Below, in pieces: positions 1 through 64,000 of a stretch of 64,000 bases of DNA (positions within the stretch are counted from its first letter, which is position 1; every line of letters starts with the position of its first letter). The stretch is taken from positions 23,710 to 87,709 of the forward strand of contig CALVDP010000002.1 in the NCBI GenBank assembly GCA_944326315.1. The letters are read 5' to 3'. The position numbers and the translations under genes were made by a program. The notes under the pieces are model-generated. The model ran no database searches. It was given only the letters and a program-made list of their open reading frames with translations, and had not been told where the DNA came from. The DNA is from an uncultured Bacteroidales bacterium (GTDB lineage Bacteria > Bacteroidota > Bacteroidia > Bacteroidales > UBA932).

Positions 1-2
1 CT

Positions 3-341
3 CTTTCAGACAAGAAAAGAAGCTGCTTCGGGATGAACAGCAAGGTTACAACACTGGAGGACATCTCCATATATACCGAAGACGGGGAGGTGAAGCTGAA
101 GGACGTCTTCAGAAAAATGCACGAAGGACTCGGGGAGGAGAATGCTCCTTCCTCCAAGTCTGCGGACAAGGAACTCCAGGCATTCTTCGCCAAGGTCCTT
201 CCGGATTATGACAGGGACAGATTCCACCTTTCTCACATGAAGAAGGTCGTGACATGGTACAATATCCTCAAGGAGCATGCGTCCCTCGATTTCGAGGATA
301 AGGGACAGGATAACGCTGCCGGTGAGGCTCCGGAGGAATAA
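3..341 (+). CDS. DUF5606 family protein, 5' end cut off by window edge
   Basis: The reading frame is open to the left edge, so only the last 112 residues are visible. They match the C-terminal half of the DUF5606 family, a small conserved Bacteroidota protein of unknown function: a stretch reading TTLEDISIYTEDGEVKL, then an acidic/lysine segment, then VLPDYDRDRF and a KKVVTWYNIL motif, ending in an acidic tail. An internal ATG at 33 is not the real start because the family similarity continues upstream of it. The stop lies 9 bases before the ATG of rimO, so the two are probably co-transcribed. No catalytic residues are recognisable and no function can be given. Confidence 0.75.
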   Translation, partial: LSDKKRSCFGMNSKVTTLEDISIYTEDGEVKLKDVFRKMHEGLGEENAPSSKSADKELQAFFAKVLPDYDRDRFHLSHMKKVVTWYNILKEHASLDFEDKGQDNAAGEAPEE

Positions 342-350
342 CTCTGCGGC

Positions 351-1655
351 ATGCTTCCTTCTCTTCAGACACTTACACTCGGGTGCTCCAAGAACAGGGT
401 GGATACCGAGCATATCCTTTCACTGCTTGAAGGGCATTACGAGATCATCCCGGAAGAACAGTCCGGGGTGTCTCCTGACGTACTCCTGATCAATACCTGC
501 GGCTTTATCGGAGATGCCAAGGAGGAATCTATTGCAGCCATACTGGAGGCGGTGGAGCGCAAGAAGAGGGGAGAGACAGGTAAGGTCGTGGTCTTCGGCT
601 GCCTTTCCCAGCGGTACGGCAGGGAAATGCCTGAGCTCATACCGGAAGTCGATGCATGGTTCGGTGCCGTCGGCTTTGTCCCTCTCCTGCAGTACCTTGG
701 TGTCGAAACTGATTCTGACAGGACATCAGGGCGGCATCTTACCACTCCGGGACATTATGCCTATCTGAAGATTGCCGAGGGGTGCGACAGAAGGTGTTCC
801 TATTGTGCCATACCATTCATCCGGGGAAGATTCCGGTCAGTGCCGATGGAGGAGCTTGTGGAAGAAGCACGGCTGCTTGCAGCAAGAGGGGTACGCGAAC
901 TGATAGTCATTGCCCAGGATACGACATATTACGGGCTGGATCTGTATCGCAGGAGGGCTCTTGCCGAGCTGCTGCAGAAGCTTTCGGAGGTGGACGGCAT
1001 AGAATGGATCAGGATCCATTATTCTTATCCTGACGACTTCCCGGATGACGTACTTGAACAGATGGCGTCCAATCCCAAGGTCTGCAGGTACATGGACATT
1101 CCGCTCCAGCATATTTCCGACAAGGTCCTTTCCAACATGCGCAGGAATGTAGACGGTGCGTGGACAAGAAACCTGATATCGAGAATGAGGGAGAAAGTGC
1201 CCGGTGTAGTCTTGCGCACGACAATGATTGTGGGACATCCTGGAGAGGGGCCGAAGGAATTTCGCGAACTTCTTGATTTCGTGGCTGATGCGAAGTTCGA
1301 AAGACTCGGGGCATTCAGATATTCCGAGGAGGAGGGCACCTATGGTGCGGAGCATTTCGAGGATAAGGTGAGTGCAAGGACCAAGCAGAAGCGTTACGAT
1401 GAACTGATGTCGCTTCAGAGTTCCATTTCCCTTGCATACAACCGTTCCCGAGTCGGACAGGTGACGAAGGTGATTGTGGACGGCTTTTCAGACGGAATGC
1501 TTGTCTGTCGCAGTGAATTCGAGAGTCCCGAGGTGGATGGTGAGATTTTTGTTAAGTATGACACGGGGCAGGATCCGTCTTCTCTGTGCGGTAAGTTCAT
1601 GGATGTGAGAATTATCGCTGCAGACGAATACGATCTTGTCGCGGAAATTGTATGA
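351..1655 (+). CDS. rimO: Ribosomal protein S12 methylthiotransferase RimO
   Basis: Radical-SAM enzyme that adds a methylthio group to a conserved aspartate of ribosomal protein S12. The 434 residues have the usual order: an N-terminal UPF0004 domain with the three cluster cysteines (C12, C50, C84), a radical-SAM core with the C-x3-C-x2-C triad at C145, C149 and C152 (GCDRRCSYCAIP), and a C-terminal TRAM domain from about residue 370. The length is normal for the family. It is separated from the closely related MiaB by the short N-terminus (LTLGCSKNRVD), typical of RimO. It follows the DUF5606 gene by 9 bases and overlaps the open frame that precedes the next lipoprotein gene. Confidence 0.95.
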   Translation: MLPSLQTLTLGCSKNRVDTEHILSLLEGHYEIIPEEQSGVSPDVLLINTCGFIGDAKEESIAAILEAVERKKRGETGKVVVFGCLSQRYGREMPELIPEVDAWFGAVGFVPLLQYLGVETDSDRTSGRHLTTPGHYAYLKIAEGCDRRCSYCAIPFIRGRFRSVPMEELVEEARLLAARGVRELIVIAQDTTYYGLDLYRRRALAELLQKLSEVDGIEWIRIHYSYPDDFPDDVLEQMASNPKVCRYMDIPLQHISDKVLSNMRRNVDGAWTRNLISRMREKVPGVVLRTTMIVGHPGEGPKEFRELLDFVADAKFERLGAFRYSEEEGTYGAEHFEDKVSARTKQKRYDELMSLQSSISLAYNRSRVGQVTKVIVDGFSDGMLVCRSEFESPEVDGEIFVKYDTGQDPSSLCGKFMDVRIIAADEYDLVAEIV

Positions 1656-1717
1656 TGGCAGCAGCCTGGCACGCCGGTTGTGTCCAGGCAGTCATGTCAG
1701 GAAATCCGGAGGTGTTT

Positions 1718-2662
1718 ATGAAACGGACAGATTTGTCAAATGTATTGTTTTCAGCTGCAGCCCTTGTCTGGGCAGCTGTTTCCGTCATGTCATGCGGTCC
1801 TTCCGCATACGTACTCGATATTGAAACCAGCCATCCTTCGGCGTCCGGCATCAGTCTGGAAGGAAAATCTGTGTCTGTGGTCTATCTTGCCGACAGACAG
1901 GATGCGGATTCTGCCTTTGCTGCCAATATGGCATCCGCATTCGTGTCAAGACTTGAAGATGACTATTTCGAGGGAGACAGCATTGTACCTCTTTTCTGTC
2001 TGGACAAGAAGGACGGGGTGGATTATTCCTCGAAGACGGAGATGGTGAACCTGCTTGTGGACACAGGCACGGATGTGGTGTTTGTCCTGGATACTCCGGT
2101 ATTCGGCCATTCCGTGATTACCAGAGGTGAAGAAGGTGCCGGAGACACTTATGTGGCGGAAGGAGCATTCCCTTTCTCGGTGTCCATGTATGTCTACGAT
2201 GCATTGGACCCGCGTGACACCGTAAGGCAGTTCAGCGGCAGCACCATTGCCAATGTCTCCGCCCAGGTGAGCGGTACAGAGAGTGCGGATGGTCTTGAAT
2301 ACATCCTTAAGTCACAGCTGGACGGAACGGCTGCTACGGTAGGCAGGACATCAGGAAGCAAGTTTGCCCCGGTATGGAAATCAGAGGAGATAGTTTTCTT
2401 CCTTTACGGGTCTCAGGACTGGTATAATTCATATTATTTTGTAAATGACTATAAGTGGCAGGAGGCCATGGACATATGGATGTCGATGCTTGATACGGGC
2501 AATCTGGAGATGAAGGCATGCCTGGAATACAATCTTGCCGCTGCCTGCTACATACAGGGCCAGTACGAGCTTGCGAAAGAATGGCTGGACATGTCAGAAA
2601 AGCATTTTGATCTGCCGTATGTGTCCAGACTCAGGCAGATGATACAGCTGAAGTCGGAATAA
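1718..2662 (+). CDS. Lipoprotein resembling the DUF6340 family
   Basis: Predicted 314-residue outer-envelope lipoprotein of unknown function. The start is set at 1718, not at the earlier in-frame ATG at 1652, because a GGAGGTG ribosome site sits just upstream and the protein then opens with a lipoprotein signal: MKRTDLSNVLF, a hydrophobic run, then the lipobox-like VMSCG at about residue 25. The body alternates beta-rich segments, and the C-terminal 70 residues (NLEMKACLEYNLAAACYIQGQYELAKEWLDMS) look like a TPR helix pair. This layout resembles Bacteroidota DUF6340 lipoproteins; that assignment is from memory of the family and not tested. It follows rimO in the same direction. Confidence 0.65.
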   Translation: MKRTDLSNVLFSAAALVWAAVSVMSCGPSAYVLDIETSHPSASGISLEGKSVSVVYLADRQDADSAFAANMASAFVSRLEDDYFEGDSIVPLFCLDKKDGVDYSSKTEMVNLLVDTGTDVVFVLDTPVFGHSVITRGEEGAGDTYVAEGAFPFSVSMYVYDALDPRDTVRQFSGSTIANVSAQVSGTESADGLEYILKSQLDGTAATVGRTSGSKFAPVWKSEEIVFFLYGSQDWYNSYYFVNDYKWQEAMDIWMSMLDTGNLEMKACLEYNLAAACYIQGQYELAKEWLDMSEKHFDLPYVSRLRQMIQLKSE

Positions 2663-2680
2663 TGCACATAGCTTAATGAC

Positions 2681-2732
2681 TTTCGAAGAAAGACATTTGA
2701 GGGTGACCAAAAGTCACTTTTGAGTCACCCTC
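2681..2732. repeat. 52-bp double-hairpin repeat, copy 1
   Basis: A small hairpin (CTTTC-GAA-GAAAG, 2680-2692) followed by a long one whose 9-bp outer arms are at 2699-2707 (GAGGGTGAC) and 2724-2732 (GTCACCCTC), with further inner pairing. A near-identical copy, 49 of 52 bases the same, lies at 59955-60006. Both copies sit between the 3' ends of convergent genes, here the lipoprotein gene and rnpB. There is no clear T-run on the plus side; on the minus strand a T-rich tract follows the long hairpin. It could be a bidirectional terminator or a REP-like element. Confidence 0.75.
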
Positions 2733-2748
2733 TCTTCTCTGTGTATTT

Positions 2749-3064
2749 CAGGCGGGGCCGTAAGCCGGTTTCTGTTTTTAAATCTGCCATTTATCTACGC
2801 AACCTACCCCCTGGCATCGGACGGGCAGCCCTTGACTGCCAGTATATTTGGTCTTGCAGGCTTCAGGGACGTACGCACATGCTGTCGCCAACACATGCCG
2901 TGAGCTCTTGCCTCACGTTTTCACCCTTACATGCACTTGGCATGCGGTTATTTTCTGTTACGTTCACCATAAGGTTACCCCTATCTGCGCTTTCCGCAGT
3001 GAAGTGCCCTTTCCTGTCCGGACTTTCCTCACAGCAATGCTGCGCGGCAGATCGTCCCGCCTTG
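2749..3064 (-). ncRNA. rnpB: RNase P RNA, bacterial class A
   Basis: Catalytic RNA of ribonuclease P, which trims 5' leaders from tRNA precursors. Read on the minus strand, the conserved blocks come in the right order: GAGGAAAGTCCGGAC near the 5' end, ACAGAAAATAACCGC in the middle, GGGTGAAAACGTGAGG then AAGAGCTCACGG, and at the 3' end GGTAGGTTGCG, TAGATAAATGGCAG and CCGGCTTAC. The ends were set by P1 pairing between GGCGGG near 3060 and CCCGCC near 2751, so they may be off by a few bases. It lies just downstream of the NADH:flavin oxidoreductase gene. I see no clear promoter in the 34 bases between them. The 52-bp hairpin repeat follows its 3' end. Confidence 0.93.
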
Positions 3065-3098
3065 ATTTTCCTTTCTGCGGCATTTAGCCGCCTTTATT

Positions 3099-4355
3099 CT
3101 ATTTGTAGCCCAGTTTGCGCTCGATGCGGTCATTATACCTGATGGTCTGCTCTACCTCCCGTTTCAGTCCCGGGGTGATATCCTTGCATACCTTGTGGCA
3201 GCACATCTCAAGGGTATACATTCTCCCTATGCAGAAGTTGGTGTGTTCGCATCCGCTGCAATGGTTCTCATCCGCTTTCATCTTGTTGACGAAGTCGGTG
3301 TCCTCAAGCACTGCACGTCCCATCTGAAGCAGCTGGAAGCCGCTGTCGATGACTTTGTCCGCATCTTTTCTTGAGACCACGCCTCCTACATACACAAGCG
3401 GCATGTCCGGCAGGGCTTTCCTGAATTTCAGGGAATCCTCCAGGAAGAATAGATGCCGGAATGGCACGGTCGGTGACACTATGCGCCCGCCGAGCATTAC
3501 ACCAAGCTTCAGCCACCACATCTTGCCTGGCATGTAATGGGCGATGCACCTCTTCGGAAACCGGCCTCTCATCACATACATCGGCGCCCTGCTGACAAAG
3601 CCTCCTGACAGCACAAGAGCATCAGCCCCGCATTTCTGCAGTTCCTTCGCCACCTCGATGCATTCATCGGTCTCCATGCCTCCCTTGAAGCCGTCTCTCG
3701 TATTCATCTTCACGAAAATGGCGACCTTGCCTTTGCCTGCGTCCGTGACTGCCTTCATGCACTGTCTCATGAAACGCATCCTGTTTTCGAGGGATCCGCC
3801 GTACTCGTCCTTCCTCTTGTTGGTGTAAGGCGAAAGGAACTGTGATATAAGATAGCCATGCCCGGCATGTATCTCGACAGCGTCAAAGCCTGCCTTTATG
3901 CTGAGTTCCACTGCCTTGCCGTAGGCTGCGGCCACTTCGTCGATTTCCTGCTTTGTCATACCGTGGACGAAGGTAGGGGAATAGAGGTTGAACCCGCTGC
4001 TCGCCCCGTAAGGCCTGCAGCCGCATATTCTCCTGTGTGACATGTTGCCGCAATGTCCGAGCTGTATCGAGGCCTTGGCCCCTTCCTTGTGTATGGCGTC
4101 TGTAAGCTTGCGGAGTTCAGGTACAATCTCTTCCCTCATCCATAGCTGCCGTTCAAATGACAGCCCGCTCTGGCAGACTGCCGCATAAGCCACGGTTGTC
4201 ATCCCAATGCCTCCCCGGGCCACTGCCGTGTGATAGTTGAACAGGGACTCTGACGGCGAATTATTCTCGCACATCCCTTCAAACGCTGCGGACCGCACTG
4301 TCCTGTTCCGCAATTCGAGAGGACCGATCTTGATCGGTGTAAAAAGATCACTCAT
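3099..4355 (-). CDS. NADH:flavin oxidoreductase, old yellow enzyme family
   Basis: FMN-dependent enoate reductase-type enzyme of 418 residues. The TIM-barrel signature is clear: LFTPIKIGPLELRNR at the N-terminus, and IHAGHGYLISQFLSPYTNKRKDEYGGSLENR, which contains the catalytic histidine region, near the middle. The C-terminal part has a cysteine cluster (CSGCEHTNFC, then CC about ten residues on) as in the 4Fe-4S binding members such as 2,4-dienoyl-CoA reductase and bile-acid BaiCD/BaiH proteins, but the FAD/NAD domain that follows in those proteins is absent. It starts 6 bases after the stop of a steroid 5-alpha-reductase-like gene, so the two form an operon. The substrate cannot be read from sequence; an unsaturated ketone such as a 3-oxo-delta4 steroid is an inference from the partner gene. 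Confidence 0.88.
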   Translation of the reverse strand: MSDLFTPIKIGPLELRNRTVRSAAFEGMCENNSPSESLFNYHTAVARGGIGMTTVAYAAVCQSGLSFERQLWMREEIVPELRKLTDAIHKEGAKASIQLGHCGNMSHRRICGCRPYGASSGFNLYSPTFVHGMTKQEIDEVAAAYGKAVELSIKAGFDAVEIHAGHGYLISQFLSPYTNKRKDEYGGSLENRMRFMRQCMKAVTDAGKGKVAIFVKMNTRDGFKGGMETDECIEVAKELQKCGADALVLSGGFVSRAPMYVMRGRFPKRCIAHYMPGKMWWLKLGVMLGGRIVSPTVPFRHLFFLEDSLKFRKALPDMPLVYVGGVVSRKDADKVIDSGFQLLQMGRAVLEDTDFVNKMKADENHCSGCEHTNFCIGRMYTLEMCCHKVCKDITPGLKREVEQTIRYNDRIERKLGYK

Positions 4356-4361
4356 AATTCA

Positions 4362-5141
4362 TTACCATATAAACGGTATAAGATTCTTTTTCTTGAGTTC
4401 CTTGTATTCGTCACCGAATTCTTCCTCGTATTTCTTGGTAAGGGCCTTCGATCTCGGCGCCAGGTTGGCGAATGTCCATACTGCGAACAGCAGGCCTGCA
4501 GGAGACCATGTGAGAATCGCATAGCCTACCCATTCTGTCAGCTCCCCGAAGTAGTTGGCTGAGGTGACATATTTGTAGAGACCCTTCTTCGGTATGTAGT
4601 GTTTCGTGTCTCCCGGCTTGCGCAGGTGCCTTATCACATGATCGGAATCAAGGTTTATAAGCATTCCTGCAAGGAAAAGGAGGCCTCCGATTATGAATTG
4701 CGGCGAAGACAGCCATTCGATGCCGTATTTTCCGGCAGGAGCGTACTCGAAAAGCCAGCTGCCGAGGAAATATGCGTTCAGAGCGTTGAATGTCATACCC
4801 ATGGCCATGATTATGACAGGCATTTCGCTTTTGCCCCTCATCAGGAACGGGAATATGAATGCCCGCTGGAAGTAGTGCACAAGGAAGAATGCGGCCATTA
4901 TCAGGAGTACGGTCCTGTCATTGCCGGTCTCTCTTCCTGACATCAGGAAATCGACCACATACAGCATCATGAAAATGAATGCCGGAGATTCCATGATGAC
5001 CCATGCGGCCTTGTTGTTTATCTTCGGGCCCCAGTTTGATGTGGACAGGTACCCGTACCCTGCCTTGAAGAAGAACAGGGCTATGAAGACAACAATCGCC
5101 ACAACGAACATGGCTGCCATAAGTATATAATAGGTATGCAT
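4362..5141 (-). CDS. Steroid 5-alpha-reductase-like membrane protein (DUF1295 type)
   Basis: A 259-residue integral membrane protein with about six hydrophobic segments. The C-terminal half carries the hallmarks of the 3-oxo-5-alpha-steroid 4-dehydrogenase family: GLYKYVTSANYFGELTEWVGYA, a final membrane span, then the cytoplasmic tail EEFGDEYKELKKKNLIPFIW. The conserved asparagine-tyrosine and glutamate-tryptophan pairs bind NADPH in this family. It is the first gene of a two-gene operon with an old-yellow-enzyme reductase. A -7 box (TAACTTTG on the minus strand, 5166-5173) lies 25 bases upstream. In gut Bacteroidota homologous reductases have been linked to bile-acid and steroid reduction; here the substrate is unproven, and some family members act on other lipids. 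Confidence 0.82.
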   Translation of the reverse strand: MHTYYILMAAMFVVAIVVFIALFFFKAGYGYLSTSNWGPKINNKAAWVIMESPAFIFMMLYVVDFLMSGRETGNDRTVLLIMAAFFLVHYFQRAFIFPFLMRGKSEMPVIIMAMGMTFNALNAYFLGSWLFEYAPAGKYGIEWLSSPQFIIGGLLFLAGMLINLDSDHVIRHLRKPGDTKHYIPKKGLYKYVTSANYFGELTEWVGYAILTWSPAGLLFAVWTFANLAPRSKALTKKYEEEFGDEYKELKKKNLIPFIW

Positions 5142-5165
5142 TGCTACGGTCTGATTGTTTTCGCG

Positions 5166-5214
5166 TCAAAGTTAATAAACATTTTTCTCATATCAGTTTT
5201 TTTGACTAATTTTG
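5166..5214. promoter_or_regulatory. Divergent promoter region, reductase operon and pyrG
   Basis: On the minus strand CAAAGTTA (5166-5173) reads TAACTTTG, a -7 box for the reductase pair. On the plus strand TAATTTTG (5207-5214) is a -7 box 30 bases before the pyrG ATG, with a T-rich stretch near the expected -33 position. Neither has a perfect TTTG -33 element, so only the -7 boxes are well supported. Confidence 0.5.
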
Positions 5215-5243
5215 TACCCCTGTAACGTTAAAACAGATTTTCT

Positions 5244-6893
5244 ATGAATCCTAAATATGTCTTCGTTTCAGGGGGTGTCGCATCTTCCCTGGGTAAGGGT
5301 ATAATTTCGGCATCACTGGCCAAACTGCTTCAGGCCAGAGGATTGAGGGTGACAATCCAGAAGTTCGATCCTTATATAAATGTCGACCCGGGGACGTTGA
5401 ACCCGTATGAACATGGCGAATGCTATGTTACGGAAGACGGTGCGGAGACCGACCTGGACCTTGGGCATTATGAAAGGTTTCTCGGCGTCCATACATCCAA
5501 GGCAAACAATGTCACGACCGGAAAGATCTACAATACGGTCATCAACAAGGAGAGGGAGGGCGCGTATCTCGGCAAGACGGTCCAGATAATCCCGCACATC
5601 ACCGATGAAATCAAGAGGCGCATGCTCCTGCTCGGCAAGACCGGAAAATATGACGTCATCATCACTGAAATAGGCGGTACGGTGGGGGATATGGAGTCCC
5701 AGCCTTTCGTCGAGGCCGTCAGACAGCTTCAATGGGAGCTTCCCGAGGAAGACTGCGTGACAATCCACCTTACGCTTGTCCCTTATCTGAGCGCGGCCAA
5801 GGAGCTGAAGACAAAGCCTACGCAGCATTCTGTCCAGATGCTCCAGCAGAGCGGCGTGCAGCCTGACATAATAGTCTGCCGTACCGAGCACAAGCTCACG
5901 CCTGACCTCAGGAAGAAGATAGCCCTTTTCTGCAATGTCAAGCCGGGTCATGTCATAGAGTCTATGGATGCCGCATCAATATATTCCGTGCCTTTGAACA
6001 TGCAGGCCGAGAAGCTGGACCAGCTCGTACTTGACCATTTCGGCATCAAGGGGCTTCCAGAGCCGGATCTTACGGAGTGGAAAAAGTTCCTTGACAAGCT
6101 GTTCCACCCGAAGTCCGAGGTGAATGTCGCCCTTGTCGGCAAATATGTCGAGCTGCAGGATGCATACAAGTCCATTCTGGAATCTTTCGTGCATGCAGGT
6201 GCCGCCAACGAGTGCAAGGTAAATGTCCACAGCATCCACAGCGAATTCCTCGATCCGTCCAATGTGGAAGAGAAGCTTTCGCAGATGGATGGTATCCTGG
6301 TGGCTCCGGGATTCGGCGAGCGTGGCCTGGAAGGAAAGATCCTGGCCGTGAAATATGCGCGTGAGCACAATGTACCGTTCTTCGGGATCTGCCTCGGTAT
6401 GCAGATGTGCGTGGTAGAGTTCGCAAGGGACGTGCTCGGTCTCAAGGATGCCGTATCCACAGAGGTGAATCCGGCCACAAGATATCCTGTGATCGACCTG
6501 ATGGAAGACCAGAAGAGCACTACTATAAAGGGGGGTACCATGAGGCTCGGCGCGTATGACTGCAAGCTTGACAAGGATTCCCTCGCACACAGGATATACG
6601 GTACGGACATGATATCGGAAAGGCACAGGCACAGATATGAGTTCAACAACGATTATCTGGACATGATAGAGTCTGCCGGCATGAAGGCTACAGGAAAAAA
6701 TCCCGAGACAGGACTGGTGGAGATAGTGGAAATACCTTCACATCCGTTCTTCATAGGTGTGCAGTTCCATCCGGAACTTAAAAGTACGCCGGAGCACCCT
6801 CAGCCTATATTCGTGGCTTTCGTCAAGGCTTCGATGAAATACCGTGACGAGCATCACGGCAAGGCAGCCGGCAAACAATCTGCGGAACAGTGA
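5244..6893 (+). CDS. pyrG: CTP synthase
   Basis: Makes CTP from UTP, ATP and glutamine, the last step of pyrimidine nucleotide synthesis. The 549 residues show both halves: the N-terminal synthetase domain (KYVFVSGGVASSLGKGIISASL, EIGGTVGDMESQPF) and a C-terminal class I glutamine amidotransferase with the catalytic cysteine in FGICLGMQMC, plus the histidine-glutamate pair in VQFHPE. Length and motifs are normal. A -7 promoter box lies at 5207-5214. Its TGA stop overlaps by one base the ATG of the glutaminyl cyclase gene, implying translational coupling. Confidence 0.97.
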   Translation: MNPKYVFVSGGVASSLGKGIISASLAKLLQARGLRVTIQKFDPYINVDPGTLNPYEHGECYVTEDGAETDLDLGHYERFLGVHTSKANNVTTGKIYNTVINKEREGAYLGKTVQIIPHITDEIKRRMLLLGKTGKYDVIITEIGGTVGDMESQPFVEAVRQLQWELPEEDCVTIHLTLVPYLSAAKELKTKPTQHSVQMLQQSGVQPDIIVCRTEHKLTPDLRKKIALFCNVKPGHVIESMDAASIYSVPLNMQAEKLDQLVLDHFGIKGLPEPDLTEWKKFLDKLFHPKSEVNVALVGKYVELQDAYKSILESFVHAGAANECKVNVHSIHSEFLDPSNVEEKLSQMDGILVAPGFGERGLEGKILAVKYAREHNVPFFGICLGMQMCVVEFARDVLGLKDAVSTEVNPATRYPVIDLMEDQKSTTIKGGTMRLGAYDCKLDKDSLAHRIYGTDMISERHRHRYEFNNDYLDMIESAGMKATGKNPETGLVEIVEIPSHPFFIGVQFHPELKSTPEHPQPIFVAFVKASMKYRDEHHGKAAGKQSAEQ

Positions 6894-7657
6894 TGAATGC
6901 ATTCCTGAGAACATCTCTTGTCCTGCTTTTTGCCGTTTCTGCCTCATGCGCCTCTTCCGCGCAGGTGAAGCAGTATCGTGTGAATGTCGTGAAGCAATAT
7001 CCTCACGATGTCCGGTCCTATACACAGGGGCTGTTCATAGAGGACGGACAGATGTACGAGAGTACAGGGCAGTACGGCAGTTCTACCTTCAGAAAGGTGG
7101 ATATGGCCACAGGCAGTCCTTTGCGGCGGCTTGACTTCAGCGACAGGTATTTCGTGGAAGGTTCCGTGGCTCTGGGTGACAGCCTGTACATACTTACATG
7201 GACCAGCAGGGTGGCTTTCATATATGATTTCAATACCCTTGAGTATATTGCGACACGTTCATACCCGCATCAGGGCTGGGGTATCACTACCGACGGAAAA
7301 CAACTTATAGCCAGCGACGGCTCCTCAAGGCTGTATTTCATGGACAAGGACCTGAATATCGTGAGGACAGTCAATGTGAGGCTGCACGGCAAGCCGTTGA
7401 ATTATCTCAATGAGCTGGAATATATAGATGGAAGGGTCTGGGCCAATGTCTATACCACGAACATGATAGTCTTGATAGACCCGGATACCGGCATGGTGGA
7501 CGGGGTGGTGGACTGCACCGGCCTTCTCCCGCAAAAGCTCAAGACACCGGATACCGATGTGCTCAACGGCATCGCGTATGACGGGGACACGGGGAAGATT
7601 TATCTTACCGGCAAGAACTGGCCGCTGCTTTTCGAAGTGGAAATAGAGGAGAAATAA
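6893..7657 (+). CDS. Glutaminyl-peptide cyclotransferase (bacterial beta-propeller type)
   Basis: Predicted exported enzyme that converts N-terminal glutamine of proteins to pyroglutamate. The protein of 254 residues starts with a signal peptide (MNAFLRTSLVLLFAVSASC, then ASSAQ) and continues as the plant/bacterial glutamine cyclotransferase fold: YPHDVRSYTQGLFIEDGQMYESTGQYG near the N-terminus, then LNELEYIDGRVWANVY and DVLNGIAYDGDTGKIYLTGKNWPLLFEV near the C-terminus, all diagnostic. The cysteine in the signal could be a weak lipobox, so lipidation is possible. The ATG overlaps the pyrG stop. In Bacteroidota this matters because signal peptidase products often begin with glutamine; that link is general knowledge, not visible here. 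A strong terminator follows directly. Confidence 0.85.
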   Translation: MNAFLRTSLVLLFAVSASCASSAQVKQYRVNVVKQYPHDVRSYTQGLFIEDGQMYESTGQYGSSTFRKVDMATGSPLRRLDFSDRYFVEGSVALGDSLYILTWTSRVAFIYDFNTLEYIATRSYPHQGWGITTDGKQLIASDGSSRLYFMDKDLNIVRTVNVRLHGKPLNYLNELEYIDGRVWANVYTTNMIVLIDPDTGMVDGVVDCTGLLPQKLKTPDTDVLNGIAYDGDTGKIYLTGKNWPLLFEVEIEEK

Positions 7658-7660
7658 AAG

Positions 7661-7688
7661 AAGCCTGCATCACTGCAGGCTTTCTTTC
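7661..7688. terminator. Bidirectional terminator after the glutaminyl cyclase gene
   Basis: Perfect 9-bp arms AAGCCTGCA and TGCAGGCTT around a TCAC loop, followed by TTTCTTT on the plus strand and by a TCTTTTATTT tract on the minus strand. It ends the pyrG transcript and would also end a transcript coming from the promoter at 7837-7867 on the minus strand. Confidence 0.8.
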
Positions 7689-7832
7689 TGGTTAGTTAAT
7701 AGTGTAATTTTTCTTGGCCTTATAACAAGGCTGCAAATTGTGGTTAGTATTTTTACAGCTTAAAAATTTAAAGGCAGACGCCTTAAGTTGTTTAAAGATT
7801 ATAATGAAAAATCATTATCTCCTTATGAACAT
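7661..7832 (-). ncRNA. Candidate small RNA between two strong signals
   Basis: A perfect minus-strand promoter at 7837-7867 has no gene in front of it; about 165 bases further on comes the hairpin terminator at 7661-7688. Between them lie several possible hairpins: ATAATGA/TCATTAT (7800-7818 region), AAGGC/GCCTT, ATTTTTA/TAAAAAT and GCCTT/AAGGC. Near the 5' end an AAGGAGATAATG start is followed by a seven-codon frame (MIFHYNL). The length and setting fit a free small RNA, perhaps of the 6S type, but I do not recognise a known family with certainty. Confidence 0.45.
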
Positions 7833-7836
7833 TTGA

Positions 7837-7867
7837 CAAATATAAGGATAATTTTCAGTCTCGCAAA
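7837..7867 (-). promoter_or_regulatory. Perfect Bacteroidota promoter without a downstream gene
   Basis: On the minus strand TTTG (7864-7867), a 19-base spacer, then TATATTTG (7837-7844) match the Bacteroidota sigma consensus exactly. It points away from trmD into a stretch without an ORF and so probably drives the candidate small RNA. Confidence 0.75.
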
Positions 7868-7909
7868 TAATTTTCAATTTTTTGCACAATAATTTCAAAT
7901 TATTTTTTA

Positions 7910-8587
7910 TTATTCTTCCAGGAGTCCGGGACGGAGTTTTCTTGTCCTTTCCACAGCCTGCTCGTCCTGCCATTGGCGGATGAGTCTGGGATTCCCGCTC
8001 AGCAGCACGTCAGGCACCTTCCATCCGTTGAATTCGGCAGGCCTTGTGTAGACAGGAGGGGACAGAAGGCCGTCCTGGTAGCAGTCGCTCAATGCGGAAG
8101 TCTCGTCTGAAATGGCTCCAGGCAAAAGTCTGACGACCGCGTCTGCTATGATGGCCGCAGGAAGTTCGCCTCCGCTGAGCACATAGTCTCCGACAGTGAT
8201 CTCCCTTGTGACAAGGTGTTCCCTGATACGGTGGTCGACACCCTTGTAATGTCCGCACAATATGATTATGTTTTCCTTGAGGGACAACTCGTTCGCCATA
8301 TTCTGGGAAAACTGTTCCCCGTCGGGGGACATGTAGATCACCTCGTCATATTCCCTCTCTTCCTTCAGCCCTGTGATCATCCGGTAGACCGGCTCGACCA
8401 TCAGCACCATTCCCGCATCGCCTCCATAGCTGTAGTCATCGACCTGCAGCCTGGGTCCCTTCCCGTATTCCCTGAGATTGTGGACATGTATTTCCACAAG
8501 ACCTTTCTTTATCGCACGTCCTACTATGGAATGGCTCAACGGGCTTTCAAGCAGCTCCGGTACCACGGAGATTATGTCAATCCTCAT
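7910..8587 (-). CDS. trmD: tRNA (guanine-N1)-methyltransferase
   Basis: Methylates G37 next to the anticodon of certain tRNAs, which prevents frameshifting. The 225 residues fit the SPOUT/TrmD family: [21 protein letters not shown] at the start, [26 protein letters not shown] and the knot motif [23 protein letters not shown]. The start at 8587 was chosen because the frame continues upstream for more than 300 codons without stop, but that part is only the complement of the DUF349 gene. It is divergent from the DUF349 gene, with 132 bases between the starts. Confidence 0.95.
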
Positions 8588-8683
8588 AATACTGTATACA
8601 TTATTGCATGTAATGCCATTATTTTTTGTTCTGGAAATTGCAAAATTAACAAAATTATCTCTGCGTGAATTGGCAAAAATTGA

Positions 8684-8691
8684 TATATTTG
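8684..8691 (+). promoter_or_regulatory. -7 promoter box for the DUF349 gene
   Basis: TATATTTG lies 28 bases before the ATG at 8720. No good TTTG is found 19-21 bases upstream, so the -33 part is weak. It supports the start at 8720 over the TTG at 8696. Confidence 0.5.
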
Positions 8692-8719
8692 CAATTTGAA
8701 ATTTAACTCTTGTAACATT

Positions 8720-10555
8720 ATGACCGAAGAAAAGAATCCGGAAGTGCTGGATGTGCCGATGGAAGCCGTTGAAAATGAAGAGACCACGCAGGTGAATTAC
8801 TCGGAGAAGAGTCTTGCCGAGCTTGCTGATCTTTTTATGGAACTTGCCAGGAATCCGGAAAGGATGAAGATGAACAAGGAGGCGGATGCCATAAAGTCCG
8901 CATTCTATAAAAATCTTACCAGGGAAAAGGCGGCGGCAGGCATAGCAGTGCCGGAAGATACGGCCGTGGAGCCTTCTGACGATGCCGCGGATGCGCCGGT
9001 CCCGGAGTCCTCTGAGGGGGAGGAGCATGTGGCCGAAGCCGCACAGGAGACAGAAGAATCCGTGTCGGACAATCCTTTTGCTGAAATTGAAAGAGGATTC
9101 AAGGCTCTGTATAACGCATACAGGAAAGAGCGTGCGGAATATAACAGGGAGCAGGAGAAGGAGAGAGAGCACAATCTTGAGCTTAAGGAGGCTGTCATAA
9201 AGGATCTTAAGGCGCTTCTTGAGAAACAGGAGGATGTGAACAGGACTTTCCCCGAGTTCCGCGAGATCCAGAACAGATGGCGTGCGATAGGACAGGTGCC
9301 GGTGCAGAGTTTCCGGGATCTGAATGATACGTATCAGCTGTATGTGGAGCAGTTCTATGATATGGTCAAGATCAACAGGGAGCTGAGAGACCTTGATTTC
9401 AAAAAGAACCTTGAGGTCAAGACCGGATTCTGCGAGCAGGCGGAGAAGCTTGCCGAAAGCGATAATGTGGTCGAAGCATTCAAGGAACTGCAGCGTCTTC
9501 ACGAACAGTGGAAAGAATACGGGCCGGTAGCCAAGGAATTCAGGGAATCCATCTGGGATCGCTTCAAGGCTGCCACTGCTGTCATCAACAAGAAATATCA
9601 GGCCCACTTCGAAGGCCTCAAGGAGCAATATGCGGAGAATCTCGCTGCCAAGACACGCTTGTGCGAGCAGGTGGAGGAGATAGCCTCGAAGGAGAATATA
9701 GCGGCTCCGGAATGGAATACCCTTTCCAAGGATATAGAGGAAATCCAGAAGCAGTGGAGGACTATCGGCTTCGCTTCCAAGAAGGAAAACCAGAAGATAT
9801 ACGACCGTTTCAGGGCTGCCTGCGACAAGTTTTTCGAGAGGAAGAGAGACTTCTATGCCGGCTACAAGGAGAATATGAACTCCAACCTTGAGAAGAAGAT
9901 AGCGCTTTGCGAGGCGGCAGAAGCCCTCAAGGACAGTACGGACTGGAAGAAGACCGCCAGCCAGCTCATTAACCTTCAGAAGCAGTGGAAGGAAATAGGG
10001 GCGGTGCCGCGCAAGAAGTCAGAGCAGCTGTGGAAGCGTTTCCGTGCCGCATGTGATGCATTCTTCAACGAAAGGGACAAGAATGTGAAGCCAGAGAATG
10101 ATTTCTACGGCAACCTGAAGGCCAAGCAGCACCTTGTCGAAGAAATTGCTGCCTACAGCCTTACGGGCGACGAGGATGCTGACGCCGATGCAATGAACGC
10201 ATTCATGCAGAGGTGGCAGGAGATCGGCTTCGTGCCATTCAAGGAAAAGGATGCGATAGCCAAGAGCTATAAGGATGCACTGCAGTCCACTTTCGGAGAC
10301 CTTGTGTCCAGGACACGCAAGACAAGGTATGCAAAGGCTCCGAAGAATGAGAAGGAGCGCCTTGTGCAGAAGTATTTGAAGAAAGAACAGGATATCACCA
10401 CTTATGAGAACAATATTGGTTTCTTCGCCATGTCCAAGAATTCAGAGCCTCTGATCAGACAGATGCAGGACAGGATCGAACAGGCCAAGAAGGAACTTGA
10501 GGAGCTCAAGGAGCAGATCAGGGCTATAGACAGTGCCTCTGAAGCTGCGGAATGA
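8720..10555 (+). CDS. DUF349 domain protein
   Basis: A highly charged, largely helical 611-residue protein with about five DUF349 repeats. Each repeat has a core such as [55 protein letters not shown] and [15 protein letters not shown], separated by helices of about 70 residues. The first 140 residues are acidic and of low complexity. The C-terminal 50 residues form a likely coiled coil. The family is conserved in Bacteroidota and unstudied as far as I know; a cytoplasmic role is likely since no signal or membrane span is visible. A TTG 24 bases upstream is in frame, but the ATG at 8720 is preferred because of the promoter position. yidC follows in the same direction. Confidence 0.85.
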
Positions 10556-10625
10556 CCGGATTCTCCGAAAGTGGTGTGATCAAATTCAAGATTGTTAATA
10601 TTCAGCCGGACGTTTATTAATTCAG

Positions 10626-12494
10626 ATGGATAAGAATTCTATTGTAGGCTTTATACTGATAGGGGTGATTTTTTTCGGCTTCACCTGGTATCAGTCCAAC
10701 CAATACAAGAAACAGAGAGAGTATCAGGAGCAGCTTGATTCCCTGGCATACGCGGAACAGCTTATGCTCGAAATGCAGAAAGATTCAATTGCGGCGCTGC
10801 ATGCCGTCCAGAATACCGGGAACTCCGGATCCGATGTGCTGGCCCGCCCGCAGAAATACATTGATTCACTGCTGAACAGCCATTACAACGCCGAGGCACA
10901 GTATGTGACCCTTTCCAACGGCAAACTGGAGCTTGTGCTGACCACAAGAGGTGCGCAGCCGTATTCCGCCCGTCTCAATGAGTACAGGACATACGACAGC
11001 ACTGACTTGTATCTCATCAAGCCCGAGTACAGCGACTTCAATATCGCAGTATTTGCCGGAGAGAACATCAATACCAGGGACATGGTCTTCAATGTGGCCG
11101 AGAAGACGGATACGTCGGTGGTGATGAGGCTGCCTTTCCACAACGGGGGATACCTTGAGCAGAAATACGTCCTTCCTGCAGACAGTTACATGGTAAGCAA
11201 CGAGCTCTCCTTCGTGAATATGGATGAGCTTGTCCCGAGGAAGATAAACAGTTTCGACATAGACTGGAATGTCATAATCCCGAGGCTGGAGAAGGGATAT
11301 TCCAACGAAAAGCAGTATTCGAAGCTTGACTATTATTTCTCGGGAGAGAAGAAGCCCGAGCAGCTTGGAAGAGGGGGCAGGAATGACAGCGAAAGCATTG
11401 TCTCCAGGGTGAAATGGTTCGCTTTCCAGCAGCAGTTTTTCTCCGCGATCATGACTGCCGGCAACGAATTCTCGTCAGCCGACTTCGGCATTCAGTTCTA
11501 CGGAGAGGACGACCCGGACAGGAATCTGATGATGTGCACAGCCAAACTGCAGTCTGAGCTCAAGCATGGCGAGGACAGGATAACGGTACCTTTCGAATTC
11601 TATTTCGGGCCGAACCATTACCGCACACTGAAGAGCTATGACCAGCATTACGAGAAGATCATTCCTCTCGGCGGAAGTGTCATAGGACTCATAAGCAGGG
11701 GAGTGATCATCCCGACGTTCAACTTCCTCGGCAAGTTCATACACAACTACGGACTGATAATACTGATAATGACTATCCTCATCAAGCTGGTGATTTCTCC
11801 GCTTACGATGAAGTCATACAAATCTTCGGCGAAGATGAATGTCATCAAGCCCGAGATAGACAAACTTAATGAGAAATACCCTAAGCAGGAGGATGCCCTC
11901 AAGAAGCAGCAGGCGATGATGGAGCTTTACAAAAGAGCTGGCATAAGCCCTATGGGAGGCTGCCTCCCTATGCTCCTGCAGCTGCCTGTACTGTATGCGA
12001 TGTTCCGTTTCTTCCCTGCATCCATAGAGCTTAGGCAACAGAGGTTCCTCTGGGCGGATGACCTGAGCGCATATGATTCCATATTGGACCTGCCGTTCAG
12101 GATACCTCTCTACGGAGATCATGTGTCGCTTTTTGCGCTCCTTATGGCCGTGTCCATGTTCCTGTACTCGAAAATGACTTCCAGCCAGATGTCGAATGAT
12201 CCGAATATGGCGGGAATGAAGTTCATGAGCGTGTGGATGATGCCTATAATGATGCTTTTCATCTGTAACAACCTTTCCAGCGGATTGAGCTACTACTATC
12301 TTCTTTCCAACCTGATAACAATGTTCCAGACCTGGTTCGTGAGACGTTATCTGATAGACGAGAAGAAGATACATGCCCAGCTTGCCGCATCGGCCGGCAA
12401 GCCTATGCCGAAGTCGAAGTGGCAGCAGAGACTGGAGGAGGCCCAGAGAATGCAGCAGCAGGCTCTCAAGGAGCAGCAGAAGCGCAGACGTTAG
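10626..12494 (+). CDS. yidC: Membrane protein insertase YidC
   Basis: Inserts and folds inner-membrane proteins, alone or with SecYEG. The 622 residues show the Gram-negative layout: an N-terminal membrane span (IVGFILIGVIFFGFTWYQS), a large periplasmic beta-sandwich domain to about residue 350, and the conserved Oxa1-type core with five spans from about 360 (NYGLIILIMTILIKLVISPLTMKSYKSSAKM, GGCLPMLLQLPVLYAMFRFF). The C-terminal tail is basic and glutamine-rich, as is common in Bacteroidota. It lies between the DUF349 gene (70 bases) and the PLP-binding protein gene (4 bases), suggesting an operon with the latter. Confidence 0.97.
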   Translation: MDKNSIVGFILIGVIFFGFTWYQSNQYKKQREYQEQLDSLAYAEQLMLEMQKDSIAALHAVQNTGNSGSDVLARPQKYIDSLLNSHYNAEAQYVTLSNGKLELVLTTRGAQPYSARLNEYRTYDSTDLYLIKPEYSDFNIAVFAGENINTRDMVFNVAEKTDTSVVMRLPFHNGGYLEQKYVLPADSYMVSNELSFVNMDELVPRKINSFDIDWNVIIPRLEKGYSNEKQYSKLDYYFSGEKKPEQLGRGGRNDSESIVSRVKWFAFQQQFFSAIMTAGNEFSSADFGIQFYGEDDPDRNLMMCTAKLQSELKHGEDRITVPFEFYFGPNHYRTLKSYDQHYEKIIPLGGSVIGLISRGVIIPTFNFLGKFIHNYGLIILIMTILIKLVISPLTMKSYKSSAKMNVIKPEIDKLNEKYPKQEDALKKQQAMMELYKRAGISPMGGCLPMLLQLPVLYAMFRFFPASIELRQQRFLWADDLSAYDSILDLPFRIPLYGDHVSLFALLMAVSMFLYSKMTSSQMSNDPNMAGMKFMSVWMMPIMMLFICNNLSSGLSYYYLLSNLITMFQTWFVRRYLIDEKKIHAQLAASAGKPMPKSKWQQRLEEAQRMQQQALKEQQKRRR

Positions 12495-12498
12495 TTTT

Positions 12499-13173
12499 AT
12501 GCACGATATTGCTACAGCTATAAGAGAACTGAAGGAAGAACTGCCATCAAATGTAAAATTGGTGGCAGTTTCCAAATTCCATCCGGCCGAGGCCGTGATG
12601 GAGGCGTACAATGCGGGGCAGAGGGTGTTCGGAGAAAGCCGACCGCAGGAGCTTGCCGCCAAGGCGGCTGTCCTGCCGGGAGACATATCCTGGCATTTCA
12701 TCGGGCATCTGCAGACGAACAAGCTGAAGCTTGTCCTTCCTGTGGCATCAATGGTGGAGTCTGTGGATTCCCTGCATCTTCTTACTGCGATTGACAGATG
12801 GGGAAAGGAAAATGGAAAGGTGACTGACGTCCTCCTTGAGATGCATATCGCGTCCGAGGACACGAAGCAGGGCTTCTCCAGGGAAGAGATTCTTTCGCTT
12901 GTCCCAAGGGCGCAGGACTATCCGAATGTGCGGATATCGGGGCTTATGGGCATGGCGACCTTCACTGATGACGAAACTGTCATAAGAAGGGATTTCGCGG
13001 CTCTGGTTGCCCTCAGGGACGAGATCAGGACCGGTATCGGCGATTATCCCGGTCTGCCTGCCGGATTTGGCATCCTTTCTTTCGGGATGACGCATGACTA
13101 CAGGATTGCCGTGGAGATGGGGGCGGATATCGTTAGGATCGGTACGCTGATTTTCGGGGAAAGGGCATACTGA
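12499..13173 (+). CDS. YggS/PLPBP family pyridoxal-phosphate-binding protein
   Basis: A 224-residue PLP homeostasis protein with an alanine-racemase-like barrel; it binds PLP but is not thought to catalyse a reaction. Diagnostic stretches are KLVAVSKFHPAEAV with the PLP lysine, FGESRPQELAAK, WHFIGHLQTNKLK, the SGLMGMATFTDD loop and LSFGMTHDYRIAVEMGADIVRIGTLIFGER at the end. The start at 12499 was chosen because the frame upstream of it overlaps yidC and has unrelated arginine/serine-rich translation. It follows the yidC stop by 4 bases. Confidence 0.93.
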   Translation: MHDIATAIRELKEELPSNVKLVAVSKFHPAEAVMEAYNAGQRVFGESRPQELAAKAAVLPGDISWHFIGHLQTNKLKLVLPVASMVESVDSLHLLTAIDRWGKENGKVTDVLLEMHIASEDTKQGFSREEILSLVPRAQDYPNVRISGLMGMATFTDDETVIRRDFAALVALRDEIRTGIGDYPGLPAGFGILSFGMTHDYRIAVEMGADIVRIGTLIFGERAY

Positions 13174-13248
13174 TCCCGCATGTCGGATCCTGATTGCCTG
13201 ATTTATGGCGGAATGCATTGTTTTTAACTTTAACCGGGGACTGAAGAT

Positions 13249-15240
13249 ATGAATACTGAAAAGGACACAGAAGAAGATCTGAGGGAAAACATCAAATACC
13301 TGGAGCTGCTTTCGTTGAATTTTCCCACCATTGCGGCTGCCAGTTCGGAAATCATAAATCTGGAGGCCATATTGAATCTTCCTAAGGGGACGGAACACTT
13401 TCTGGCGGATCTTCATGGCGAGTACGAAGCTTTCGAGCATGTCCTCAGGAATGCATCCGGTGCCATAAAACGCAAGGTGAACGAGATTTTCGGGAATTCA
13501 CTCTACGAGTCGGAGAAAAAGGAGCTTTGCACCCTCATTTACTACCCGGAGCAGAAGCTGCAGCTCATCAAGGAAGCTGTGCCGGACATAAATCCGTGGT
13601 ACAGCGTGACTTTGAACCGCCTTGTGAAGGTGTGTCAGAATGTGTCTTCCAAGTACACGAGGTCAAAGGTGCGCAAGGCCCTCCCTCAGGAATTCTCATA
13701 TATCATACAGGAGCTCCTTCATGAAAGCAGCGCCGACCCGAACAAGCAGGCCTATATCAATGTCATCATCAGCACGATAATAGAGACATACCGTGCGGAC
13801 GACTTCATCATAGCGATGTGTAATCTGATACAGAGGCTGACAATCGATTCCCTGCATATCCTCGGAGACATCTTCGACAGGGGACCGGGACCTCATATCA
13901 TCATGGACACGCTGTGTGACTATCACCATTTCGATATACAGTGGGGCAATCATGACATACTGTGGATGGGTGCCGCATCGGGCAACGATGCCTGCATCGC
14001 CAATGTAATAAGGCTTGCGATGCGCTATGCCAACCATTCGGTCCTGGAGGACGGCTATGGCATCAACCTGCTTCCGCTGGCTACATTTGCCATGGAGACC
14101 TATGCTGATGACCCGTGCACATCGTTCGGCCCGAGGATAGAGGATGAGGCCCAGAAAGTGGACGAGAAGACGAAGCGCTTGCTGGCGCAGATGCACAAGG
14201 CCATAAGTATCATACAGTTCAAGCTTGAGGCGGAAATAATATCACGTCGGCCGGAATTCAAGATGGATGACAGGCTGCTGCTCGGTCATATCGATCTTGG
14301 ACGGAAGGTATTCGTCATGGACGGGAAAGACTATGAGATGAAGGACTGCTTTTTCCCGACACTTGATCCGGCTGATCCGTACCGTCTGACACCGGAGGAG
14401 AGGGAAGTGGTGGACAAACTTCATAATTCCTTCATACGGAGCGACAAGCTTCGCAAACATATAAAGTGCATCTTCCGATACGGGTGCATGTACAACATCT
14501 GCAATTCGAATCTTCTTTTCCATGCTTCAATGCCGCTGAACGACGACGGAAGCCTCAAGGAGGTGGAAATTCTCGGGAAAAGGTACAAGGGCCGCGAACT
14601 GCTCGGAAGGGTGGGGCAGCTGGTAAGGATAGCATATTTCTCTGATCATCAGGATCCTGAGAAAAGTTTTGCCCTGGACTATGTATGGTATTTATGGTGC
14701 GGGAAGGATTCTCCGGCCTTCGACAAGAGCAAGATGGCCACTTTCGAGAGATACTTTCTCGTTGACAAGGAACTTCACAAGGAGGAGAAAGGCGCCTATT
14801 ATACACTCCGCAATGACGAGGCCGTATGCGACAGGATTCTTGACGAGTTCGGAGTGACGGGAGAGCACCGTCATATCATCAACGGACATGTCCCTGTCAA
14901 GGCCGCCAAGGGTGAGAAGCCTGTCCGCGCCAACGGAAAGCTGATGGTCATCGACGGAGGTTTTTCCAAGGCATATCATCCGGAGACGGGTATTGCCGGA
15001 TACACTCTCGTATATCATTCACGCGGGTTCCAGCTTGTGCAGCATGAACCGTTTTCCTCTACTCAGAAGGCTATAGAGGAAGGCCAGGACATCAAGTCCA
15101 CGACACAGCTTGTCGAGCTCAGCAGCCAGAGGATGATGGTCAAGGACACGGACAAGGGCAGGGAGCTCATGATCCAGATAGAGGACCTGAAAAAACTCCT
15201 GCAGGCCTACCGGCTCGGCATTATCAAGGAGAGATCATGA
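13249..15240 (+). CDS. fbp: Fructose-1,6-bisphosphatase, class III
   Basis: Gluconeogenic enzyme that hydrolyses fructose-1,6-bisphosphate. The 663 residues have the long class III form typical of Firmicutes and Bacteroidota, with a metallophosphatase core: FLADLHGEYEAFEHVL, LHILGDIFDRGPGPHIIMD, IQWGNHDILWMGAASGN and, near the end, HIINGHVPVKAAKGEKP. These supply the metal-binding aspartates, histidines and asparagine. It is not related to the class I enzyme. The gene converges on lpxB, and a weak GC-rich hairpin (CCCCG/CGGGG, 15243-15268) lies in the 35-base gap. Confidence 0.95.
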   Translation: MNTEKDTEEDLRENIKYLELLSLNFPTIAAASSEIINLEAILNLPKGTEHFLADLHGEYEAFEHVLRNASGAIKRKVNEIFGNSLYESEKKELCTLIYYPEQKLQLIKEAVPDINPWYSVTLNRLVKVCQNVSSKYTRSKVRKALPQEFSYIIQELLHESSADPNKQAYINVIISTIIETYRADDFIIAMCNLIQRLTIDSLHILGDIFDRGPGPHIIMDTLCDYHHFDIQWGNHDILWMGAASGNDACIANVIRLAMRYANHSVLEDGYGINLLPLATFAMETYADDPCTSFGPRIEDEAQKVDEKTKRLLAQMHKAISIIQFKLEAEIISRRPEFKMDDRLLLGHIDLGRKVFVMDGKDYEMKDCFFPTLDPADPYRLTPEEREVVDKLHNSFIRSDKLRKHIKCIFRYGCMYNICNSNLLFHASMPLNDDGSLKEVEILGKRYKGRELLGRVGQLVRIAYFSDHQDPEKSFALDYVWYLWCGKDSPAFDKSKMATFERYFLVDKELHKEEKGAYYTLRNDEAVCDRILDEFGVTGEHRHIINGHVPVKAAKGEKPVRANGKLMVIDGGFSKAYHPETGIAGYTLVYHSRGFQLVQHEPFSSTQKAIEEGQDIKSTTQLVELSSQRMMVKDTDKGRELMIQIEDLKKLLQAYRLGIIKERS

Positions 15241-15275
15241 TTCCCCGCTGGTGCGGCAATATCGGGGAGTCCCGG

Positions 15276-16469
15276 TCATTTGCCTGCGAGCTCCTTATAC
15301 ATGGAAGCAGCCACGGCGCGCGATGATCCGCGTCCTCCGAGGGCCTTGCGTATTTCTTCGTATTCTTCGAGCATTTTTTCCCGGTATTGTCTGTCCTCTA
15401 TGAGTTTCCGGACTTCAGCTACAAGGTTGTCCGCATTACAGTCATTCTGGATAAGTTCCCTGAATGCAAGCCTGTCTACGACAAGATTGCCGAGACTGAT
15501 ATACCGTATCTTGACTATGTGCTTGGCTATCAGGTATGTAAGCTTGTTGCAGATGTAGCCCACGACCTGTGGGGTGCCGAGCAGTACCGTTTCCAGCGAG
15601 GCCGTACCGGAATTGACTACCGCCGCCTCGGCATGTCTGATGACGGACAGCGTCTCGCCGAACAATACCTTTATACCGGTCTTGCCGTACTTTGTATCGG
15701 CTTCCGCTATATAGCCTGCATAATCGTCCATGCTTCTTGCCGGGGCACCTGCCACTATGAACTGGTAGTCCTTGTACTTGCCGATTGCCTGCATTTTCGC
15801 CGCAAACCGGGTCAGTACAGGCATCATGGTGCTTATTTCTCCCTTGCGTGATCCGGCGAGAAGGGCGATCACAGGCTTGTCTTCCAGACCGTTCCTTTCC
15901 AGGAATTCTTTCCTGCTTTCGTTCATCGCCCTTGAAGAGGAAATGGAGTCAACAAGGGGATTCCCGAGGTATGTCGCATCCACACCTTTGGATTTGAAAT
16001 ATGGGATCTCGAAAGGGAAGACGATATAGAGCTTGTCCACATATTCCTTGAGCTTCCTTATCCTGCCTTCACGCGAGGCCCAGACTTTTGGCGCTATGTA
16101 GTAGAAAGTGCGGATACCGTGCTTGTGGGCAAATTCAGCTATCTTGAAATTGAATCCCGGATAATCTATCAGTATCACGGCGTCCGGTTTCCATCCGAGT
16201 ATGTCTTTCTTGCAGAAGGCGACATTTCCGAGGAGCTTCCCTGCATGTGTCAGCACTTCCCAGAATCCCATGATGGCCCCGTCCCTGTAGTGACGGACAA
16301 GACCGCCTCCGCCTTCATGGCAATGCTGTCGTTCCCTGCATACACCGTTCATAAGATCCCCGCCCCAGAAACGTATCACGGCTTCTGGATCTTCCTCATA
16401 CAATCCTTTCATCAGGTTTGACCCGTGCAGGTCACCGGATGCCTCACCTGCTATTATGTAATATTTCAT
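15276..16469 (-). CDS. lpxB: Lipid-A-disaccharide synthase
   Basis: Glycosyltransferase that joins UDP-2,3-diacylglucosamine and lipid X to the disaccharide of lipid A, at the inner face of the cytoplasmic membrane. The 397 residues start with YYIIAGEASGDLHGSNLMKGL, contain DAVILIDYPGFNFKIAEFAHK and the donor-binding region VIALLAGSRKGEI followed by AAVVNSGTASLETVLLGTPQVVGY. Length is normal. It is downstream of surE on the same strand with a 71-base gap, an order common in Bacteroidota. Confidence 0.95.
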   Translation of the reverse strand: MKYYIIAGEASGDLHGSNLMKGLYEEDPEAVIRFWGGDLMNGVCRERQHCHEGGGGLVRHYRDGAIMGFWEVLTHAGKLLGNVAFCKKDILGWKPDAVILIDYPGFNFKIAEFAHKHGIRTFYYIAPKVWASREGRIRKLKEYVDKLYIVFPFEIPYFKSKGVDATYLGNPLVDSISSSRAMNESRKEFLERNGLEDKPVIALLAGSRKGEISTMMPVLTRFAAKMQAIGKYKDYQFIVAGAPARSMDDYAGYIAEADTKYGKTGIKVLFGETLSVIRHAEAAVVNSGTASLETVLLGTPQVVGYICNKLTYLIAKHIVKIRYISLGNLVVDRLAFRELIQNDCNADNLVAEVRKLIEDRQYREKMLEEYEEIRKALGGRGSSRAVAASMYKELAGK

Positions 16470-16540
16470 CGGATAAGGTCGGAAAAATGGTGTAACAAAA
16501 ATGTTTTAGAATTAAACATGTTTGTTACATCTGTTTATAA

Positions 16541-17356
16541 TTAATAATTTATATCAAAACCTATGGCTCTCAGCCTCTCAAGCTCGGTATAGTCTGTACA
16601 GTCGATATTGTGTGGTACTATCGTGATGTATCCTTCCTTGTTGTACCTGTGGTCAGCATCCGCAGGGTTCCTGTCATCGTCCTTAAATTCACCGGACATG
16701 ATGAAAAGCCTCTCTCCGTTGCCGGCCGCAGCCTCTGTCTCCCTGCCTTCCGGCATCCCTGCCTGATCCCAGGAAAGGAATTCCTTTATCCATCTTCCCT
16801 TGCCTTGGGATGCGGTCCTCAGTCCGGCAACAGGAACGGACGCTCCAGGAAAATTAATATTGTAGTAGATGCCGTATCCGGTAGCCCGTGATTCAAGGAG
16901 TTTCGTGATGATGCCCGGCAGATATTGCTGTACCTGACTGAAGTCTTCGTCCGCCTTCCATGTATCCATAGACACCCCGATGCCTGTTATACCGCACAGG
17001 GCAGCTTCGGCAGCCGCTCCGAGTGTCCCGGAATAGCACACGGCCGAAGCCGCATTGGAACCGTGGTTGATGCCTGAAATCACGAGGTCTGGAATATCCC
17101 GGGAGACGATTCCGTTGAATGCGAACTTCACGCAACTGGCCGGAGTGGCGTCAAGATATGTCCACCGCACACCATCTTCTGTCCCGAGATCCTTGTATGC
17201 TATGGCCTGTCCTCCCATTGAAACCGCCATCGACATGCCTGACTGTGGCCTTTTGGGGGCTATTACCGTCACTTTCCCGAATTCTTTCATGATTTCTGCA
17301 AGGACTCTGAGACCCTTTGCCTTGTAGCCATCGTCATTCGTCAGCAAAATATTCAT
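16541..17356 (-). CDS. surE: 5'-nucleotidase SurE
   Basis: Metal-dependent nucleoside-monophosphate phosphatase linked to stationary-phase survival. The 271 residues begin MNILLTNDDGYKAKGL, with the paired aspartates that bind the metal, followed by VIAPKRPQSGMSMAVS and PDLVISGINHGSNAASAVCYSGTLGAAAEA. The frame is open for 57 codons upstream, but those run through a promoter-bearing repeat, and a perfect promoter at 17381-17412 places the transcript start about 20 bases before this ATG. It precedes lpxB. The cargo transposon inserted about 170 bases upstream of the start. Confidence 0.95.
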   Translation of the reverse strand: MNILLTNDDGYKAKGLRVLAEIMKEFGKVTVIAPKRPQSGMSMAVSMGGQAIAYKDLGTEDGVRWTYLDATPASCVKFAFNGIVSRDIPDLVISGINHGSNAASAVCYSGTLGAAAEAALCGITGIGVSMDTWKADEDFSQVQQYLPGIITKLLESRATGYGIYYNINFPGASVPVAGLRTASQGKGRWIKEFLSWDQAGMPEGRETEAAAGNGERLFIMSGEFKDDDRNPADADHRYNKEGYITIVPHNIDCTDYTELERLRAIGFDINY

Positions 17357-17380
17357 AGTACAGGACCTAAAACTTTTTTG

Positions 17381-17412
17381 CAAATATACGCTGAAGCCGA
17401 GAGCAATGCAAA
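17381..17412 (-). promoter_or_regulatory. surE promoter inside a repeat unit
   Basis: On the minus strand TTTG (17409-17412), a 20-base spacer and TATATTTG (17381-17388) match the Bacteroidota consensus. The same arrangement with nearly the same spacer (CATTGCTCTCGGCTTC...) occurs in front of rsfS at 42574-42605. Confidence 0.8.
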
Positions 17413-17510
17413 TGAACTTGTTCAATTTGCATTGCCGAGGCGCTACAGGATATGTGGCGAAGCCAAATATCGCTGAAGCCGAGAGCAATCCTGGAAGCAC
17501 CACAGGATAT
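17381..17510 (-). repeat. Promoter-bearing repeat, two units, upstream of surE
   Basis: Read on the minus strand, two related units (about 17463-17510 and 17381-17456) share ATATCCTGT, a GCGCCTC-like box, TTGCTCTCGGCTTC and an ATATTTG box with the three units at 42410-42612. The unit next to surE contains a palindrome (17404-17436; GCAATGCAAAT arms) whose inner arm positions differ from the other locus yet still pair. The outer unit has GATATTTG instead of TATATTTG and lacks the palindrome. Confidence 0.8.
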
Positions 17511-17525
17511 AAGTTTTGTTTTTTC

Positions 17526-17555
17526 AATGATTATCCGCTAAAGTACCCATAAGGT
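17526..17555. repeat. Left terminal inverted repeat of the transposon
   Basis: Begins AATGATTATCCGC and continues with a TACCCATAAGG block. It pairs with the complement of 20910-20939, identical over the first 13 bases and partly over the rest. Confidence 0.85.
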
Positions 17556-17632
17556 CTGAAAATTCTATGGGCTTCAGTTGGTTATCTGCCCGGATTTTAC
17601 TATATTTGTATTGCATTCAAATACTTTGAGAC

Positions 17633-18572
17633 ATGAAACTTTTCGAGTTCGAGAGGCACTTCCCAGACGAGGAGAGCTGCCGCAACAGATTCCGTGATTT
17701 AAGGCTTAAACAAGGTGTCGTATGCCCCAAATGCGGTTGCACGCACCATTACTGGAAATCCGACAAGGGCATGTTCCAGTGCAAGGAGTGCGGACACCGC
17801 CAGAGCCTGCGATATGGGACGGTCATGCAGGGGTCGAAACTGCCTTTCCGCTATTGGTTCATAGCCATGCACCTGCTCACAGCCACGAAACATACATTCT
17901 CTGCCGCTGAACTCCAGAGACAGTTGGGTCATAACCGATATCAGCCTATCTGGGAGATGGTGCATAAGATTCGCTCCGTTATGGGTCAGAGGGACAGCGA
18001 ATACATGCTGACCTATTCCGTGGAACTTGACGAGGGATTCTTTACTGTCGGCACTCCGAGAAAGGAGGAGAAAATGGTGCAAGGGTCGAAAGAGAGGAAA
18101 GCCACCGTCCTTGTCATGGCAGAGAGCATCGAGGTTGAAAAACCAAAGCCGAACATGAAGAAAAAGAAGGTCGGACACCTGAAGATGATAGTAATTCCCG
18201 ACACGAAGAAATCCACGATTACAGAAAAGGCGGTCGATATTATCCCATAAGGATGCACTTGTCAGCATGGATGCCAGTCATTCACATTCAGACATAGAGA
18301 AACTATACAAGTCAGACTGTCGGAAATCAATCACGCAGGAGGATATAGATAACTTCCTTCCGTGGGTGCATACGACACTATCGAACGCCAAGTCGCTGCT
18401 ACTGGACACCTATCATGGTATAAAGAGGGAATATCTCCAGGAATACCTGAACGAGTTCTGCTACAAGTTCAACAGACGGTACTTCGGAGAAGACCTTTTT
18501 GACCGTTTATTGATGGTTAGCGCGGGGTACAGGACGGAGTTTCAGCACCGGACTTACAGGAAAGAGGCATAA
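17633..18572 (+). pseudogene. IS1595/ISXO2-family transposase, frameshifted
   Basis: Two adjacent frames together give one full ISXO2-type DDE transposase of about 312 residues. The first part (17633-18250) has the N-terminal zinc finger (CPKCGCTHHYW and CKECGHRQSLRYGT), the family's LPFRYWF and LDEGFF, where the first catalytic aspartate lies, and ends KKSTITEKAVDIIP then stop. The second part (from about 18249, ATG at 18267, to 18572) continues KDALVSMDASHSHSDIEKLY, HTTLSNAKSLLLDTYHGIKREYLQEYLNEFCYKFNRR with the second aspartate and the glutamate. One extra base, most simply in the CCC run at 18244-18246, explains the break. I see no clear slippery site, so loss of function, or a sequencing error, is likelier than programmed shifting. 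Confidence 0.85.
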
Positions 18573-18609
18573 TGTTTAGTGCCAACTAACAAAGTTACAC
18601 TGCAAAGAT

Positions 18610-18650
18610 AACAACCCCAGACGATATTGAGAATGTTCTGGGTTGTTTTT
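18610..18650 (+). terminator. Terminator after the transposase
   Basis: Arms AACAACCC(C)AGA (18610-18621) and TCTGGGTTGTT (18637-18647) with one bulged C, followed by T residues. It lies between the convergent transposase and DUF2335 genes. Confidence 0.7.
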
Positions 18651-18668
18651 ACTCATATAAATGTTGGA

Positions 18669-19151
18669 TTATTGTTTCTTTACACTCTTTTCATGTAAAT
18701 CTTTCTTTATTTGTATTTTGCCATTGATAAATAGTGCAATGATTACAACAACGGTTCCTGTTGCGAATATACCGGCAAAAGTCTTCATATCTAACAGTGC
18801 AAATATAAGCGACAGTATTATTCCGAGAATGAAGACTACAAATCCAAAAATTTGCCCTCTTCTATTTATCTTCAGATGATTGTCTATATTTTTTGTTTCA
18901 AGAACTATTCTATGCTCCTGCTGTTTTTCAGCCATTTTAAGTATGCGGTCCGCACTTCCGGGAAGAACAGCCTCATATTCCCTGATTATTTTAGGATGCG
19001 GTACCGGACCTTCATAATATTCTTGACAAATAATGGATAACGCCCGAGTTGCAACATCTTTTTTATCTTCAGGTACTACATTAAGCAATGTGTCTATTGC
19101 ATCTTGGGTAGAGTTTTCCAAAGGTTTTGCTACTTCTTCCGTCTTTTTCAT
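18669..19151 (-). CDS. DUF2335 family membrane protein (transposon cargo)
   Basis: A 160-residue protein matching the DUF2335 family of predicted membrane proteins. The soluble N-terminal half is mostly helical and holds the family core GPVPHPKIIREYEAVLPGSADRILKMAEKQQEHRIVLE. Two membrane spans follow (GQIFGFVVFILGIILSLIFALL and FAGIFATGTVVVIIALFI), then a lysine-rich tail. The gene starts 2 bases after the small-membrane-protein gene and shares its promoter. Codon use is AT-rich, unlike the host genes around the element. The function of the family is unknown to me; the layout of a soluble domain plus two spans would suit a membrane-acting effector, which is only speculation. Confidence 0.75.
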   Translation of the reverse strand: MKKTEEVAKPLENSTQDAIDTLLNVVPEDKKDVATRALSIICQEYYEGPVPHPKIIREYEAVLPGSADRILKMAEKQQEHRIVLETKNIDNHLKINRRGQIFGFVVFILGIILSLIFALLDMKTFAGIFATGTVVVIIALFINGKIQIKKDLHEKSVKKQ

Positions 19152-19153
19152 GG

Positions 19154-19360
19154 CTATATTTTGAATGATTCTATAGCTTTTTTCATGTCTCGCCCTATAA
19201 CGCCAAAATCAGACTCCATTGCTATTCGATCTGCCTCGTAGGATGAATCAGAATAATTGAAAGTAAAATATGACGAAAATATACTCAATATACTACCAGC
19301 CCCAATCCAAAATGAAGATTTGGAGAAAAGGAAGTCTGTCCGATAATAAGAACGTTTCAT
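19154..19360 (-). CDS. Small 68-residue protein with a membrane segment (transposon cargo)
   Basis: Begins MKRSYYRTDFLFSKSSFWIGAGSILSIFSSYFTF, giving one hydrophobic segment at about residues 15-34, and ends in a charged helix (DRIAMESDFGVIGRDMKKAIESFKI). The frame is open upstream to 19447, but a perfect promoter lies at 19396-19426, so the ATG at 19360 is the right start. It is translated just ahead of the DUF2335 gene, 2 bases apart, and is likely its partner. I recognise no family. Confidence 0.6.
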   Translation of the reverse strand: MKRSYYRTDFLFSKSSFWIGAGSILSIFSSYFTFNYSDSSYEADRIAMESDFGVIGRDMKKAIESFKI

Positions 19361-19395
19361 GATGCTTTTATTACAACTAAAGTTGTTTTGTACCA

Positions 19396-19426
19396 CAAAT
19401 ATAATCACAAAAACCGAATAAGCAAA
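19396..19426 (-). promoter_or_regulatory. Promoter of the two-gene DUF2335 cargo operon
   Basis: On the minus strand TTTG (19423-19426), 19 bases, TATATTTG (19396-19403): an exact Bacteroidota promoter about 36 bases before the 19360 ATG. It shows the cargo carries its own expression signal. Confidence 0.75.
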
Positions 19427-19475
19427 TGCTGTTCCATAACATAACATCCTTGCAATAAGGTCAAAACGAGCCCCA

Positions 19476-19503
19476 AACGGGCGACTCGCAAGAATCGCCC
19501 GTT
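19476..19503 (-). terminator. Hairpin between cargo genes
   Basis: Arms AACGGGCGA and TCGCCCGTT, 9 bp. It lies downstream of the zinc-ribbon gene and upstream of the 19396 promoter, so it probably ends the first cargo transcript. The T-run is short. Confidence 0.5.
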
Positions 19504-19538
19504 ATCATTTTATGTATTTCTTTTCTTCAAAAAGTAAT

Positions 19539-19883
19539 TTAACTGCACATACTTATGATGAATAAAACTATAAACATAATTACGATATATATAGCCCCTA
19601 AAATAATTTTAGTCTTTAAGTTTTCATAATCTTGTTGTTCCTTTTTCTTTATCTGAGCATCACTTACAGGACTTGTTCTTAATTCCCCTGGTTTTAATTC
19701 CCTTCCGCACTTCAAACAAGTGATTTTAACTTTACCGCTTCCAATAAATCCTGCCAATAAGCCAATTCCCCCAGTAAGAACAGCGCCCGTTAATGCTTTA
19801 CCAGCACCAAACCCTTTCTTATTGGCGGTTAATTGAGAACTGCCGCAATATGGACAATATAACTTATCACTATGCTCTTCCAT
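19539..19883 (-). CDS. Zinc-ribbon membrane protein (transposon cargo)
   Basis: A 114-residue protein. Two cysteine pairs (LYCPYCGSSQ at about residue 9 and CLKCGREL at about 56) form a split zinc ribbon around a glycine-rich hydrophobic stretch (GFGAGKALTGAVLTGGIGLLAGFIGSGK) of the glycine-zipper type. A charged linker (DAQIKKKEQQDYENLKTK) leads to one C-terminal membrane span (IILGAIYIVIMFIVLFIISM). Similar ribbon-glycine-zipper proteins are common in mobile regions, with unknown roles. It starts 62 bases after the DUF4468 gene and may be co-transcribed with it. Base composition is AT-rich as in the other cargo genes. Confidence 0.7.
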   Translation of the reverse strand: MEEHSDKLYCPYCGSSQLTANKKGFGAGKALTGAVLTGGIGLLAGFIGSGKVKITCLKCGRELKPGELRTSPVSDAQIKKKEQQDYENLKTKIILGAIYIVIMFIVLFIISMCS

Positions 19884-19945
19884 AACTTACTTCTTAAGCA
19901 GTACGATGATTAATAAATAGTCTTTAGACATTCGATTATATCAGA

Positions 19946-20512
19946 TCACCAATCTTCCTCATTGCTACCAGAAAATATCCCATTACGTAGTCTGGATATG
20001 TAATCTTCAAAGAAAGTCTCTATTGAAAACAATGCAGTTTCATTTATGACTTTCCCTTTTTTGTTGAACACCCCGTTCTTAAAATAACCAAGACCTACAA
20101 TATAAAACTCGCTATAATTATATGGCGCGTTGTTCGGATTATCCATAGATACAATATATGGAGCATTTATTCGCATTCTTTCTTCCCTTATTTGTATTGA
20201 AATTGTATATTTTATATCATAAAATGACTTCCTGTCGGTTTGAATAGCATTTTCACCTAATCCATTGATTGTAATTAAATTATTACCAGATAGGCTTAAT
20301 ACAACATCGGGATTCACATAGATTGAATAAAGATACGATACTGTGGCATTAAAGATTTCCTGCTGGCTTTTTCCGGGAAACTCATAAACGACATAATTTT
20401 TCCCCGGAGTTTTAGGATTAACAAACCCATCAGGAGTCAATAAGAATTGCGCTTCTAAAGGCATGGTACACAACATCAGCATAGATGTTATAAATAATAA
20501 TCTCTTTACCAT
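19946..20512 (-). CDS. Secreted DUF4468-type protein (transposon cargo)
   Basis: A 188-residue protein with a clear signal peptide (MVKRLLFITSMLMLCTMPLEAQ) and a body resembling the DUF4468 family with a TBP-like fold: GKNYVVYEFPGKSQQEIFNATVSYLYSIY, an IQTDRKSFYDIKYTISIQIREERMRI strand region and a C-terminal helix (FSIETFFEDYISRLRN). It is probably periplasmic. The ATG at 20512 was chosen because the frame before it codes for no signal and crosses a -7 promoter box (minus-strand TATATTTG, 20626-20633). Function unknown. Confidence 0.65.
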   Translation of the reverse strand: MVKRLLFITSMLMLCTMPLEAQFLLTPDGFVNPKTPGKNYVVYEFPGKSQQEIFNATVSYLYSIYVNPDVVLSLSGNNLITINGLGENAIQTDRKSFYDIKYTISIQIREERMRINAPYIVSMDNPNNAPYNYSEFYIVGLGYFKNGVFNKKGKVINETALFSIETFFEDYISRLRNGIFSGSNEEDW

Positions 20513-20800
20513 AATTCTATAGATTTGGTTTAACGTTCGTGCCTGTAAATGGCAACCGCTAACCAAACAGAGAAAGCGTGGATAAATTTGTTGTTGAGAG
20601 GTACGACCAAGCACCCATACAGACACAAATATACCCACGCTATAACGTGAGCATTTTGTCTATTGTGCTGTCTGTAAGAATAAATTGGTCGTTTTCTCAA
20701 CAAGACAATAGCCCAAATGCCATCTTATTGCAAAGTTCCGGAGCATTTCTCCGCTCCGATATGGCAAAGGTAGAAATAATTCGCCATTTGACAAATGAGC

Positions 20801-20833
20801 ATTGTAAGAATTGGAGGAAAATGTTTATCTTTG
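20801..20833 (+). promoter_or_regulatory. Possible outward-facing promoter at the transposon end
   Basis: ATTG (20801-20804), 21 bases, then TATCTTTG (20826-20833). One mismatch from TTTG in the -33 box. It points out of the element toward gapA. Confidence 0.4.
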
Positions 20834-20879
20834 CTGAACTCAAAGTAAAGGGCGCGTGAGCGTCCGAATGAATGCAATC

Positions 20880-20901
20880 GAGGGAGGTCTTTGCCTCCCT
20901 C
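20880..20901 (+). terminator. Hairpin near the transposon right end
   Basis: Perfect 8-bp arms GAGGGAGG and CCTCCCTC around TCTTTG, without a strong T-run. It would separate the outward promoter from gapA. Confidence 0.4.
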
Positions 20902-20909
20902 TCTCATTT

Positions 20910-20939
20910 ACCCTTTGGGTATTATTGCGGATAATCATT
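20910..20939. repeat. Right terminal inverted repeat of the transposon
   Basis: Ends GCGGATAATCATT, the exact complement of the left end over 13 bases, with GGGTA further in matching TACCC of the left end. Confidence 0.85.
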
Positions 20940-20989
20940 GTTTTTTCTAAAAATTGGAGTCGGACTCTATGAATCTTCGTATTTTTTCT

Positions 20990-20997
20990 TAATTTTG
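20990..20997 (+). promoter_or_regulatory. gapA -7 box
   Basis: TAATTTTG, 78 bases before the gapA ATG; no clear TTTG at -33. The leader contains a short hairpin (CTTGC/GCAAG, about 21013-21030). Confidence 0.45.
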
Positions 20998-21063
20998 CAA
21001 AGATTTTCAAGACTTGCTTTTATCAGGCAAGAATCTTGATTTAATTTGGAAGTTTTACTTTAA

Positions 21064-22074
<1,011 letters not shown>

Positions 22075-22102
22075 TTGCGGCGAAAGCCTGACAATATGAA
22101 GG

Positions 22103-22138
22103 GGGCTGTGTCAAAGAGATTTTGACGCAGCCCTTTTT
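22103..22138 (+). terminator. gapA terminator
   Basis: Arms GGGCTGTGTCAAA and TTTGACGCAGCCC (13 bp with one G:U pair), loop GAGAT, then five T residues. A textbook intrinsic terminator. Confidence 0.9.
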
Positions 22139-22233
22139 CATGTACGTCAGAATGACAAATCGAGAGCGAAGCCGGGCTTGTTCAGATTCTGCCGGGAAGC
22201 GAATATCCGGTATTATTGATTACCTTTGCAGCC

Positions 22234-23790
22234 ATGAAGAAAATTACATTCAGGAAAAGGAAGGTGGAGGATGTCGCCCTTAATGAGGCCAGACAGCGCA
22301 TATCGTCCACAATAGATAGAGAAGAGAGACGGCGCAGACCCTCATGGCAGGTGTCGACAGTGCCGTTTGTGGTATTGGTCGCAGTACTGGTAGGCGTGAT
22401 ACGGATTTTCGGAGAGGATTCGCTTGCCGGTGGCAGCCAGGTATCCCTGCTGCTTGCATCGGCGGTAGCTGTTGCGATAGCAATGGGCTGTTACGGCATC
22501 AAGTGGCAGGAAATCGAGGATGCAGTGCTGGACAACATCAGGTCAATAGGGTCGGCGATACTTATTCTGCTCCTTATCGGTGCGATTGCAGGTACCTGGA
22601 TGGTAAGCGGCGTGGTACCTACTCTGATATGCTATGGGATGAAGGTGATTACACCGGGAATTTTCCTTGCCGCTGCATGTCTCATCAGCGCTTTGGTGTC
22701 TGTCATGACCGGAAGCTCATGGACTACGATAGCCACTATCGGCGTGGCTCTTATCGGAATAGGAACGGCACAGGGATTCGATCCGGGCTGGTCCGCCGGG
22801 GCAATCATATCCGGAGCATATTTCGGAGACAAGATATCACCGCTGTCAGACACTACGGTGCTTGCTTCCTCTTCATCCGGAACACCGCTTTTCACGCATA
22901 TCAGATACATGCTGGTGACGACCGTGCCCTCACTGCTGATCGCCGTGACAGTCTTCCTTGTCGCGAGTCTTGTCCATTCTTCATCGGAAGCAGCCAGACC
23001 TGAGGAATTCTCGGGTATTCTCAGGGAAACATTCAACATATCTCCGTGGCTTCTGTCGGTGCCTGTAATCACAGGAGTGCTGATAGCGAAGAAGGTGCCT
23101 GCATTGCTTACACTTTTCCTAGCAGCCGTGCTTGCCGGGCTTACGGCTCTTATCGCCCAGCCGCAAATTATCCGGGAGGTTGCTTCCGGCATTTCCGGGG
23201 ATTTTGCAGGCGGACTGTCTTTCCATGACGGTTTCAAGGGACTGATGATGTCATGCTACGGACAGACTTCAATCTCCACAGGCAACCAGGCTATAGATTC
23301 CCTTATCTCGACACGGGGCATGACAGGAATGCTCGATACCATTTTCCTCATAATATGTTCCGTGACATTCGGAGGCGTGCTTACCGGCAGCGGGATGCTC
23401 CAGAGCCTTACAGACGTGCTTACAAGACGTATATCAGGCAGGCTGGGCATAGTGTCGTCGACTGTAGGGACTGGGCTGTTCTGCAATATGACCACAGGAG
23501 ACCAGTATCTATCCATCATTCTGACAAGCAGCCTGTACAAGAGACTTTACGAACGCAAGGGATATGAGCGCAGGTTGCTGAGCCGTTCTGTCGAGGATTC
23601 TGCGACGGTAACATCTGTGCTTGTCCCGTGGAACTCATGCGGCATGACCCAGTCGACGGTCCTGAAGGTACCTACTGTAGACTATCTTCCGTATTGCCTT
23701 TTCAATATTATATCTCCGCTGATGTCCATAGCTGTCGCTGCAATCGGATACAGAATTTACAGGCAGAAGCCTGAAGAGGATTCCATGTAG
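22234..23790 (+). CDS. nhaC: Na+/H+ antiporter NhaC family
   Basis: Inner-membrane antiporter of 518 residues with about eleven membrane spans. NhaC-type motifs include MTGSSWTTIATIGVALIGIG, GAYFGDKISPLSDTTVLASS, TSISTGNQAIDSL and a second SSTVGTGLFCNMTTGDQYLSI region. The first 40 residues are charged and probably cytoplasmic. The ATG at 22234 is preferred to the TTG at 22216. A -7-like box TACCTTTG (22221-22228) is only 5 bases before this ATG, so either the mRNA is nearly leaderless or the box is accidental. The gene stands alone between gapA and rubrerythrin. Confidence 0.88.
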   Translation: MKKITFRKRKVEDVALNEARQRISSTIDREERRRRPSWQVSTVPFVVLVAVLVGVIRIFGEDSLAGGSQVSLLLASAVAVAIAMGCYGIKWQEIEDAVLDNIRSIGSAILILLLIGAIAGTWMVSGVVPTLICYGMKVITPGIFLAAACLISALVSVMTGSSWTTIATIGVALIGIGTAQGFDPGWSAGAIISGAYFGDKISPLSDTTVLASSSSGTPLFTHIRYMLVTTVPSLLIAVTVFLVASLVHSSSEAARPEEFSGILRETFNISPWLLSVPVITGVLIAKKVPALLTLFLAAVLAGLTALIAQPQIIREVASGISGDFAGGLSFHDGFKGLMMSCYGQTSISTGNQAIDSLISTRGMTGMLDTIFLIICSVTFGGVLTGSGMLQSLTDVLTRRISGRLGIVSSTVGTGLFCNMTTGDQYLSIILTSSLYKRLYERKGYERRLLSRSVEDSATVTSVLVPWNSCGMTQSTVLKVPTVDYLPYCLFNIISPLMSIAVAAIGYRIYRQKPEEDSM

Positions 23791-23898
23791 TTTTAGCAGT
23801 ATTTCTGAAGTATTTCGGTAAAAAAGCTTGGAAACATAATAAAAATAGCTAACTTTAGACAGTGAATTAAATTTTAATAATTCTAAATTACGACTATT

Positions 23899-24441
23899 AT
23901 GAAAGATTTGAAAGGAACAAAGACTGAGGCGAATCTCCAGGCTGCATTCGCCGGAGAATCCCAGGCAAGGAACAAATACACTTACTATGCTTCCAAGGCC
24001 AAGAAAGACGGTTATGTGCAGATCGCATCCATATTCGAGGAGACTGCAAACAACGAGAAGGAGCATGCCAAAATCTGGTTCAAGCTTCTTCATGGCGGCG
24101 ATATCCCTTCAACCGATGTGAATCTGCTTGATGCAGCCGAGGGCGAGAACTACGAGTGGACGGATATGTATGCCGGCTTTGCCAAGGAGGCCCGCGAGGA
24201 AGGTTTCACGGAAATAGCCGTGCTTTTCGAGAAAGTGGCTGCCATTGAGAAGATGCATGAAGAGCGTTACCGCAAGCTCCTGGCCAATGTAAAGGACGGC
24301 CTTGTGTTCTCAAAGGATCAGGACATGGTATGGGAATGTTCTAATTGCGGGCATATCGTCATCGGCAAGAAGGCTCCGGAAATGTGCCCTGTCTGCAAGC
24401 ATCCTAAGAGCTATTTCAAGATACATTCCGAGAACTATTGA
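23899..24441 (+). CDS. Rubrerythrin
   Basis: Non-heme iron peroxidase that protects anaerobes from hydrogen peroxide. The 180 residues contain the ferritin-like di-iron domain with the metal ligands in [36 protein letters not shown] and [15 protein letters not shown], followed by a C-terminal rubredoxin-like site with two cysteine pairs (ECSNCGH and [11 protein letters not shown]). A likely promoter CTTG, 19 bases, TAACTTTA lies about 50 bases upstream. A strong terminator follows, shared with the convergent pssA. Confidence 0.95.
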
Positions 24442-24502
24442 TCTCCGGCTTCCGGAAATGTCCTTCAGCAGGACTGACGGGGCGGATTCCGGATGATACG
24501 AT

Positions 24503-24548
24503 AAAAAGGATGGGATGACCCGCAATCTGGAGTCATCCCATCCTTTTT
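24503..24548. terminator. Bidirectional terminator between rubrerythrin and pssA
   Basis: Perfect 17-bp arms, from AAAAAGGATGGGATGAC at 24503-24519 to its complement at 24532-24548, giving a T-run on both strands. It serves both convergent genes. Confidence 0.9.
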
Positions 24549-24593
24549 AGTATGTTTTCCGACCAGTCCGCGTCTGCATGTCTGGAGCAGACT

Positions 24594-25319
24594 TTACCTT
24601 TTTTGTGTGACGGCATTGATGAGATTCATTATCACATATATGCAGAATGACAGCAGTATGACCATAGACCAGTTGAGCCCGAGAAGTGCTACCAGTACCA
24701 GGCACACGCAAACCACTCCGATGAAGGCAATCCGCATCCTGTAGATCGGGGATTCCGCCTTGACACCTTTCTTCATTTTCATGGAGAACATGGGTATCCG
24801 GCTTACCATAAGGGCGCACATGACTGTTGTCGATATTATGATGAATAGCGGTTTGCCGGGCCATTCGGCCATCATGCTGTCCGGACTGCTGCAGATATAG
24901 TATATGAACGAGCCTGTCAGCATGGCGGAAGCCGGGGTGGCGAGTCCGAGAAAGTTGTCTGACTGGGCTTCGTCGATGTTGAACTTCGCCAGCCTCAGTG
25001 CGGAGAACACTGCAATCAGAAGCGGTACATATCCCCAGAAACCTGACATTCCGGCATTGCGCGCCGCCACATGGAACATGACAGATGGAAGCAGCCCGAA
25101 ACTGACCAGGTCGGCAAGAGAATCAAGCTCTTTCCCGATAGGGGAGTGGGCGTCAAGCATCCTTGCACAGAAACCGTCAAAGAAATCACATACGGCTGCC
25201 GCAAGCATCAGTATGAATGCCAATTCCAGCCTGCCTTCAAAGGCACAGGTCACACCCACGGCCCCGCAAAGGAGGTTCATGGATGTGATAGTGTTAGGAA
25301 TATGTTTGACGATGTCCAT
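24594..25319 (-). CDS. pssA: CDP-diacylglycerol-serine O-phosphatidyltransferase
   Basis: Makes phosphatidylserine from CDP-diacylglycerol and serine in the inner membrane. The 241 residues carry the CDP-alcohol phosphotransferase signature DFFDGFCARMLDAHSPIGKELDSLADLVSFG, with all four aspartates and the glycine-alanine-arginine in place, within about seven membrane spans. The decarboxylase for its product (psd) and the CDP-diacylglycerol synthase (cdsA) are about 20 kb away in the window. It lies 9 bases downstream of the C1 peptidase gene and is probably co-transcribed with it. Confidence 0.93.
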   Translation of the reverse strand: MDIVKHIPNTITSMNLLCGAVGVTCAFEGRLELAFILMLAAAVCDFFDGFCARMLDAHSPIGKELDSLADLVSFGLLPSVMFHVAARNAGMSGFWGYVPLLIAVFSALRLAKFNIDEAQSDNFLGLATPASAMLTGSFIYYICSSPDSMMAEWPGKPLFIIISTTVMCALMVSRIPMFSMKMKKGVKAESPIYRMRIAFIGVVCVCLVLVALLGLNWSMVILLSFCIYVIMNLINAVTQKR

Positions 25320-25328
25320 TACCCGGGA

Positions 25329-26522
25329 TTATTTTATGCCGAGCTTTTTCCTGATATCCTTAGGTATGGCATTCTTGTTCACGACGATATTCAGGGTCTT
25401 GTACCTTACGAATGCGTCAGAAGCATACCAGATACCGTTGTATTTTCCTGCATCTCCCCAGGAATTCTTCACCATGAAATAGTTGGTGCCGTTCTGGTCC
25501 TTGGCGATACCGTAGATCTGCATGCCATGGTCGTCAGTAGTGGTCTTCCTGTCATATCCGTCCTGCCTCATTTCAGGGGTGATGACCTTCTCTGTAGCGT
25601 TTTCCTGACTTACGGCAGACTTTTCTTCAGACTTGCCGATCCATCTTTCCTGGTCAGAGCCGGAGCCTGGCTTCTTGTCCACGTCAGGAACTATTGCCAC
25701 GCCGTTCCTTGAAAATCCAGTCTCGCTGACATCTGATCCCCATGCTATTGTGTATCCGTTTTCAATGGCGTTGTACATGACCTCCATGAACTCGTCAAGC
25801 GGAAGGTTGTAGGAAGAATCCCACCTCCAGTTGTCGCACACCTCAATGATGAACTGAGAGTAGTACGGATGGTGCATGAAAGATGTAAGGGAAACATAGT
25901 CATCCGGGTTAATTCCGAGATAATCCCTGTAGCTTTCAGGTGTGTATGTGACACCGTCCACTTCGAATGTCTCCGGGATCTCTCCAAGGTATGCTGCCAG
26001 TATGCCGTCCAGGCCGTTGACCCAGGCGGTTGTAAGAGTCCTGTTAGGGTTTTCGACGATAGCATCCACATATCCCTTGAGAGCTTCGTCCATCTCGAAA
26101 TGCTCAGGCTTCTCTGTCCCGTAGTTCAGACCCGGCATCGCATCCTGTGGCACGATACCGTAGTCCTTGATCACATGCAGAACATCTCCGAAAGAGCTTC
26201 CTGCGGCGAAGTTCAGATGACCGTCCAGGCGGACATATTTTATTCCCCTGTCATGATAAGACTTGGATACAACGAACATTTCGGAAAGATCCAGGCTGTC
26301 AATCCCTTTCTCTTTCATTATCTCTGATTCAAGGAATGATAGTGCGGAGAAACACCAGCATGTGCCGGAACGGTACTGGTCCTTGATGGATGTTATCGGG
26401 TTTTCCTTCACGACGGTGAATTCATAGCCGGAGCTCTTTTTCGCGGTGGAATCTTTCTTTTCCTGGGCAAGTCCTGACATCACAATCAGGGCCATGGCCG
26501 CTGTCAATACGATTTTCTTCAT
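25329..26522 (-). CDS. Exported C1-family (papain/bleomycin hydrolase-like) aminopeptidase
   Basis: A 397-residue cysteine peptidase with an N-terminal signal peptide (MKKIVLTAAMALIVMSGLAQ). The catalytic cysteine lies in IKDQYRSGTCWCFSALSFLESE, and the histidine and asparagine in TTDDHGMQIYGIAKDQNGTNYFMVKNSWGDAG, as in PepC/bleomycin hydrolases. Residues 100-260 form the usual insert of that subfamily. The export signal and the short C-terminus (KDIRKKLGIK) are typical of the Bacteroidota secreted form. The ATG at 26522 is chosen over one three codons earlier because it opens a standard signal peptide. A minus-strand -7 box TATATTTG lies at 26587-26594. Confidence 0.9.
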   Translation of the reverse strand: MKKIVLTAAMALIVMSGLAQEKKDSTAKKSSGYEFTVVKENPITSIKDQYRSGTCWCFSALSFLESEIMKEKGIDSLDLSEMFVVSKSYHDRGIKYVRLDGHLNFAAGSSFGDVLHVIKDYGIVPQDAMPGLNYGTEKPEHFEMDEALKGYVDAIVENPNRTLTTAWVNGLDGILAAYLGEIPETFEVDGVTYTPESYRDYLGINPDDYVSLTSFMHHPYYSQFIIEVCDNWRWDSSYNLPLDEFMEVMYNAIENGYTIAWGSDVSETGFSRNGVAIVPDVDKKPGSGSDQERWIGKSEEKSAVSQENATEKVITPEMRQDGYDRKTTTDDHGMQIYGIAKDQNGTNYFMVKNSWGDAGKYNGIWYASDAFVRYKTLNIVVNKNAIPKDIRKKLGIK

Positions 26523-26684
26523 TATTGGCAATAAAAATTTTTAATAAAAACTTGTCTGTTCATGCCGTTTGCGGCAAAAAATCTTACAAATATAAAAATA
26601 AATTTTTTATTTCATCCCAGACAACCTGGTGCTGATTGATGGTAAAATGACTATTTTTGCGTAGAAGATAATATATCATCTGGC

Positions 26685-27314
26685 ATGACAGGGGATAAGA
26701 CAATACTTTATATTCACGGAATGGGTGGTGGCGGTGACAGCAGGATACCGTCCATACTCAAGGAGCATATCGGAGGAGTCACAGTCCGGACATACAGTTT
26801 TGATCCTGACATTGCCTCCGGACAGATAGCCGGCTGGGTGAAAGAACTCCGGCCTGATTTAATAATAGGGGAATCTCTGGGTTCGCTTCATGCAATAGGC
26901 ATAGAAGGAATTCCGCATATCCTTGTCTCGCCTTCGCTGAATGCCCCTCTTTATTTCGGATATCTTGCTTTTCTTGCACTCATACCTGGAGTGACTGCTC
27001 TGATGGACCGGATATACAAGCCGAGGGAAGGCGACAGACAGGCACTGCATTTCACATACAGTGTCATGAGGAAATATCTTCCTCTCAGGCGCAAGGCCCT
27101 TGGCAACAGTCCGTTATGCGGAGGCAGGGACAGTTTCTTCGCATTTTTCGGCACCCGTGACCACTACCGCCGTTCGGGCATAGTGAGTGTACGTACATGG
27201 AAAAAATATTTCGGGAGCGCATACGCCACATACTCCGGCACCCATTTCATGGAAGAAGAATATGTGTTGTCGATGCTGCTCCCGAAAATCAAGGAAGTCC
27301 TGGATCGCGCATGA
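26685..27314 (+). CDS. Small alpha/beta hydrolase
   Basis: A 209-residue protein with a compact alpha/beta hydrolase fold: ILYIHGMGGGGDSRIPSIL (oxyanion region), the nucleophile elbow LIIGESLGSLHAI with the likely catalytic serine, and GTHFMEEEYVLSMLLP with a candidate histidine near the end. There is no signal peptide. The substrate is not recognisable; it resembles small YqiA-like esterases. It is flanked by a -7-like box (TATTTTTG, 26652-26659) 26 bases upstream and converges on the exporter operon. Confidence 0.7.
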   Translation: MTGDKTILYIHGMGGGGDSRIPSILKEHIGGVTVRTYSFDPDIASGQIAGWVKELRPDLIIGESLGSLHAIGIEGIPHILVSPSLNAPLYFGYLAFLALIPGVTALMDRIYKPREGDRQALHFTYSVMRKYLPLRRKALGNSPLCGGRDSFFAFFGTRDHYRRSGIVSVRTWKKYFGSAYATYSGTHFMEEEYVLSMLLPKIKEVLDRA

Positions 27315-27346
27315 CTGTCTCTGAGGCAGGTGTGTGCCGATCCGTA

Positions 27347-28567
27347 TTATTCGTATCTCAGTGCGTCTATCGGGTCGAGATTGGCTGCCTTTCTTGCCGG
27401 ATACCAGCCGAAGAATACCCCGGTGACCGTACAGACGGCAAATGAGAGGATTACGCTCCAGATCTGGATATATACCGACCAGTGGACGATGAATTTTACC
27501 GCCAGACATGCGGCACAGCCCAGCAAAATACCGATAATACCTCCTGTGACGCTTATCAGGACAGCCTCGATCAGGAACTGTGCAAGTATGTCCACGCCTC
27601 TTGCCCCAACTGACATCCTCAGGCCTATTTCCCTTGTTCTTTCTGTGACTGACACGTACATTATGTTCATGATGCCTATACCTCCAACAAGCAGAGAGAT
27701 GCCGGCGATGCATGCAAGCAGTGTAGTAAGCAGGTTGGTGGTAGTGTTGAGCATCTCGCTGAGCTCCTGCTGGGTACGTATAGTGAAGTCATCCTCGTCC
27801 GAATCTTTCAGCTTATGTTCGCGTCGGAGGATGGTGCGTATTTCCGCAGTGGCGTAATCTGTCATGTCCTCCGACAGCGCAGAGGCGAATATCCCGTTGA
27901 AGTGTGTCACGGCGAGCATCCTTTTCATGACAGTGGTGTATGGCGCAAGAATGATATCATCCTGGTCCATACCCATGGAATTGTATCCTTTCGACTCCAG
28001 TACTCCAATGACTTTGAGTGGCACCTGGTTGTACCTTATGGTCTTGCCGATAGGGTCGCTGCCGTCCGGGAAGAGGTTGTCCACAATTGTCTTCCCTATA
28101 ACGCACACCTTGGCAGAGGTCTTGATGTCGGCTTCCGTGAACATTGTGCCGTCCTCGATATTCAGTTGTCTGATTTCCAGATATTCAGTCCCTGTCCCTG
28201 TCACAGATGACGGATAATTGTTGTTGCCGGATACGAGCTGTCCTGATGCCGTGGAGTAAGGGCTGATGGCAGAAAGATACATGCATTCGTTTTTCAGCGT
28301 CTCGTAATTTTTGATCTTCAGGGTCTGCATCTCTGACGGATCGAGCCTTACTCCGCCCCGTCTTTCACCTCCCGGGTGAATCATGATGATGTTGGACCCC
28401 ATGCTTGATATTTCCTGCTGTATGCTTTTCTGGGTCCCTTGCCCGAGGGCTATCATTGTGATCACAGAGGCTACGCCGATAATGATGCCGAGCATCGTGA
28501 GAAATGCCCTCATCTTGTTGTTGGCCAGTGCCTTCAGTGATATCTTGAATAAATTGGTGTAATTCAT
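27347..28567 (-). CDS. ABC transporter permease, MacB type
   Basis: A 406-residue inner-membrane permease. It has the MacB layout: one membrane span near the N-terminus (NNKMRAFLTMLGIIIGVASVITMIALGQGTQKSI), a periplasmic MacB_PCD domain to about residue 270, then three spans in an FtsX domain (LLACIAGISLLVGGIGIMNIMYVSVTERTREIGLRMSVG and later). Unlike E. coli MacB, the ATPase is a separate gene just upstream. It is last in a four-gene operon (outer-membrane channel, adaptor, ATPase, permease) and should pair with them in a tripartite exporter; the substrate, whether peptide, antibiotic or signalling lipid, is unknown. Confidence 0.9.
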   Translation of the reverse strand: MNYTNLFKISLKALANNKMRAFLTMLGIIIGVASVITMIALGQGTQKSIQQEISSMGSNIIMIHPGGERRGGVRLDPSEMQTLKIKNYETLKNECMYLSAISPYSTASGQLVSGNNNYPSSVTGTGTEYLEIRQLNIEDGTMFTEADIKTSAKVCVIGKTIVDNLFPDGSDPIGKTIRYNQVPLKVIGVLESKGYNSMGMDQDDIILAPYTTVMKRMLAVTHFNGIFASALSEDMTDYATAEIRTILRREHKLKDSDEDDFTIRTQQELSEMLNTTTNLLTTLLACIAGISLLVGGIGIMNIMYVSVTERTREIGLRMSVGARGVDILAQFLIEAVLISVTGGIIGILLGCAACLAVKFIVHWSVYIQIWSVILSFAVCTVTGVFFGWYPARKAANLDPIDALRYE

Positions 28568-28600
28568 TTCTTGTCCATGCTAAATCCTCTGAACCTCCAG

Positions 28601-29347
28601 TCATGCATCCTCGTCCTTAGGGAGTGTCAGATATGTCTCTTCTGCGGATCTGATGTTGCTGTTCCTCACGTCTTCTATGATATGACCGTCCCTCAGTCTG
28701 ATGTTGCGGCTGCTGTAGTTCGCGATGTCAGGGTTGTGGGTCACGAAAATGATGGTCCTGCCCTCGCTGTGGAGCTTCTGGAAGAGCATCAGTATTTCGT
28801 AGGATGTCCGGGTGTCAAGGTTTCCCGTGGCTTCGTCGGCCAGGATGACGGCAGGGTTGTTGACAAGAGCCCTTGCGATGGCGACCCTCTGCATCTGTCC
28901 TCCGGACATCTGGTTTGACTTGTGTTCTTTTCTGTCTCCGAGTCCAACCGCATCCAGGGCGGCTTCCGCGAGTTTCCTCCTTTCGGATGCACTGATGTCG
29001 GGATTATACATCAGCGGGAGTTCAACGTTCTCTGTCGCCGTAGTCTTGGCCAGCAGGTTGTAGTTCTGGAACACGAAGCCTATTTTCCTGTTTCTCAATA
29101 TGGCTCGCTGCGACTTGCTCATACTCCTGACAGGGATGCCGTCGAGCAGGTATTCCCCTGTGGTCGGAGTGTCAAGGCATCCGAGAATATTCAGCAGTGT
29201 GGATTTGCCTGAGCCAGATGTGCCCATGATGGTGACAAATTCTCCTTCAGTGATGGTGAACGATACCCCGCGCAGCGCGTGCACTGTCTCGTCACCCACA
29301 ATGAAATCCCTGCGTATGTTCTGCAGTTCTATGACTTTGTTGCCCAT
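28601..29347 (-). CDS. ABC transporter ATP-binding protein, MacB/LolD type
   Basis: Cytoplasmic ATPase of 248 residues for the neighbouring permease. Walker A is GTSGSGKSTLLN, the signature is QMSGGQMQRVAIARAL, Walker B is VILADEATGNLD, and the switch histidine lies in IIFVTHNPDIA. All are intact. It is 33 bases upstream of the permease and 15 bases downstream of the adaptor gene. Confidence 0.95.
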   Translation of the reverse strand: MGNKVIELQNIRRDFIVGDETVHALRGVSFTITEGEFVTIMGTSGSGKSTLLNILGCLDTPTTGEYLLDGIPVRSMSKSQRAILRNRKIGFVFQNYNLLAKTTATENVELPLMYNPDISASERRKLAEAALDAVGLGDRKEHKSNQMSGGQMQRVAIARALVNNPAVILADEATGNLDTRTSYEILMLFQKLHSEGRTIIFVTHNPDIANYSSRNIRLRDGHIIEDVRNSNIRSAEETYLTLPKDEDA

Positions 29348-29362
29348 GTCTGTCTCTACTTT

Positions 29363-30556
29363 TTATCTTGGCGGTCCGGGCATGAAGGAAGCGCTTTTCC
29401 TGGCTCCTGACTTGGATTTGCCTGCCAGGCTGGCTTCCGTGACCACTTCGGTGCCTTTCTCAATCCCGCCTGTTATTTCAGTGTTTATCCCGTCGCTGAG
29501 TCCTGTCGTGACAGGGTGTGCTGTGAAAATATTCCCTTCCTTGGTCCAGACCTTCTGTGCGGATTCGCAGTCATTCACGACAGCACCTTTTTCGAGGAGC
29601 GGTCCTACAGGCGAGAAGCGCAGTGCCTTGGCAGGAACAGTCAATATGTCATACTTTTCCGTTGTATAGATGTTGATATTGGCTGTAAGCCTCGGCTTCA
29701 GCTTGAGGTCAGGGTTGTCCGCCGAGATCACTACCTCGTATGTGACCACGCTTTCTGAAGTGCTGCTCGATATCGATGTCGAACTTGAGCTTGAACTGCC
29801 GAGCCGGATCTGCTCCACCTTCCCTTCGAATACATCGTCAGGGAATGCGTCCACGGTGAATGTCACCCTCTGGCCTACAGCTACGCCTCCTATGTCAGCC
29901 TCGTCGACATCTGCCACTACCTGCATCTTGGTAAGGTCTGCTGCGATGGTGAAGAGGGTAGGGGTCTCGAAACCTGCAGCCACTGTCTGCCCTTCTTCGA
30001 CAGCCCTGTCAATCACCACCCCGTCGATAGGCGATGTGATGGTGGCGTAGCCGAGATTCCTTTCAGCCTTGTCAAGGGCTGCCTTGCTGCTGTTGTATGT
30101 GCTTTCGGCCATCCTGTAGTTGTATTCAGCAAGTTCGAAGTCGGTGTCGCTGACCAGGCCTTTCTCATGCAGCTTGACATTCCTTTCATAATTCTTCATC
30201 TGGTAGATATATTCAGCCTTGCTTCCCTGGTATGTGGCCTTGGCTGATGCCAGGTCGCTTTCCAGCGTCACCTTGTCCATCTCCGCTATAAGCTGTCCCT
30301 CCTTGACGATGGAGTTGTAGTCAGCGTAAAGCTTGTCGATTATTCCCGATACCTGGGTACCGACCTCGACTTCGGTGACAGGCTCTATCGTACCGGTGGC
30401 AGTGACGTATATCGCTATGTCACCTGCCTCTGCCATTGCGGTCTCATACTGGATTTTCTGGTTTTTCGACCCTTTCCCAGTGAACAGAATCACTCCAGCC
30501 GCCACTGCTGCCAGGCACACTGTTATGATGATTGTCTTTTTGGTCTTGTTTTTCAT
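29363..30556 (-). CDS. Periplasmic adaptor (membrane fusion) subunit of an efflux system
   Basis: A 397-residue HlyD/MacA-type adaptor anchored by an N-terminal span (TIIITVCLAAVAAGVILFTG). Next come a barrel-sandwich domain (TEVEVGTQVSGIIDKLYADYNSIVKEGQLIAEMD), a coiled-coil hairpin at about residues 100-170, the second half of the lipoyl domain (ITSPIDGVVIDRAVEEGQTV) and beta-barrel domains. A serine-only stretch (SSSSSTSISSSTS) interrupts the barrel at about residue 265. It bridges the MacB-type permease and the TolC-like channel encoded next to it. Confidence 0.92.
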   Translation of the reverse strand: MKNKTKKTIIITVCLAAVAAGVILFTGKGSKNQKIQYETAMAEAGDIAIYVTATGTIEPVTEVEVGTQVSGIIDKLYADYNSIVKEGQLIAEMDKVTLESDLASAKATYQGSKAEYIYQMKNYERNVKLHEKGLVSDTDFELAEYNYRMAESTYNSSKAALDKAERNLGYATITSPIDGVVIDRAVEEGQTVAAGFETPTLFTIAADLTKMQVVADVDEADIGGVAVGQRVTFTVDAFPDDVFEGKVEQIRLGSSSSSSTSISSSTSESVVTYEVVISADNPDLKLKPRLTANINIYTTEKYDILTVPAKALRFSPVGPLLEKGAVVNDCESAQKVWTKEGNIFTAHPVTTGLSDGINTEITGGIEKGTEVVTEASLAGKSKSGARKSASFMPGPPR

Positions 30557-30595
30557 TGCCTTCTTTTCTAAAACGTCTGCTATTCTGAAAAATGA

Positions 30596-32011
30596 TTATT
30601 CGGATAAATTCGGACTGCCCGCTCCGTATGTATTCCCGTACTGGTCTATGGATATGATGCCTTCCGCATAGAAGTCAAGCAGTTTTGAATTGAGTATTGA
30701 CATATACTTGGCCTGGAGCATCTGCTGCTGGGCACTCAGGTAATTGTTCTTCTCAGTCAGCAACTCCACCGTATTCTTCATGCCGAGGTTGAACTGTTCA
30801 CTTACCAGGGAGAAACTGATGCCATAACTCTTTACGTTGTCCTGGGCTGCGATGAACTGTTGCTGGGCACTGTATGCGTCAAGCCATATACCTTCAATGG
30901 TCTTGTACAGGTCTTTCTGTGCCGCGGTGAGGTCCAGCTGGCTGTAAGTATGCTGTATCTCTGCCTTCTGTACGGCTGTCTTTGTCTGCCTGTTGTTGAA
31001 TATCGGGACACTCACAGTCAGTCCTGCCGAATTGTTCCATCCGTTCTTGATCTGTTCCGTAAAGGTGAAGTCTGTACCGCTCGTATGGTTCGTCCCTATG
31101 CCGGCAGATAATGTTATGGAAGGATAATAGCTTGATCTTGAAATTCTTATGCCCATTTCGGCAGATTCTACGGCAAGCTCTGCAGCCTTTATCTCGGGAC
31201 GGGTTTCCAGAGCGGCCTGATATACTTCCATCTTGTCCGGAAGGGCGGACACTGCCGCCATGTCAGGCAGGCTGTCTATGGCTATTTCCATTTCTTCGCC
31301 GGGCTCCAGTTCCAGGAGCTGTTTGAGCTGGAGCTTGTAGTCCGCAAGGCTGTTTTCCGATGCCACGAGCTGGTACCTGTCATTGCTGACCTGCGCTTCG
31401 AGCTGGGCATAGTCTGCATTGGACAGGCTTCCCGCCTCAAGCAGCTCTTTGCCGCGGTCTCTCTGTGCGATGCTTACTTCAAGCGTGTTCTTGTTGACAT
31501 TTACAGATTCGCTGGCGTAAAGTATCTGGATATATGTGCTGGCTATGGATTCCACGATGCTGTTGGACTGGGTCTGCTCGTCGAGTAGTGACTGCTCATG
31601 GCTTATTTCGTTCTGTTTGATGGTCTTGCGCAGTCTTCCTCCGTTGAACAGAGTCCACCGGGCATCGAGACCGTAGCTGCCGCTGTAGCTCGTGCTGTTG
31701 TTGCTTGTCAGTATTTCGGTGCCGCTTACCGTCGTGCTGTTCTCCTGATAAGGCCTGTTGATCACGCTCTGCGAGGTGGAGAAGGAAAGGCTTGGGAAGA
31801 GTTCCCCTTTGGATGCAATGATGTCTATTGCGGAACTTTCGGTGTTCAGCCTGCTCTGTCTTATCGTGATATTGTTCTGGACAGCATACCTGATACAGTC
31901 TTCCAATGTCCAGACATCGGGTACAGTCCCGGTACTGTCCTGTGCGGCCGCTGTCAGTGCAGGCATTATCGCAAGGCATACAGCCAGTCCTATTTTTGTT
32001 TTTTTGTTCAT
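30596..32011 (-). CDS. TolC-family outer membrane channel
   Basis: Predicted outer-membrane efflux protein of 471 residues. It starts with a signal peptide (MNKKTKIGLAVCLAIMPALTAAAQ) and contains two OEP repeats, each with long helices and NGG or NNR turns (WTLFNGGRLRKTIKQNEI and VPIFNNRQTKTAVQKAEI). First gene of the exporter operon, 39 bases before the adaptor. The ATG at 32011 is chosen because it opens the signal peptide; a minus-strand -7 box TATTTTTG lies at 32033-32040. Confidence 0.93.
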   Translation of the reverse strand: MNKKTKIGLAVCLAIMPALTAAAQDSTGTVPDVWTLEDCIRYAVQNNITIRQSRLNTESSAIDIIASKGELFPSLSFSTSQSVINRPYQENSTTVSGTEILTSNNSTSYSGSYGLDARWTLFNGGRLRKTIKQNEISHEQSLLDEQTQSNSIVESIASTYIQILYASESVNVNKNTLEVSIAQRDRGKELLEAGSLSNADYAQLEAQVSNDRYQLVASENSLADYKLQLKQLLELEPGEEMEIAIDSLPDMAAVSALPDKMEVYQAALETRPEIKAAELAVESAEMGIRISRSSYYPSITLSAGIGTNHTSGTDFTFTEQIKNGWNNSAGLTVSVPIFNNRQTKTAVQKAEIQHTYSQLDLTAAQKDLYKTIEGIWLDAYSAQQQFIAAQDNVKSYGISFSLVSEQFNLGMKNTVELLTEKNNYLSAQQQMLQAKYMSILNSKLLDFYAEGIISIDQYGNTYGAGSPNLSE

Positions 32012-32287
32012 ACTGATGACAGTTAAAATCGTCAAAAATAATATTCCCCTGCAGAACGGCAGCATGCCAGGCCATGATTTTCAATGAATTCGAACTGAAA
32101 GACCGGACGGTTCTGCCGGAGCCGCCGCAAAGTATTAAAAAATCATGCCATTTGTGCCCTTCCTGCCAGTGTCAGTCCCGATTTGCCCCAATGTCTCGAT
32201 GTAATCGTTTTCCGGGCGGGCGAATGCGTTCCCTGACCCGACAGAATGTCAGTGGGTATCATGGGCCCGGTCGAAGGTGGAACGGCA

Positions 32288-32332
32288 GATGTTGAGGTAA
32301 AAGATGTTGAGATAAAAGATGTTGAGATAAAA
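32288..32332. repeat. Three 15-bp tandem repeats
   Basis: GATGTTGAGGTAAAA followed by two copies of GATGTTGAGATAAAA, exactly adjacent. No gene overlaps them. Confidence 0.85.
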
Positions 32333-32372
32333 TCCAATGTGGCGTATAAATTATAATTACAGCATTCATAAA

Positions 32373-32404
32373 AAATCAGGAGATGCTTCGGCACCTCCTG
32401 ATTT
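32373..32404 (-). terminator. Terminator of the aminotransferase gene
   Basis: 14-bp arms (AAATCAGGAGATGC and its near-complement GCACCTCCTGATTT) around a TTCG tetraloop; on the minus strand a TTTTTATG tract follows. Confidence 0.8.
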
Positions 32405-32510
32405 CTCTTCAACTTGTTCCGGCATCGGTTTCACATCATTCGCCACGCAGTCCGGGCCATTATCTTGCTCCCCGCATGCTTCCCGATGATTTACCGGCCA
32501 ATTCACTTTG

Positions 32511-33713
32511 TCAGATTGTCCTGCCCGGGTATTGCTTCAGTCCCTCTTCGAGGCAGTCGAGCGCCTTGACCATTTCTGGGACTTCGAGCACATAGGAGAT
32601 CCTGGCATGGTTGAGACCCTTGCCCGGAGTCTTGTAGAATGATGCGGCAGGGGTGATCATCGTGGTCTCGTTGTTCAGCCTGAATGACTCAAGCATCCAT
32701 CTGGCGAACTTCTCGGTATCGTCTACTGGAAGTTCCGCGATGGTGTAGAATGCTCCCATCGGTTTCGGAGAGAACACTCCTTCAATGCTGTTGAGCCGGT
32801 CTATCATATAGTCTCTTCTCCGGATATACTCTTCACGGACTTCCGCGAAATATTCTTTCGGTGTGTCGAGGGCCCCGATGGCGGCGTATTGCCCGAGTAC
32901 AGGAGGGCAGAGCCTTGCCTGCGCATACTTCATGGCAGCCGTCATCACGTCCTTGTTGTGCGAGACGATGCATCCGATACGTACTCCGCAGAGATTGTAT
33001 CGTTTGGATACGGAATCGACGAGTATCACGTTCTGCTCGAGATCCGGGATGTTCATTGCAGAGAAATGCGGCTCCTCGGAATATGTGAATTCCCTGTATA
33101 CTTCATCAGAGATCAGGAAGAGGTCATGCTTGCGGGCCACTTCACCGATAGCCAGCATGTTTTCCTTTGTGTAGAGCGTACCGCACGGATTGCCCGGGTT
33201 GCATACAAGTATGGCCTTTGTCCTGTCGGTGATGGCTTTCTCGAATTCCTCGATGTCCGGCACCTGGAAACCGTTCCTGATGTCTGTCGGGATGGCTTTC
33301 AGGGTCAGTCCGTTCATGAAGGCGAAAGTGTTGTAGTTGGTATAGAACGGCTCGAGGACAATCACCTCGTCACCTTCGTTGCAGGCTATTTCGAGAGCCA
33401 TGTTCACGGCTTCGCTTCCGGCCACTGTCACTATGAGTTCCGGCACCTCTATGTCTATGCCTATCCCTTTGTAATATTTTTCAACAAGTCCTTCGCGAAG
33501 CCCTATAAGTCCAGCTGAATTGGTGTAGGACACGTTCTTGAGCCGAATGTTCCTTACTGCGTCCAATGCACAGTCCGGGGACTTGATATCCGGCTGTCCT
33601 ATATTCAGGTGATATACTTTCACGCCTTGCTTCTTGGCCGCATCCGACAGCGGCACCAGCTTCCTGATGGCAGAGGCAGGCATCTGCTGAGCTTTCAATG
33701 AAATACTTGCCAT
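32511..33713 (-). CDS. Class I PLP-dependent aminotransferase (aspartate aminotransferase-like)
   Basis: Cytoplasmic aminotransferase of 400 residues. Fold-type I landmarks: NIGQPDIKSPDCALDAVRN at the N-terminus, VCNPGNPCGTLYTKENM, LISDEVYREFTYSEEP with the PLP aspartate and tyrosine, and VDSVSKRYNLCGVRIGCIVS with the PLP lysine. The C-terminal NHARISYVLE supplies the carboxylate-binding arginine. Aspartate or a related amino acid is the likely substrate. Monocistronic, with a -7 box (minus TATCTTTG, 33754-33761) and its own terminator. Confidence 0.9.
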   Translation of the reverse strand: MASISLKAQQMPASAIRKLVPLSDAAKKQGVKVYHLNIGQPDIKSPDCALDAVRNIRLKNVSYTNSAGLIGLREGLVEKYYKGIGIDIEVPELIVTVAGSEAVNMALEIACNEGDEVIVLEPFYTNYNTFAFMNGLTLKAIPTDIRNGFQVPDIEEFEKAITDRTKAILVCNPGNPCGTLYTKENMLAIGEVARKHDLFLISDEVYREFTYSEEPHFSAMNIPDLEQNVILVDSVSKRYNLCGVRIGCIVSHNKDVMTAAMKYAQARLCPPVLGQYAAIGALDTPKEYFAEVREEYIRRRDYMIDRLNSIEGVFSPKPMGAFYTIAELPVDDTEKFARWMLESFRLNNETTMITPAASFYKTPGKGLNHARISYVLEVPEMVKALDCLEEGLKQYPGRTI

Positions 33714-33819
33714 AATAAATTCGCTTTATAAAATTTGTTGGTCCATATTCCTACAAAGATAGCAAATATTTCTGATTTGTCGAGAGTTTTGCTACCTTTG
33801 TAGTCTTATTCGATGAATA

Positions 33820-35118
33820 ATGCTAAAGTGTGACGCTTATATATTGAAGGCTGCATTTCTTCCGATGCTCGCGCTGTTTTCATGCAGCAGGGTAGAGACG
33901 GAGGATTTTGTTCCGACAGAGCTTGCCGTGACGGCTGTAACAGATACATCCTCAATGGCCTGGAAGGCGTTGTCAGGATATTGTGATGTGGGCAGTGCCG
34001 GAGCTGTGGCTGTTTTCGGCGCACCTGATGAGACTGCCGTGATGGCGGAGGCTTTGCTTACTGCCGACATGTTCGACAATATAGATGCCAAGACCGTCCC
34101 CGACGGTCTTCCTGACTTTGCGGGAGAGACTGTGATGCCGGTTTTCGATATGACAAATGCCCCTTATCAGGGCTATTTCGATACGGCCGATGAGGACTTC
34201 CTGAGGGAACTGGCCGTCAACGGGTTCCTGTCGGCAGTGTCCGGATTCTGCTCTTCTAGTGCATTTGACCAGAGATGTTCGGCCGCGAAACCAAGGGCCA
34301 AGATTCTGATATTGTCCTCTTCCCTTATGTCATTGTACGGATCCCGCGACATAGAATATGTCATTTCGGGGGCAGGGATGGAGACTTGCGCTCTGAATCC
34401 TGTAGAATCCGCAGTGTCGCATGTCTTTTCAAATGCTGCCCAGGCTTCCAATATAGGGGTGTGGGCCTCAGGCGGGATCGTTTCGTCCGGGGTATACGGC
34501 ACTGTTTTCAAGGATATAAGGTCAAGATATACAGAAAAGCATTCGCCTGACTACAAGGAATGGGCGGCTGCATCGGAAATAGTCTGCCTGTCACCGGAGA
34601 CGGACGGAAGTCCTGAGGACTGTGTGAAGGCGTTCCTTGATGCATACCTTTCTTCTGACTATCATGTGCCTCTTTCCGGTATTATCATGGATGATTTCAC
34701 TGAAGCTGCAAGGGTGGATTCTCTCAATGCCGCCCTGGATACATTGCTCAATGGCGACAGTGCCGTTATTTCAGCTTACAGGGGAGCCGTGGCCGAAGGC
34801 TGCAGGTTCGTGTCTCCGGTAGAGACGCTCACTGAAGATTGCTATCTGTGGCTGAGAGAACATGACCGCTTTACGCATCTTGTGGCTTATCCTGCCGTGT
34901 CCGGCTATATGACTGTGGTCTCTTCCGAGGTACAGGGGCAGCTGCTTGATAAGGACGGACGGTTGGGAGACGATTACAAATACAACCGGGCACCTGGCTC
35001 AGATGTGGAGACATACAGGTTCATACCATTGAGCCAGAGCTGTTTCAGCAAGGAAGAGCTGCACAAAATGCAGGGACTGGCCCCGGAAACTTATAAAAGA
35101 CTGGTCTATGTATATTAG
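33820..35118 (+). CDS. Lipoprotein of unknown function with a possible racemase-like fold
   Basis: A 432-residue protein beginning with a lipoprotein signal (ILKAAFLPMLALFSCSRV, cysteine at about residue 22). I do not recognise a named family. Several stretches recall the Asp/Glu racemase fold in order: a first strand GAVAVFGAPDETAV, a PYQGY loop, a second strand ILILSSSLMSLYG, and a domain-start motif NIGVWASGGIVSSGVYGTVF that looks like the IGV-x-AT-x2-T-x-SGAY of glutamate racemases. The two catalytic cysteines of real racemases are absent, so it would be inactive or altered. A -7 box TACCTTTG (33793-33800) precedes the ATG. It overlaps the exonuclease gene by 11 bases, so the two are co-expressed. 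Confidence 0.55.
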   Translation: MLKCDAYILKAAFLPMLALFSCSRVETEDFVPTELAVTAVTDTSSMAWKALSGYCDVGSAGAVAVFGAPDETAVMAEALLTADMFDNIDAKTVPDGLPDFAGETVMPVFDMTNAPYQGYFDTADEDFLRELAVNGFLSAVSGFCSSSAFDQRCSAAKPRAKILILSSSLMSLYGSRDIEYVISGAGMETCALNPVESAVSHVFSNAAQASNIGVWASGGIVSSGVYGTVFKDIRSRYTEKHSPDYKEWAAASEIVCLSPETDGSPEDCVKAFLDAYLSSDYHVPLSGIIMDDFTEAARVDSLNAALDTLLNGDSAVISAYRGAVAEGCRFVSPVETLTEDCYLWLREHDRFTHLVAYPAVSGYMTVVSSEVQGQLLDKDGRLGDDYKYNRAPGSDVETYRFIPLSQSCFSKEELHKMQGLAPETYKRLVYVY

Positions 35119-35737
35119 CAGCATATCGTCGGAGGAATTGCAGAAGCTGGAGTATTCCAGTTTTCCCGGAAGCATCAATGTTGTAGACAGCGTTGGGGCG
35201 GAGTTCAACCGTGCCGTGAACTATCTCAGGTCCCAGAAGATCCTGGGGTTCGATACGGAGACAAGGCCATGTTTCTCTCCGGACCAGCCTCGCTACGGAG
35301 TGGCGCTGCTTCAGCTTTCTGGCCCTGAAAAGGCTTATCTGTTCAGGATAAACAGCCTCGGCATGCACCGCCGGCTTTGCAATCTCCTGTCCAATGAGCG
35401 GATTGTCAAGGTGGGTGCGGCCGTAAGGGATGATATCAGGGGCCTGCAGCGTTACAGGGATTTCACACCGCGGTCTTTCGTGGACCTTCAGGGTATTGTA
35501 GGGGAGTACGGTATCCGGGACAAGAGCGTCAAGAAGATGACTGCCATAATCCTGGGCTTCAGGATATCCAAGACACAGCAGCTTTCAAACTGGGAGGCTG
35601 AGGAACTTTCGGAGTCCCAGATAAGATATGCCGCTACTGATGCGTGGGTCTGCCGCGAGATGTACATACGTCTTATGAATTCGGAGAAAATTCCCGGACC
35701 TGTATCCGGCGATGCGGCATTCCCCGGTCTTAAATAA
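35108..35737 (+). CDS. 3'-5' exonuclease of the DEDDy (RNase D-like) family
   Basis: A 209-residue single-domain nuclease. Exo I is ILGFDTETRPCF, Exo II is KVGAAVRDDIRGLQRY, and Exo III is SQIRYAATDAWVCREMY with the tyrosine and final aspartate, so all four acidic metal ligands are present. No HRDC domain is present, unlike full RNase D. The substrate, RNA or DNA, cannot be told. Its ATG overlaps the upstream lipoprotein gene by 11 bases. Confidence 0.88.
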   Translation: MYISSISSEELQKLEYSSFPGSINVVDSVGAEFNRAVNYLRSQKILGFDTETRPCFSPDQPRYGVALLQLSGPEKAYLFRINSLGMHRRLCNLLSNERIVKVGAAVRDDIRGLQRYRDFTPRSFVDLQGIVGEYGIRDKSVKKMTAIILGFRISKTQQLSNWEAEELSESQIRYAATDAWVCREMYIRLMNSEKIPGPVSGDAAFPGLK

Positions 35738-35760
35738 CGTGGATAACGTGGATAACGTGA
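35734..35760. repeat. Three 9-bp tandem repeats after the exonuclease gene
   Basis: ATAACGTGG twice and ATAACGTGA once, end to end, starting inside the stop codon of the exonuclease gene. Confidence 0.85.
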
Positions 35761-35874
35761 ATCCGATGAAATAAAAGAAGTGAAATACCTGAAGTAAGGC
35801 AAAGGTTCTCCCGGACGGAGGAGAATTTAAGAGGGAGACACGAAAATGAAAAAGGATTTCGGAGAAATCGTAAT

Positions 35875-35925
35875 GTCAGTTCGACGGAATCTTCGACAGT
35901 GAACAGAATAATTCATCGAACTGAC
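35875..35925. repeat. 10-bp inverted repeat upstream of rlmI
   Basis: GTCAGTTCGA (35875-35884) and TCGAACTGAC (35916-35925), perfect arms 31 bases apart, ending 17 bases before the rlmI ATG. It could be an operator or a leader hairpin. It overlaps the end of an 18-codon frame at 35846-35902. Confidence 0.6.
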
Positions 35926-35941
35926 GTTAAGTATTTGAGTT

Positions 35942-37168
35942 ATGAACAAGGTTTTTCTGAAAAGGGGCAGGGAGGAATCTGTACTCCGCTTCCATCCGTG
36001 GATTTTTTCCGGAGCGATAGCTGAAGTGCAGGGTAATCCAGCCGAAGGTGATATAGTGGCTGTCTATTCCCACGATGGGACATTGCTTGCCTGCGGGCAT
36101 TGGCAGATAGGGTCGATAGCCGTGAGGATACTCAGCTTTGATTCCGATGTCCTGAGTCCAGGCTATTGGGAGACGATGCTGTCCCGGGCACTCGCGGTGA
36201 GGAAGGCTGCCGGACTGGCGGGTACTGAAGTCAGTGCCGGTGAGGACAATGCCGTTCATACCGGGACCGACTGCTACCGTCTTGTTCACGGTGAGGGGGA
36301 CAATCTCCCCGGGCTTGTGATAGACTGTTACGGCGGCGTCTGTGTGATGCAGGCGCATTCTGTCGGGATGTTCAGGGCGCGGAGACAGATAGCTGATGCA
36401 TTGCGGAAAGTCTATGGCGATGCCCTGGAGGCAATATATGACAAGAGTTCGGGGACAGTGCCGTTCAAGGCCGGGCTTGATCCTGTGGACGGATATCTTT
36501 ACAGGAAGGAGGGATTCTGCGATGACAGCAGGACTGTTTCAGAGAACGGGCACAAGTTCGTCGTGGACTGGACTTCGGGCCAGAAGACCGGATTTTTCCT
36601 GGACCAGAGGGAGAACAGGGCTCTTGTCGAGCGGTATGCTTACGGACGCAATGTCCTGAATCTGTTCTGCTATACCGGAGGCTTTTCTGTATATGCCCTG
36701 GCTGGCGGAGCTGCTTCGGTCGTCTCTGTGGACAGTTCCGCGAAGGCTATGGACCTGGTGGAGAAGAATGTCGCTCTCAACGGTTTCCGCTCTTCACTTC
36801 ATACCGGGCTGTGCTGCGATGCCATAGATTATCTGAAAGGGGCGGATGACGGGAAGTTCGATCTCATGATTGTGGATCCTCCGGCTTTCGCCAAACATCG
36901 CGGAGCCTTGAAAAATGCCTTGAGAGCATATCAGAGGCTGAATGCCGCTGCCATTTCAAAGGTTGCGCCAGGAGGTCTGGTTTTCACGTTCAGCTGCTCG
37001 CAGGTAGTGGACAAGGAGACATTCGCATTGACCGTGTTTTCCGCCGCTGCCCAGACAGGCCGAAGCGTCCGAATCCTTGACAGGCTGAACCAGCCCGCAG
37101 ATCATGCCGTGAACATTTATCATCCGGAAGGGGAGTATCTGAAGGGACTTCTGCTGTATGTGGAGTAA
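35942..37168 (+). CDS. rlmI: RlmI-type rRNA cytosine-C5 methyltransferase
   Basis: SAM-dependent methyltransferase expected to make m5C in 23S rRNA. The 408 residues have an N-terminal PUA domain (VFLKRGREESVLRFHPWIFSGAI), a linker with DNLPGLVIDCYGG, and a Rossmann domain with VLNLFCYTGGFSVYALAGGA, VSVDSS, the catalytic motif MIVDPPAFAKH and FTFSCSQVV with the catalytic cysteine. Length fits the family. It is preceded by tandem and inverted repeats and followed by the tRNA-Cys gene. Confidence 0.92.
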   Translation: MNKVFLKRGREESVLRFHPWIFSGAIAEVQGNPAEGDIVAVYSHDGTLLACGHWQIGSIAVRILSFDSDVLSPGYWETMLSRALAVRKAAGLAGTEVSAGEDNAVHTGTDCYRLVHGEGDNLPGLVIDCYGGVCVMQAHSVGMFRARRQIADALRKVYGDALEAIYDKSSGTVPFKAGLDPVDGYLYRKEGFCDDSRTVSENGHKFVVDWTSGQKTGFFLDQRENRALVERYAYGRNVLNLFCYTGGFSVYALAGGAASVVSVDSSAKAMDLVEKNVALNGFRSSLHTGLCCDAIDYLKGADDGKFDLMIVDPPAFAKHRGALKNALRAYQRLNAAAISKVAPGGLVFTFSCSQVVDKETFALTVFSAAAQTGRSVRILDRLNQPADHAVNIYHPEGEYLKGLLLYVE

Positions 37169-37258
37169 CGGGTGGACGGTCTGGTGCCCGCGTACAGGCT
37201 TGTCTGTCCGTGGCAATGCCGCCGTTCCGTTGATTTTGTGTCTGAAGGGTAATTTAAT

Positions 37259-37289
37259 TTTGCAGATATGAAAAAATAAGCTATATTTG
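37259..37289 (+). promoter_or_regulatory. tRNA-Cys promoter
   Basis: TTTG (37259-37262), a 19-base spacer and TATATTTG (37282-37289), 25 bases before the tRNA. An exact Bacteroidota promoter. Confidence 0.85.
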
Positions 37290-37314
37290 CAGTCCTTTCT
37301 GACAAGACTGATAT

Positions 37315-37385
37315 GGTGCTATGGCCGAGTGGTTAGGCAATGGTCTGCAAAACCATGTACAGCAGTTCGATTCTGCTTGGCACCT
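37315..37385 (+). tRNA. tRNA-Cys (GCA)
   Basis: Acceptor arms GGTGCTA and TGGCACC pair, with U at the discriminator position as expected for cysteine. The anticodon stem ATGGT/ACCAT encloses loop CTGCAAA with anticodon GCA at 37347-37349; the T-arm is AGCAG-TTCGATT-CTGCT. The 3' CCA is not encoded. The D-arm is GCCGAGTGGTTAGGC. It has its own promoter and terminator. Confidence 0.95.
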
Positions 37386-37416
37386 CACATTTGAAATCGC
37401 GGCAGGCGAGACCTGC

Positions 37417-37451
37417 AAAATCCCGGTACCAATCGGTGCCGGGATTTTTTG
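37417..37451 (+). terminator. tRNA-Cys terminator
   Basis: AAAATCCCGGTACC (37417-37430) and GGTGCCGGGATTTT (37435-37448) pair with one G:U, loop AATC, then more T residues. Confidence 0.85.
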
Positions 37452-37578
37452 TGCCTTGTCGAGAACGTGCTCTCATAGCATTATTTTCATCATGTCCGCG
37501 ATTATCGCAGCAGTCTCATATATTTTCTCTATTTTTGCAGCCATCATGGCACGGGATCATGTGCCTTGTGGATATGGA

Positions 37579-39093
37579 ATGAGAAAGTTTATTGTTGCGA
37601 CACTCCTGTTTGCAGCCATTGATGCGGCTGCGGTGGCAGGAGACTATGACATTAAGTGGGATATTTCACTGTACGGGACCGGAGCTACCGCCAGATCGCT
37701 TCCGTTCTGGGCTGTCACTGGCAAGAACGGGATAATGCCGTCAACACATGGAGGCCTTGTGGTGGCAGATGCCGACTTCAGGTACGGGTCTGCTCCTGGT
37801 GTTAATGTATATGCGGGGGTGAAGCTTTCAGGTTCTGCGGTCCCGGCAGGAATGACGGATGTGTACGCCGCCCCGGCAATCCGTGGATATGCATCCTCTG
37901 CCATTCCAGGCACCAGGTCATCATGGAACGGCGCCATCGAGGAACTTTATGCCGGGTTAGGATGGAAAATGCTGCGCCTGGATCTCGGAATGATAGACAG
38001 GGAGACAGACTACAACGGGCTTTCTTTGACCGGAGGCAATATGCTGTGGTCAGGCAATGCCCGGAATGTCCCGGGGTACAATCTTCAGGTGAAGTACTTC
38101 GAGGTGCCGGGCACCAGGGGGATCTTTTCCATAAAGGCGAACTATGCCGACTACAGGTTCATTGACGACAGGTATGTGGACGGCGCGATGCTCCACAACA
38201 AGTCGCTGTATTTCAAGTTCCGGCTCCACAGAAGGGTATATCTGCAGCTCGGACTGGAGCAGTGGTCCATGTGGGGCGGCGTGTCTCCGCTGTACGGGGA
38301 GCAGCCCCATTCGTTCAAGGACTACCTGAGAGTGGTATGCGGCATGAGCGGAGGAAGCGATGCTTCCGCAAGTGACCAGATCAACGTCCTGGGGGACCAC
38401 AGGGGCAGGGAACTGATCCAGATAGACTGGAAGGCCGATGCTTTCACGCTGTCTTTCGCCCATGACATTCCTTTTGATGACGGGTCGGGGATGGGCTTCC
38501 AGAATTTCCCTGACGGGGTGAATACGCTCAATCTGTCGTTCAATGACAGGGACAGATGGGTGACGGATATCCTGTATGAATTCGTCTATACCAAATGGCA
38601 GTCAGGACCGCACCACGATACATCCACAGACCCGTCCAGGAAAGATGACGAATGGCATATCCTGGGAGGCAGGGACAATTATTTCAACAATTCGGAATAC
38701 CGGTCCGGGTGGACAAATTACGGAAGGACGATAGGGCTTCCGCTGTTCGTTCCCAAACCAGTCAATGAAGACGGTCTTGCCCTGGGAGTATGCAACAACA
38801 GGGTCGTGGCCCATCACATGGGGATAGGCGGCAAGTTCGCTCACAGGATACCGTACCGGTTCAAGGCTACGTATTCCAGAAACTACGGGCAGTATACCCA
38901 GAGCCTTGACCTTTTTAATTCCTCGCCATACCAGCTTTCCTTCGCACTTGAGGTGGATGTCCCGAAGCTCTTCCGGAAAATCCCTCTGTCCCTTTCTGTT
39001 GGTGCCTATGGCGATGCCGGAGAGTTGTACGAAGATAATTTCGGCCTGACGCTGCGTCTGACATATTCCGGAGAATGGAATTTGCATAGATAG
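37579..39093 (+). CDS. Wzi-family capsule assembly protein
   Basis: A 504-residue outer-membrane beta-barrel protein of the capsule assembly Wzi family, which in E. coli holds capsule polysaccharide at the cell surface. A signal peptide (MRKFIVATLLFAAIDAAAVAG) is followed by alternating amphipathic strands. Wzi-like features include LGMIDRETDYNGLSLTGGNMLWSGNARNVPGY, LHNKSLYFKFRLHRRVYLQLGLEQW and the GGRDNYFNNSEYRSGWTNYGRTIGLPLF stretch. The frame is open upstream through the tRNA, so the start at 37579 was chosen by the signal peptide. Two sugar-nucleotide genes follow. Confidence 0.88.
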   Translation: MRKFIVATLLFAAIDAAAVAGDYDIKWDISLYGTGATARSLPFWAVTGKNGIMPSTHGGLVVADADFRYGSAPGVNVYAGVKLSGSAVPAGMTDVYAAPAIRGYASSAIPGTRSSWNGAIEELYAGLGWKMLRLDLGMIDRETDYNGLSLTGGNMLWSGNARNVPGYNLQVKYFEVPGTRGIFSIKANYADYRFIDDRYVDGAMLHNKSLYFKFRLHRRVYLQLGLEQWSMWGGVSPLYGEQPHSFKDYLRVVCGMSGGSDASASDQINVLGDHRGRELIQIDWKADAFTLSFAHDIPFDDGSGMGFQNFPDGVNTLNLSFNDRDRWVTDILYEFVYTKWQSGPHHDTSTDPSRKDDEWHILGGRDNYFNNSEYRSGWTNYGRTIGLPLFVPKPVNEDGLALGVCNNRVVAHHMGIGGKFAHRIPYRFKATYSRNYGQYTQSLDLFNSSPYQLSFALEVDVPKLFRKIPLSLSVGAYGDAGELYEDNFGLTLRLTYSGEWNLHR

Positions 39094-39119
39094 GTCTCCG
39101 TCTTAAACATGTGAGGAAA

Positions 39120-40181
39120 ATGAGAGTATTGGTGACAGGCGCCGCCGGCTTCATCGGGGCAAGTCTTGTACGCACGCTTCTGCACCGTATGCAGGATGTG
39201 GAAATACTGGGTATGGACAACATGAACGAGTACTATGATCCTGCCCTGAAAGAGTACAGGCTGGCAGGTATATCAGAGGCGGCGGCCGGAGCAATGCCGT
39301 CAGCCTGGAAGTTCGTCCGTGGAGATATTGCGGACAAGGATCTCGTGGACAGGCTGTTCCGGGAATTCATGCCGGAGATTGTGGTCAACCTTGCGGCCCA
39401 GGCAGGAGTGAGATACAGCATATCGCATCCGGATTCGTACATTACTTCCAATATCATAGGCTTCTACAATATCCTTGAAGCATGCAGGCACTCTTATGAC
39501 GGCGGCCGTCCGGGAGTGGGGCATCTGGTATACGCTTCAAGTTCTTCGGTGTACGGCAAAGGACAGAAAGTTCCTTATTCGACGGAGGACATGACCGACA
39601 GTCCCGTATCCCTTTATGCAGCCACCAAGAAAAGCGATGAACTGCTTGCCTATGCCTATTCCAGACTCTATGACATACCGGCTACGGGATTGAGGTTCTT
39701 CACTGTCTACGGCCCGGCCGGGCGCCCTGACATGGCTTACTTCAGCTTTACCGACAGACTTCGTGCCGGCAGGAAGATCCAGATATACAACTATGGCAGA
39801 TGCATGCGGGATTTCACATATATTGACGATATCGTTGAGGGTATCATCCGGGTGATGTCAAGGCCTCCGGTACGCATGACCGGTGATGACGGACTGCCTG
39901 TCCCGCCATGCAGGGTATATAATATAGGCAAGGGCAGGCCCGAAAACCTGCTTGATTTCGTGGATATACTGTATCAGGAACTGGTCCGTGCAGGCGTTCT
40001 TCCCGGAGGTGGTGTCCTGCAGGACATGATGGAGCTTGTTCCCATGCAGCCCGGAGATGTGCCTGTGACATTCGCCGACACGTCCGCCCTGGCACGGGAT
40101 TTTCAATATACGCCCGACACCGGTCTGAGGGATGGCCTCGGGAAATTTGCCGGATGGTACAAGGAGTTTTACAGGATTTGA
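39120..40181 (+). CDS. NAD-dependent UDP-sugar epimerase (UDP-glucuronate 4-epimerase-like)
   Basis: Short-chain dehydrogenase-type epimerase of 353 residues. It has the Rossmann motif [52 protein letters not shown], the active site [15 protein letters not shown] and Y-x3-K in [16 protein letters not shown], and the C-terminal RPENLLDFV. The combination best fits UDP-glucuronate 4-epimerases that make UDP-galacturonate. The ATG at 39120 is preferred to the GTG at 39111 because GAGG lies just ahead. It is 4 bases from the dehydrogenase gene, which would supply its substrate UDP-glucuronate. Confidence 0.9.
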
Positions 40182-40185
40182 GATT

Positions 40186-41505
40186 ATGGACGAGAAGATA
40201 GCGGTAGCAGGTACAGGTTATGTCGGAATGTCTGTGGCCACATTGCTTTCACAGCGCAACAGGGTGGTGGCAGTGGATGTCATTCCGGAGAAGGTCGATA
40301 TGATAAACAGGAGGAAGTCCCCTGTCCAGGACGACTATATAGAACAATATCTGTCGGAAAAGGATCTTGACCTTACGGCGACTCTTGACGGGGCCGCGGC
40401 ATACAGGGATGCTTCATGGGTAGTCGTGGCGACTCCGACAAATTACGACAGCAAAAGGAACTTCTTCGACACGAGCCATGTCGAGGAAGTGATAGATATG
40501 GTGCTCTCGGTCAATCCTGACGCTACGATTGTCATCAAAAGCACGATTCCGGTAGGGTATTGCCGGAGTCTCTATGTCAGATATGAGGAGAAGTTCCGCA
40601 CTCTTCCGGAGCTGGCGGGCAAGAAGTTCAACCTGCTGTTTTCTCCGGAATTCCTGAGGGAAAGCAAGGCCTTGTATGACAATCTGTATCCGTCAAGGAT
40701 AATTGTAGGGTATCCTGAGCCGAAGACGGGGACAGATGCAGAGAAGAAGGCCATCTGTTCTGTCGCGGGGGCGGGGCTTGAAGAAAAGGCGAGACGCTTT
40801 GCCTCCATGCTCGGCGAATGTGCCCTGAAGCCTGACATCCCTGTGCTTTTCATGGATCTTAAGGAGGCTGAGGCGGTCAAGCTGTTCGCCAATACATACC
40901 TTGCCCTGAGGGTCTCTTATTTCAACGAGCTGGATACTTATGCCGAGATCAAGGGCCTCAATACCAGGAATATCATAGATGGTGTATGCCTTGACCCGAG
41001 GATCGGCAGCCATTACAACAATCCGTCTTTCGGCTATGGAGGGTATTGTCTGCCGAAGGATACCAAGCAGCTTCTGGCAAATTACAAGGATGTCCCTGAG
41101 AATCTGATAGAGGCCATAGTGGAGAGCAACAGGACACGGAAGGACTTTATTGCTGACAGGGTGCTTGAAAAGGCAGGCTACTATACTGCCGGCAGCATGT
41201 GGAACAGGAACAAGGAGCATCCGGTGACTATCGGGGTGTTCCGTCTGACCATGAAGTCCAATTCCGACAATTTCAGGCAGAGTTCCATACAGGGGGTGAT
41301 GAAACGCATCAAGGCCAAGGGTGCTACTGTCATTGTCTACGAACCTGCACTGGAGGCCGGGACTACATTTTTCGGCAGCGAGGTGGTGAATGATCTCGAC
41401 CGCTTCAAGGCAATGAGTGACTGTATCATAGCCAACAGGTATGACGCGGTACTCGATGACGTGTCAGAGAAAGTCTATACAAGGGACATCTTCCGGCGCG
41501 ACTGA
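40186..41505 (+). CDS. UDP-glucose/GDP-mannose dehydrogenase family enzyme
   Basis: Oxidises a nucleotide sugar to the uronate, most likely UDP-glucose to UDP-glucuronate. The 439 residues have the N-terminal NAD site [19 protein letters not shown], the central ESNRT and [19 protein letters not shown] region, the catalytic cysteine in [19 protein letters not shown], and the C-terminal substrate domain ([19 protein letters not shown]). Because the frame runs on upstream, the start is set at the ATG 4 bases after the epimerase stop. The pair with the epimerase suggests production of UDP-galacturonate for capsule or LPS. Confidence 0.92.
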
Positions 41506-41511
41506 CAGTCC

Positions 41512-42351
41512 TTATATTATGTAGGCTATTTCCTTGAAGCCGAATTCCCTGATCCTGCCGTCAGCAAGGCGGATCCGGAGCATGCCGCTGTCGGAGACCC
41601 CGCAGATGGTGCCCCTGAAGATTTTCCCGCTGTCGCCGCCCTTGATGTTTCCTGTCATGAGCGGATTGGCCGGAAGATATGCCGGCCTGTCGCATAAATT
41701 TATGAAAAGGGATTCTTTCCCGGCTCTGTAAAGTTTTGATTCATATTGCTTCATAAGTGCATCTCCGGGTGCGTGCAGCATATTGAGGCAGTCTTTGAAT
41801 ATTAAGGTGAATTCTTCCAGAAGTGTTTCAAGGCAGTATCTTTTCCCGGAAATCAAGGACATTGACACCGGATTTGGCAGGTCTTCCGGGAATACCGTCT
41901 GGTTAACATTCAGGCCGATTCCTATGACGGATGTGTTGACGAAGGTTCCGCACAGTGAGTTCTCTACCAGCATCCCTGATATTTTCCTGTCTCCGCAGTA
42001 GATGTCGTTTGGCCATTTGACCATGGCTTCTATCCCGTGCCGTTCCAGGAAAATGCACTGTGCCGCCGTGGCTATCTGTGATATGCGGAACTGGGATGCG
42101 GCTGGAAGTGTCCCGGGGAGTCTGTCTTTCGGGTCCTGCTGGCCGGGTGTCCTGAAGCGTAGAAATATGCTGAATGTGAGGTTTTCTCCGCGCGAGGCTT
42201 TCCATACGTTACCGCGCTGTCCTCTTCCTGCGGTCTGGTATCTTGCCGCAAGTACGGTCATGCAGCCGAGGCTTTCTGAAATTCTCGCTGCTTCGGTGTT
42301 GGTGGAATCCAGTTCGTCATACCATCTTATGTCAAGGTCGATGTTTTCCAT
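41512..42351 (-). CDS. birA: Biotin-[acetyl-CoA-carboxylase] ligase
   Basis: Attaches biotin to carboxyl carrier proteins. The 279 residues contain the ligase core: DELDSTNTEA, AARYQTAGRGQRGNVWKASRGENLTFSIFLRF and VKWPNDIYCGDRKISGMLVENS with the catalytic lysine. There is no N-terminal DNA-binding domain, so it is not an E. coli-type repressor. The frame is open upstream across the promoter-bearing repeats; the true start is set at 42351, where MENIDLDIRWYDELDSTN begins. It is divergent from rsfS, with the repeats in between. Confidence 0.93.
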   Translation of the reverse strand: MENIDLDIRWYDELDSTNTEAARISESLGCMTVLAARYQTAGRGQRGNVWKASRGENLTFSIFLRFRTPGQQDPKDRLPGTLPAASQFRISQIATAAQCIFLERHGIEAMVKWPNDIYCGDRKISGMLVENSLCGTFVNTSVIGIGLNVNQTVFPEDLPNPVSMSLISGKRYCLETLLEEFTLIFKDCLNMLHAPGDALMKQYESKLYRAGKESLFINLCDRPAYLPANPLMTGNIKGGDSGKIFRGTICGVSDSGMLRIRLADGRIREFGFKEIAYII

Positions 42352-42409
42352 TGGTGCAGATTTTGAATATTTCCGCCGCCATGCGGAAGAAGTGGTTGAG
42401 TGTGACCGC

Positions 42410-42612
42410 CACATATCCGGTGGCGCCTCCTTTGGCAAGCTCTCGGCTTCTGTGATATTTGACCTGCGGTCACATATCCGGTGGCGCCTCGGGGAATGCT
42501 CTCGGCTTCTGTGATATTTGGCCTGCGGCCACATATCCGGTGGCGCCTCGGCAATGCAAATCAAACAAGTTTGTTTGCATTGCTCTCGGCTTCTGTGTAT
42601 ATTTGCCCTCTG
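42410..42612 (+). repeat. Promoter-bearing repeat, three units, between birA and rsfS
   Basis: Three tandem units (42410-42470, 42471-42529, 42530-42612) share CACATATCCGGTGGCGCCTC, GCTCTCGGCTTCTGTG and ATATTTG. The first two are about 60 bp. The last is longer because of a palindrome (42551-42583, GCAATGCAAA arms) that holds the -33 box. The same design lies in front of surE at 17381-17510. CGCCAC and GTGGCG in each unit can also pair. Only the last unit has a perfect TATATTTG. Confidence 0.85.
42574..42605 (+). promoter_or_regulatory. rsfS promoter inside a repeat unit
   Basis: TTTG (42574-42577), a 20-base spacer and TATATTTG (42598-42605), 34 bases before the rsfS ATG. The spacer is almost identical to that of the surE promoter. 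Confidence 0.82.
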
Positions 42613-42639
42613 GATTGTAAAATTAATATAAAATATCGG

Positions 42640-43008
42640 ATGAACAATAACGAAATCGGGGTCATTGCTGATGCGATGCTGGAAAAGAAAGGAATAGATG
42701 TAGTGTCGCTTGACCTGAGAGAAATAGGGACAGCCATTTCGGACTATTTCATAGTGTGTAATGCGGATTCCACCACAAATGTGAATGCCATAGCCGATAA
42801 TGTCGAGGACAGGATGATAGAGAAATGCGGGAGGAAGGTACTCCGTTCGCAGGGGAAAGAGAATTCATTCTGGATAATCCTTGACTACGGTGATATTGTC
42901 GTGCATATCTTCCAGACAGAATATCGCCAGTTCTACAGGCTGGAATCGCTGTGGGCGGATGCCGTGAGGACTGAGTATAATGACGATGCGCAACAGGAGA
43001 ACGCATAA
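42640..43008 (+). CDS. rsfS: Ribosomal silencing factor RsfS
   Basis: Binds ribosomal protein L14 and blocks subunit joining when nutrients are short. The 122 residues match the family: IADAMLEKKGIDVVSLDLREI, SDYFIVCNADSTTNVNAIADNV, LRSQGKENSFWIILDYGDIVVHIFQTEYRQFYRLESLWADA. The start at 42640 is set by family length and by the repeat-borne promoter upstream, although the frame is open further. First gene of the rsfS-ftsH-cdsA-psd-CNNM series. Confidence 0.93.
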   Translation: MNNNEIGVIADAMLEKKGIDVVSLDLREIGTAISDYFIVCNADSTTNVNAIADNVEDRMIEKCGRKVLRSQGKENSFWIILDYGDIVVHIFQTEYRQFYRLESLWADAVRTEYNDDAQQENA

Positions 43009-43025
43009 GGCTTCTGACAACTTCA

Positions 43026-45092
43026 ATGGCAATGGACAACAACAGCAACAATAAGGGGAGCAATCCCAGGAAAACAATAAACTTCAAGTTCAATTTTTCC
43101 TGGATCTACATGATACTCATGTTTGTTATCGTGTGGATGTTTTTCAACCAGGGAGGTTCCAATCCCCAGAAAATAGAATGGGAGGATGTCAAACAGCAGA
43201 TTCTGGCCGGTGACGTGAAAGAAATCGCCTTTGTCAGGAACGATTTCGAGGGAAAGGTCACCATCCGTCCGGAGAAACTGGAAAAATATGCCGACAAGTT
43301 CGGGGGCAATATCCCGACAAAGTCACCTCACTTCATATTCCTGGTGTCATCAAGCTTCAATCCCGAGGAGACTTTCGGGATGCTTAACGATTCCCTTCCG
43401 GAGGAATCGCGCTTCAAGCTTGTCATGGAGAACAACAACAAGGTATGGGGCTCGGTCATCGAATGGCTTATTTTCCCGCTGCTTCTTATCCTGATGTGGG
43501 TATTCATGTTCAGGGGAATTAACAGGAATGCCGGTGCCGGCGGTGCCGGGGGCATATTCAATGTCGGGCGGTCTACGGGCAAACTTGCCGAGAAAAACAG
43601 CATTACGGTGACTTTCAAGGATGTGGCCGGACTGTACGGCGCCAAGGAAGAGGTGATGGAGATAGTGGACTTCCTCAAGAACCCCAAGAAATATACAGCG
43701 CTCGGCGGAAAAATCCCCAAGGGTGCATTGCTGGTAGGGCCTCCGGGTACCGGAAAGACCTTGCTTGCCAAGGCAGTGGCCGGTGAAGCCAACGTGCCTT
43801 TCTTCTCGATATCCGGTTCGGACTTCGTGGAGATGTTCGTGGGTGTCGGTGCCTCCAGGGTGAGGGACCTGTTCCGTCAGGCCAAGGAGAAGGCACCTTG
43901 CATTGTTTTTATAGACGAGATCGATGCAGTGGGGCGGGCAAGAAGCAAGAATGTCGGCTTCTCTTCCAATGACGAGAGGGAGAATACGCTGAACCAGCTT
44001 CTTACGGAGATGGACGGCTTCGATTCGAACTCCGGAGTCATCATCCTTGCGGCTACCAACAGGGCTGATATCCTGGACAAGGCATTGCTCAGGGCAGGGC
44101 GTTTTGACAGACAGATACATGTCGACCTTCCTGACCTGAAGGAGCGTATTGAGATATTCAAGGTGCATCTCAAAGGACTTGTCCTGGCTCCTGATTTCGA
44201 TGTGGAGTTTCTGGCCAAGCATACACCGGGCTTCTCCGGTGCGGATATCGCGAATGTCTGCAACGAGGCTGCGCTTACTGCAGCAAGAAAGAACAAGAAA
44301 GAGATCGACAAACAGGATTTCCTTGATGCTGTCGACAGGATTATCGGTGGACTTGAACGGAAGAACAAGATCATCACGCCTGAAGAGAAGAAGTCTATCG
44401 CCCATCACGAGGCCGGACATGCCACTGTAAGCTGGCTGCTTCCGAATGCGAGCCCGCTGTTCAAGGTGACGATAGTCCCGAGAGGACAGGCCCTCGGAGC
44501 TGCGTGGTATCTGCCAGAGGAAAGACAGCTTGAAACACGTGAGCAGATGCTGGACCAGATGTGTTCACTGATCGGCGGAAGGGTGGCGGAGGAAATCGTG
44601 AACGGACAGCCGTCCACCGGTGCTCTCAATGACCTTGAGAGACTTACCAAGTCGGCTTATGCCATGGTAGTGTATTACGGCATGAGCGACAGGATAGGCA
44701 CCGTGTCGTATTATGATTCCACTGGTTCGCGCGGCTATGAACTCGGCAAGCCGTACAGCGAGAAGACTGCCGAACTGATAGACGAGGAGGTCAAGTCCCT
44801 CATAAACAAGATCCATGACAGGACGTACGGCATACTTATGGACAACAAGGAGAAATTCCTTGAACTGGCAGCGCTTCTCCTTGAGAAGGAGGTGATCTTC
44901 GCCGATGACATGGAGAGGATATTCGGTCCGAGGGCGGATGCGTCCGCATCACAGTCAGAGGACGGAAAAACTGCTGAGGGTGCCGTGATTGCCGGCGGTG
45001 CGGACGATACTGCTGAAGCAGAAGAGAATGCCGATACCGCGGCGGGCGACACTGAGGACATGGACGGACAGAAAGACATCAAACAAGCCTGA
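43026..45092 (+). CDS. ftsH: ATP-dependent zinc metalloprotease FtsH
   Basis: Membrane-anchored AAA+ protease for quality control of membrane and regulatory proteins. The 688 residues comprise two spans (about 21-41 and 140-165) flanking a periplasmic domain, the AAA module (Walker [14 protein letters not shown], Walker [15 protein letters not shown], the arginine finger region [20 protein letters not shown]), and the peptidase domain with the zinc site [11 protein letters not shown]. The C-terminal 60 residues are acidic and of low complexity. The ATG lies 17 bases after rsfS; a second ATG two codons on is also possible. Confidence 0.97.
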
Positions 45093-45099
45093 AGGTGTC

Positions 45100-45930
45100 A
45101 TGAAGAATTTACTGATCAGAACATTGACCGGCGCAGGGTTCGTCTGCGTGGTGATAGCGTGCCTGTTATTGGGCAAGTACAGTTTCTGTGTCTTGATGAC
45201 AGGACTGATGGCAGTCATGATGATTGAGTTCTACAGGATGACCATGAGAGGGGAGTATGTGTTCTCCCAGGTGCTTTCCGTGCTGGCTGCGATAGTGATG
45301 TTCGTGCTTACCTACCTGTATATGGGCTTCAACTTCCCGGGCAGGCTTGTCATACTTGCTATCATACCTGTCTTCCTGATAATGATCAATTCATTGTATG
45401 TCAAGGACAAGACTGATTTCGGAAAATTTGCCAACCTGTATACGGCCCTGCTTTATATTGCAGTTCCCATGGCCATGACCAATTTCGCGGCATTCGGTCA
45501 TTCGGGTGTATATGGCTGGACACTTCTGTTGAGTTTCTTCATAATAGTCTGGGTATCGGATATCGGCGGGTATCTTTTCGGTATGACCATCGGCCAGAAA
45601 TTCGGCAAGAAGCTTTTCCCTGAGGTCTCCCCGAAGAAGTCATGGGCAGGATTCTGGGGCGGACTCGTGCTCGCTGTCCTGGCCGGAGTGGTGTTGCATT
45701 ACGCAGGTATGCTGAAATATCCGCTGATACACTGCGTCATCCTTTCGATACTGATGAATGTGTCCGGCGTGTACGGTGACCTGATAGAATCTCAGTGGAA
45801 GAGATATTATGCCGTGAAGGATGCCGGTACTATCATGCCGGGGCACGGCGGAATCCTCGACAGGATGGACAGTGCGCTTATTGCCCTGCCTGTCGGTACG
45901 ATTTATCTTATGGTTCTTAATATTTTGTGA
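45100..45930 (+). CDS. cdsA: Phosphatidate cytidylyltransferase
   Basis: Makes CDP-diacylglycerol, the precursor of all phospholipids. The 276 residues have about seven membrane spans and the family's C-terminal signature SGVYGDLIESQWKRYYAVKDAGTIMPGHGGILDRMDS with its conserved aspartates and lysine. The start at 45100 is preceded by GAAGG and lies 7 bases after the ftsH stop. The product feeds pssA (24.6 kb) and thus psd, the next gene here. Confidence 0.94.
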   Translation: MKNLLIRTLTGAGFVCVVIACLLLGKYSFCVLMTGLMAVMMIEFYRMTMRGEYVFSQVLSVLAAIVMFVLTYLYMGFNFPGRLVILAIIPVFLIMINSLYVKDKTDFGKFANLYTALLYIAVPMAMTNFAAFGHSGVYGWTLLLSFFIIVWVSDIGGYLFGMTIGQKFGKKLFPEVSPKKSWAGFWGGLVLAVLAGVVLHYAGMLKYPLIHCVILSILMNVSGVYGDLIESQWKRYYAVKDAGTIMPGHGGILDRMDSALIALPVGTIYLMVLNIL

Positions 45931-45968
45931 CAATCCAAGATTATTTCATTGATTGCATAAAATTTCGT

Positions 45969-45976
45969 AACTTTGT
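45969..45976 (+). promoter_or_regulatory. -7 box before psd
   Basis: TAACTTTG, with TTTC 20 bases upstream in the -33 position. It suggests that psd has an internal promoter in addition to read-through from cdsA. Confidence 0.45.
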
Positions 45977-45995
45977 CAGTTGATAGTTTTTGCTC

Positions 45996-46679
45996 ATGAT
46001 GACCATTCACAGAGGCGGTTGGAGGATAATTCTTGTTGTCTGGGTGGCTTGTAGTATGCTGATCTGGCTGATCTTGCATTTTATAAGCTGCCTCTACGTG
46101 TCTTTCCCGCTTGTGGCACTTCTTATTTTCTTCATGGGCTTTGTCATATTTTTCTTCAGGGTCCCGTCCCGTATGAAACCTGAGGGAGATGCCCTTGTCA
46201 CAGCTGTGGCTGACGGGGAGATTGTGGTTCTGGACAGGGTATTCGAGCCCGAATTCCTGAAAAGGGAATGCATCCAGGTGTCCATATACATGGATTTCTT
46301 CAACGTCCATGTGAATTTCTGGCCTGTCACCGGGGAAGTGACTTATTACAAGTATCATCCGGGGAAATATTTTCTCGCATTCCTTCCCAAGGCATCCGAA
46401 CTCAACGAGCATACGTCCGTGTGCATGCGCAACGGATATGGTGACGTGTTCTTCAAGCAGCTTGCAGGTACGTTCTGCCGCAGGATCGAGTGTTATGCAG
46501 AGCCTGGCAGGACCGGTGTAAGGGGAGAGCAGTGCGGTATCATCAAGTTCGGATCGAGAATCGACATGTATCTTCCTCTCGATGCGGATATAAAGGTAAA
46601 GCTCGGAGAGGAGGTCCGCGCCTGCGAGACTGTCATTGCGGAGCTGGGAAAAGCAAAACTTAAACCTTCGTCTAACTGA
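45996..46679 (+). CDS. psd: Phosphatidylserine decarboxylase-related protein
   Basis: Converts phosphatidylserine to phosphatidylethanolamine. The 227 residues are of the short bacterial type: two N-terminal membrane spans, DALVTAVADGEIVVLDRV, DFFNVHVNFWPVTGEVTYYKYHPGKYFLAFLPKASELNEHTSVCM, and near the end the self-cleavage site in IIKFGSRIDMYLP, where the serine would become the pyruvoyl group. The start at 45996 is chosen because the preceding TTG codon is a poor start. It follows cdsA by 65 bases and is 13 bases before the CNNM gene. Confidence 0.9.
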   Translation: MMTIHRGGWRIILVVWVACSMLIWLILHFISCLYVSFPLVALLIFFMGFVIFFFRVPSRMKPEGDALVTAVADGEIVVLDRVFEPEFLKRECIQVSIYMDFFNVHVNFWPVTGEVTYYKYHPGKYFLAFLPKASELNEHTSVCMRNGYGDVFFKQLAGTFCRRIECYAEPGRTGVRGEQCGIIKFGSRIDMYLPLDADIKVKLGEEVRACETVIAELGKAKLKPSSN

Positions 46680-46692
46680 CGTCAAATTCTAT

Positions 46693-48066
46693 ATGGAAGA
46701 AATTTTTATCATTATCCTTCTGATCCTGTTGAACGGTGTTTTCGCGATGTCGGAGATCGCCATTATTTCGGCGAGAAAGTCAAGTCTCCAGGCTGATGCG
46801 AACAAGGGAAGCAAGGCGGCGAGGACGGCACTCAATCTTGCCCAGGATCCGGACAGGTTCTTGTCTGCCGTACAGGTCGGCATCACGCTTATAGGTATCC
46901 TGACGGGTATTTTTTCCGGCAACAAGATTGCTGCTGAGTTCTCTTCTCTGCTCCAGTCTGCCGGAATGAGTGCTTCGGGGGCATCTGCACTGGCGCAGAC
47001 GATAATTGTCATACTGGTCATGTTCCTTACCCTTATTTTCGGAGAGCTTGTCCCGAAAAGGATTGCCATGAGCGCATCCGAGAAGGTGTCCAAGATAGTG
47101 GCCGGCCCGATGAAATTCATCTCGGTCATAGCTGCACCGTTCGTATGGCTGCTTGCCAAGACTACCTCCCTTATCACAAGGATGCTCGGCATAAGGTATC
47201 AGGAGACCAAGGTGACTGAGGAAGAGATCAAGTCCATCATACAGGAGGGAACGGATGAAGGCGAGGTGTCTCCGGTGGAGCAGGATCTGGTGGAGAGGGT
47301 GTTTGCACTCGGAGACCTTAAGGTCAGCACTATCATGACACTTCGTGCCGATATTGTGTGGCTTGACCTGGAAATGACGGAACAGGAGGTAAGAGAGACG
47401 ATAGAGGCTAATATCTTCGAGGAGTATCCTGTAGTGGAGGATGACCTTGACCATGTAGTGGGCGTGCTTTCGCTCAAGGAATATGTGCTGAATATCGGCA
47501 AAGAGGGCGGTATCGACATACGGAAGATGATGAAGAAGCCCGTCTATTTCCATGAGAACATGAACGTCTACACCGTACTTGAGCAGATGAAGCAGAAGAA
47601 GATAAGCCGTGCGCTTGTCTGCGACGAATTCGGCTCATGTTCCGGAATCATCACGCTCAAGGATATCATGGAAGCTCTTGTCGGCAACATCAATGACGAC
47701 CATGAGGAGCCTGATATCGTGGCCAGGGAAGGCAATGACGGATGGCTTGTGGACGGAATGTGTCCAATGTATGACTTCCTCAGACATTTCAATATTGAGG
47801 ATTCCATGGAGGATTTCGAATATACGACAGTGGCAGGCCTTATCCTTGACGAACTGGACCACATGCCGGTCGCAGGAGAGAAGGTCACCTGGGGCGATTT
47901 CCTGTTCGAAGTCGTGGATATGGACGGGGCGAGGATAGACAAGGTCATTGTCAAAAAGGTTGTGCCGGAGGACGGCGGGCATGATGACAATGCAGCCGCA
48001 GCAGACACTCTTTCCGGCACATCTGACAGGACAGCCGCCGCGCCTTTAAGGCAGGATCGCAACTGA
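46693..48066 (+). CDS. CNNM/CorC-type membrane protein (DUF21, CBS, CorC_HlyC domains)
   Basis: A 457-residue protein of the hemolysin/CorC family, likely involved in divalent cation handling. DUF21 domain with three to four spans at residues 1-190 (FGELVPKRIAMSASEKV is diagnostic), a CBS pair at about 210-335 (LKVSTIMTLRADIVWLDLEM, SCSGIITLKDIMEALVG) and a CorC_HlyC domain at about 350-430 (TTVAGLILDELDHMPVAGEKVTWGDFLFEVVDMDG). A related Bacteroidota protein is GldE, but there is no gliding gene nearby. The last 25 residues are low complexity. Last in the rsfS series and convergent with ispG. Confidence 0.87.
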   Translation: MEEIFIIILLILLNGVFAMSEIAIISARKSSLQADANKGSKAARTALNLAQDPDRFLSAVQVGITLIGILTGIFSGNKIAAEFSSLLQSAGMSASGASALAQTIIVILVMFLTLIFGELVPKRIAMSASEKVSKIVAGPMKFISVIAAPFVWLLAKTTSLITRMLGIRYQETKVTEEEIKSIIQEGTDEGEVSPVEQDLVERVFALGDLKVSTIMTLRADIVWLDLEMTEQEVRETIEANIFEEYPVVEDDLDHVVGVLSLKEYVLNIGKEGGIDIRKMMKKPVYFHENMNVYTVLEQMKQKKISRALVCDEFGSCSGIITLKDIMEALVGNINDDHEEPDIVAREGNDGWLVDGMCPMYDFLRHFNIEDSMEDFEYTTVAGLILDELDHMPVAGEKVTWGDFLFEVVDMDGARIDKVIVKKVVPEDGGHDDNAAAADTLSGTSDRTAAAPLRQDRN

Positions 48067-48072
48067 CAGGCC

Positions 48073-49449
48073 TTACAGGTCTATGCCGGCAGCTTCTCCG
48101 CTGATGCCGGCTGATGCCTGGCTGTCGTTCTCTATGAGTTCAAGCAGCTTGTCTATGGCTTCATTTTCCGGTATATGCCTTGCCACCGGAGTCTTTTTCC
48201 GGTAAATTGCTACTTTCCCGTTGCCTTCTCCGACGTAGCCCCAGTCTGCATCGGCCATTTCTCCTGGTCCGTTCACTATGCATCCCATCACTGCTATGAC
48301 CATGCCCTTGAGATGTGATGTCCTGCGCTTGACCTCGTTGAAGGTTTCCTCCAGATTGTACATGGTCCTTCCGCAGCCCGGGCAGGCTACATATTCCGGA
48401 CGGTAGAATCTTCTCCGGGCGGCCTGAAGAAGTTCATCCTCAAAGTAAGCCGCATCATCGGATCCGTCCAGGACAACTTTCCTGTCCCCGTCGTAATAGC
48501 ATCCCCTTATTTCCACATCGTCGATTTTCCTGTCAAGAAGCATTTTCCCGAAATCGCATGACAGGTCAAGCATCAGCCTTTCGCGCGAAGGTGCCTCATA
48601 GGTGGCAACAGCCTTGCCTCCTTCTATTGATACTGCTGCAAGAGATGAATGAAGGATGCCTCCGCACCTGTCGGCAAGGTATTTCGCCACAGGTATCTCG
48701 TTGGCAGGGTCTTCGGTCAGTGACACCCTTATCGTGTCTCCGATACCTTCAGAGAGGAGCGCGGATATGCCCACGGCAGATTTTATGCGTCCCGAGTCCC
48801 CGTTTCCGGCTTCTGTGACACCGAGGTGCAATGGAAAAGCCATTCCTTTCTCTTCCATGGCGGCTGCAAGGAGTCTGTATGCCTCTACCATGACTATGGT
48901 GTTGCTCGCCTTCAGGGATACCACTACATTGCGGAAGTCATTCTGCACACACAGGTCCAGCCATTCCATGGCGGCTTCCTTCATCGCCAGCGGGGTATTC
49001 CCGTAAAGTGTCGTGATCCTCTCTCCGAGCGAGCCGTGGTTGAGCCCTATGCGGATGGCGGTCCCGTGTTCCTTGCATACATTGACCAGTTCCGAGAACC
49101 GTATCTTTGCCTGTGCGAAATCCTTGTGGAAATTGCCGGGATTTATCCTGACCTTCTCCACAGTCTCTGCCGCGGCTATGGCTATCCCGGAAGAGAAGTG
49201 GACATCGGCGACAAGCGGGGTCTCTATGCCCATGCATCTAAGGCGCCTGCGGATTTCCGCCAGTGCCTTCACATCATCCGGCGACGGTACCGTCAGTCTT
49301 ATCATTTCCGCCCCTGCTTCATGCAGCCTTACGCATTGTGCCACGGAAGCCTCGATGTCTGATGTGTGCGTATTGCACATTGTCTGTACTACGACGGGAT
49401 GTCCTCCACCGATGATGACATTCCCCACTTTCACTTCTTCAGTATGCAT
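48073..49449 (-). CDS. ispG: 4-hydroxy-3-methylbut-2-enyl diphosphate synthase, shortened insert form
   Basis: Iron-sulfur enzyme of the MEP isoprenoid pathway. The 458 residues have the N-terminal TIM barrel (VKVGNVIIGGGHPVVVQTMCNT, KVRINPGNF, RIGLNHGSLGERI) and the C-terminal cluster domain with the cysteine ligands in YVACPGCGRTMYNLEE and VMGCIVNGPGEMADADWGYVG. Between them is an insert of about 80 residues (about 275-350). Most Bacteroidota IspG proteins I know of carry a much longer A* domain there, giving about 600 residues, and E. coli has almost none; this one is intermediate. It is convergent with the CNNM gene and close to two envelope-protein genes. Confidence 0.93.
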   Translation of the reverse strand: MHTEEVKVGNVIIGGGHPVVVQTMCNTHTSDIEASVAQCVRLHEAGAEMIRLTVPSPDDVKALAEIRRRLRCMGIETPLVADVHFSSGIAIAAAETVEKVRINPGNFHKDFAQAKIRFSELVNVCKEHGTAIRIGLNHGSLGERITTLYGNTPLAMKEAAMEWLDLCVQNDFRNVVVSLKASNTIVMVEAYRLLAAAMEEKGMAFPLHLGVTEAGNGDSGRIKSAVGISALLSEGIGDTIRVSLTEDPANEIPVAKYLADRCGGILHSSLAAVSIEGGKAVATYEAPSRERLMLDLSCDFGKMLLDRKIDDVEIRGCYYDGDRKVVLDGSDDAAYFEDELLQAARRRFYRPEYVACPGCGRTMYNLEETFNEVKRRTSHLKGMVIAVMGCIVNGPGEMADADWGYVGEGNGKVAIYRKKTPVARHIPENEAIDKLLELIENDSQASAGISGEAAGIDL

Positions 49450-49454
49450 ATCAT

Positions 49455-50405
49455 TTATTCCATTGCCGTTCCGTTTCCTTCACCTGCCGGTATCTCTGAC
49501 TGGATGGCCCTTATCAGTCCAAGGTGTTCTTTCGCTTCCTGCCTCAGCGCATGCTTGGTCTTGCCGACCCGCTTTGTCAGCTGGAAATGCACTCCTACCG
49601 AGAATATGAAATTGGCAGGGTAGGCGTAGCGGTAGTAATACTGGCTGTAGTAGTCCGGCTGGTACAGAGAGCCGAACGAATGCTTGTACATGGCTGTGAA
49701 ATGTATCTCGACAGGGTCGAACACGAATGCAAACCCGGCGCCGCCCTTGATGCCGTAATCATACCGCAGGTCGGTATCAGTGAAATTGTTCCTGAGATTG
49801 TCCGGTACATTGTCCCCGAAGCGTTCGATGCTAAGACGGTATCCTCCGTAGAGTCCGAGGTTCACCATAAGCTTCATCTTCCAGAAGTCAAAGTGACAGT
49901 GTGCCATGACAGGCACTTCCACCACCTGCATGATCGCTCCTGTAGCACCTTCCACAGTCGGTGTGTACCCTTCATCGTCTTCCTCGAACTGGTACCCTTC
50001 CTGTCCGTAGAATACGCCTGCCTGGATGCCGAAATACGGCATGTAGCCGAACATTTTCTCGTAGCGGGTATAGAGGAAGCCGAAATTGACCGGTATGAAA
50101 CGGAATCTCTGCTGCATGCTCGGATTCCAGCTCACCTGGCTCAGTCCCACTCCATACTGGAAGCCTATCATTGTATAGTCATTGATAGGGATATCCCTGC
50201 TCAGGTCCAGGCTGTCCAGGTATTCGTCGCTCAGTGAGTCTATGTCCGTGAATTCTATGTCAAGAGTGTCCGGAATATCTGTCTCAGGCTTGTCTTCTTC
50301 CACGGACATGCCTTGCGGCAACTGTGCACTTGCCTGAGGCATGCCGGCGAATGCCAGCACTGCCGCTGCGGTTATGAAATATAATGTCTTGTGAAATCCG
50401 TTCAT
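49455..50405 (-). CDS. Outer-membrane beta-barrel protein
   Basis: A 316-residue protein with a signal peptide (MNGFHKTLYFITAAAVLAFAGMPQASAQ), an acidic linker (DKPETDIPDTLDIEFTDIDSLSDEYLDSLDL), then beta-strands of a PorT/OmpW-like barrel (MIGFQYGVGLSQVSWN, FIPVNFGFLYTRY, PYFGIQAGVFYGQEGY, FIFSVGVHFQLTKRV) and a charged C-terminal tail that is unusual for such a barrel. The start at 50405 opens the signal peptide. Between ispG (6 bases) and the Ig-like lipoprotein (10 bases), so all three are probably one transcript. No specific function is known. Confidence 0.75.
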   Translation of the reverse strand: MNGFHKTLYFITAAAVLAFAGMPQASAQLPQGMSVEEDKPETDIPDTLDIEFTDIDSLSDEYLDSLDLSRDIPINDYTMIGFQYGVGLSQVSWNPSMQQRFRFIPVNFGFLYTRYEKMFGYMPYFGIQAGVFYGQEGYQFEEDDEGYTPTVEGATGAIMQVVEVPVMAHCHFDFWKMKLMVNLGLYGGYRLSIERFGDNVPDNLRNNFTDTDLRYDYGIKGGAGFAFVFDPVEIHFTAMYKHSFGSLYQPDYYSQYYYRYAYPANFIFSVGVHFQLTKRVGKTKHALRQEAKEHLGLIRAIQSEIPAGEGNGTAME

Positions 50406-50415
50406 CTGCCATTCC

Positions 50416-52212
50416 TTATTTGAAGAGTTCCCCGACATCTATGGTCTGTTCCAGTTCTGTCATTTCCGGTATGTCCATGTATGCGTTACCGTTTTCGAGC
50501 TTGAAGAATTTCACCTTCTCAGGCTGCTTGTGTTCCAGAAGGTTGCCCGTATCCACAAGTCCGTTGCGGTTCAGGTCTTCGGTAAGCCGTATCGAGTATT
50601 TGCCTGCCTTGATGTAAGGGAAAAGCAGGGTCTCGTCCTTGTCGATTATGAATGACCGTATGGTCTGGTCGCGCTTCTCGTTCAGCAGGTCTATGATGTA
50701 CTTGTTCCTGACATTTTCGAGCACGAGTGTCAGTGAACTCAGCTTGTCATCGTTCGGAAGAGTCACCTTCACTTCCGAGCTGTCGTTGTAGAAGCCGTTA
50801 ATATCCTTGAATTTGCGGTGAGGTACCTTGAGAAAGTACTCATAGCCTGGAAGCATTTTGGTGGCAGGTCGTATGACATATTTCCTGAGATTCAGGCTGT
50901 CCTGTTCCACCGTGTACGTGTCCGTGAACTCCTGCTGCTTGGGATTGAGATATCTGAATTCAAGAGAGTCGAATGCCGATTCCACAAGCGGATACTTGAA
51001 TTCTATGAGGAATCCGTACTGCTCTATTGTCTCAGGTTCGGCAGTGATGGTGAACACAGTGGTGGTGTCCTCTTTCTTAATGTCTTTCCTGGAGCTTTTG
51101 GCCACCGCAGATTCCCTCGGCTTGGCCAGTTTGACTTCCTCTATTGTAGGTACAAGGTTGCCGAGGGTGTCGGTCTTGAGGTAGTCTACGTTCAGGAAGA
51201 GCGTGTCAGGAAGCGGACGCGGGTCATTTACCCATATTTCAAGGCTGTCCTGCTCCAGATTGAACTGGGTGATGAGCTTGTCTGCCGGGATGCCGGTCAT
51301 CCATATCGAGTCAATCTTGGCGTATGGTGCCATGAACGTTATGTACGCAGTCCTTTCTCCAAGACGTTCCTTGTTCAGTATCATTTGTTTGGATGGTACT
51401 TCCTGGAAGAGGTTAAGCTCATATTGCGTCTTTCGGGCAAGGCATGCCACCGTATCTGTCATGATGTATTTTTTCAGTTCCGGCAGGGAATCGTTGACCT
51501 TCTGCGAAGGCCTCACCAGAGTGTCGAGGAATGCCACCTGGTCCTGGTCTGCCTCGTAGATATTGTTGTTGTTCATATCCATGATGGCGTACATCCTGTA
51601 GACGGTGTCCTGTATATTCCTCAGACAGAAAAATCCCCAGTCGTCTGTCTTGATCGCGGCGTCAGGCCTGTGCTTGAAGACCGCCGAGTCCGAATGGTCC
51701 TTGTATAGCATCACTGTAGCCCCCTTGACCGGCATCAGGGTATTGCAGTCCTGTACGATACCTGTGACCATCATGGAATCGATGTGCTTGCCGGTCGAGA
51801 AGACCATGGCATATCCCGGATACATGTTACCTTCGTTGTTGTCCGCTATGGCATTGGTCACGTCCAGCACGTATGTCTTGTTGGAATCAAGGTCATTTTC
51901 GAAATAGACTATGACGCTCTTGTTCCTTATCTTGTATTTCGGGGTCTTCTCCATGGGAGGGGAGAGGAAAAGGCTCTGTGCGTCCTTGACCACTACAAAT
52001 TCGTCGAATGTCATGGACAGCTGGGTCTTGTGCCTTGGTATCATCGTGTCTCCGGGCTGCGGATAGTATTTCACCATCACCGGCGGAATTGTGTCCTTCG
52101 GCCCTCCGCTCGGGGGAGTCGTGGTATTGGCGCATGACGGCGAGAATATAAGGGCCCCTGCTGCAGCTACCGTCGCCAGGAGCGGGATGAATTGTGCAAT
52201 CTTTTGTTTCAT
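50416..52212 (-). CDS. Ig-like domain lipoprotein
   Basis: A 598-residue predicted lipoprotein with the signal MKQKIAQFIPLLATVAAAGALIFSPSCAN, the cysteine at about residue 27. It begins with a bacterial Ig-like (SbsA/Big_5 type) domain: GPKDTIPPVMVKYYPQPGDTMIPRHKTQLSMTFDEFVVV and YVLDVTNAIADNNEGN. Long beta-rich regions follow with repeats of about 100 residues. This is a common Bacteroidota family in which the first domain precedes a carboxypeptidase-like fold; the function is unknown. It shares an operon with the barrel protein and lies 33 bases after the RelA/SpoT gene. Confidence 0.8.
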   Translation of the reverse strand: MKQKIAQFIPLLATVAAAGALIFSPSCANTTTPPSGGPKDTIPPVMVKYYPQPGDTMIPRHKTQLSMTFDEFVVVKDAQSLFLSPPMEKTPKYKIRNKSVIVYFENDLDSNKTYVLDVTNAIADNNEGNMYPGYAMVFSTGKHIDSMMVTGIVQDCNTLMPVKGATVMLYKDHSDSAVFKHRPDAAIKTDDWGFFCLRNIQDTVYRMYAIMDMNNNNIYEADQDQVAFLDTLVRPSQKVNDSLPELKKYIMTDTVACLARKTQYELNLFQEVPSKQMILNKERLGERTAYITFMAPYAKIDSIWMTGIPADKLITQFNLEQDSLEIWVNDPRPLPDTLFLNVDYLKTDTLGNLVPTIEEVKLAKPRESAVAKSSRKDIKKEDTTTVFTITAEPETIEQYGFLIEFKYPLVESAFDSLEFRYLNPKQQEFTDTYTVEQDSLNLRKYVIRPATKMLPGYEYFLKVPHRKFKDINGFYNDSSEVKVTLPNDDKLSSLTLVLENVRNKYIIDLLNEKRDQTIRSFIIDKDETLLFPYIKAGKYSIRLTEDLNRNGLVDTGNLLEHKQPEKVKFFKLENGNAYMDIPEMTELEQTIDVGELFK

Positions 52213-52245
52213 TATTCCTTATCTGTTACTGTACGGCGAAATATC

Positions 52246-54471
52246 CTACATGTCTGTCCTGACTACGCTCTGTATTCCCTCGATCTTGCCAAGCCTGCGT
52301 ATGAGCCTTTCCAGATCATCCTTGTCATGGACATACAGGTCAATATAGCCGTCGAATACTTCGTCTTCCGTATTCAGGTAAATTCTTCTCATGTTTACGT
52401 TCATTACCAGAGAAATATATCTTGAAATCTCGTTTATGATACCTATACGGTCATATCCCTTGAGCGAAAGCCTTACCAGGAAGGACTGGTCGGCGTCCTG
52501 CTCCCACTGTGTGCGTACTATCCTGTCTCCGTGCTTGGCCGCTATGCTGTTAGCCACGCTGCAGGTCTTCTTGTGGACGGTGATGGTGCCGTCTGACGCC
52601 ATGAAGCCCACCACACTGTCTCCGGGTATAGGGTTGCAGCAGCCTGCAATGACATATTTGTGGGCTATATCCGACTTGTCGTTGATGACGAATTTCCCGT
52701 CTTTCTTCTCTTTGTTCTTGAACCACGGGAATGTCCATTTCCCGGATTTTTCGTCCTCCTTCCGGACAATTTGTTCCAGGTTGCCGAGCTTGAGTATGCC
52801 CGCACCTATCCTGAAGAAGAGCTCGTCCTTGTCTCCTTCGAATATCTCGTAGCCGTCGAGAAGCTTCGCCAGGACTTTGTCCGTCAGCTTGTAGCCGAGG
52901 GCGGACAACTGCTCCTCCAGCATGTCCCTGCCGACCCTTATGCTTTCCTGCCGTTCTCCCTTGAAATAGTCTATGACAATATTCTTGGCTTTCCTTGTCA
53001 CCAGGAATTGCAGCCAGGCCCTTTTCGGCTTTTCATTCTCTGCCGTGATTATCTCGACCTGGTCTCCGGACTTGAGTACATAGCTCAGAGGCACGAGTTT
53101 CATGTTCACCTTGGCCGCGATCGCCTTGTTGCCTATCTCAGTGTGGATCATATAGGCGAAATCAAGGGCTGTGGCTCCTTTCTGTATGCTTTTCTGTTCT
53201 CCTTTCGGAGTGAATACGAAGATGTCCGTGGTGGTCAGGTCGTTGTGGATGATGTCCAGGAGATCCAGGGCGTTGACATCCGGATTCACAAGGATTTCCT
53301 TGACCTTGCTTATCCATTTGTCCATCTCGCTCTCGTTTTCGCTTACGAAACCGTCCTTCTTGTATGCCCAGTGCGCCGCGATGCCTTTCTCAGCAATGTC
53401 GTCCATCCTCTGGGTCCTGATCTGGACCTCAATCCATATTCCCGAGTGGCTCATCAGGGTGCAGTGCAGGGCTTCGTACCCGTTGTTCTTGGGATGCTTG
53501 ACCCAGTCGCGTATCCTGTCGCTCTTGTATTTGTATATGCCTGTGATGATGGAGAATACATGGTAGCACTGGTCTCTTTCCGTATCCTTGGTACAGCCCT
53601 GTCCGGGATTGAATACTATCCTCACTGCGTACAGGTCGTAGATCTGCTCGAAAGTGATGCCCTTGGTCACTATCTTGTGCCAGATTGAATACGGGGTCTT
53701 GACACGTTTCCTGATCTCGAAGTCAAATCCGGCCTTGCGGAGGGCGGCATCGATAGGTTTTATGAATTCATCGATTTCCTTTTCCTTGTCAGAAATGTTC
53801 CTGTTGATCTTTTCAGTGATCTCGTTGAAGGCTTCAGGCTCCTTGTACCTGAGCCAGATGTCTTCCATCTCTGATTTCACTTCATACAGTCCGAGCCTGT
53901 GCGCAAGTGGGATGAAGATGTACATTGTCTCGGAGAGTATCTTGTCCCGCTTGTATTCCGGCATGAACTCTATTGTCCTGCAGTTGTGCAGCCTGTCCGC
54001 GAGCTTGATCAGGACGACTCGCACATCGTCGTTGAGTGTCAGCAGGATGCGTTTGAAGTTCTCTGCCTGGATGCTTTTCTTTTCCGCCTTGTCTTCGTTG
54101 TCCAGCACGGTCTTTATCTTCGTGAGCCCGTCCACGAGCGAAGCTATTTTCTCACCGAACAGATTGCTTATGTCTTCTACGGTGTATTCCGTGTCTTCCA
54201 CCACATCGTGCAGCAGGGCTGCGGCTATGGACTTGTATCCGAGCCCGATGTCGCTGACCACTATCTTGGCCACGGCAATGGGGTGGAGTATGTATGGCTC
54301 GCCTGAACGCCGCCTCACTCCCTTGTGTGCTTCATTTGCGAAATCGAAAGCCTTCTGGACCACGTCCAGCTCTTTCTGGTCCGCACATCTTTTGCGCGCG
54401 GCTTCCTTCAGGTCCGCATAGTCCCTTGCGATGATGTCGAAGTCTTCTTTGGTAAATTCAGATACAGGCAT
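52246..54471 (-). CDS. RelA/SpoT homologue, bifunctional (p)ppGpp synthetase/hydrolase
   Basis: Stringent-response enzyme of 741 residues. Hydrolase domain with the HD motif intact (AALLHDVVEDTEYTVEDI), synthetase domain (IYDLYAVRIVFNP, RDWVKHPKNNGYEALHCTLM), a TGS domain (VFTPKGEQKSIQKGATALDFAYMIHTEIGNKA), a helical and zinc-finger-like region with YVIAGCCNPIPGDSVVGFM, and a C-terminal ACT domain to the end. With both active sites recognisable it should be bifunctional. It lies 21 bases after the YihY gene on the same strand. Confidence 0.95.
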   Translation of the reverse strand: MPVSEFTKEDFDIIARDYADLKEAARKRCADQKELDVVQKAFDFANEAHKGVRRRSGEPYILHPIAVAKIVVSDIGLGYKSIAAALLHDVVEDTEYTVEDISNLFGEKIASLVDGLTKIKTVLDNEDKAEKKSIQAENFKRILLTLNDDVRVVLIKLADRLHNCRTIEFMPEYKRDKILSETMYIFIPLAHRLGLYEVKSEMEDIWLRYKEPEAFNEITEKINRNISDKEKEIDEFIKPIDAALRKAGFDFEIRKRVKTPYSIWHKIVTKGITFEQIYDLYAVRIVFNPGQGCTKDTERDQCYHVFSIITGIYKYKSDRIRDWVKHPKNNGYEALHCTLMSHSGIWIEVQIRTQRMDDIAEKGIAAHWAYKKDGFVSENESEMDKWISKVKEILVNPDVNALDLLDIIHNDLTTTDIFVFTPKGEQKSIQKGATALDFAYMIHTEIGNKAIAAKVNMKLVPLSYVLKSGDQVEIITAENEKPKRAWLQFLVTRKAKNIVIDYFKGERQESIRVGRDMLEEQLSALGYKLTDKVLAKLLDGYEIFEGDKDELFFRIGAGILKLGNLEQIVRKEDEKSGKWTFPWFKNKEKKDGKFVINDKSDIAHKYVIAGCCNPIPGDSVVGFMASDGTITVHKKTCSVANSIAAKHGDRIVRTQWEQDADQSFLVRLSLKGYDRIGIINEISRYISLVMNVNMRRIYLNTEDEVFDGYIDLYVHDKDDLERLIRRLGKIEGIQSVVRTDM

Positions 54472-54492
54472 ATTGTTGTTTTTCTAGGGTCA

Positions 54493-55416
54493 TTATTCTA
54501 TATTGTAGCTGTCCACATGCTGATATGCATAGGACAGTTCCGCACCGAACAGGATTATGAACCATCCGAAGTTCATCCAGAACATGAAAAGCGGGATGGC
54601 GGCCACTGCACCGTATACCATGTTCAGCCTTGTCACGAAAAGCTGTGTCTCCAGGTAGAGGTACTGGAGCAGGGTGAAGGCCAGGGCCGATATGGAGGCC
54701 GATCTCAGGGCATTGGCATACAGCACCCTGTAGTTCGGGATGAATTTGTACATCGCCGAGAATGTCAGTGTGGCGACTATGTAGAACAGCACCCATGCCA
54801 GGACCGAGGCTATGGATTCGAAATAGGCCACATCGAGTCCTATTCCCTTGAGCATGTTACTGTAGACTATCGAGCCGGAGAAGAAGAGCATGATGACGAA
54901 CGGGGCGATTATGAGTATCGCGATGTAGAACGATATCCTCTTGAAGATATTCCTGGATTTCTTCACCCGCCAGACATTGTTGAAGACGCGCTCAACAGAA
55001 ATCATCATCCAGAACACGAGCCAGACGAAGAGCAGGGCACTCAGCAGTCCCATTGCGCTTGACTGTGCCGTGCTGATGATATTGTTGGCGAAGCCGAGTA
55101 CCATGTCAATGGTCTCCTGCGAATTGCTGAAATATGCGTAGAGCAGCTCCCTGAGCTTGTCCGCCAGGCCGAGACCTCCCGTTATGGCGAACACCACTGC
55201 CAGGAACGGCACAACTGACATGGTGCCGAAGAAGCTGAGGGCTACGGCCTGGAAGCCTATTTTCTCTGCCGAGAATGTCTTGATCGTGATGATCAGGACC
55301 TTGAGATACTTGATGCTCCTCGCCTTGGCACGTGAAAAATCCTCGATATCCAGCTTCCAGATATCTTCGGTAATGAAGCGTTTCACTCTCCTTAATATGT
55401 CCAGAGGATTTTTCAT
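54493..55416 (-). CDS. YihY/UPF0761 family membrane protein
   Basis: A 307-residue inner-membrane protein with six spans. Family marks are AVALSFFGTMSVVPFLAVVFA, the long loop RVFNNVWRVKKSRNIFKRISFYI and FWMNFGWFIILFGAELSYAYQH at the end. The family was once called ribonuclease BN in error; its function is still unclear. It is between the thioesterase gene (21 bases) and the RelA/SpoT gene (21 bases). Confidence 0.88.
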   Translation of the reverse strand: MKNPLDILRRVKRFITEDIWKLDIEDFSRAKARSIKYLKVLIITIKTFSAEKIGFQAVALSFFGTMSVVPFLAVVFAITGGLGLADKLRELLYAYFSNSQETIDMVLGFANNIISTAQSSAMGLLSALLFVWLVFWMMISVERVFNNVWRVKKSRNIFKRISFYIAILIIAPFVIMLFFSGSIVYSNMLKGIGLDVAYFESIASVLAWVLFYIVATLTFSAMYKFIPNYRVLYANALRSASISALAFTLLQYLYLETQLFVTRLNMVYGAVAAIPLFMFWMNFGWFIILFGAELSYAYQHVDSYNIE

Positions 55417-55437
55417 CTGCAGGAAATTATGCTGACT

Positions 55438-55806
55438 TTACTCCTGTCCGAGCTTTGACATGAATCTTTCCGGGTCGATGGTGAATCTTTCGTGCAGGCC
55501 TTTCCCGATGAGACCTTTCCCGTCCGACACTTCCACCGTGAAGGAGAGTTTCCTGCCATCGATGCCTGTCAGTGTGGCGGCCGCTGTCAGTACGGTGCCT
55601 GGAAGGCATGCCCTGTCGTGCGAAATTTCCAGTTTCGTACCCACTGTCTCGAATCCGTGTTGTCTGGCGAGCGTATAGGCAGCCTTTTCCATAAGGGCTG
55701 CCATGGCCGGGGTGGCGAAGACCGCCAGTCCTCCGGATCCGATATTGTCTGCAGTCTCCTGCGCCCCTGCAATATGCTGCAGGCTGTATTTGTCTCCTGT
55801 CTTCAT
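55438..55806 (-). CDS. Hotdog-fold thioesterase-like protein
   Basis: A 122-residue single hotdog domain. TADNIGSGGLAVFATPAMAALMEKAAYTLA is the typical central helix and its approach, with the family's TP and E; GTKLEISHDRACLPGTVLTAAATLTGIDGRKLSFTVEVSDGKGLIGKGLHERFTI forms the beta sheet. It resembles the fluoroacetyl-CoA thioesterase (FlK-like) group common in gut bacteria. The acyl substrate is not known. First visible gene in the run leading to the RelA/SpoT gene, 51 bases after ligA. Confidence 0.85.
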   Translation of the reverse strand: MKTGDKYSLQHIAGAQETADNIGSGGLAVFATPAMAALMEKAAYTLARQHGFETVGTKLEISHDRACLPGTVLTAAATLTGIDGRKLSFTVEVSDGKGLIGKGLHERFTIDPERFMSKLGQE

Positions 55807-55857
55807 AATAATATAACGATTTCTTCGAAATCCTTTTCCTTTTTCGTGTATATCATG

Positions 55858-57969
<2,112 letters not shown>

Positions 57970-58078
57970 TCATTTTATGTCCGGCAATGCCTCCGGCCAT
58001 AAGGCCTGCACGGTGCGGACATTTTATTGTCAAATTACAAAAATACGATTTTTTTCGTGGTTTTTTGGCGAAATTGGA

Positions 58079-58086
58079 TAATTTTG
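58079..58086 (+). promoter_or_regulatory. -7 box for the phosphofructokinase gene
   Basis: TAATTTTG, 92 bases before the ATG; no TTTG at the right distance upstream. It implies a fairly long leader of about 80 bases. Confidence 0.45.
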
Positions 58087-58177
58087 CAAGGTTTTACGGA
58101 TAAACGTTTTTTCCGTGACCAGAAAGTTTCAGCAGACAGATTGTTTTATCAGAATAACTATAAAGTATTAAGGAATT

Positions 58178-59413
58178 ATGAAAGATGCAGTGATTATTCT
58201 CTGTGGGGGCGGTCCGGCTCCTGGAATGAATTCAGTTTCAATGAGTGTGGCCAAGACATTTCTTGCCAGAGGTTTCAGGGTGATAGGCCTTCACGGTGGC
58301 TATTCAGGGCTTTTCAGCAAGAATGCCCGTACGGAAGATCTGGACTTCTTCAAGGCCGACCGTTATTTCAACAGGGGAGGCTCCTATCTTGAAATGAGCC
58401 GGTTCAAGCCTACTGACAAGGATTTCGAGGAAAATTTCAACCTTGACCTGTTCAAGGAGAACAATATCAAGCTTCTCGTGACAATCGGAGGCGATGATAC
58501 TGCATCTACTGCCAACAGGATTTCCAAGTTCCTGGCTGCCAAGAACTATCATATCGCCAACATACATTGCCCGAAGACCATAGACAACGACCTTCCTCTT
58601 CCTGCAAACACACCGACATTCGGCTACAATTCAGCCAAGAACGAGGGTGCACACCTGGCCAGGACAATCTATGAGGATGCCCGCACTTCAGGCAACTGGC
58701 TGCTGATCTCCGCAATGGGACGTACTTGCGGAAGCCTTGCTCTCGGAATAGGCGAGGCCACCCATTGCCCGATGACAATCATCCCGGAGATGTTCAACAA
58801 GACCGATATCTGCCTTGACAAGATCATCAGGCTCACCATATCGTCCATCATCAAGAGGAAGATCATGGGAGTGAACTACGGTACGGTGGTGGCTGCCGAA
58901 GGTCTGTTCCATGACGAGGGTGTGGCCAAAGAGGCTGCTGCGGCCGGAATACATTTCACTTATGACGAGCACGGACATCCTGAGCTCGGAAAGATTTCCA
59001 AGGCAGTGCTTTTCAATGATCTTCTGGAGAAGGAGCTCAAGAAGATCGGGCTTAAGGTGAAGACACGCCCGGTGGAGATCGGTTATGACGTGCGTTGCCA
59101 GGATCCTGTGGCATACGACCTTACATATTGCACGGAACTCGCCATGGGTGTGTACCAGCTCTACAGTGAGGGCAAGACTGGCTGTATGGTGTATGTAGAC
59201 GCATATGGCAATGTATCGCCTCTTTATCTTTCTGATCTCCAGGACCCTGAGACCGGCAAGATTCCGCCTCGCGTGGTGGACATCAATTCCGGTACTGCGC
59301 AGAATTACTACAAGTATATCGCACATTATGTCTCCGAGGATGACTACGAGGCCGCCAAGGCTTATGTAAGCAATCCTGAGGATTATGACTTCAAGAAGAT
59401 CCTGAATTGGTAA
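58178..59413 (+). CDS. 6-phosphofructokinase, predicted pyrophosphate-dependent type
   Basis: Phosphorylates fructose-6-phosphate. The 411 residues belong to the PfkA superfamily. The phosphoryl-donor loop reads TIGGDDTAST (GGDD at 104-107) and the substrate motif is CPKTIDNDL (132-138). ATP enzymes usually have GGDGS and PGTIDND; aspartate in the second place and lysine before TIDND are the known signs of pyrophosphate-dependent enzymes. MGRTCGSLALGIGEA and VEIGYDVRCQDPVAYD complete the active site. A PPi-type enzyme would be reversible, working alongside the fbp gene at 13.2 kb. The donor is predicted, not proven. A strong terminator follows. Confidence 0.88.
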   Translation: MKDAVIILCGGGPAPGMNSVSMSVAKTFLARGFRVIGLHGGYSGLFSKNARTEDLDFFKADRYFNRGGSYLEMSRFKPTDKDFEENFNLDLFKENNIKLLVTIGGDDTASTANRISKFLAAKNYHIANIHCPKTIDNDLPLPANTPTFGYNSAKNEGAHLARTIYEDARTSGNWLLISAMGRTCGSLALGIGEATHCPMTIIPEMFNKTDICLDKIIRLTISSIIKRKIMGVNYGTVVAAEGLFHDEGVAKEAAAAGIHFTYDEHGHPELGKISKAVLFNDLLEKELKKIGLKVKTRPVEIGYDVRCQDPVAYDLTYCTELAMGVYQLYSEGKTGCMVYVDAYGNVSPLYLSDLQDPETGKIPPRVVDINSGTAQNYYKYIAHYVSEDDYEAAKAYVSNPEDYDFKKILNW

Positions 59414-59457
59414 ATGAAAATGTAGACTAAAGTCGCACATTTGCATATAAATGATTG

Positions 59458-59492
59458 AAGAAGAGTTGTTTCGGCAGCTCTTCTTTTTTTTG
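59458..59492 (+). terminator. Phosphofructokinase terminator
   Basis: Arms AAGAAGAGTTG and CAGCTCTTCTT with one G:U pair, loop of six, followed by a run of T residues. Confidence 0.9.
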
Positions 59493-59702
59493 TTTGTATG
59501 ACGATAGTTATCATTAACTATCAATGTTTTCACTGTTTTTGTACTGTATTTGTACCAAAAGTGAATTCAGAGAGCAAACTCGTAGGACGGAGTGTGGGGA
59601 AATGTGAAGTAATATAGAAGGTTTGAAACATTCTGAAACATTCTGAAACACGATGAAACACTTTTTCATGTCCCGTACTCGGACACACTAAAGAACAAAA
59701 CA
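59493..59702. other. AT-rich intergenic pocket with helically phased repeats
   Basis: Contains four copies of GAAACA at exactly 10-base spacing (59625, 59635, 59645, 59655), a doubled TTTGTAC element (about 59535-59555) and no ORF. The repeats end 43 bases before the small zinc-finger ORF. Confidence 0.6.
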
Positions 59703-59891
59703 ATGTTTCAAAAAACGTGTAAACAGTGCGGAACAGTTTTTAAGACGACCCGTTATCCGACGGTCTTCTGTTCTCAGAGCTGCTATTTCAAATTCAAGCG
59801 AGCTGAGGCAAACAAGAAACGCCTTGAGCAAATTCAGACGTATGACAAATCTTTGGGTGCATTCCTGAAGGATGGGTACAGTTTAAACTGA
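59703..59891 (+). CDS. Very small zinc-finger-like protein
   Basis: A 62-residue frame. The first 30 residues hold two cysteine pairs (KTCKQCGTVFKTTRYPTVFCSQSCYFKFKRAE), spaced like a treble-clef or FCS-type zinc finger; the rest is a charged helix. Small proteins of this kind are often carried by phages and integrative elements as DNA-binding or recombination accessory factors. Codon composition is ordinary. It is isolated between a terminator and a hairpin repeat and could be real or a remnant of a larger gene. Confidence 0.5.
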   Translation: MFQKTCKQCGTVFKTTRYPTVFCSQSCYFKFKRAEANKKRLEQIQTYDKSLGAFLKDGYSLN

Positions 59892-59954
59892 AGTTTTTCC
59901 ATATCCTCACCTCGGCAATTTGTGCAGGCACAATTGCACTCTGTTCGTCAATGG

Positions 59955-60006
59955 TTTCGAAGAAAGACGTTTGAGGGTGACCCAAAGTCACTTTTGGGTC
60001 ACCCTC
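59955..60006. repeat. 52-bp double-hairpin repeat, copy 2
   Basis: Same as 2681-2732 with three substitutions. The outer arms GAGGGTGACCCAAA and TTTGGGTCACCCTC pair even better than in copy 1, around a short central loop; the small TTTC-GAA-GAAA hairpin is kept. It lies between the convergent zinc-finger ORF and the receiver/PEP-synthase-like gene. Confidence 0.75.
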
Positions 60007-60098
60007 ATTAAGGTTTGCAAGAATTTAGCAAAATGCAAGGCATTGAGGATTTGAGGATGAGGGCGACAGGAGTTTACTTCCGTAAATGACTGAAGTAC

Positions 60099-63000
60099 TC
60101 ATCCACGGCTGCCGGAAGACCTCATCCTGCCTGCTATCCCGCGGTTGGACTTCCTGTCGATGAATACCGCCATTGATTCCGGAGCTTCGTACAGCTTTAT
60201 GAACTTGCCTTCGCTCACACAGTTGAGCCTGTCAAGGAATGCGGCATTCATGGCATTCTCGTCCTGTACTGTGTCTATTGTCAGGTATCCGACTCCGAGC
60301 GAGGTGATGTTCTGGAAGAAATGTGTTCCCTGGCTCGGCTCTATCCTGTAGCCGGGTATGGCGCATTCCACTATTACTTTGGCCTCCGAGATATTGCTCC
60401 AGAGCACCGGAATGCCAAGCCACGGGTCCGATGATCCCCATCTGCCGGGACCGGCAAGCATGTATGACCTGCCGTTCTCCTTCATCTCCTTGTTCATCCT
60501 GGATATCTCTTCCGCTATTTCCTTGGTCTTTGCGCTGTCGAACAGCTGCGGGTCCACATAGAGGATATGGCTCAGCCCGGTTATCTCGCCCGAGCCGAGT
60601 GCATTGGACGAGCGGATGAACACTTCATCCATCATCTCTCCGACTGCATCTATCGATATGTCATGCTCTTCCGCATAGTCCACGACAGGACGTACCTGCA
60701 GTAGCTTGACCACGCATTCCTGTGACGGACTGTCAGGTATGACATCCATGGCGAATTCCATTTCCACATCGCACATCATCTCCTCCCGGCACATCTTCAA
60801 CAGGTCGGAAAGAGCCTGGGCCAGAGGGTAGCGGCCATATTTCAGAATATAGTCGAACGTGACGATCTTCGGTCCCGCCGCACTTATTCCCGGCACCATT
60901 CTGTTGTCGGCCGTACTGAACGTGGAAGCGACAAGCTCCGGATGGTCATAGCCCTTCAGGGCCTCTGCGACAGGCATCTTCACGAGGTTGATGGAATCGT
61001 CTCTTGAGAGAAGGAACGCCCCCGGTCTCAGATCAAGCGCATACATGGTTTTCTGCGTGTCGTTAAGGGCTATTTTCATGTCAGACAACTGCAGTATCTT
61101 CTTTGGGTATTTCGGTATGAACCTGAGAGTGTTGCCTCCGTCCACAACAGTCTTGCCCAGTCCGAACGCCAGGTTCACCACCCCGTCTTCCGGCTTCTCC
61201 TTCCCAATCGGGTAGAAGTTCACCGAACGTGCCACACCGGACAGCATGGGATAATAGAATTCTCCGTGCTTTGTCCCGCATATGCTCTGGATGATGACGG
61301 CCATCTTTTCTTCGCTCAGCAGGTTGCCTGTCGTGTGTATGTAGGTACGGCTTCCGTTGAAGAACGCCGATGCATAGACACTTTTCACGGCTTTTCTTAG
61401 AAGCCTGAGCATCTGGTCCTTGTTCTCGGTAAGAGGTATCATGTAGGTCGAGTACACTCCTGCGAACGGCTGGTAGTTGCTGTCTTCAAGCTTGGAGCTG
61501 GACCTGACGGCAAGCGGTGTCTCCACTGTCTTGAGAAAGGCCTTAAGCTCTTCCACCAGTTGTTCCGGAAGCCTTGACGACACGAATTCCGACAATATCT
61601 CCTCGTCTGATATGTCAGCATCGATGACGTACTGGAGGTCGTTCTCCATTATGAACTGGTCGAAATAGTCCGTGGCTATCACCAGAGTGCGTGGAGTGGA
61701 TATTTTCAGGCCTTCATACCTGTTGGTGAGCCTGTATTTGGCAATCAGGGTGTTCAGGAACGCAAGTCCGCGCGCCTTGCCCCCGAGCGAGCCTTCACCG
61801 GCTCTTGAAAACCAGATATATTTTCCGTATGTATCCTTGTCAAAATGGGCTATTATGCCGCGGCCGTTCAGGGCATGATAGTCGTGTATCTGCTGTGCGA
61901 CATAGCTGCGGACTTCCTCAATGGACTGGAAATGATTTTCATGCACTTTCCTGAACTGGTTCGCAAGGGTGAAAAGCCCTCTTGCGAAAAACCATTTGGA
62001 GAGCATGTTCTTCGACGTGTTGTAGAGCAGCACATCGTCAGGTATCGTCCTTATGCATTCCAGGAGTTCGCTCAGGTTCGCCGCACGCCCGTATTCCTGC
62101 CGGTCCTTGTCCCTGAACACGAAATCACCGAATTCGAATTCTTCCCGGATATATTCGGTAAGCTGTATTATCAGGGTCTTGGAGTATTTCTTGAGGAAGC
62201 CGGCACCCAGCTTCTCAGCCACTTCAGCCATGTCTCCCTGTGAAGACTGGAGGATTATGGGCATGTACGGGTCGTCTTCCTTGACAAGCCTGACCAGATC
62301 TATTCCGGCATCCGGCTTCTCGCTTTCCTGCGGGTCATTCTTGTGCAGCACGAATCCCACGTCGGAGATTATCCCCAGCATGTTGTTGCCGTACTTGCGG
62401 TAGATCCCCACGGCATCCTCGTAATTGGTCGCGAGAAGAATCTTGGGACGGGAACGTTTCCTGAGCTTGCGCTGTTTTTCGTTCAGAGTCTCTTTCAGGA
62501 ATTCCGCGCTCTGCTTCAGTACCAGCTTGTACAGCTCCGGCAGGTAGGTCGAGTAGTAGCGTATGGAGTCTTCTACGAGAAGAATGGACTGCACGCCGAC
62601 TTTCAGTATGTCGTTTTCAGCATTGATCTGGTCTTCGAACAGCTTGACAATGGCCACGATGAGTTCTGCGTTGCCGTTCCAGCTGAAGATGTAGTCTACA
62701 TATGAGCGGTCCTGCTTTTCAAGGCGCCTGTGTATTTCCTTGGAGAAATGCGTGAGCAGGATGAAAGGTATCTTCTTCTCCTGCGGATTGTCCGAGGTCC
62801 TGGTCTTCAGCCTTCTGGCGAAATCGAATATGTCCCTGTCCTTGTCATTGTACATGCAGATCACCATGTCTATGTGCTTGTCCTTGTCCAGCACTTTTTC
62901 CGCTTCTGAAGATGAAGTCACCCATACGAATTGCGGAGGATTGCTCAGGTTAAGCTCGATATATTCCCTGGATATCTGCGATTCTATCTGCCCGTCTTCT

Positions 63001-63122
63001 TCAAGGATGAATGCGTCATAGTTGCTGCATATCATCAGTATTTTCCTCACCCTGTAGCTCATCAGGGCGCGGAAATCAGTGACGATCAGTTCTTTCAGGC
63101 TTACAGGCTCAATGGTGTTCAT
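60099..63122 (-). CDS. Receiver-domain fusion with a PEP synthase-type ATP-binding domain
   Basis: A 1007-residue soluble protein. Residues 1-170 are receiver-like (VRKILMICSNYDAFILEEDG, HIDMVICMYNDKD). Residues 180-340 look like a second receiver, with ILLVEDS, a candidate phospho-aspartate in GIISDVGF, LQSS and FLKKYSK. From about residue 430 an N-terminal pyruvate-phosphate-dikinase/PEP synthase ATP-grasp domain follows: SLGGKARGLAFLNTL, LAVRSSSKLEDSNYQPFAGVYSTY and VKLLQVRPVVDY. The swivelling histidine domain and PEP-binding barrel of true PEP synthases are not visible. It is thus probably a regulated phosphotransferase of unknown target, often mislabelled as PEP synthase. It lies upstream of the zinc-finger pocket and 24 bases after tpx. 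Confidence 0.8.
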   Translation of the reverse strand: MNTIEPVSLKELIVTDFRALMSYRVRKILMICSNYDAFILEEDGQIESQISREYIELNLSNPPQFVWVTSSSEAEKVLDKDKHIDMVICMYNDKDRDIFDFARRLKTRTSDNPQEKKIPFILLTHFSKEIHRRLEKQDRSYVDYIFSWNGNAELIVAIVKLFEDQINAENDILKVGVQSILLVEDSIRYYSTYLPELYKLVLKQSAEFLKETLNEKQRKLRKRSRPKILLATNYEDAVGIYRKYGNNMLGIISDVGFVLHKNDPQESEKPDAGIDLVRLVKEDDPYMPIILQSSQGDMAEVAEKLGAGFLKKYSKTLIIQLTEYIREEFEFGDFVFRDKDRQEYGRAANLSELLECIRTIPDDVLLYNTSKNMLSKWFFARGLFTLANQFRKVHENHFQSIEEVRSYVAQQIHDYHALNGRGIIAHFDKDTYGKYIWFSRAGEGSLGGKARGLAFLNTLIAKYRLTNRYEGLKISTPRTLVIATDYFDQFIMENDLQYVIDADISDEEILSEFVSSRLPEQLVEELKAFLKTVETPLAVRSSSKLEDSNYQPFAGVYSTYMIPLTENKDQMLRLLRKAVKSVYASAFFNGSRTYIHTTGNLLSEEKMAVIIQSICGTKHGEFYYPMLSGVARSVNFYPIGKEKPEDGVVNLAFGLGKTVVDGGNTLRFIPKYPKKILQLSDMKIALNDTQKTMYALDLRPGAFLLSRDDSINLVKMPVAEALKGYDHPELVASTFSTADNRMVPGISAAGPKIVTFDYILKYGRYPLAQALSDLLKMCREEMMCDVEMEFAMDVIPDSPSQECVVKLLQVRPVVDYAEEHDISIDAVGEMMDEVFIRSSNALGSGEITGLSHILYVDPQLFDSAKTKEIAEEISRMNKEMKENGRSYMLAGPGRWGSSDPWLGIPVLWSNISEAKVIVECAIPGYRIEPSQGTHFFQNITSLGVGYLTIDTVQDENAMNAAFLDRLNCVSEGKFIKLYEAPESMAVFIDRKSNRGIAGRMRSSGSRG

Positions 63123-63146
63123 AACAGGTGCATTTGCCGGATACTG

Positions 63147-63647
63147 TTATTTCAGGGCATTGAGGGCAGCATCGTAGTCAGGTTCGGAGGTGATCTCCGG
63201 CACGAGCTGTTCGTAGATGATCTTCCCTTCCTCGTCAATGACGATCACGGCGCGTGCCAGCAGCCCTTTCAGAGGCCCGTCAGTCATGGTGAGCCCGTAT
63301 CTTTCATCGAAATGACGGCAGCGGAATACGGAAAGTGCAGTGACATTGCTGATGCCTTCCGTAGTGCAGAACCGCGACTGGGCGAACGGAAGGTCCTTGG
63401 ATATGCAGAGCACCACTGTGTTGTCGAGCGATGCCGCCTCCTGGTTGAATCTTCTTACCGAAGCCGCGCACACCGGCGTGTCAAGGCTCGGGAAGATGTT
63501 GAGTACCACTTTTTTCCCTATATAGTCAGGTAGATGTACTGTAGTCAGGTCACCTTTCACCCCACCGAATTTCGGCGCCTTTTCCCCTGTCTGCGGAAGT
63601 TCTCCGCAAGTCTGGACCGGATTTCCTTGAAATGTAACAGTTGCCAT
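63147..63647 (-). CDS. tpx: Thiol peroxidase Tpx
   Basis: Atypical two-cysteine peroxiredoxin that reduces hydroperoxides with thioredoxin. The 166 residues have the peroxidatic cysteine C60 in [13 protein letters not shown] and the resolving C94 in [11 protein letters not shown], the positions known from E. coli Tpx, and the arginine in [10 protein letters not shown]. Length normal. It precedes the receiver fusion gene by 24 bases, so the two may be co-transcribed. Confidence 0.96.
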
Positions 63648-64000
63648 AATTAAAATGATTTAATTGATATAATGCAACCTTAAATTTAAGCTTTTTCTCC
63701 GTAAGAACAAGCGGCCGGCCGCCAATATTCATGAAATTCCTTATTAATAAAAACAATATTAATACAATACTTCGGTAAATTTTTACCGAAAATTTTAAAA
63801 TTTAACAATTGAGTCGGATAAGGCCGGCTCAAACCCTATAAAAGTTCATTGAAATATTGTCAACAGATGAATCTACAAGCAGCAGTAATTCAGTGTTTTG
63901 GAGTGCGATAAATCGCTGAAAACAAGCAAGAAAAGTGTTGCATAATTCATTGATTATTAGTAAATTAGAAATACTTCACCCCTTCTGGTTATGACTAGAG
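63648..64000. other. Right-edge intergenic region
   Basis: No ORF of substance. It holds a perfect 12-bp GC palindrome GCGGCCGGCCGC (about 63711-63722), hairpins TTCGGTAAA/TTTACCGAA (about 63770-63789) and GAGTCGG/CCGGCTC (about 63813-63832), and a possible plus-strand promoter (GTTG, 20 bases, TAAATTAG, about 63934-63969) pointing out of the window. The appearance suits the leader of a structural RNA operon just beyond the edge, but that cannot be seen here. Confidence 0.35.

Follow-up and report, generated by a model that had tools for sequence, protein, structure and literature searches.

A cargo-bearing IS1595-family transposon of the Bacteroidales with apparently exchanged passenger genes and a candidate antisense RNA at its right end

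The window, a stretch of 64,000 nucleotides from an uncultured Bacteroidales bacterium, contains an element of 3414 bp (17526-20939) bounded by two copies of an 8-bp target duplication, GTTTTTTC, at 17518-17525 and 20940-20947. Sequence and comparison delimit a left terminal inverted repeat (17526-17555, + strand) and a right one (20910-20939, - strand), perfect over their first 13 bp. The left end reads AATGATTATCCGC from 17526, the right end reads the same as reverse complement from 20939, and the inverted arms, with one base of the duplication included, extend over 31 nt at 84% complementarity. From 18500 to 20749 the G+C content ranges between 0.32 and 0.38, the displayed flanks having mostly 0.47-0.55. 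An IS1595-family transposase is encoded on the + strand at 17633-18572, preceded by a predicted promoter box, TATATTTG (17601-17608), and a leader, the two together occupying 17601-17632. The first-pass annotation had described a 3.4-kb block with these ends, this duplication, an IS1595-type transposase and AT-rich cargo; sequence, profiles and G+C content bear all of this out, except that a one-base frameshift divides the transposase frame into two parts, 17633-18250 and 18267-18572. The catalytic motif of the family is D-D-N-K; D133, D216, N254 and K256 are invariant across five aligned relatives, and in the window they are spread over two frames. The N-terminal piece matches NF033547 of NCBIfam (102.7 bits for a cut-off of 75), the C-terminal piece contains the Pfam domain PF12762 (DDE_Tnp_IS1595, E 1.1e-8), and the transposase has an N-terminal zinc finger (PF12760, E 3.3e-11), a feature that the available text of PMC8101967 gives for all IS1595 groups except IS1016. 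A composite transposon with two IS copies is rejected, since the element has a single transposase and a single pair of ends and the window's genome contains one full match to it.

Four passenger genes lie on the - strand. One encodes a DUF2335 membrane protein of 160 aa (18669-19151; PF10097, E 1.4e-16), and its neighbor a small membrane protein (19154-19360), which accompanies DUF2335 in two further genomes as well; the frame of the latter is open from 19447 and its start is uncertain, possibly at 19360, relatives aligning from residue 29 or residue 14. Beyond a hairpin, AACGGGCGA...TCGCCCGTT (19476-19503), come two more genes. The first (19539-19883) encodes a zinc-ribbon protein of 114 aa with a glycine-rich insert and a hydrophobic C-terminus, and the second (19946-20512) a protein of 188 aa with a signal-peptide-like start. 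The cargo leader and a predicted cargo promoter occupy 20513-20795 on the same strand (box TACCTTTG at 20772-20765, TTTG at 20795-20792); this box and TATATTTG are predicted by the promoter consensus. Among the names first given to the cargo, DUF2335 stands, DUF4468 falls below the Pfam cut-off (PF14730, E 0.006, 17.4 bits for a cut-off of 22.6) and is kept as DUF4468-like, and the 'split zinc ribbon' becomes a LITAF-like protein just short of its cut-off (PF10601, E 1.4e-4, 22.4 bits for 23.8). No described passenger set matching this cargo was found in a limited literature search.

The cargo may represent an anti-phage or anti-mobile-element module retained for host protection, a reading that we find possible, at somewhat less than an even chance. 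Sister elements carry HaeII restriction-modification genes and match the PADLOC models PDC-S22 and PDC-S13; a DUF2335 pair adjoins a Mu F-like gene in one genome (G330), a DUF2335 gene lies near S49-peptidase and Toprim genes in another (G176), and in a third (G193) a relative of the zinc-ribbon protein has a Piwi/SIR2 pair on one side and an SMC-like gene on the other. However, PADLOC gives no convincing match for any of the four window cargo proteins (best E 0.016), and what support remains comes from gene neighborhood.

That the whole block moved as one unit, as first proposed, is supported by a copy in a genus-mate (L027), which has the same ends at an unrelated locus, flanked by a different perfect 8-bp duplication, CATTTTTT; the two copies share the ends, the transposase and two window cargo genes out of four. 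A wider search for the ends, which the first-pass annotation had recommended, found them in other genomes of the genus as well: of 400 genus genomes, 16 (one of them the genome of the window) carry the extended end pattern with at most one mismatch, against one match each in 2 of the 400 for the reversed pattern, so that it is not a product of chance. A script that pairs facing ends with an 8-bp duplication was run on loci that overlap in part and total 956,760 bases, and recovered further elements, perfectly duplicated ones measuring 7587, 2169, 1052 and 1010 bp besides short ones, while the reversed control gave no pairs. More elements with perfect duplications measure 2307, 1048, 1064 and 983 bp, and also 2325 and 1028 bp. 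One genome (G029) has three insertions, whose six contig ends match up by 8-bp flanks; the flanks of L026 match only with a one-base offset, and L029 was examined without left flank sequence. The window element has the 8-bp duplication of the IS1595 family. The window's genome, 95.6% complete, has one full match to the element.

The same annotation placed the insertion in a surE-gapA gap, and suggested a comparison with strains in which an empty gap retains one copy of GTTTTTTC. gapA was matched in 127 of 151 genomes; among the best 30 gapA loci, surE adjoins gapA without the element in 24, at a distance of 102-182 bp, and is absent from the available flank in the other six (L160, L161, L164, L166, L167 and L144, the window's own). 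Element-free gaps do exist, but GTTTTTTC is present in none of the 24, and the exact pre-insertion site was not found; the spacer varies between species. Cargo genes without these ends had been named as evidence against a transposon. DUF2335 genes do occur in three further genus genomes of 250 searched, and the pair scan around them found no such element ends. The cargo thus exists also outside the element, which leaves its reading as a transposon unharmed.

The broken frame bears on the activity of the window copy, not on its descent. The transposase is one open frame in L027, G138, L028, L026 and L029, and an intact relative has 312 aa. The window copy has no unbroken transposase gene and, given the frameshift, has probably lost the ability to move on its own; through its intact ends it could still be mobilized by a related transposase. 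The break might be an assembly error in an element that is in fact intact, as the length differs by one base and the sequence comes from a single draft genome of 103 contigs; we hold this to be unlikely. A programmed frameshift is not preferred, since the transposase of the relatives read is a single open frame.

Over the left 1978 nt, which comprise the transposase, DUF2335 and small membrane genes, L027 and the window are 97% identical. L027 then has one lipoprotein-like gene where the window has the DUF4468-like and zinc-ribbon genes, and the exchanged segment has sharp borders, the hairpin at 19476-19503 on the left and the start codon of the DUF4468-like gene on the right. An integron-like site at these borders was judged by eye and dropped. 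Exchange between nearly identical copies was seen in this pair only. Sister elements have HaeII restriction-modification, KilA-N, BRO-N or radical-SAM genes as cargo, and in one clade, whose transposases are related, the HTH gene and the right end stay the same while the cargo is KilA-N, BRO-N or HaeII restriction-modification. With considerable confidence, based on sequence comparison, we regard the element as a cargo-bearing IS1595-family transposon whose passenger genes are exchanged between copies. Sequence comparison shows that the zinc-ribbon transposase acts on ends of the form (A/T)ATGATTATCCGC, and that the whole segment is inserted at AT-rich 8-bp sites, which become duplicated. The passenger genes between transposase and right end are swapped among otherwise alike copies, as seen for the one pair; the simplest route would be homologous recombination of element copies in their shared flanks. 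Passenger-carrying ISs were known already; near-identical copies with swapped cargo display the exchange itself.

The right end contains a candidate antisense RNA (20836-20909, + strand), proposed from its fold and its pairing with the transposase leader. A predicted promoter box, TATCTTTG (20826-20833, + strand), precedes an arm (20839-20847), a hairpin (20850-20865), a second arm (20869-20878) and a terminator-like hairpin (20880-20901); the fold z-score for 20839-20911 is -4.77, and the complementary stretches of the leader are 17610-17619 and 17622-17630. The order promoter box, hairpin, arm, terminator-like hairpin recurs in the versions displayed. In L026, L029, L177 and L218 an HTH frame has its 3' end in the same core, part of whose conservation is thus coding, and the description of the core as a pure RNA motif was corrected. 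The motif is rare: it was found in 1 of 237 genomes (the window's own) and in 2 of 128 (that of L028, and G801, whose contig is a remnant on which no transposase was found). G138 has no such RNA, the strict core pattern has no match in viral contigs, the relaxed pattern has one there (the L177 contig), and Rfam gave no match with E up to 0.5 in 17400-21080.

Pairing between RNA and leader is strong in one clade; in the window it is moderate, and does not stand out in the element-wide control. Each RNA version reaches its best duplex energy on the leader of its own element or of a clade member, the four arm versions make 45 of 52 in-register pairs, the best of 24 permutations, and where L029 has an A-U pair, L218 has G-C, a compensating change; the L026 arm, via G-U, extends its pairing along the L218 leader to the same point as the arm of L218 itself. 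Stretches of the same locus at least as good as the RNA number 0 of 1332 in L026, 0 of 708 in L029 and 0 of 2173 in L177, and 10 of 1783 in the window element, 3 of 1599 in L027 and 5 of 1598 in L028. The element-wide control compares the best complement of the leader within an element with six resampled sequences: none matched or beat it in L026, L029 and L177, nor in a plain IS without such an RNA (L031), while 2 of 6 did so in the window element, 5 of 6 in L027 and 4 of 6 in L028. The best complement sits at the RNA in the window element, L027, L026 and L029, and elsewhere in L028 and L177; the window element also contains, some 1.55 kb away from the start of the transposase, a chance antisense block of 11 nt, longer than either arm.

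We lean slightly towards the view that the right-end RNA pairs with the transposase leader and limits translation, as RNA-OUT does for IS10, from the other end of the element. The right end would make a short RNA, read outward, whose arms would anneal to the 5' leader on the transposase mRNA, resulting in limited transposase translation. Alternatively, the complementarity in the window may be a leftover or due to chance, a working antisense RNA being confined to the clade of L026, L029, L177 and L218. This would agree with the unexceptional element-wide control for the window element, L027 and L028, with the 7 uninterrupted in-register pairs and second block of 9 nt that are all the window has, and with its broken transposase, under which selection may be relaxed. 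However, the site is fixed by core homology, and there only the 10 and 3 stretches counted above are as good in the window element and L027; moreover L027, with an intact transposase, retains an 11-nt block, and we consider this alternative improbable. Still less probable is that the arm is a DNA site, a subterminal repeat alike at both ends and bound by the transposase or the HTH protein. Several elements have an HTH gene, and the shared stretch is inverted in the window element, L026 and L029, as expected for end-binding sites, but the window element shows no HTH gene, pairing is kept although letters change, the promoter box, hairpins and arm follow one another in the versions displayed, and the RNA gene of L028 is reversed, its stretch being in direct orientation and nonetheless antisense to the leader. 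An ordinary subterminal inverted repeat as the source of right-end conservation is weakened by the same orientation.

If the right-end RNA works as proposed, transposase control in this group would be independent of overlap with the transposase gene, the inner block would be left free to change, and leader plus RNA would provide a simple two-part test of antisense control in Bacteroidales mobile elements. A broader picture, which we believe and doubt in equal measure, is that of Bacteroidales cassette transposons, in which fixed outer parts (ends, transposase and leader-pairing right-end RNA) would enclose a freely exchanged inner block, often of defense type. The RNA may have originated as the 3' tail of an HTH gene and have become independent of it in the window's branch and in L028; it would track its target by paired changes though placed beyond the cargo, and even when turned round.

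Judged by its sequence, the window element is a transporter IS, an already known kind, in which passenger genes lie inside the ends of an IS1595-family IS (PMC3129680, citing Siguier et al. 2009). It shares the IS1595 zinc-ribbon transposase, the 8-bp duplications and the presence of passengers unrelated to transposition within one pair of IS ends, and differs by passenger-block exchange and the candidate right-end RNA, neither being mentioned in the available part of that paper. The nearest named relative found is ISBbi1 (IS1595-like, on a Bacteroides fragilis plasmid, L176), with 45.7% transposase identity, an 8-bp duplication, AATAAATT, and related ends, TCTGATTCTCCGC; in contrast, it is a plain IS of 983 bp without cargo, in which the right-end RNA was not seen. 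The element ends start (A/T)ATGATTATCC and, like those of ISBbi1, lack a GG start; GG-starting ends are reported for Merlin (PMC8101967) and GGGG ends for ISApl4 (PMC12561309), neither text, as far as available, extending this to the whole IS1595 family. Tn7-like transposons, in the accessible portion of PMC8649781, likewise carry defense-type cargo, found here in sister elements, but use other transposition machinery, against a single IS1595 transposase here. An IS1595 element joined with an antisense RNA was not found in a limited literature search. In IS10, according to the available text of PMC5006887, transcription of RNA-OUT runs over the transposase start on the opposite strand. The candidate described here would resemble RNA-IN/RNA-OUT in being short and in its complementarity to the region where the transposase mRNA starts, but is encoded at 20836-20909, not opposite the transposase start but about 3.2 kb from it, beyond the cargo.

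surE (start 17356, minus strand) and gapA (start 21076, plus strand) flank the 3414-bp segment 17526-20939 on the left and right, respectively. The left terminus of the segment is AATGATTATCCGC and its right terminus the reverse complement, the inverted arms, counted with one duplication base, being 31 nt long and 84% complementary; GTTTTTTC is present on either side. It contains a transposase of the IS1595 family and four cargo genes, which run towards the transposase gene on the opposite strand; G+C is 0.32-0.38 over 18500-20749. The inverted ends, target duplication, transposase and AT-rich interior described in the first-pass annotation are thus all recovered. Its naming of the cargo holds for DUF2335 and the small membrane protein; the DUF4468-like match is below the Pfam cut-off in a domain search, and the 'split zinc ribbon' matches the LITAF-like family, again below cut-off. 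Left of the element, an 18-bp exact repeat, GCTGAAGCCGAGAGCAAT, occurs at 17390-17407 and 17472-17489 (chance expectation 0.00), and a third copy, with 2 mismatches, on the other strand at 42579-42596.

A search for gapA gave matches in 127 of 151 genomes of the genus, and the best 30 loci were compared. In 24 of these, surE adjoins gapA across a gap of 102-182 bp without the element; surE was not found in the examined flank of the other six (the window's own L144, and L160, L161, L164, L166 and L167). The expected element-free neighbourhood exists, but the single retained GTTTTTTC that was expected with it is absent from all 24 gaps, so that the precise site before insertion was not recovered among them.

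Judged from sequence, the whole block 17526-20939 moves as a unit, as had been proposed: an uncultured Bacteroidales MAG (CASEBV010000010.1, locus L027) carries the same ends around 3247 bp, set among other genes and flanked on both sides by its own duplication, CATTTTTT. In genome G029, where a DNA search matched only the right-end stretch, six contig ends bearing element ends of left or right type pair into three insertions through the flanks TAAAAAAT, TAAATTTT and ATAAAATT. With at most one mismatch, the end pattern was found in 16 of 400 genus genomes, versus 2 of 400 in the control, and 24 of the 400 have a related transposase at E <= 0.001 (7 of the 24, the window's included, at E < 1e-60). 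When pairs of ends that face each other and adjoin 8-bp duplications were sought, further elements emerged, and none with the reversed pattern used as control. One of 7587 bp, in G138, has radical-SAM/SPASM and WG-repeat genes besides small ones; others measure 2169, 1052 and 1010 bp, and short elements 173, 534 and 598 bp, that of 173 bp lying in the window's own genome. A 208-bp element with one duplication mismatch and two ambiguous, overlapping pairings at L111, also with one mismatch, were left out of the count. The G138 radical-SAM protein also matches viperin models (E 2.6e-14) of PADLOC, which collects both established and candidate defence proteins. The 173-bp element (G000:C103:10568-10740, L102) has ends of the same family, a perfect duplication, TTAATCTT, and no transposase. 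Copies of the end sequence are numerous in G157 (14 matches), which is absent among the transposase matches, and in G100 (9).

Per 100 nt, the window and L027 elements are 97-100% identical over about 17726-18325 and 18526-19425. Identity is 83-86% in 17626-17725 and in 18326-18525, drops to a near-random level across about 19504-20509, and is 82% in the final 430 bp. This uneven profile makes both copies look like mosaics, the middle cargo block being, on this comparison, replaced: DUF4468 and zinc ribbon genes in the window, one lipoprotein-like gene (240 aa) in L027. The exchange is bordered on one side by a start codon (20510-20512) and on the other by a hairpin (19476-19503), at its outer edge. 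The cargo leader holds two inverted repeats (20575-20641 and 20651-20720), with AGCGTGG/CCACGCT retained in L027 despite a differing loop. A second clade, whose elements have related transposases, a similar right end, an HTH gene (76-84% identity to that of L029) and varied cargo, appears to extend cargo exchange more widely. The cargo is KilA-N in L029 (L224 has a degenerate relative), BRO-N proteins in L177 and L218, and a C5 methylase with a HaeII-type endonuclease in L026 (4848-8890 of the 145-kb IMG/VR viral contig IMGVR_UViG_3300032030_000015). The L026 flanks match as a duplication only with a one-base offset. In PADLOC, the KilA-N proteins match PDC-S22 and the BRO-N proteins PDC-S13; no convincing match to the window's cargo was found there.

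Cargo genes also occur outside such elements. DUF2335 is present in 4 of 250 genus genomes, the window's included; in the stretches scanned of the other three, facing ends with a duplication were not found, so that the cargo without the ends, named beforehand as evidence against a transposon, was encountered for this one gene; this shows cargo to exist elsewhere too and leaves the transposon reading unharmed. In G168 the DUF2335 gene lies between other genes with the small membrane-protein gene in front, in G330 (L131 1163-2000) it and that small partner gene adjoin a Mu F-like gene, and in G176 (L132 3046-3573) it lies near Toprim and S49-peptidase genes in what looks like a phage-like arrangement. 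Relatives are found in 18 of 50,697 phage and 11 of 72,556 plasmid records. Among the loci examined, the only protein-level relative of the zinc ribbon lies in G193 (L133 2866-10233), with a Piwi/SIR2 gene pair on one side and an SMC-like gene of 986 aa on the other. These neighbourhoods and records hint at mobile or defence islands as the source of the cargo.

The window transposase has 205 open codons followed by 101 codons in another frame. That of L027 is a single frame of 312 residues, with a one-base length difference at the break, and the frames of other close relatives are uninterrupted (G138, 327 residues; G139, 339; G412, 312; G100, 333). Unless faulty assembly caused the shift, the window copy is thus probably non-autonomous.

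When the inward sequences of both ends were compared, the right end proved to share stretches with the leader of the transposase. In the window, L027, L026, L029, L177, L218, L224 and L028, the right end has the same order: a TAnnTTTG box (a predicted promoter, by consensus), a hairpin-capable GGCGCGTGA-GCGTC core, an arm ending in AATGC and a terminator-like hairpin. This candidate antisense RNA (20836-20909, plus strand) has an arm complementary to the leader starting at GCATT, immediately behind the transposase's own TAnnTTTG box, over 18 nt in L026, 17 in L029 and L177, 13 in L028 and 10 in the window; a second complementary block lies beyond the hairpin, opposite the arm (9 nt in the window, 11 in L027). 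The L028 RNA gene has the reverse strand orientation and is nonetheless antisense to the leader. Fold z-scores are -4.77 (window), -3.92 (L026), -2.92 (L029) and -2.51 (L028), and the best duplex energy of each RNA is with its own or a same-clade leader. Among overlapping same-length windows of the own locus, none was as good or better in L026 (0/1332), L029 (0/708) and L177 (0/2173), against 10/1783 in the window, 3/1599 in L027 and 5/1598 in L028. For four distinct RNA versions, 45 of 52 in-register pairs form, the top of 24 permutations, with three pair types at position 6 and two at position 7; relative to L029, L218 has G-C in place of an A-U pair.

Other results are contrary. The best leader complement of the whole element sits at the RNA in the window, L027, L026 and L029, and elsewhere in L028 and L177. 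Resampled sequences equalled or bettered its energy in 2 of 6 cases for the window, 5 of 6 for L027 and 4 of 6 for L028, and in none of 6 for L026, L029 and L177, and likewise for the plain insertion sequence L031. Some 1.55 kb away from the start of the transposase, the window element has an antisense block of 11 nt, which exceeds both arms in length and is presumably a chance match; besides the terminal repeat, none of at least 11 nt was found inside the plain L031, L032, L176 (among the matches listed), L179 and L183, or in G138. In the L026 clade the RNA core doubles as coding sequence, and the L026 arm pairs with the L218 leader, via G-U, as far as L218's own arm does. Weighing these results, we consider the candidate RNA likely in the L026 clade, and its chances in the window slightly above even; rechecking the figures left both estimates unchanged.

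By domain, zinc ribbon and duplication, the window element is assigned to the IS1595 family (PMC8101967). The nearest named relative found, ISBbi1 (L176), is 45.7% identical in its transposase and plain, with 983 bp. Insertion sequences with passenger genes are described as transporter ISs (PMC3129680); passenger carriage is thus of an already known kind, of which the window element is a variant. In IS10, RNA-OUT base-pairs with the transposase mRNA at its start region and is transcribed there, from the opposite strand (PMC5006887), whereas the window's candidate RNA lies at the right end.
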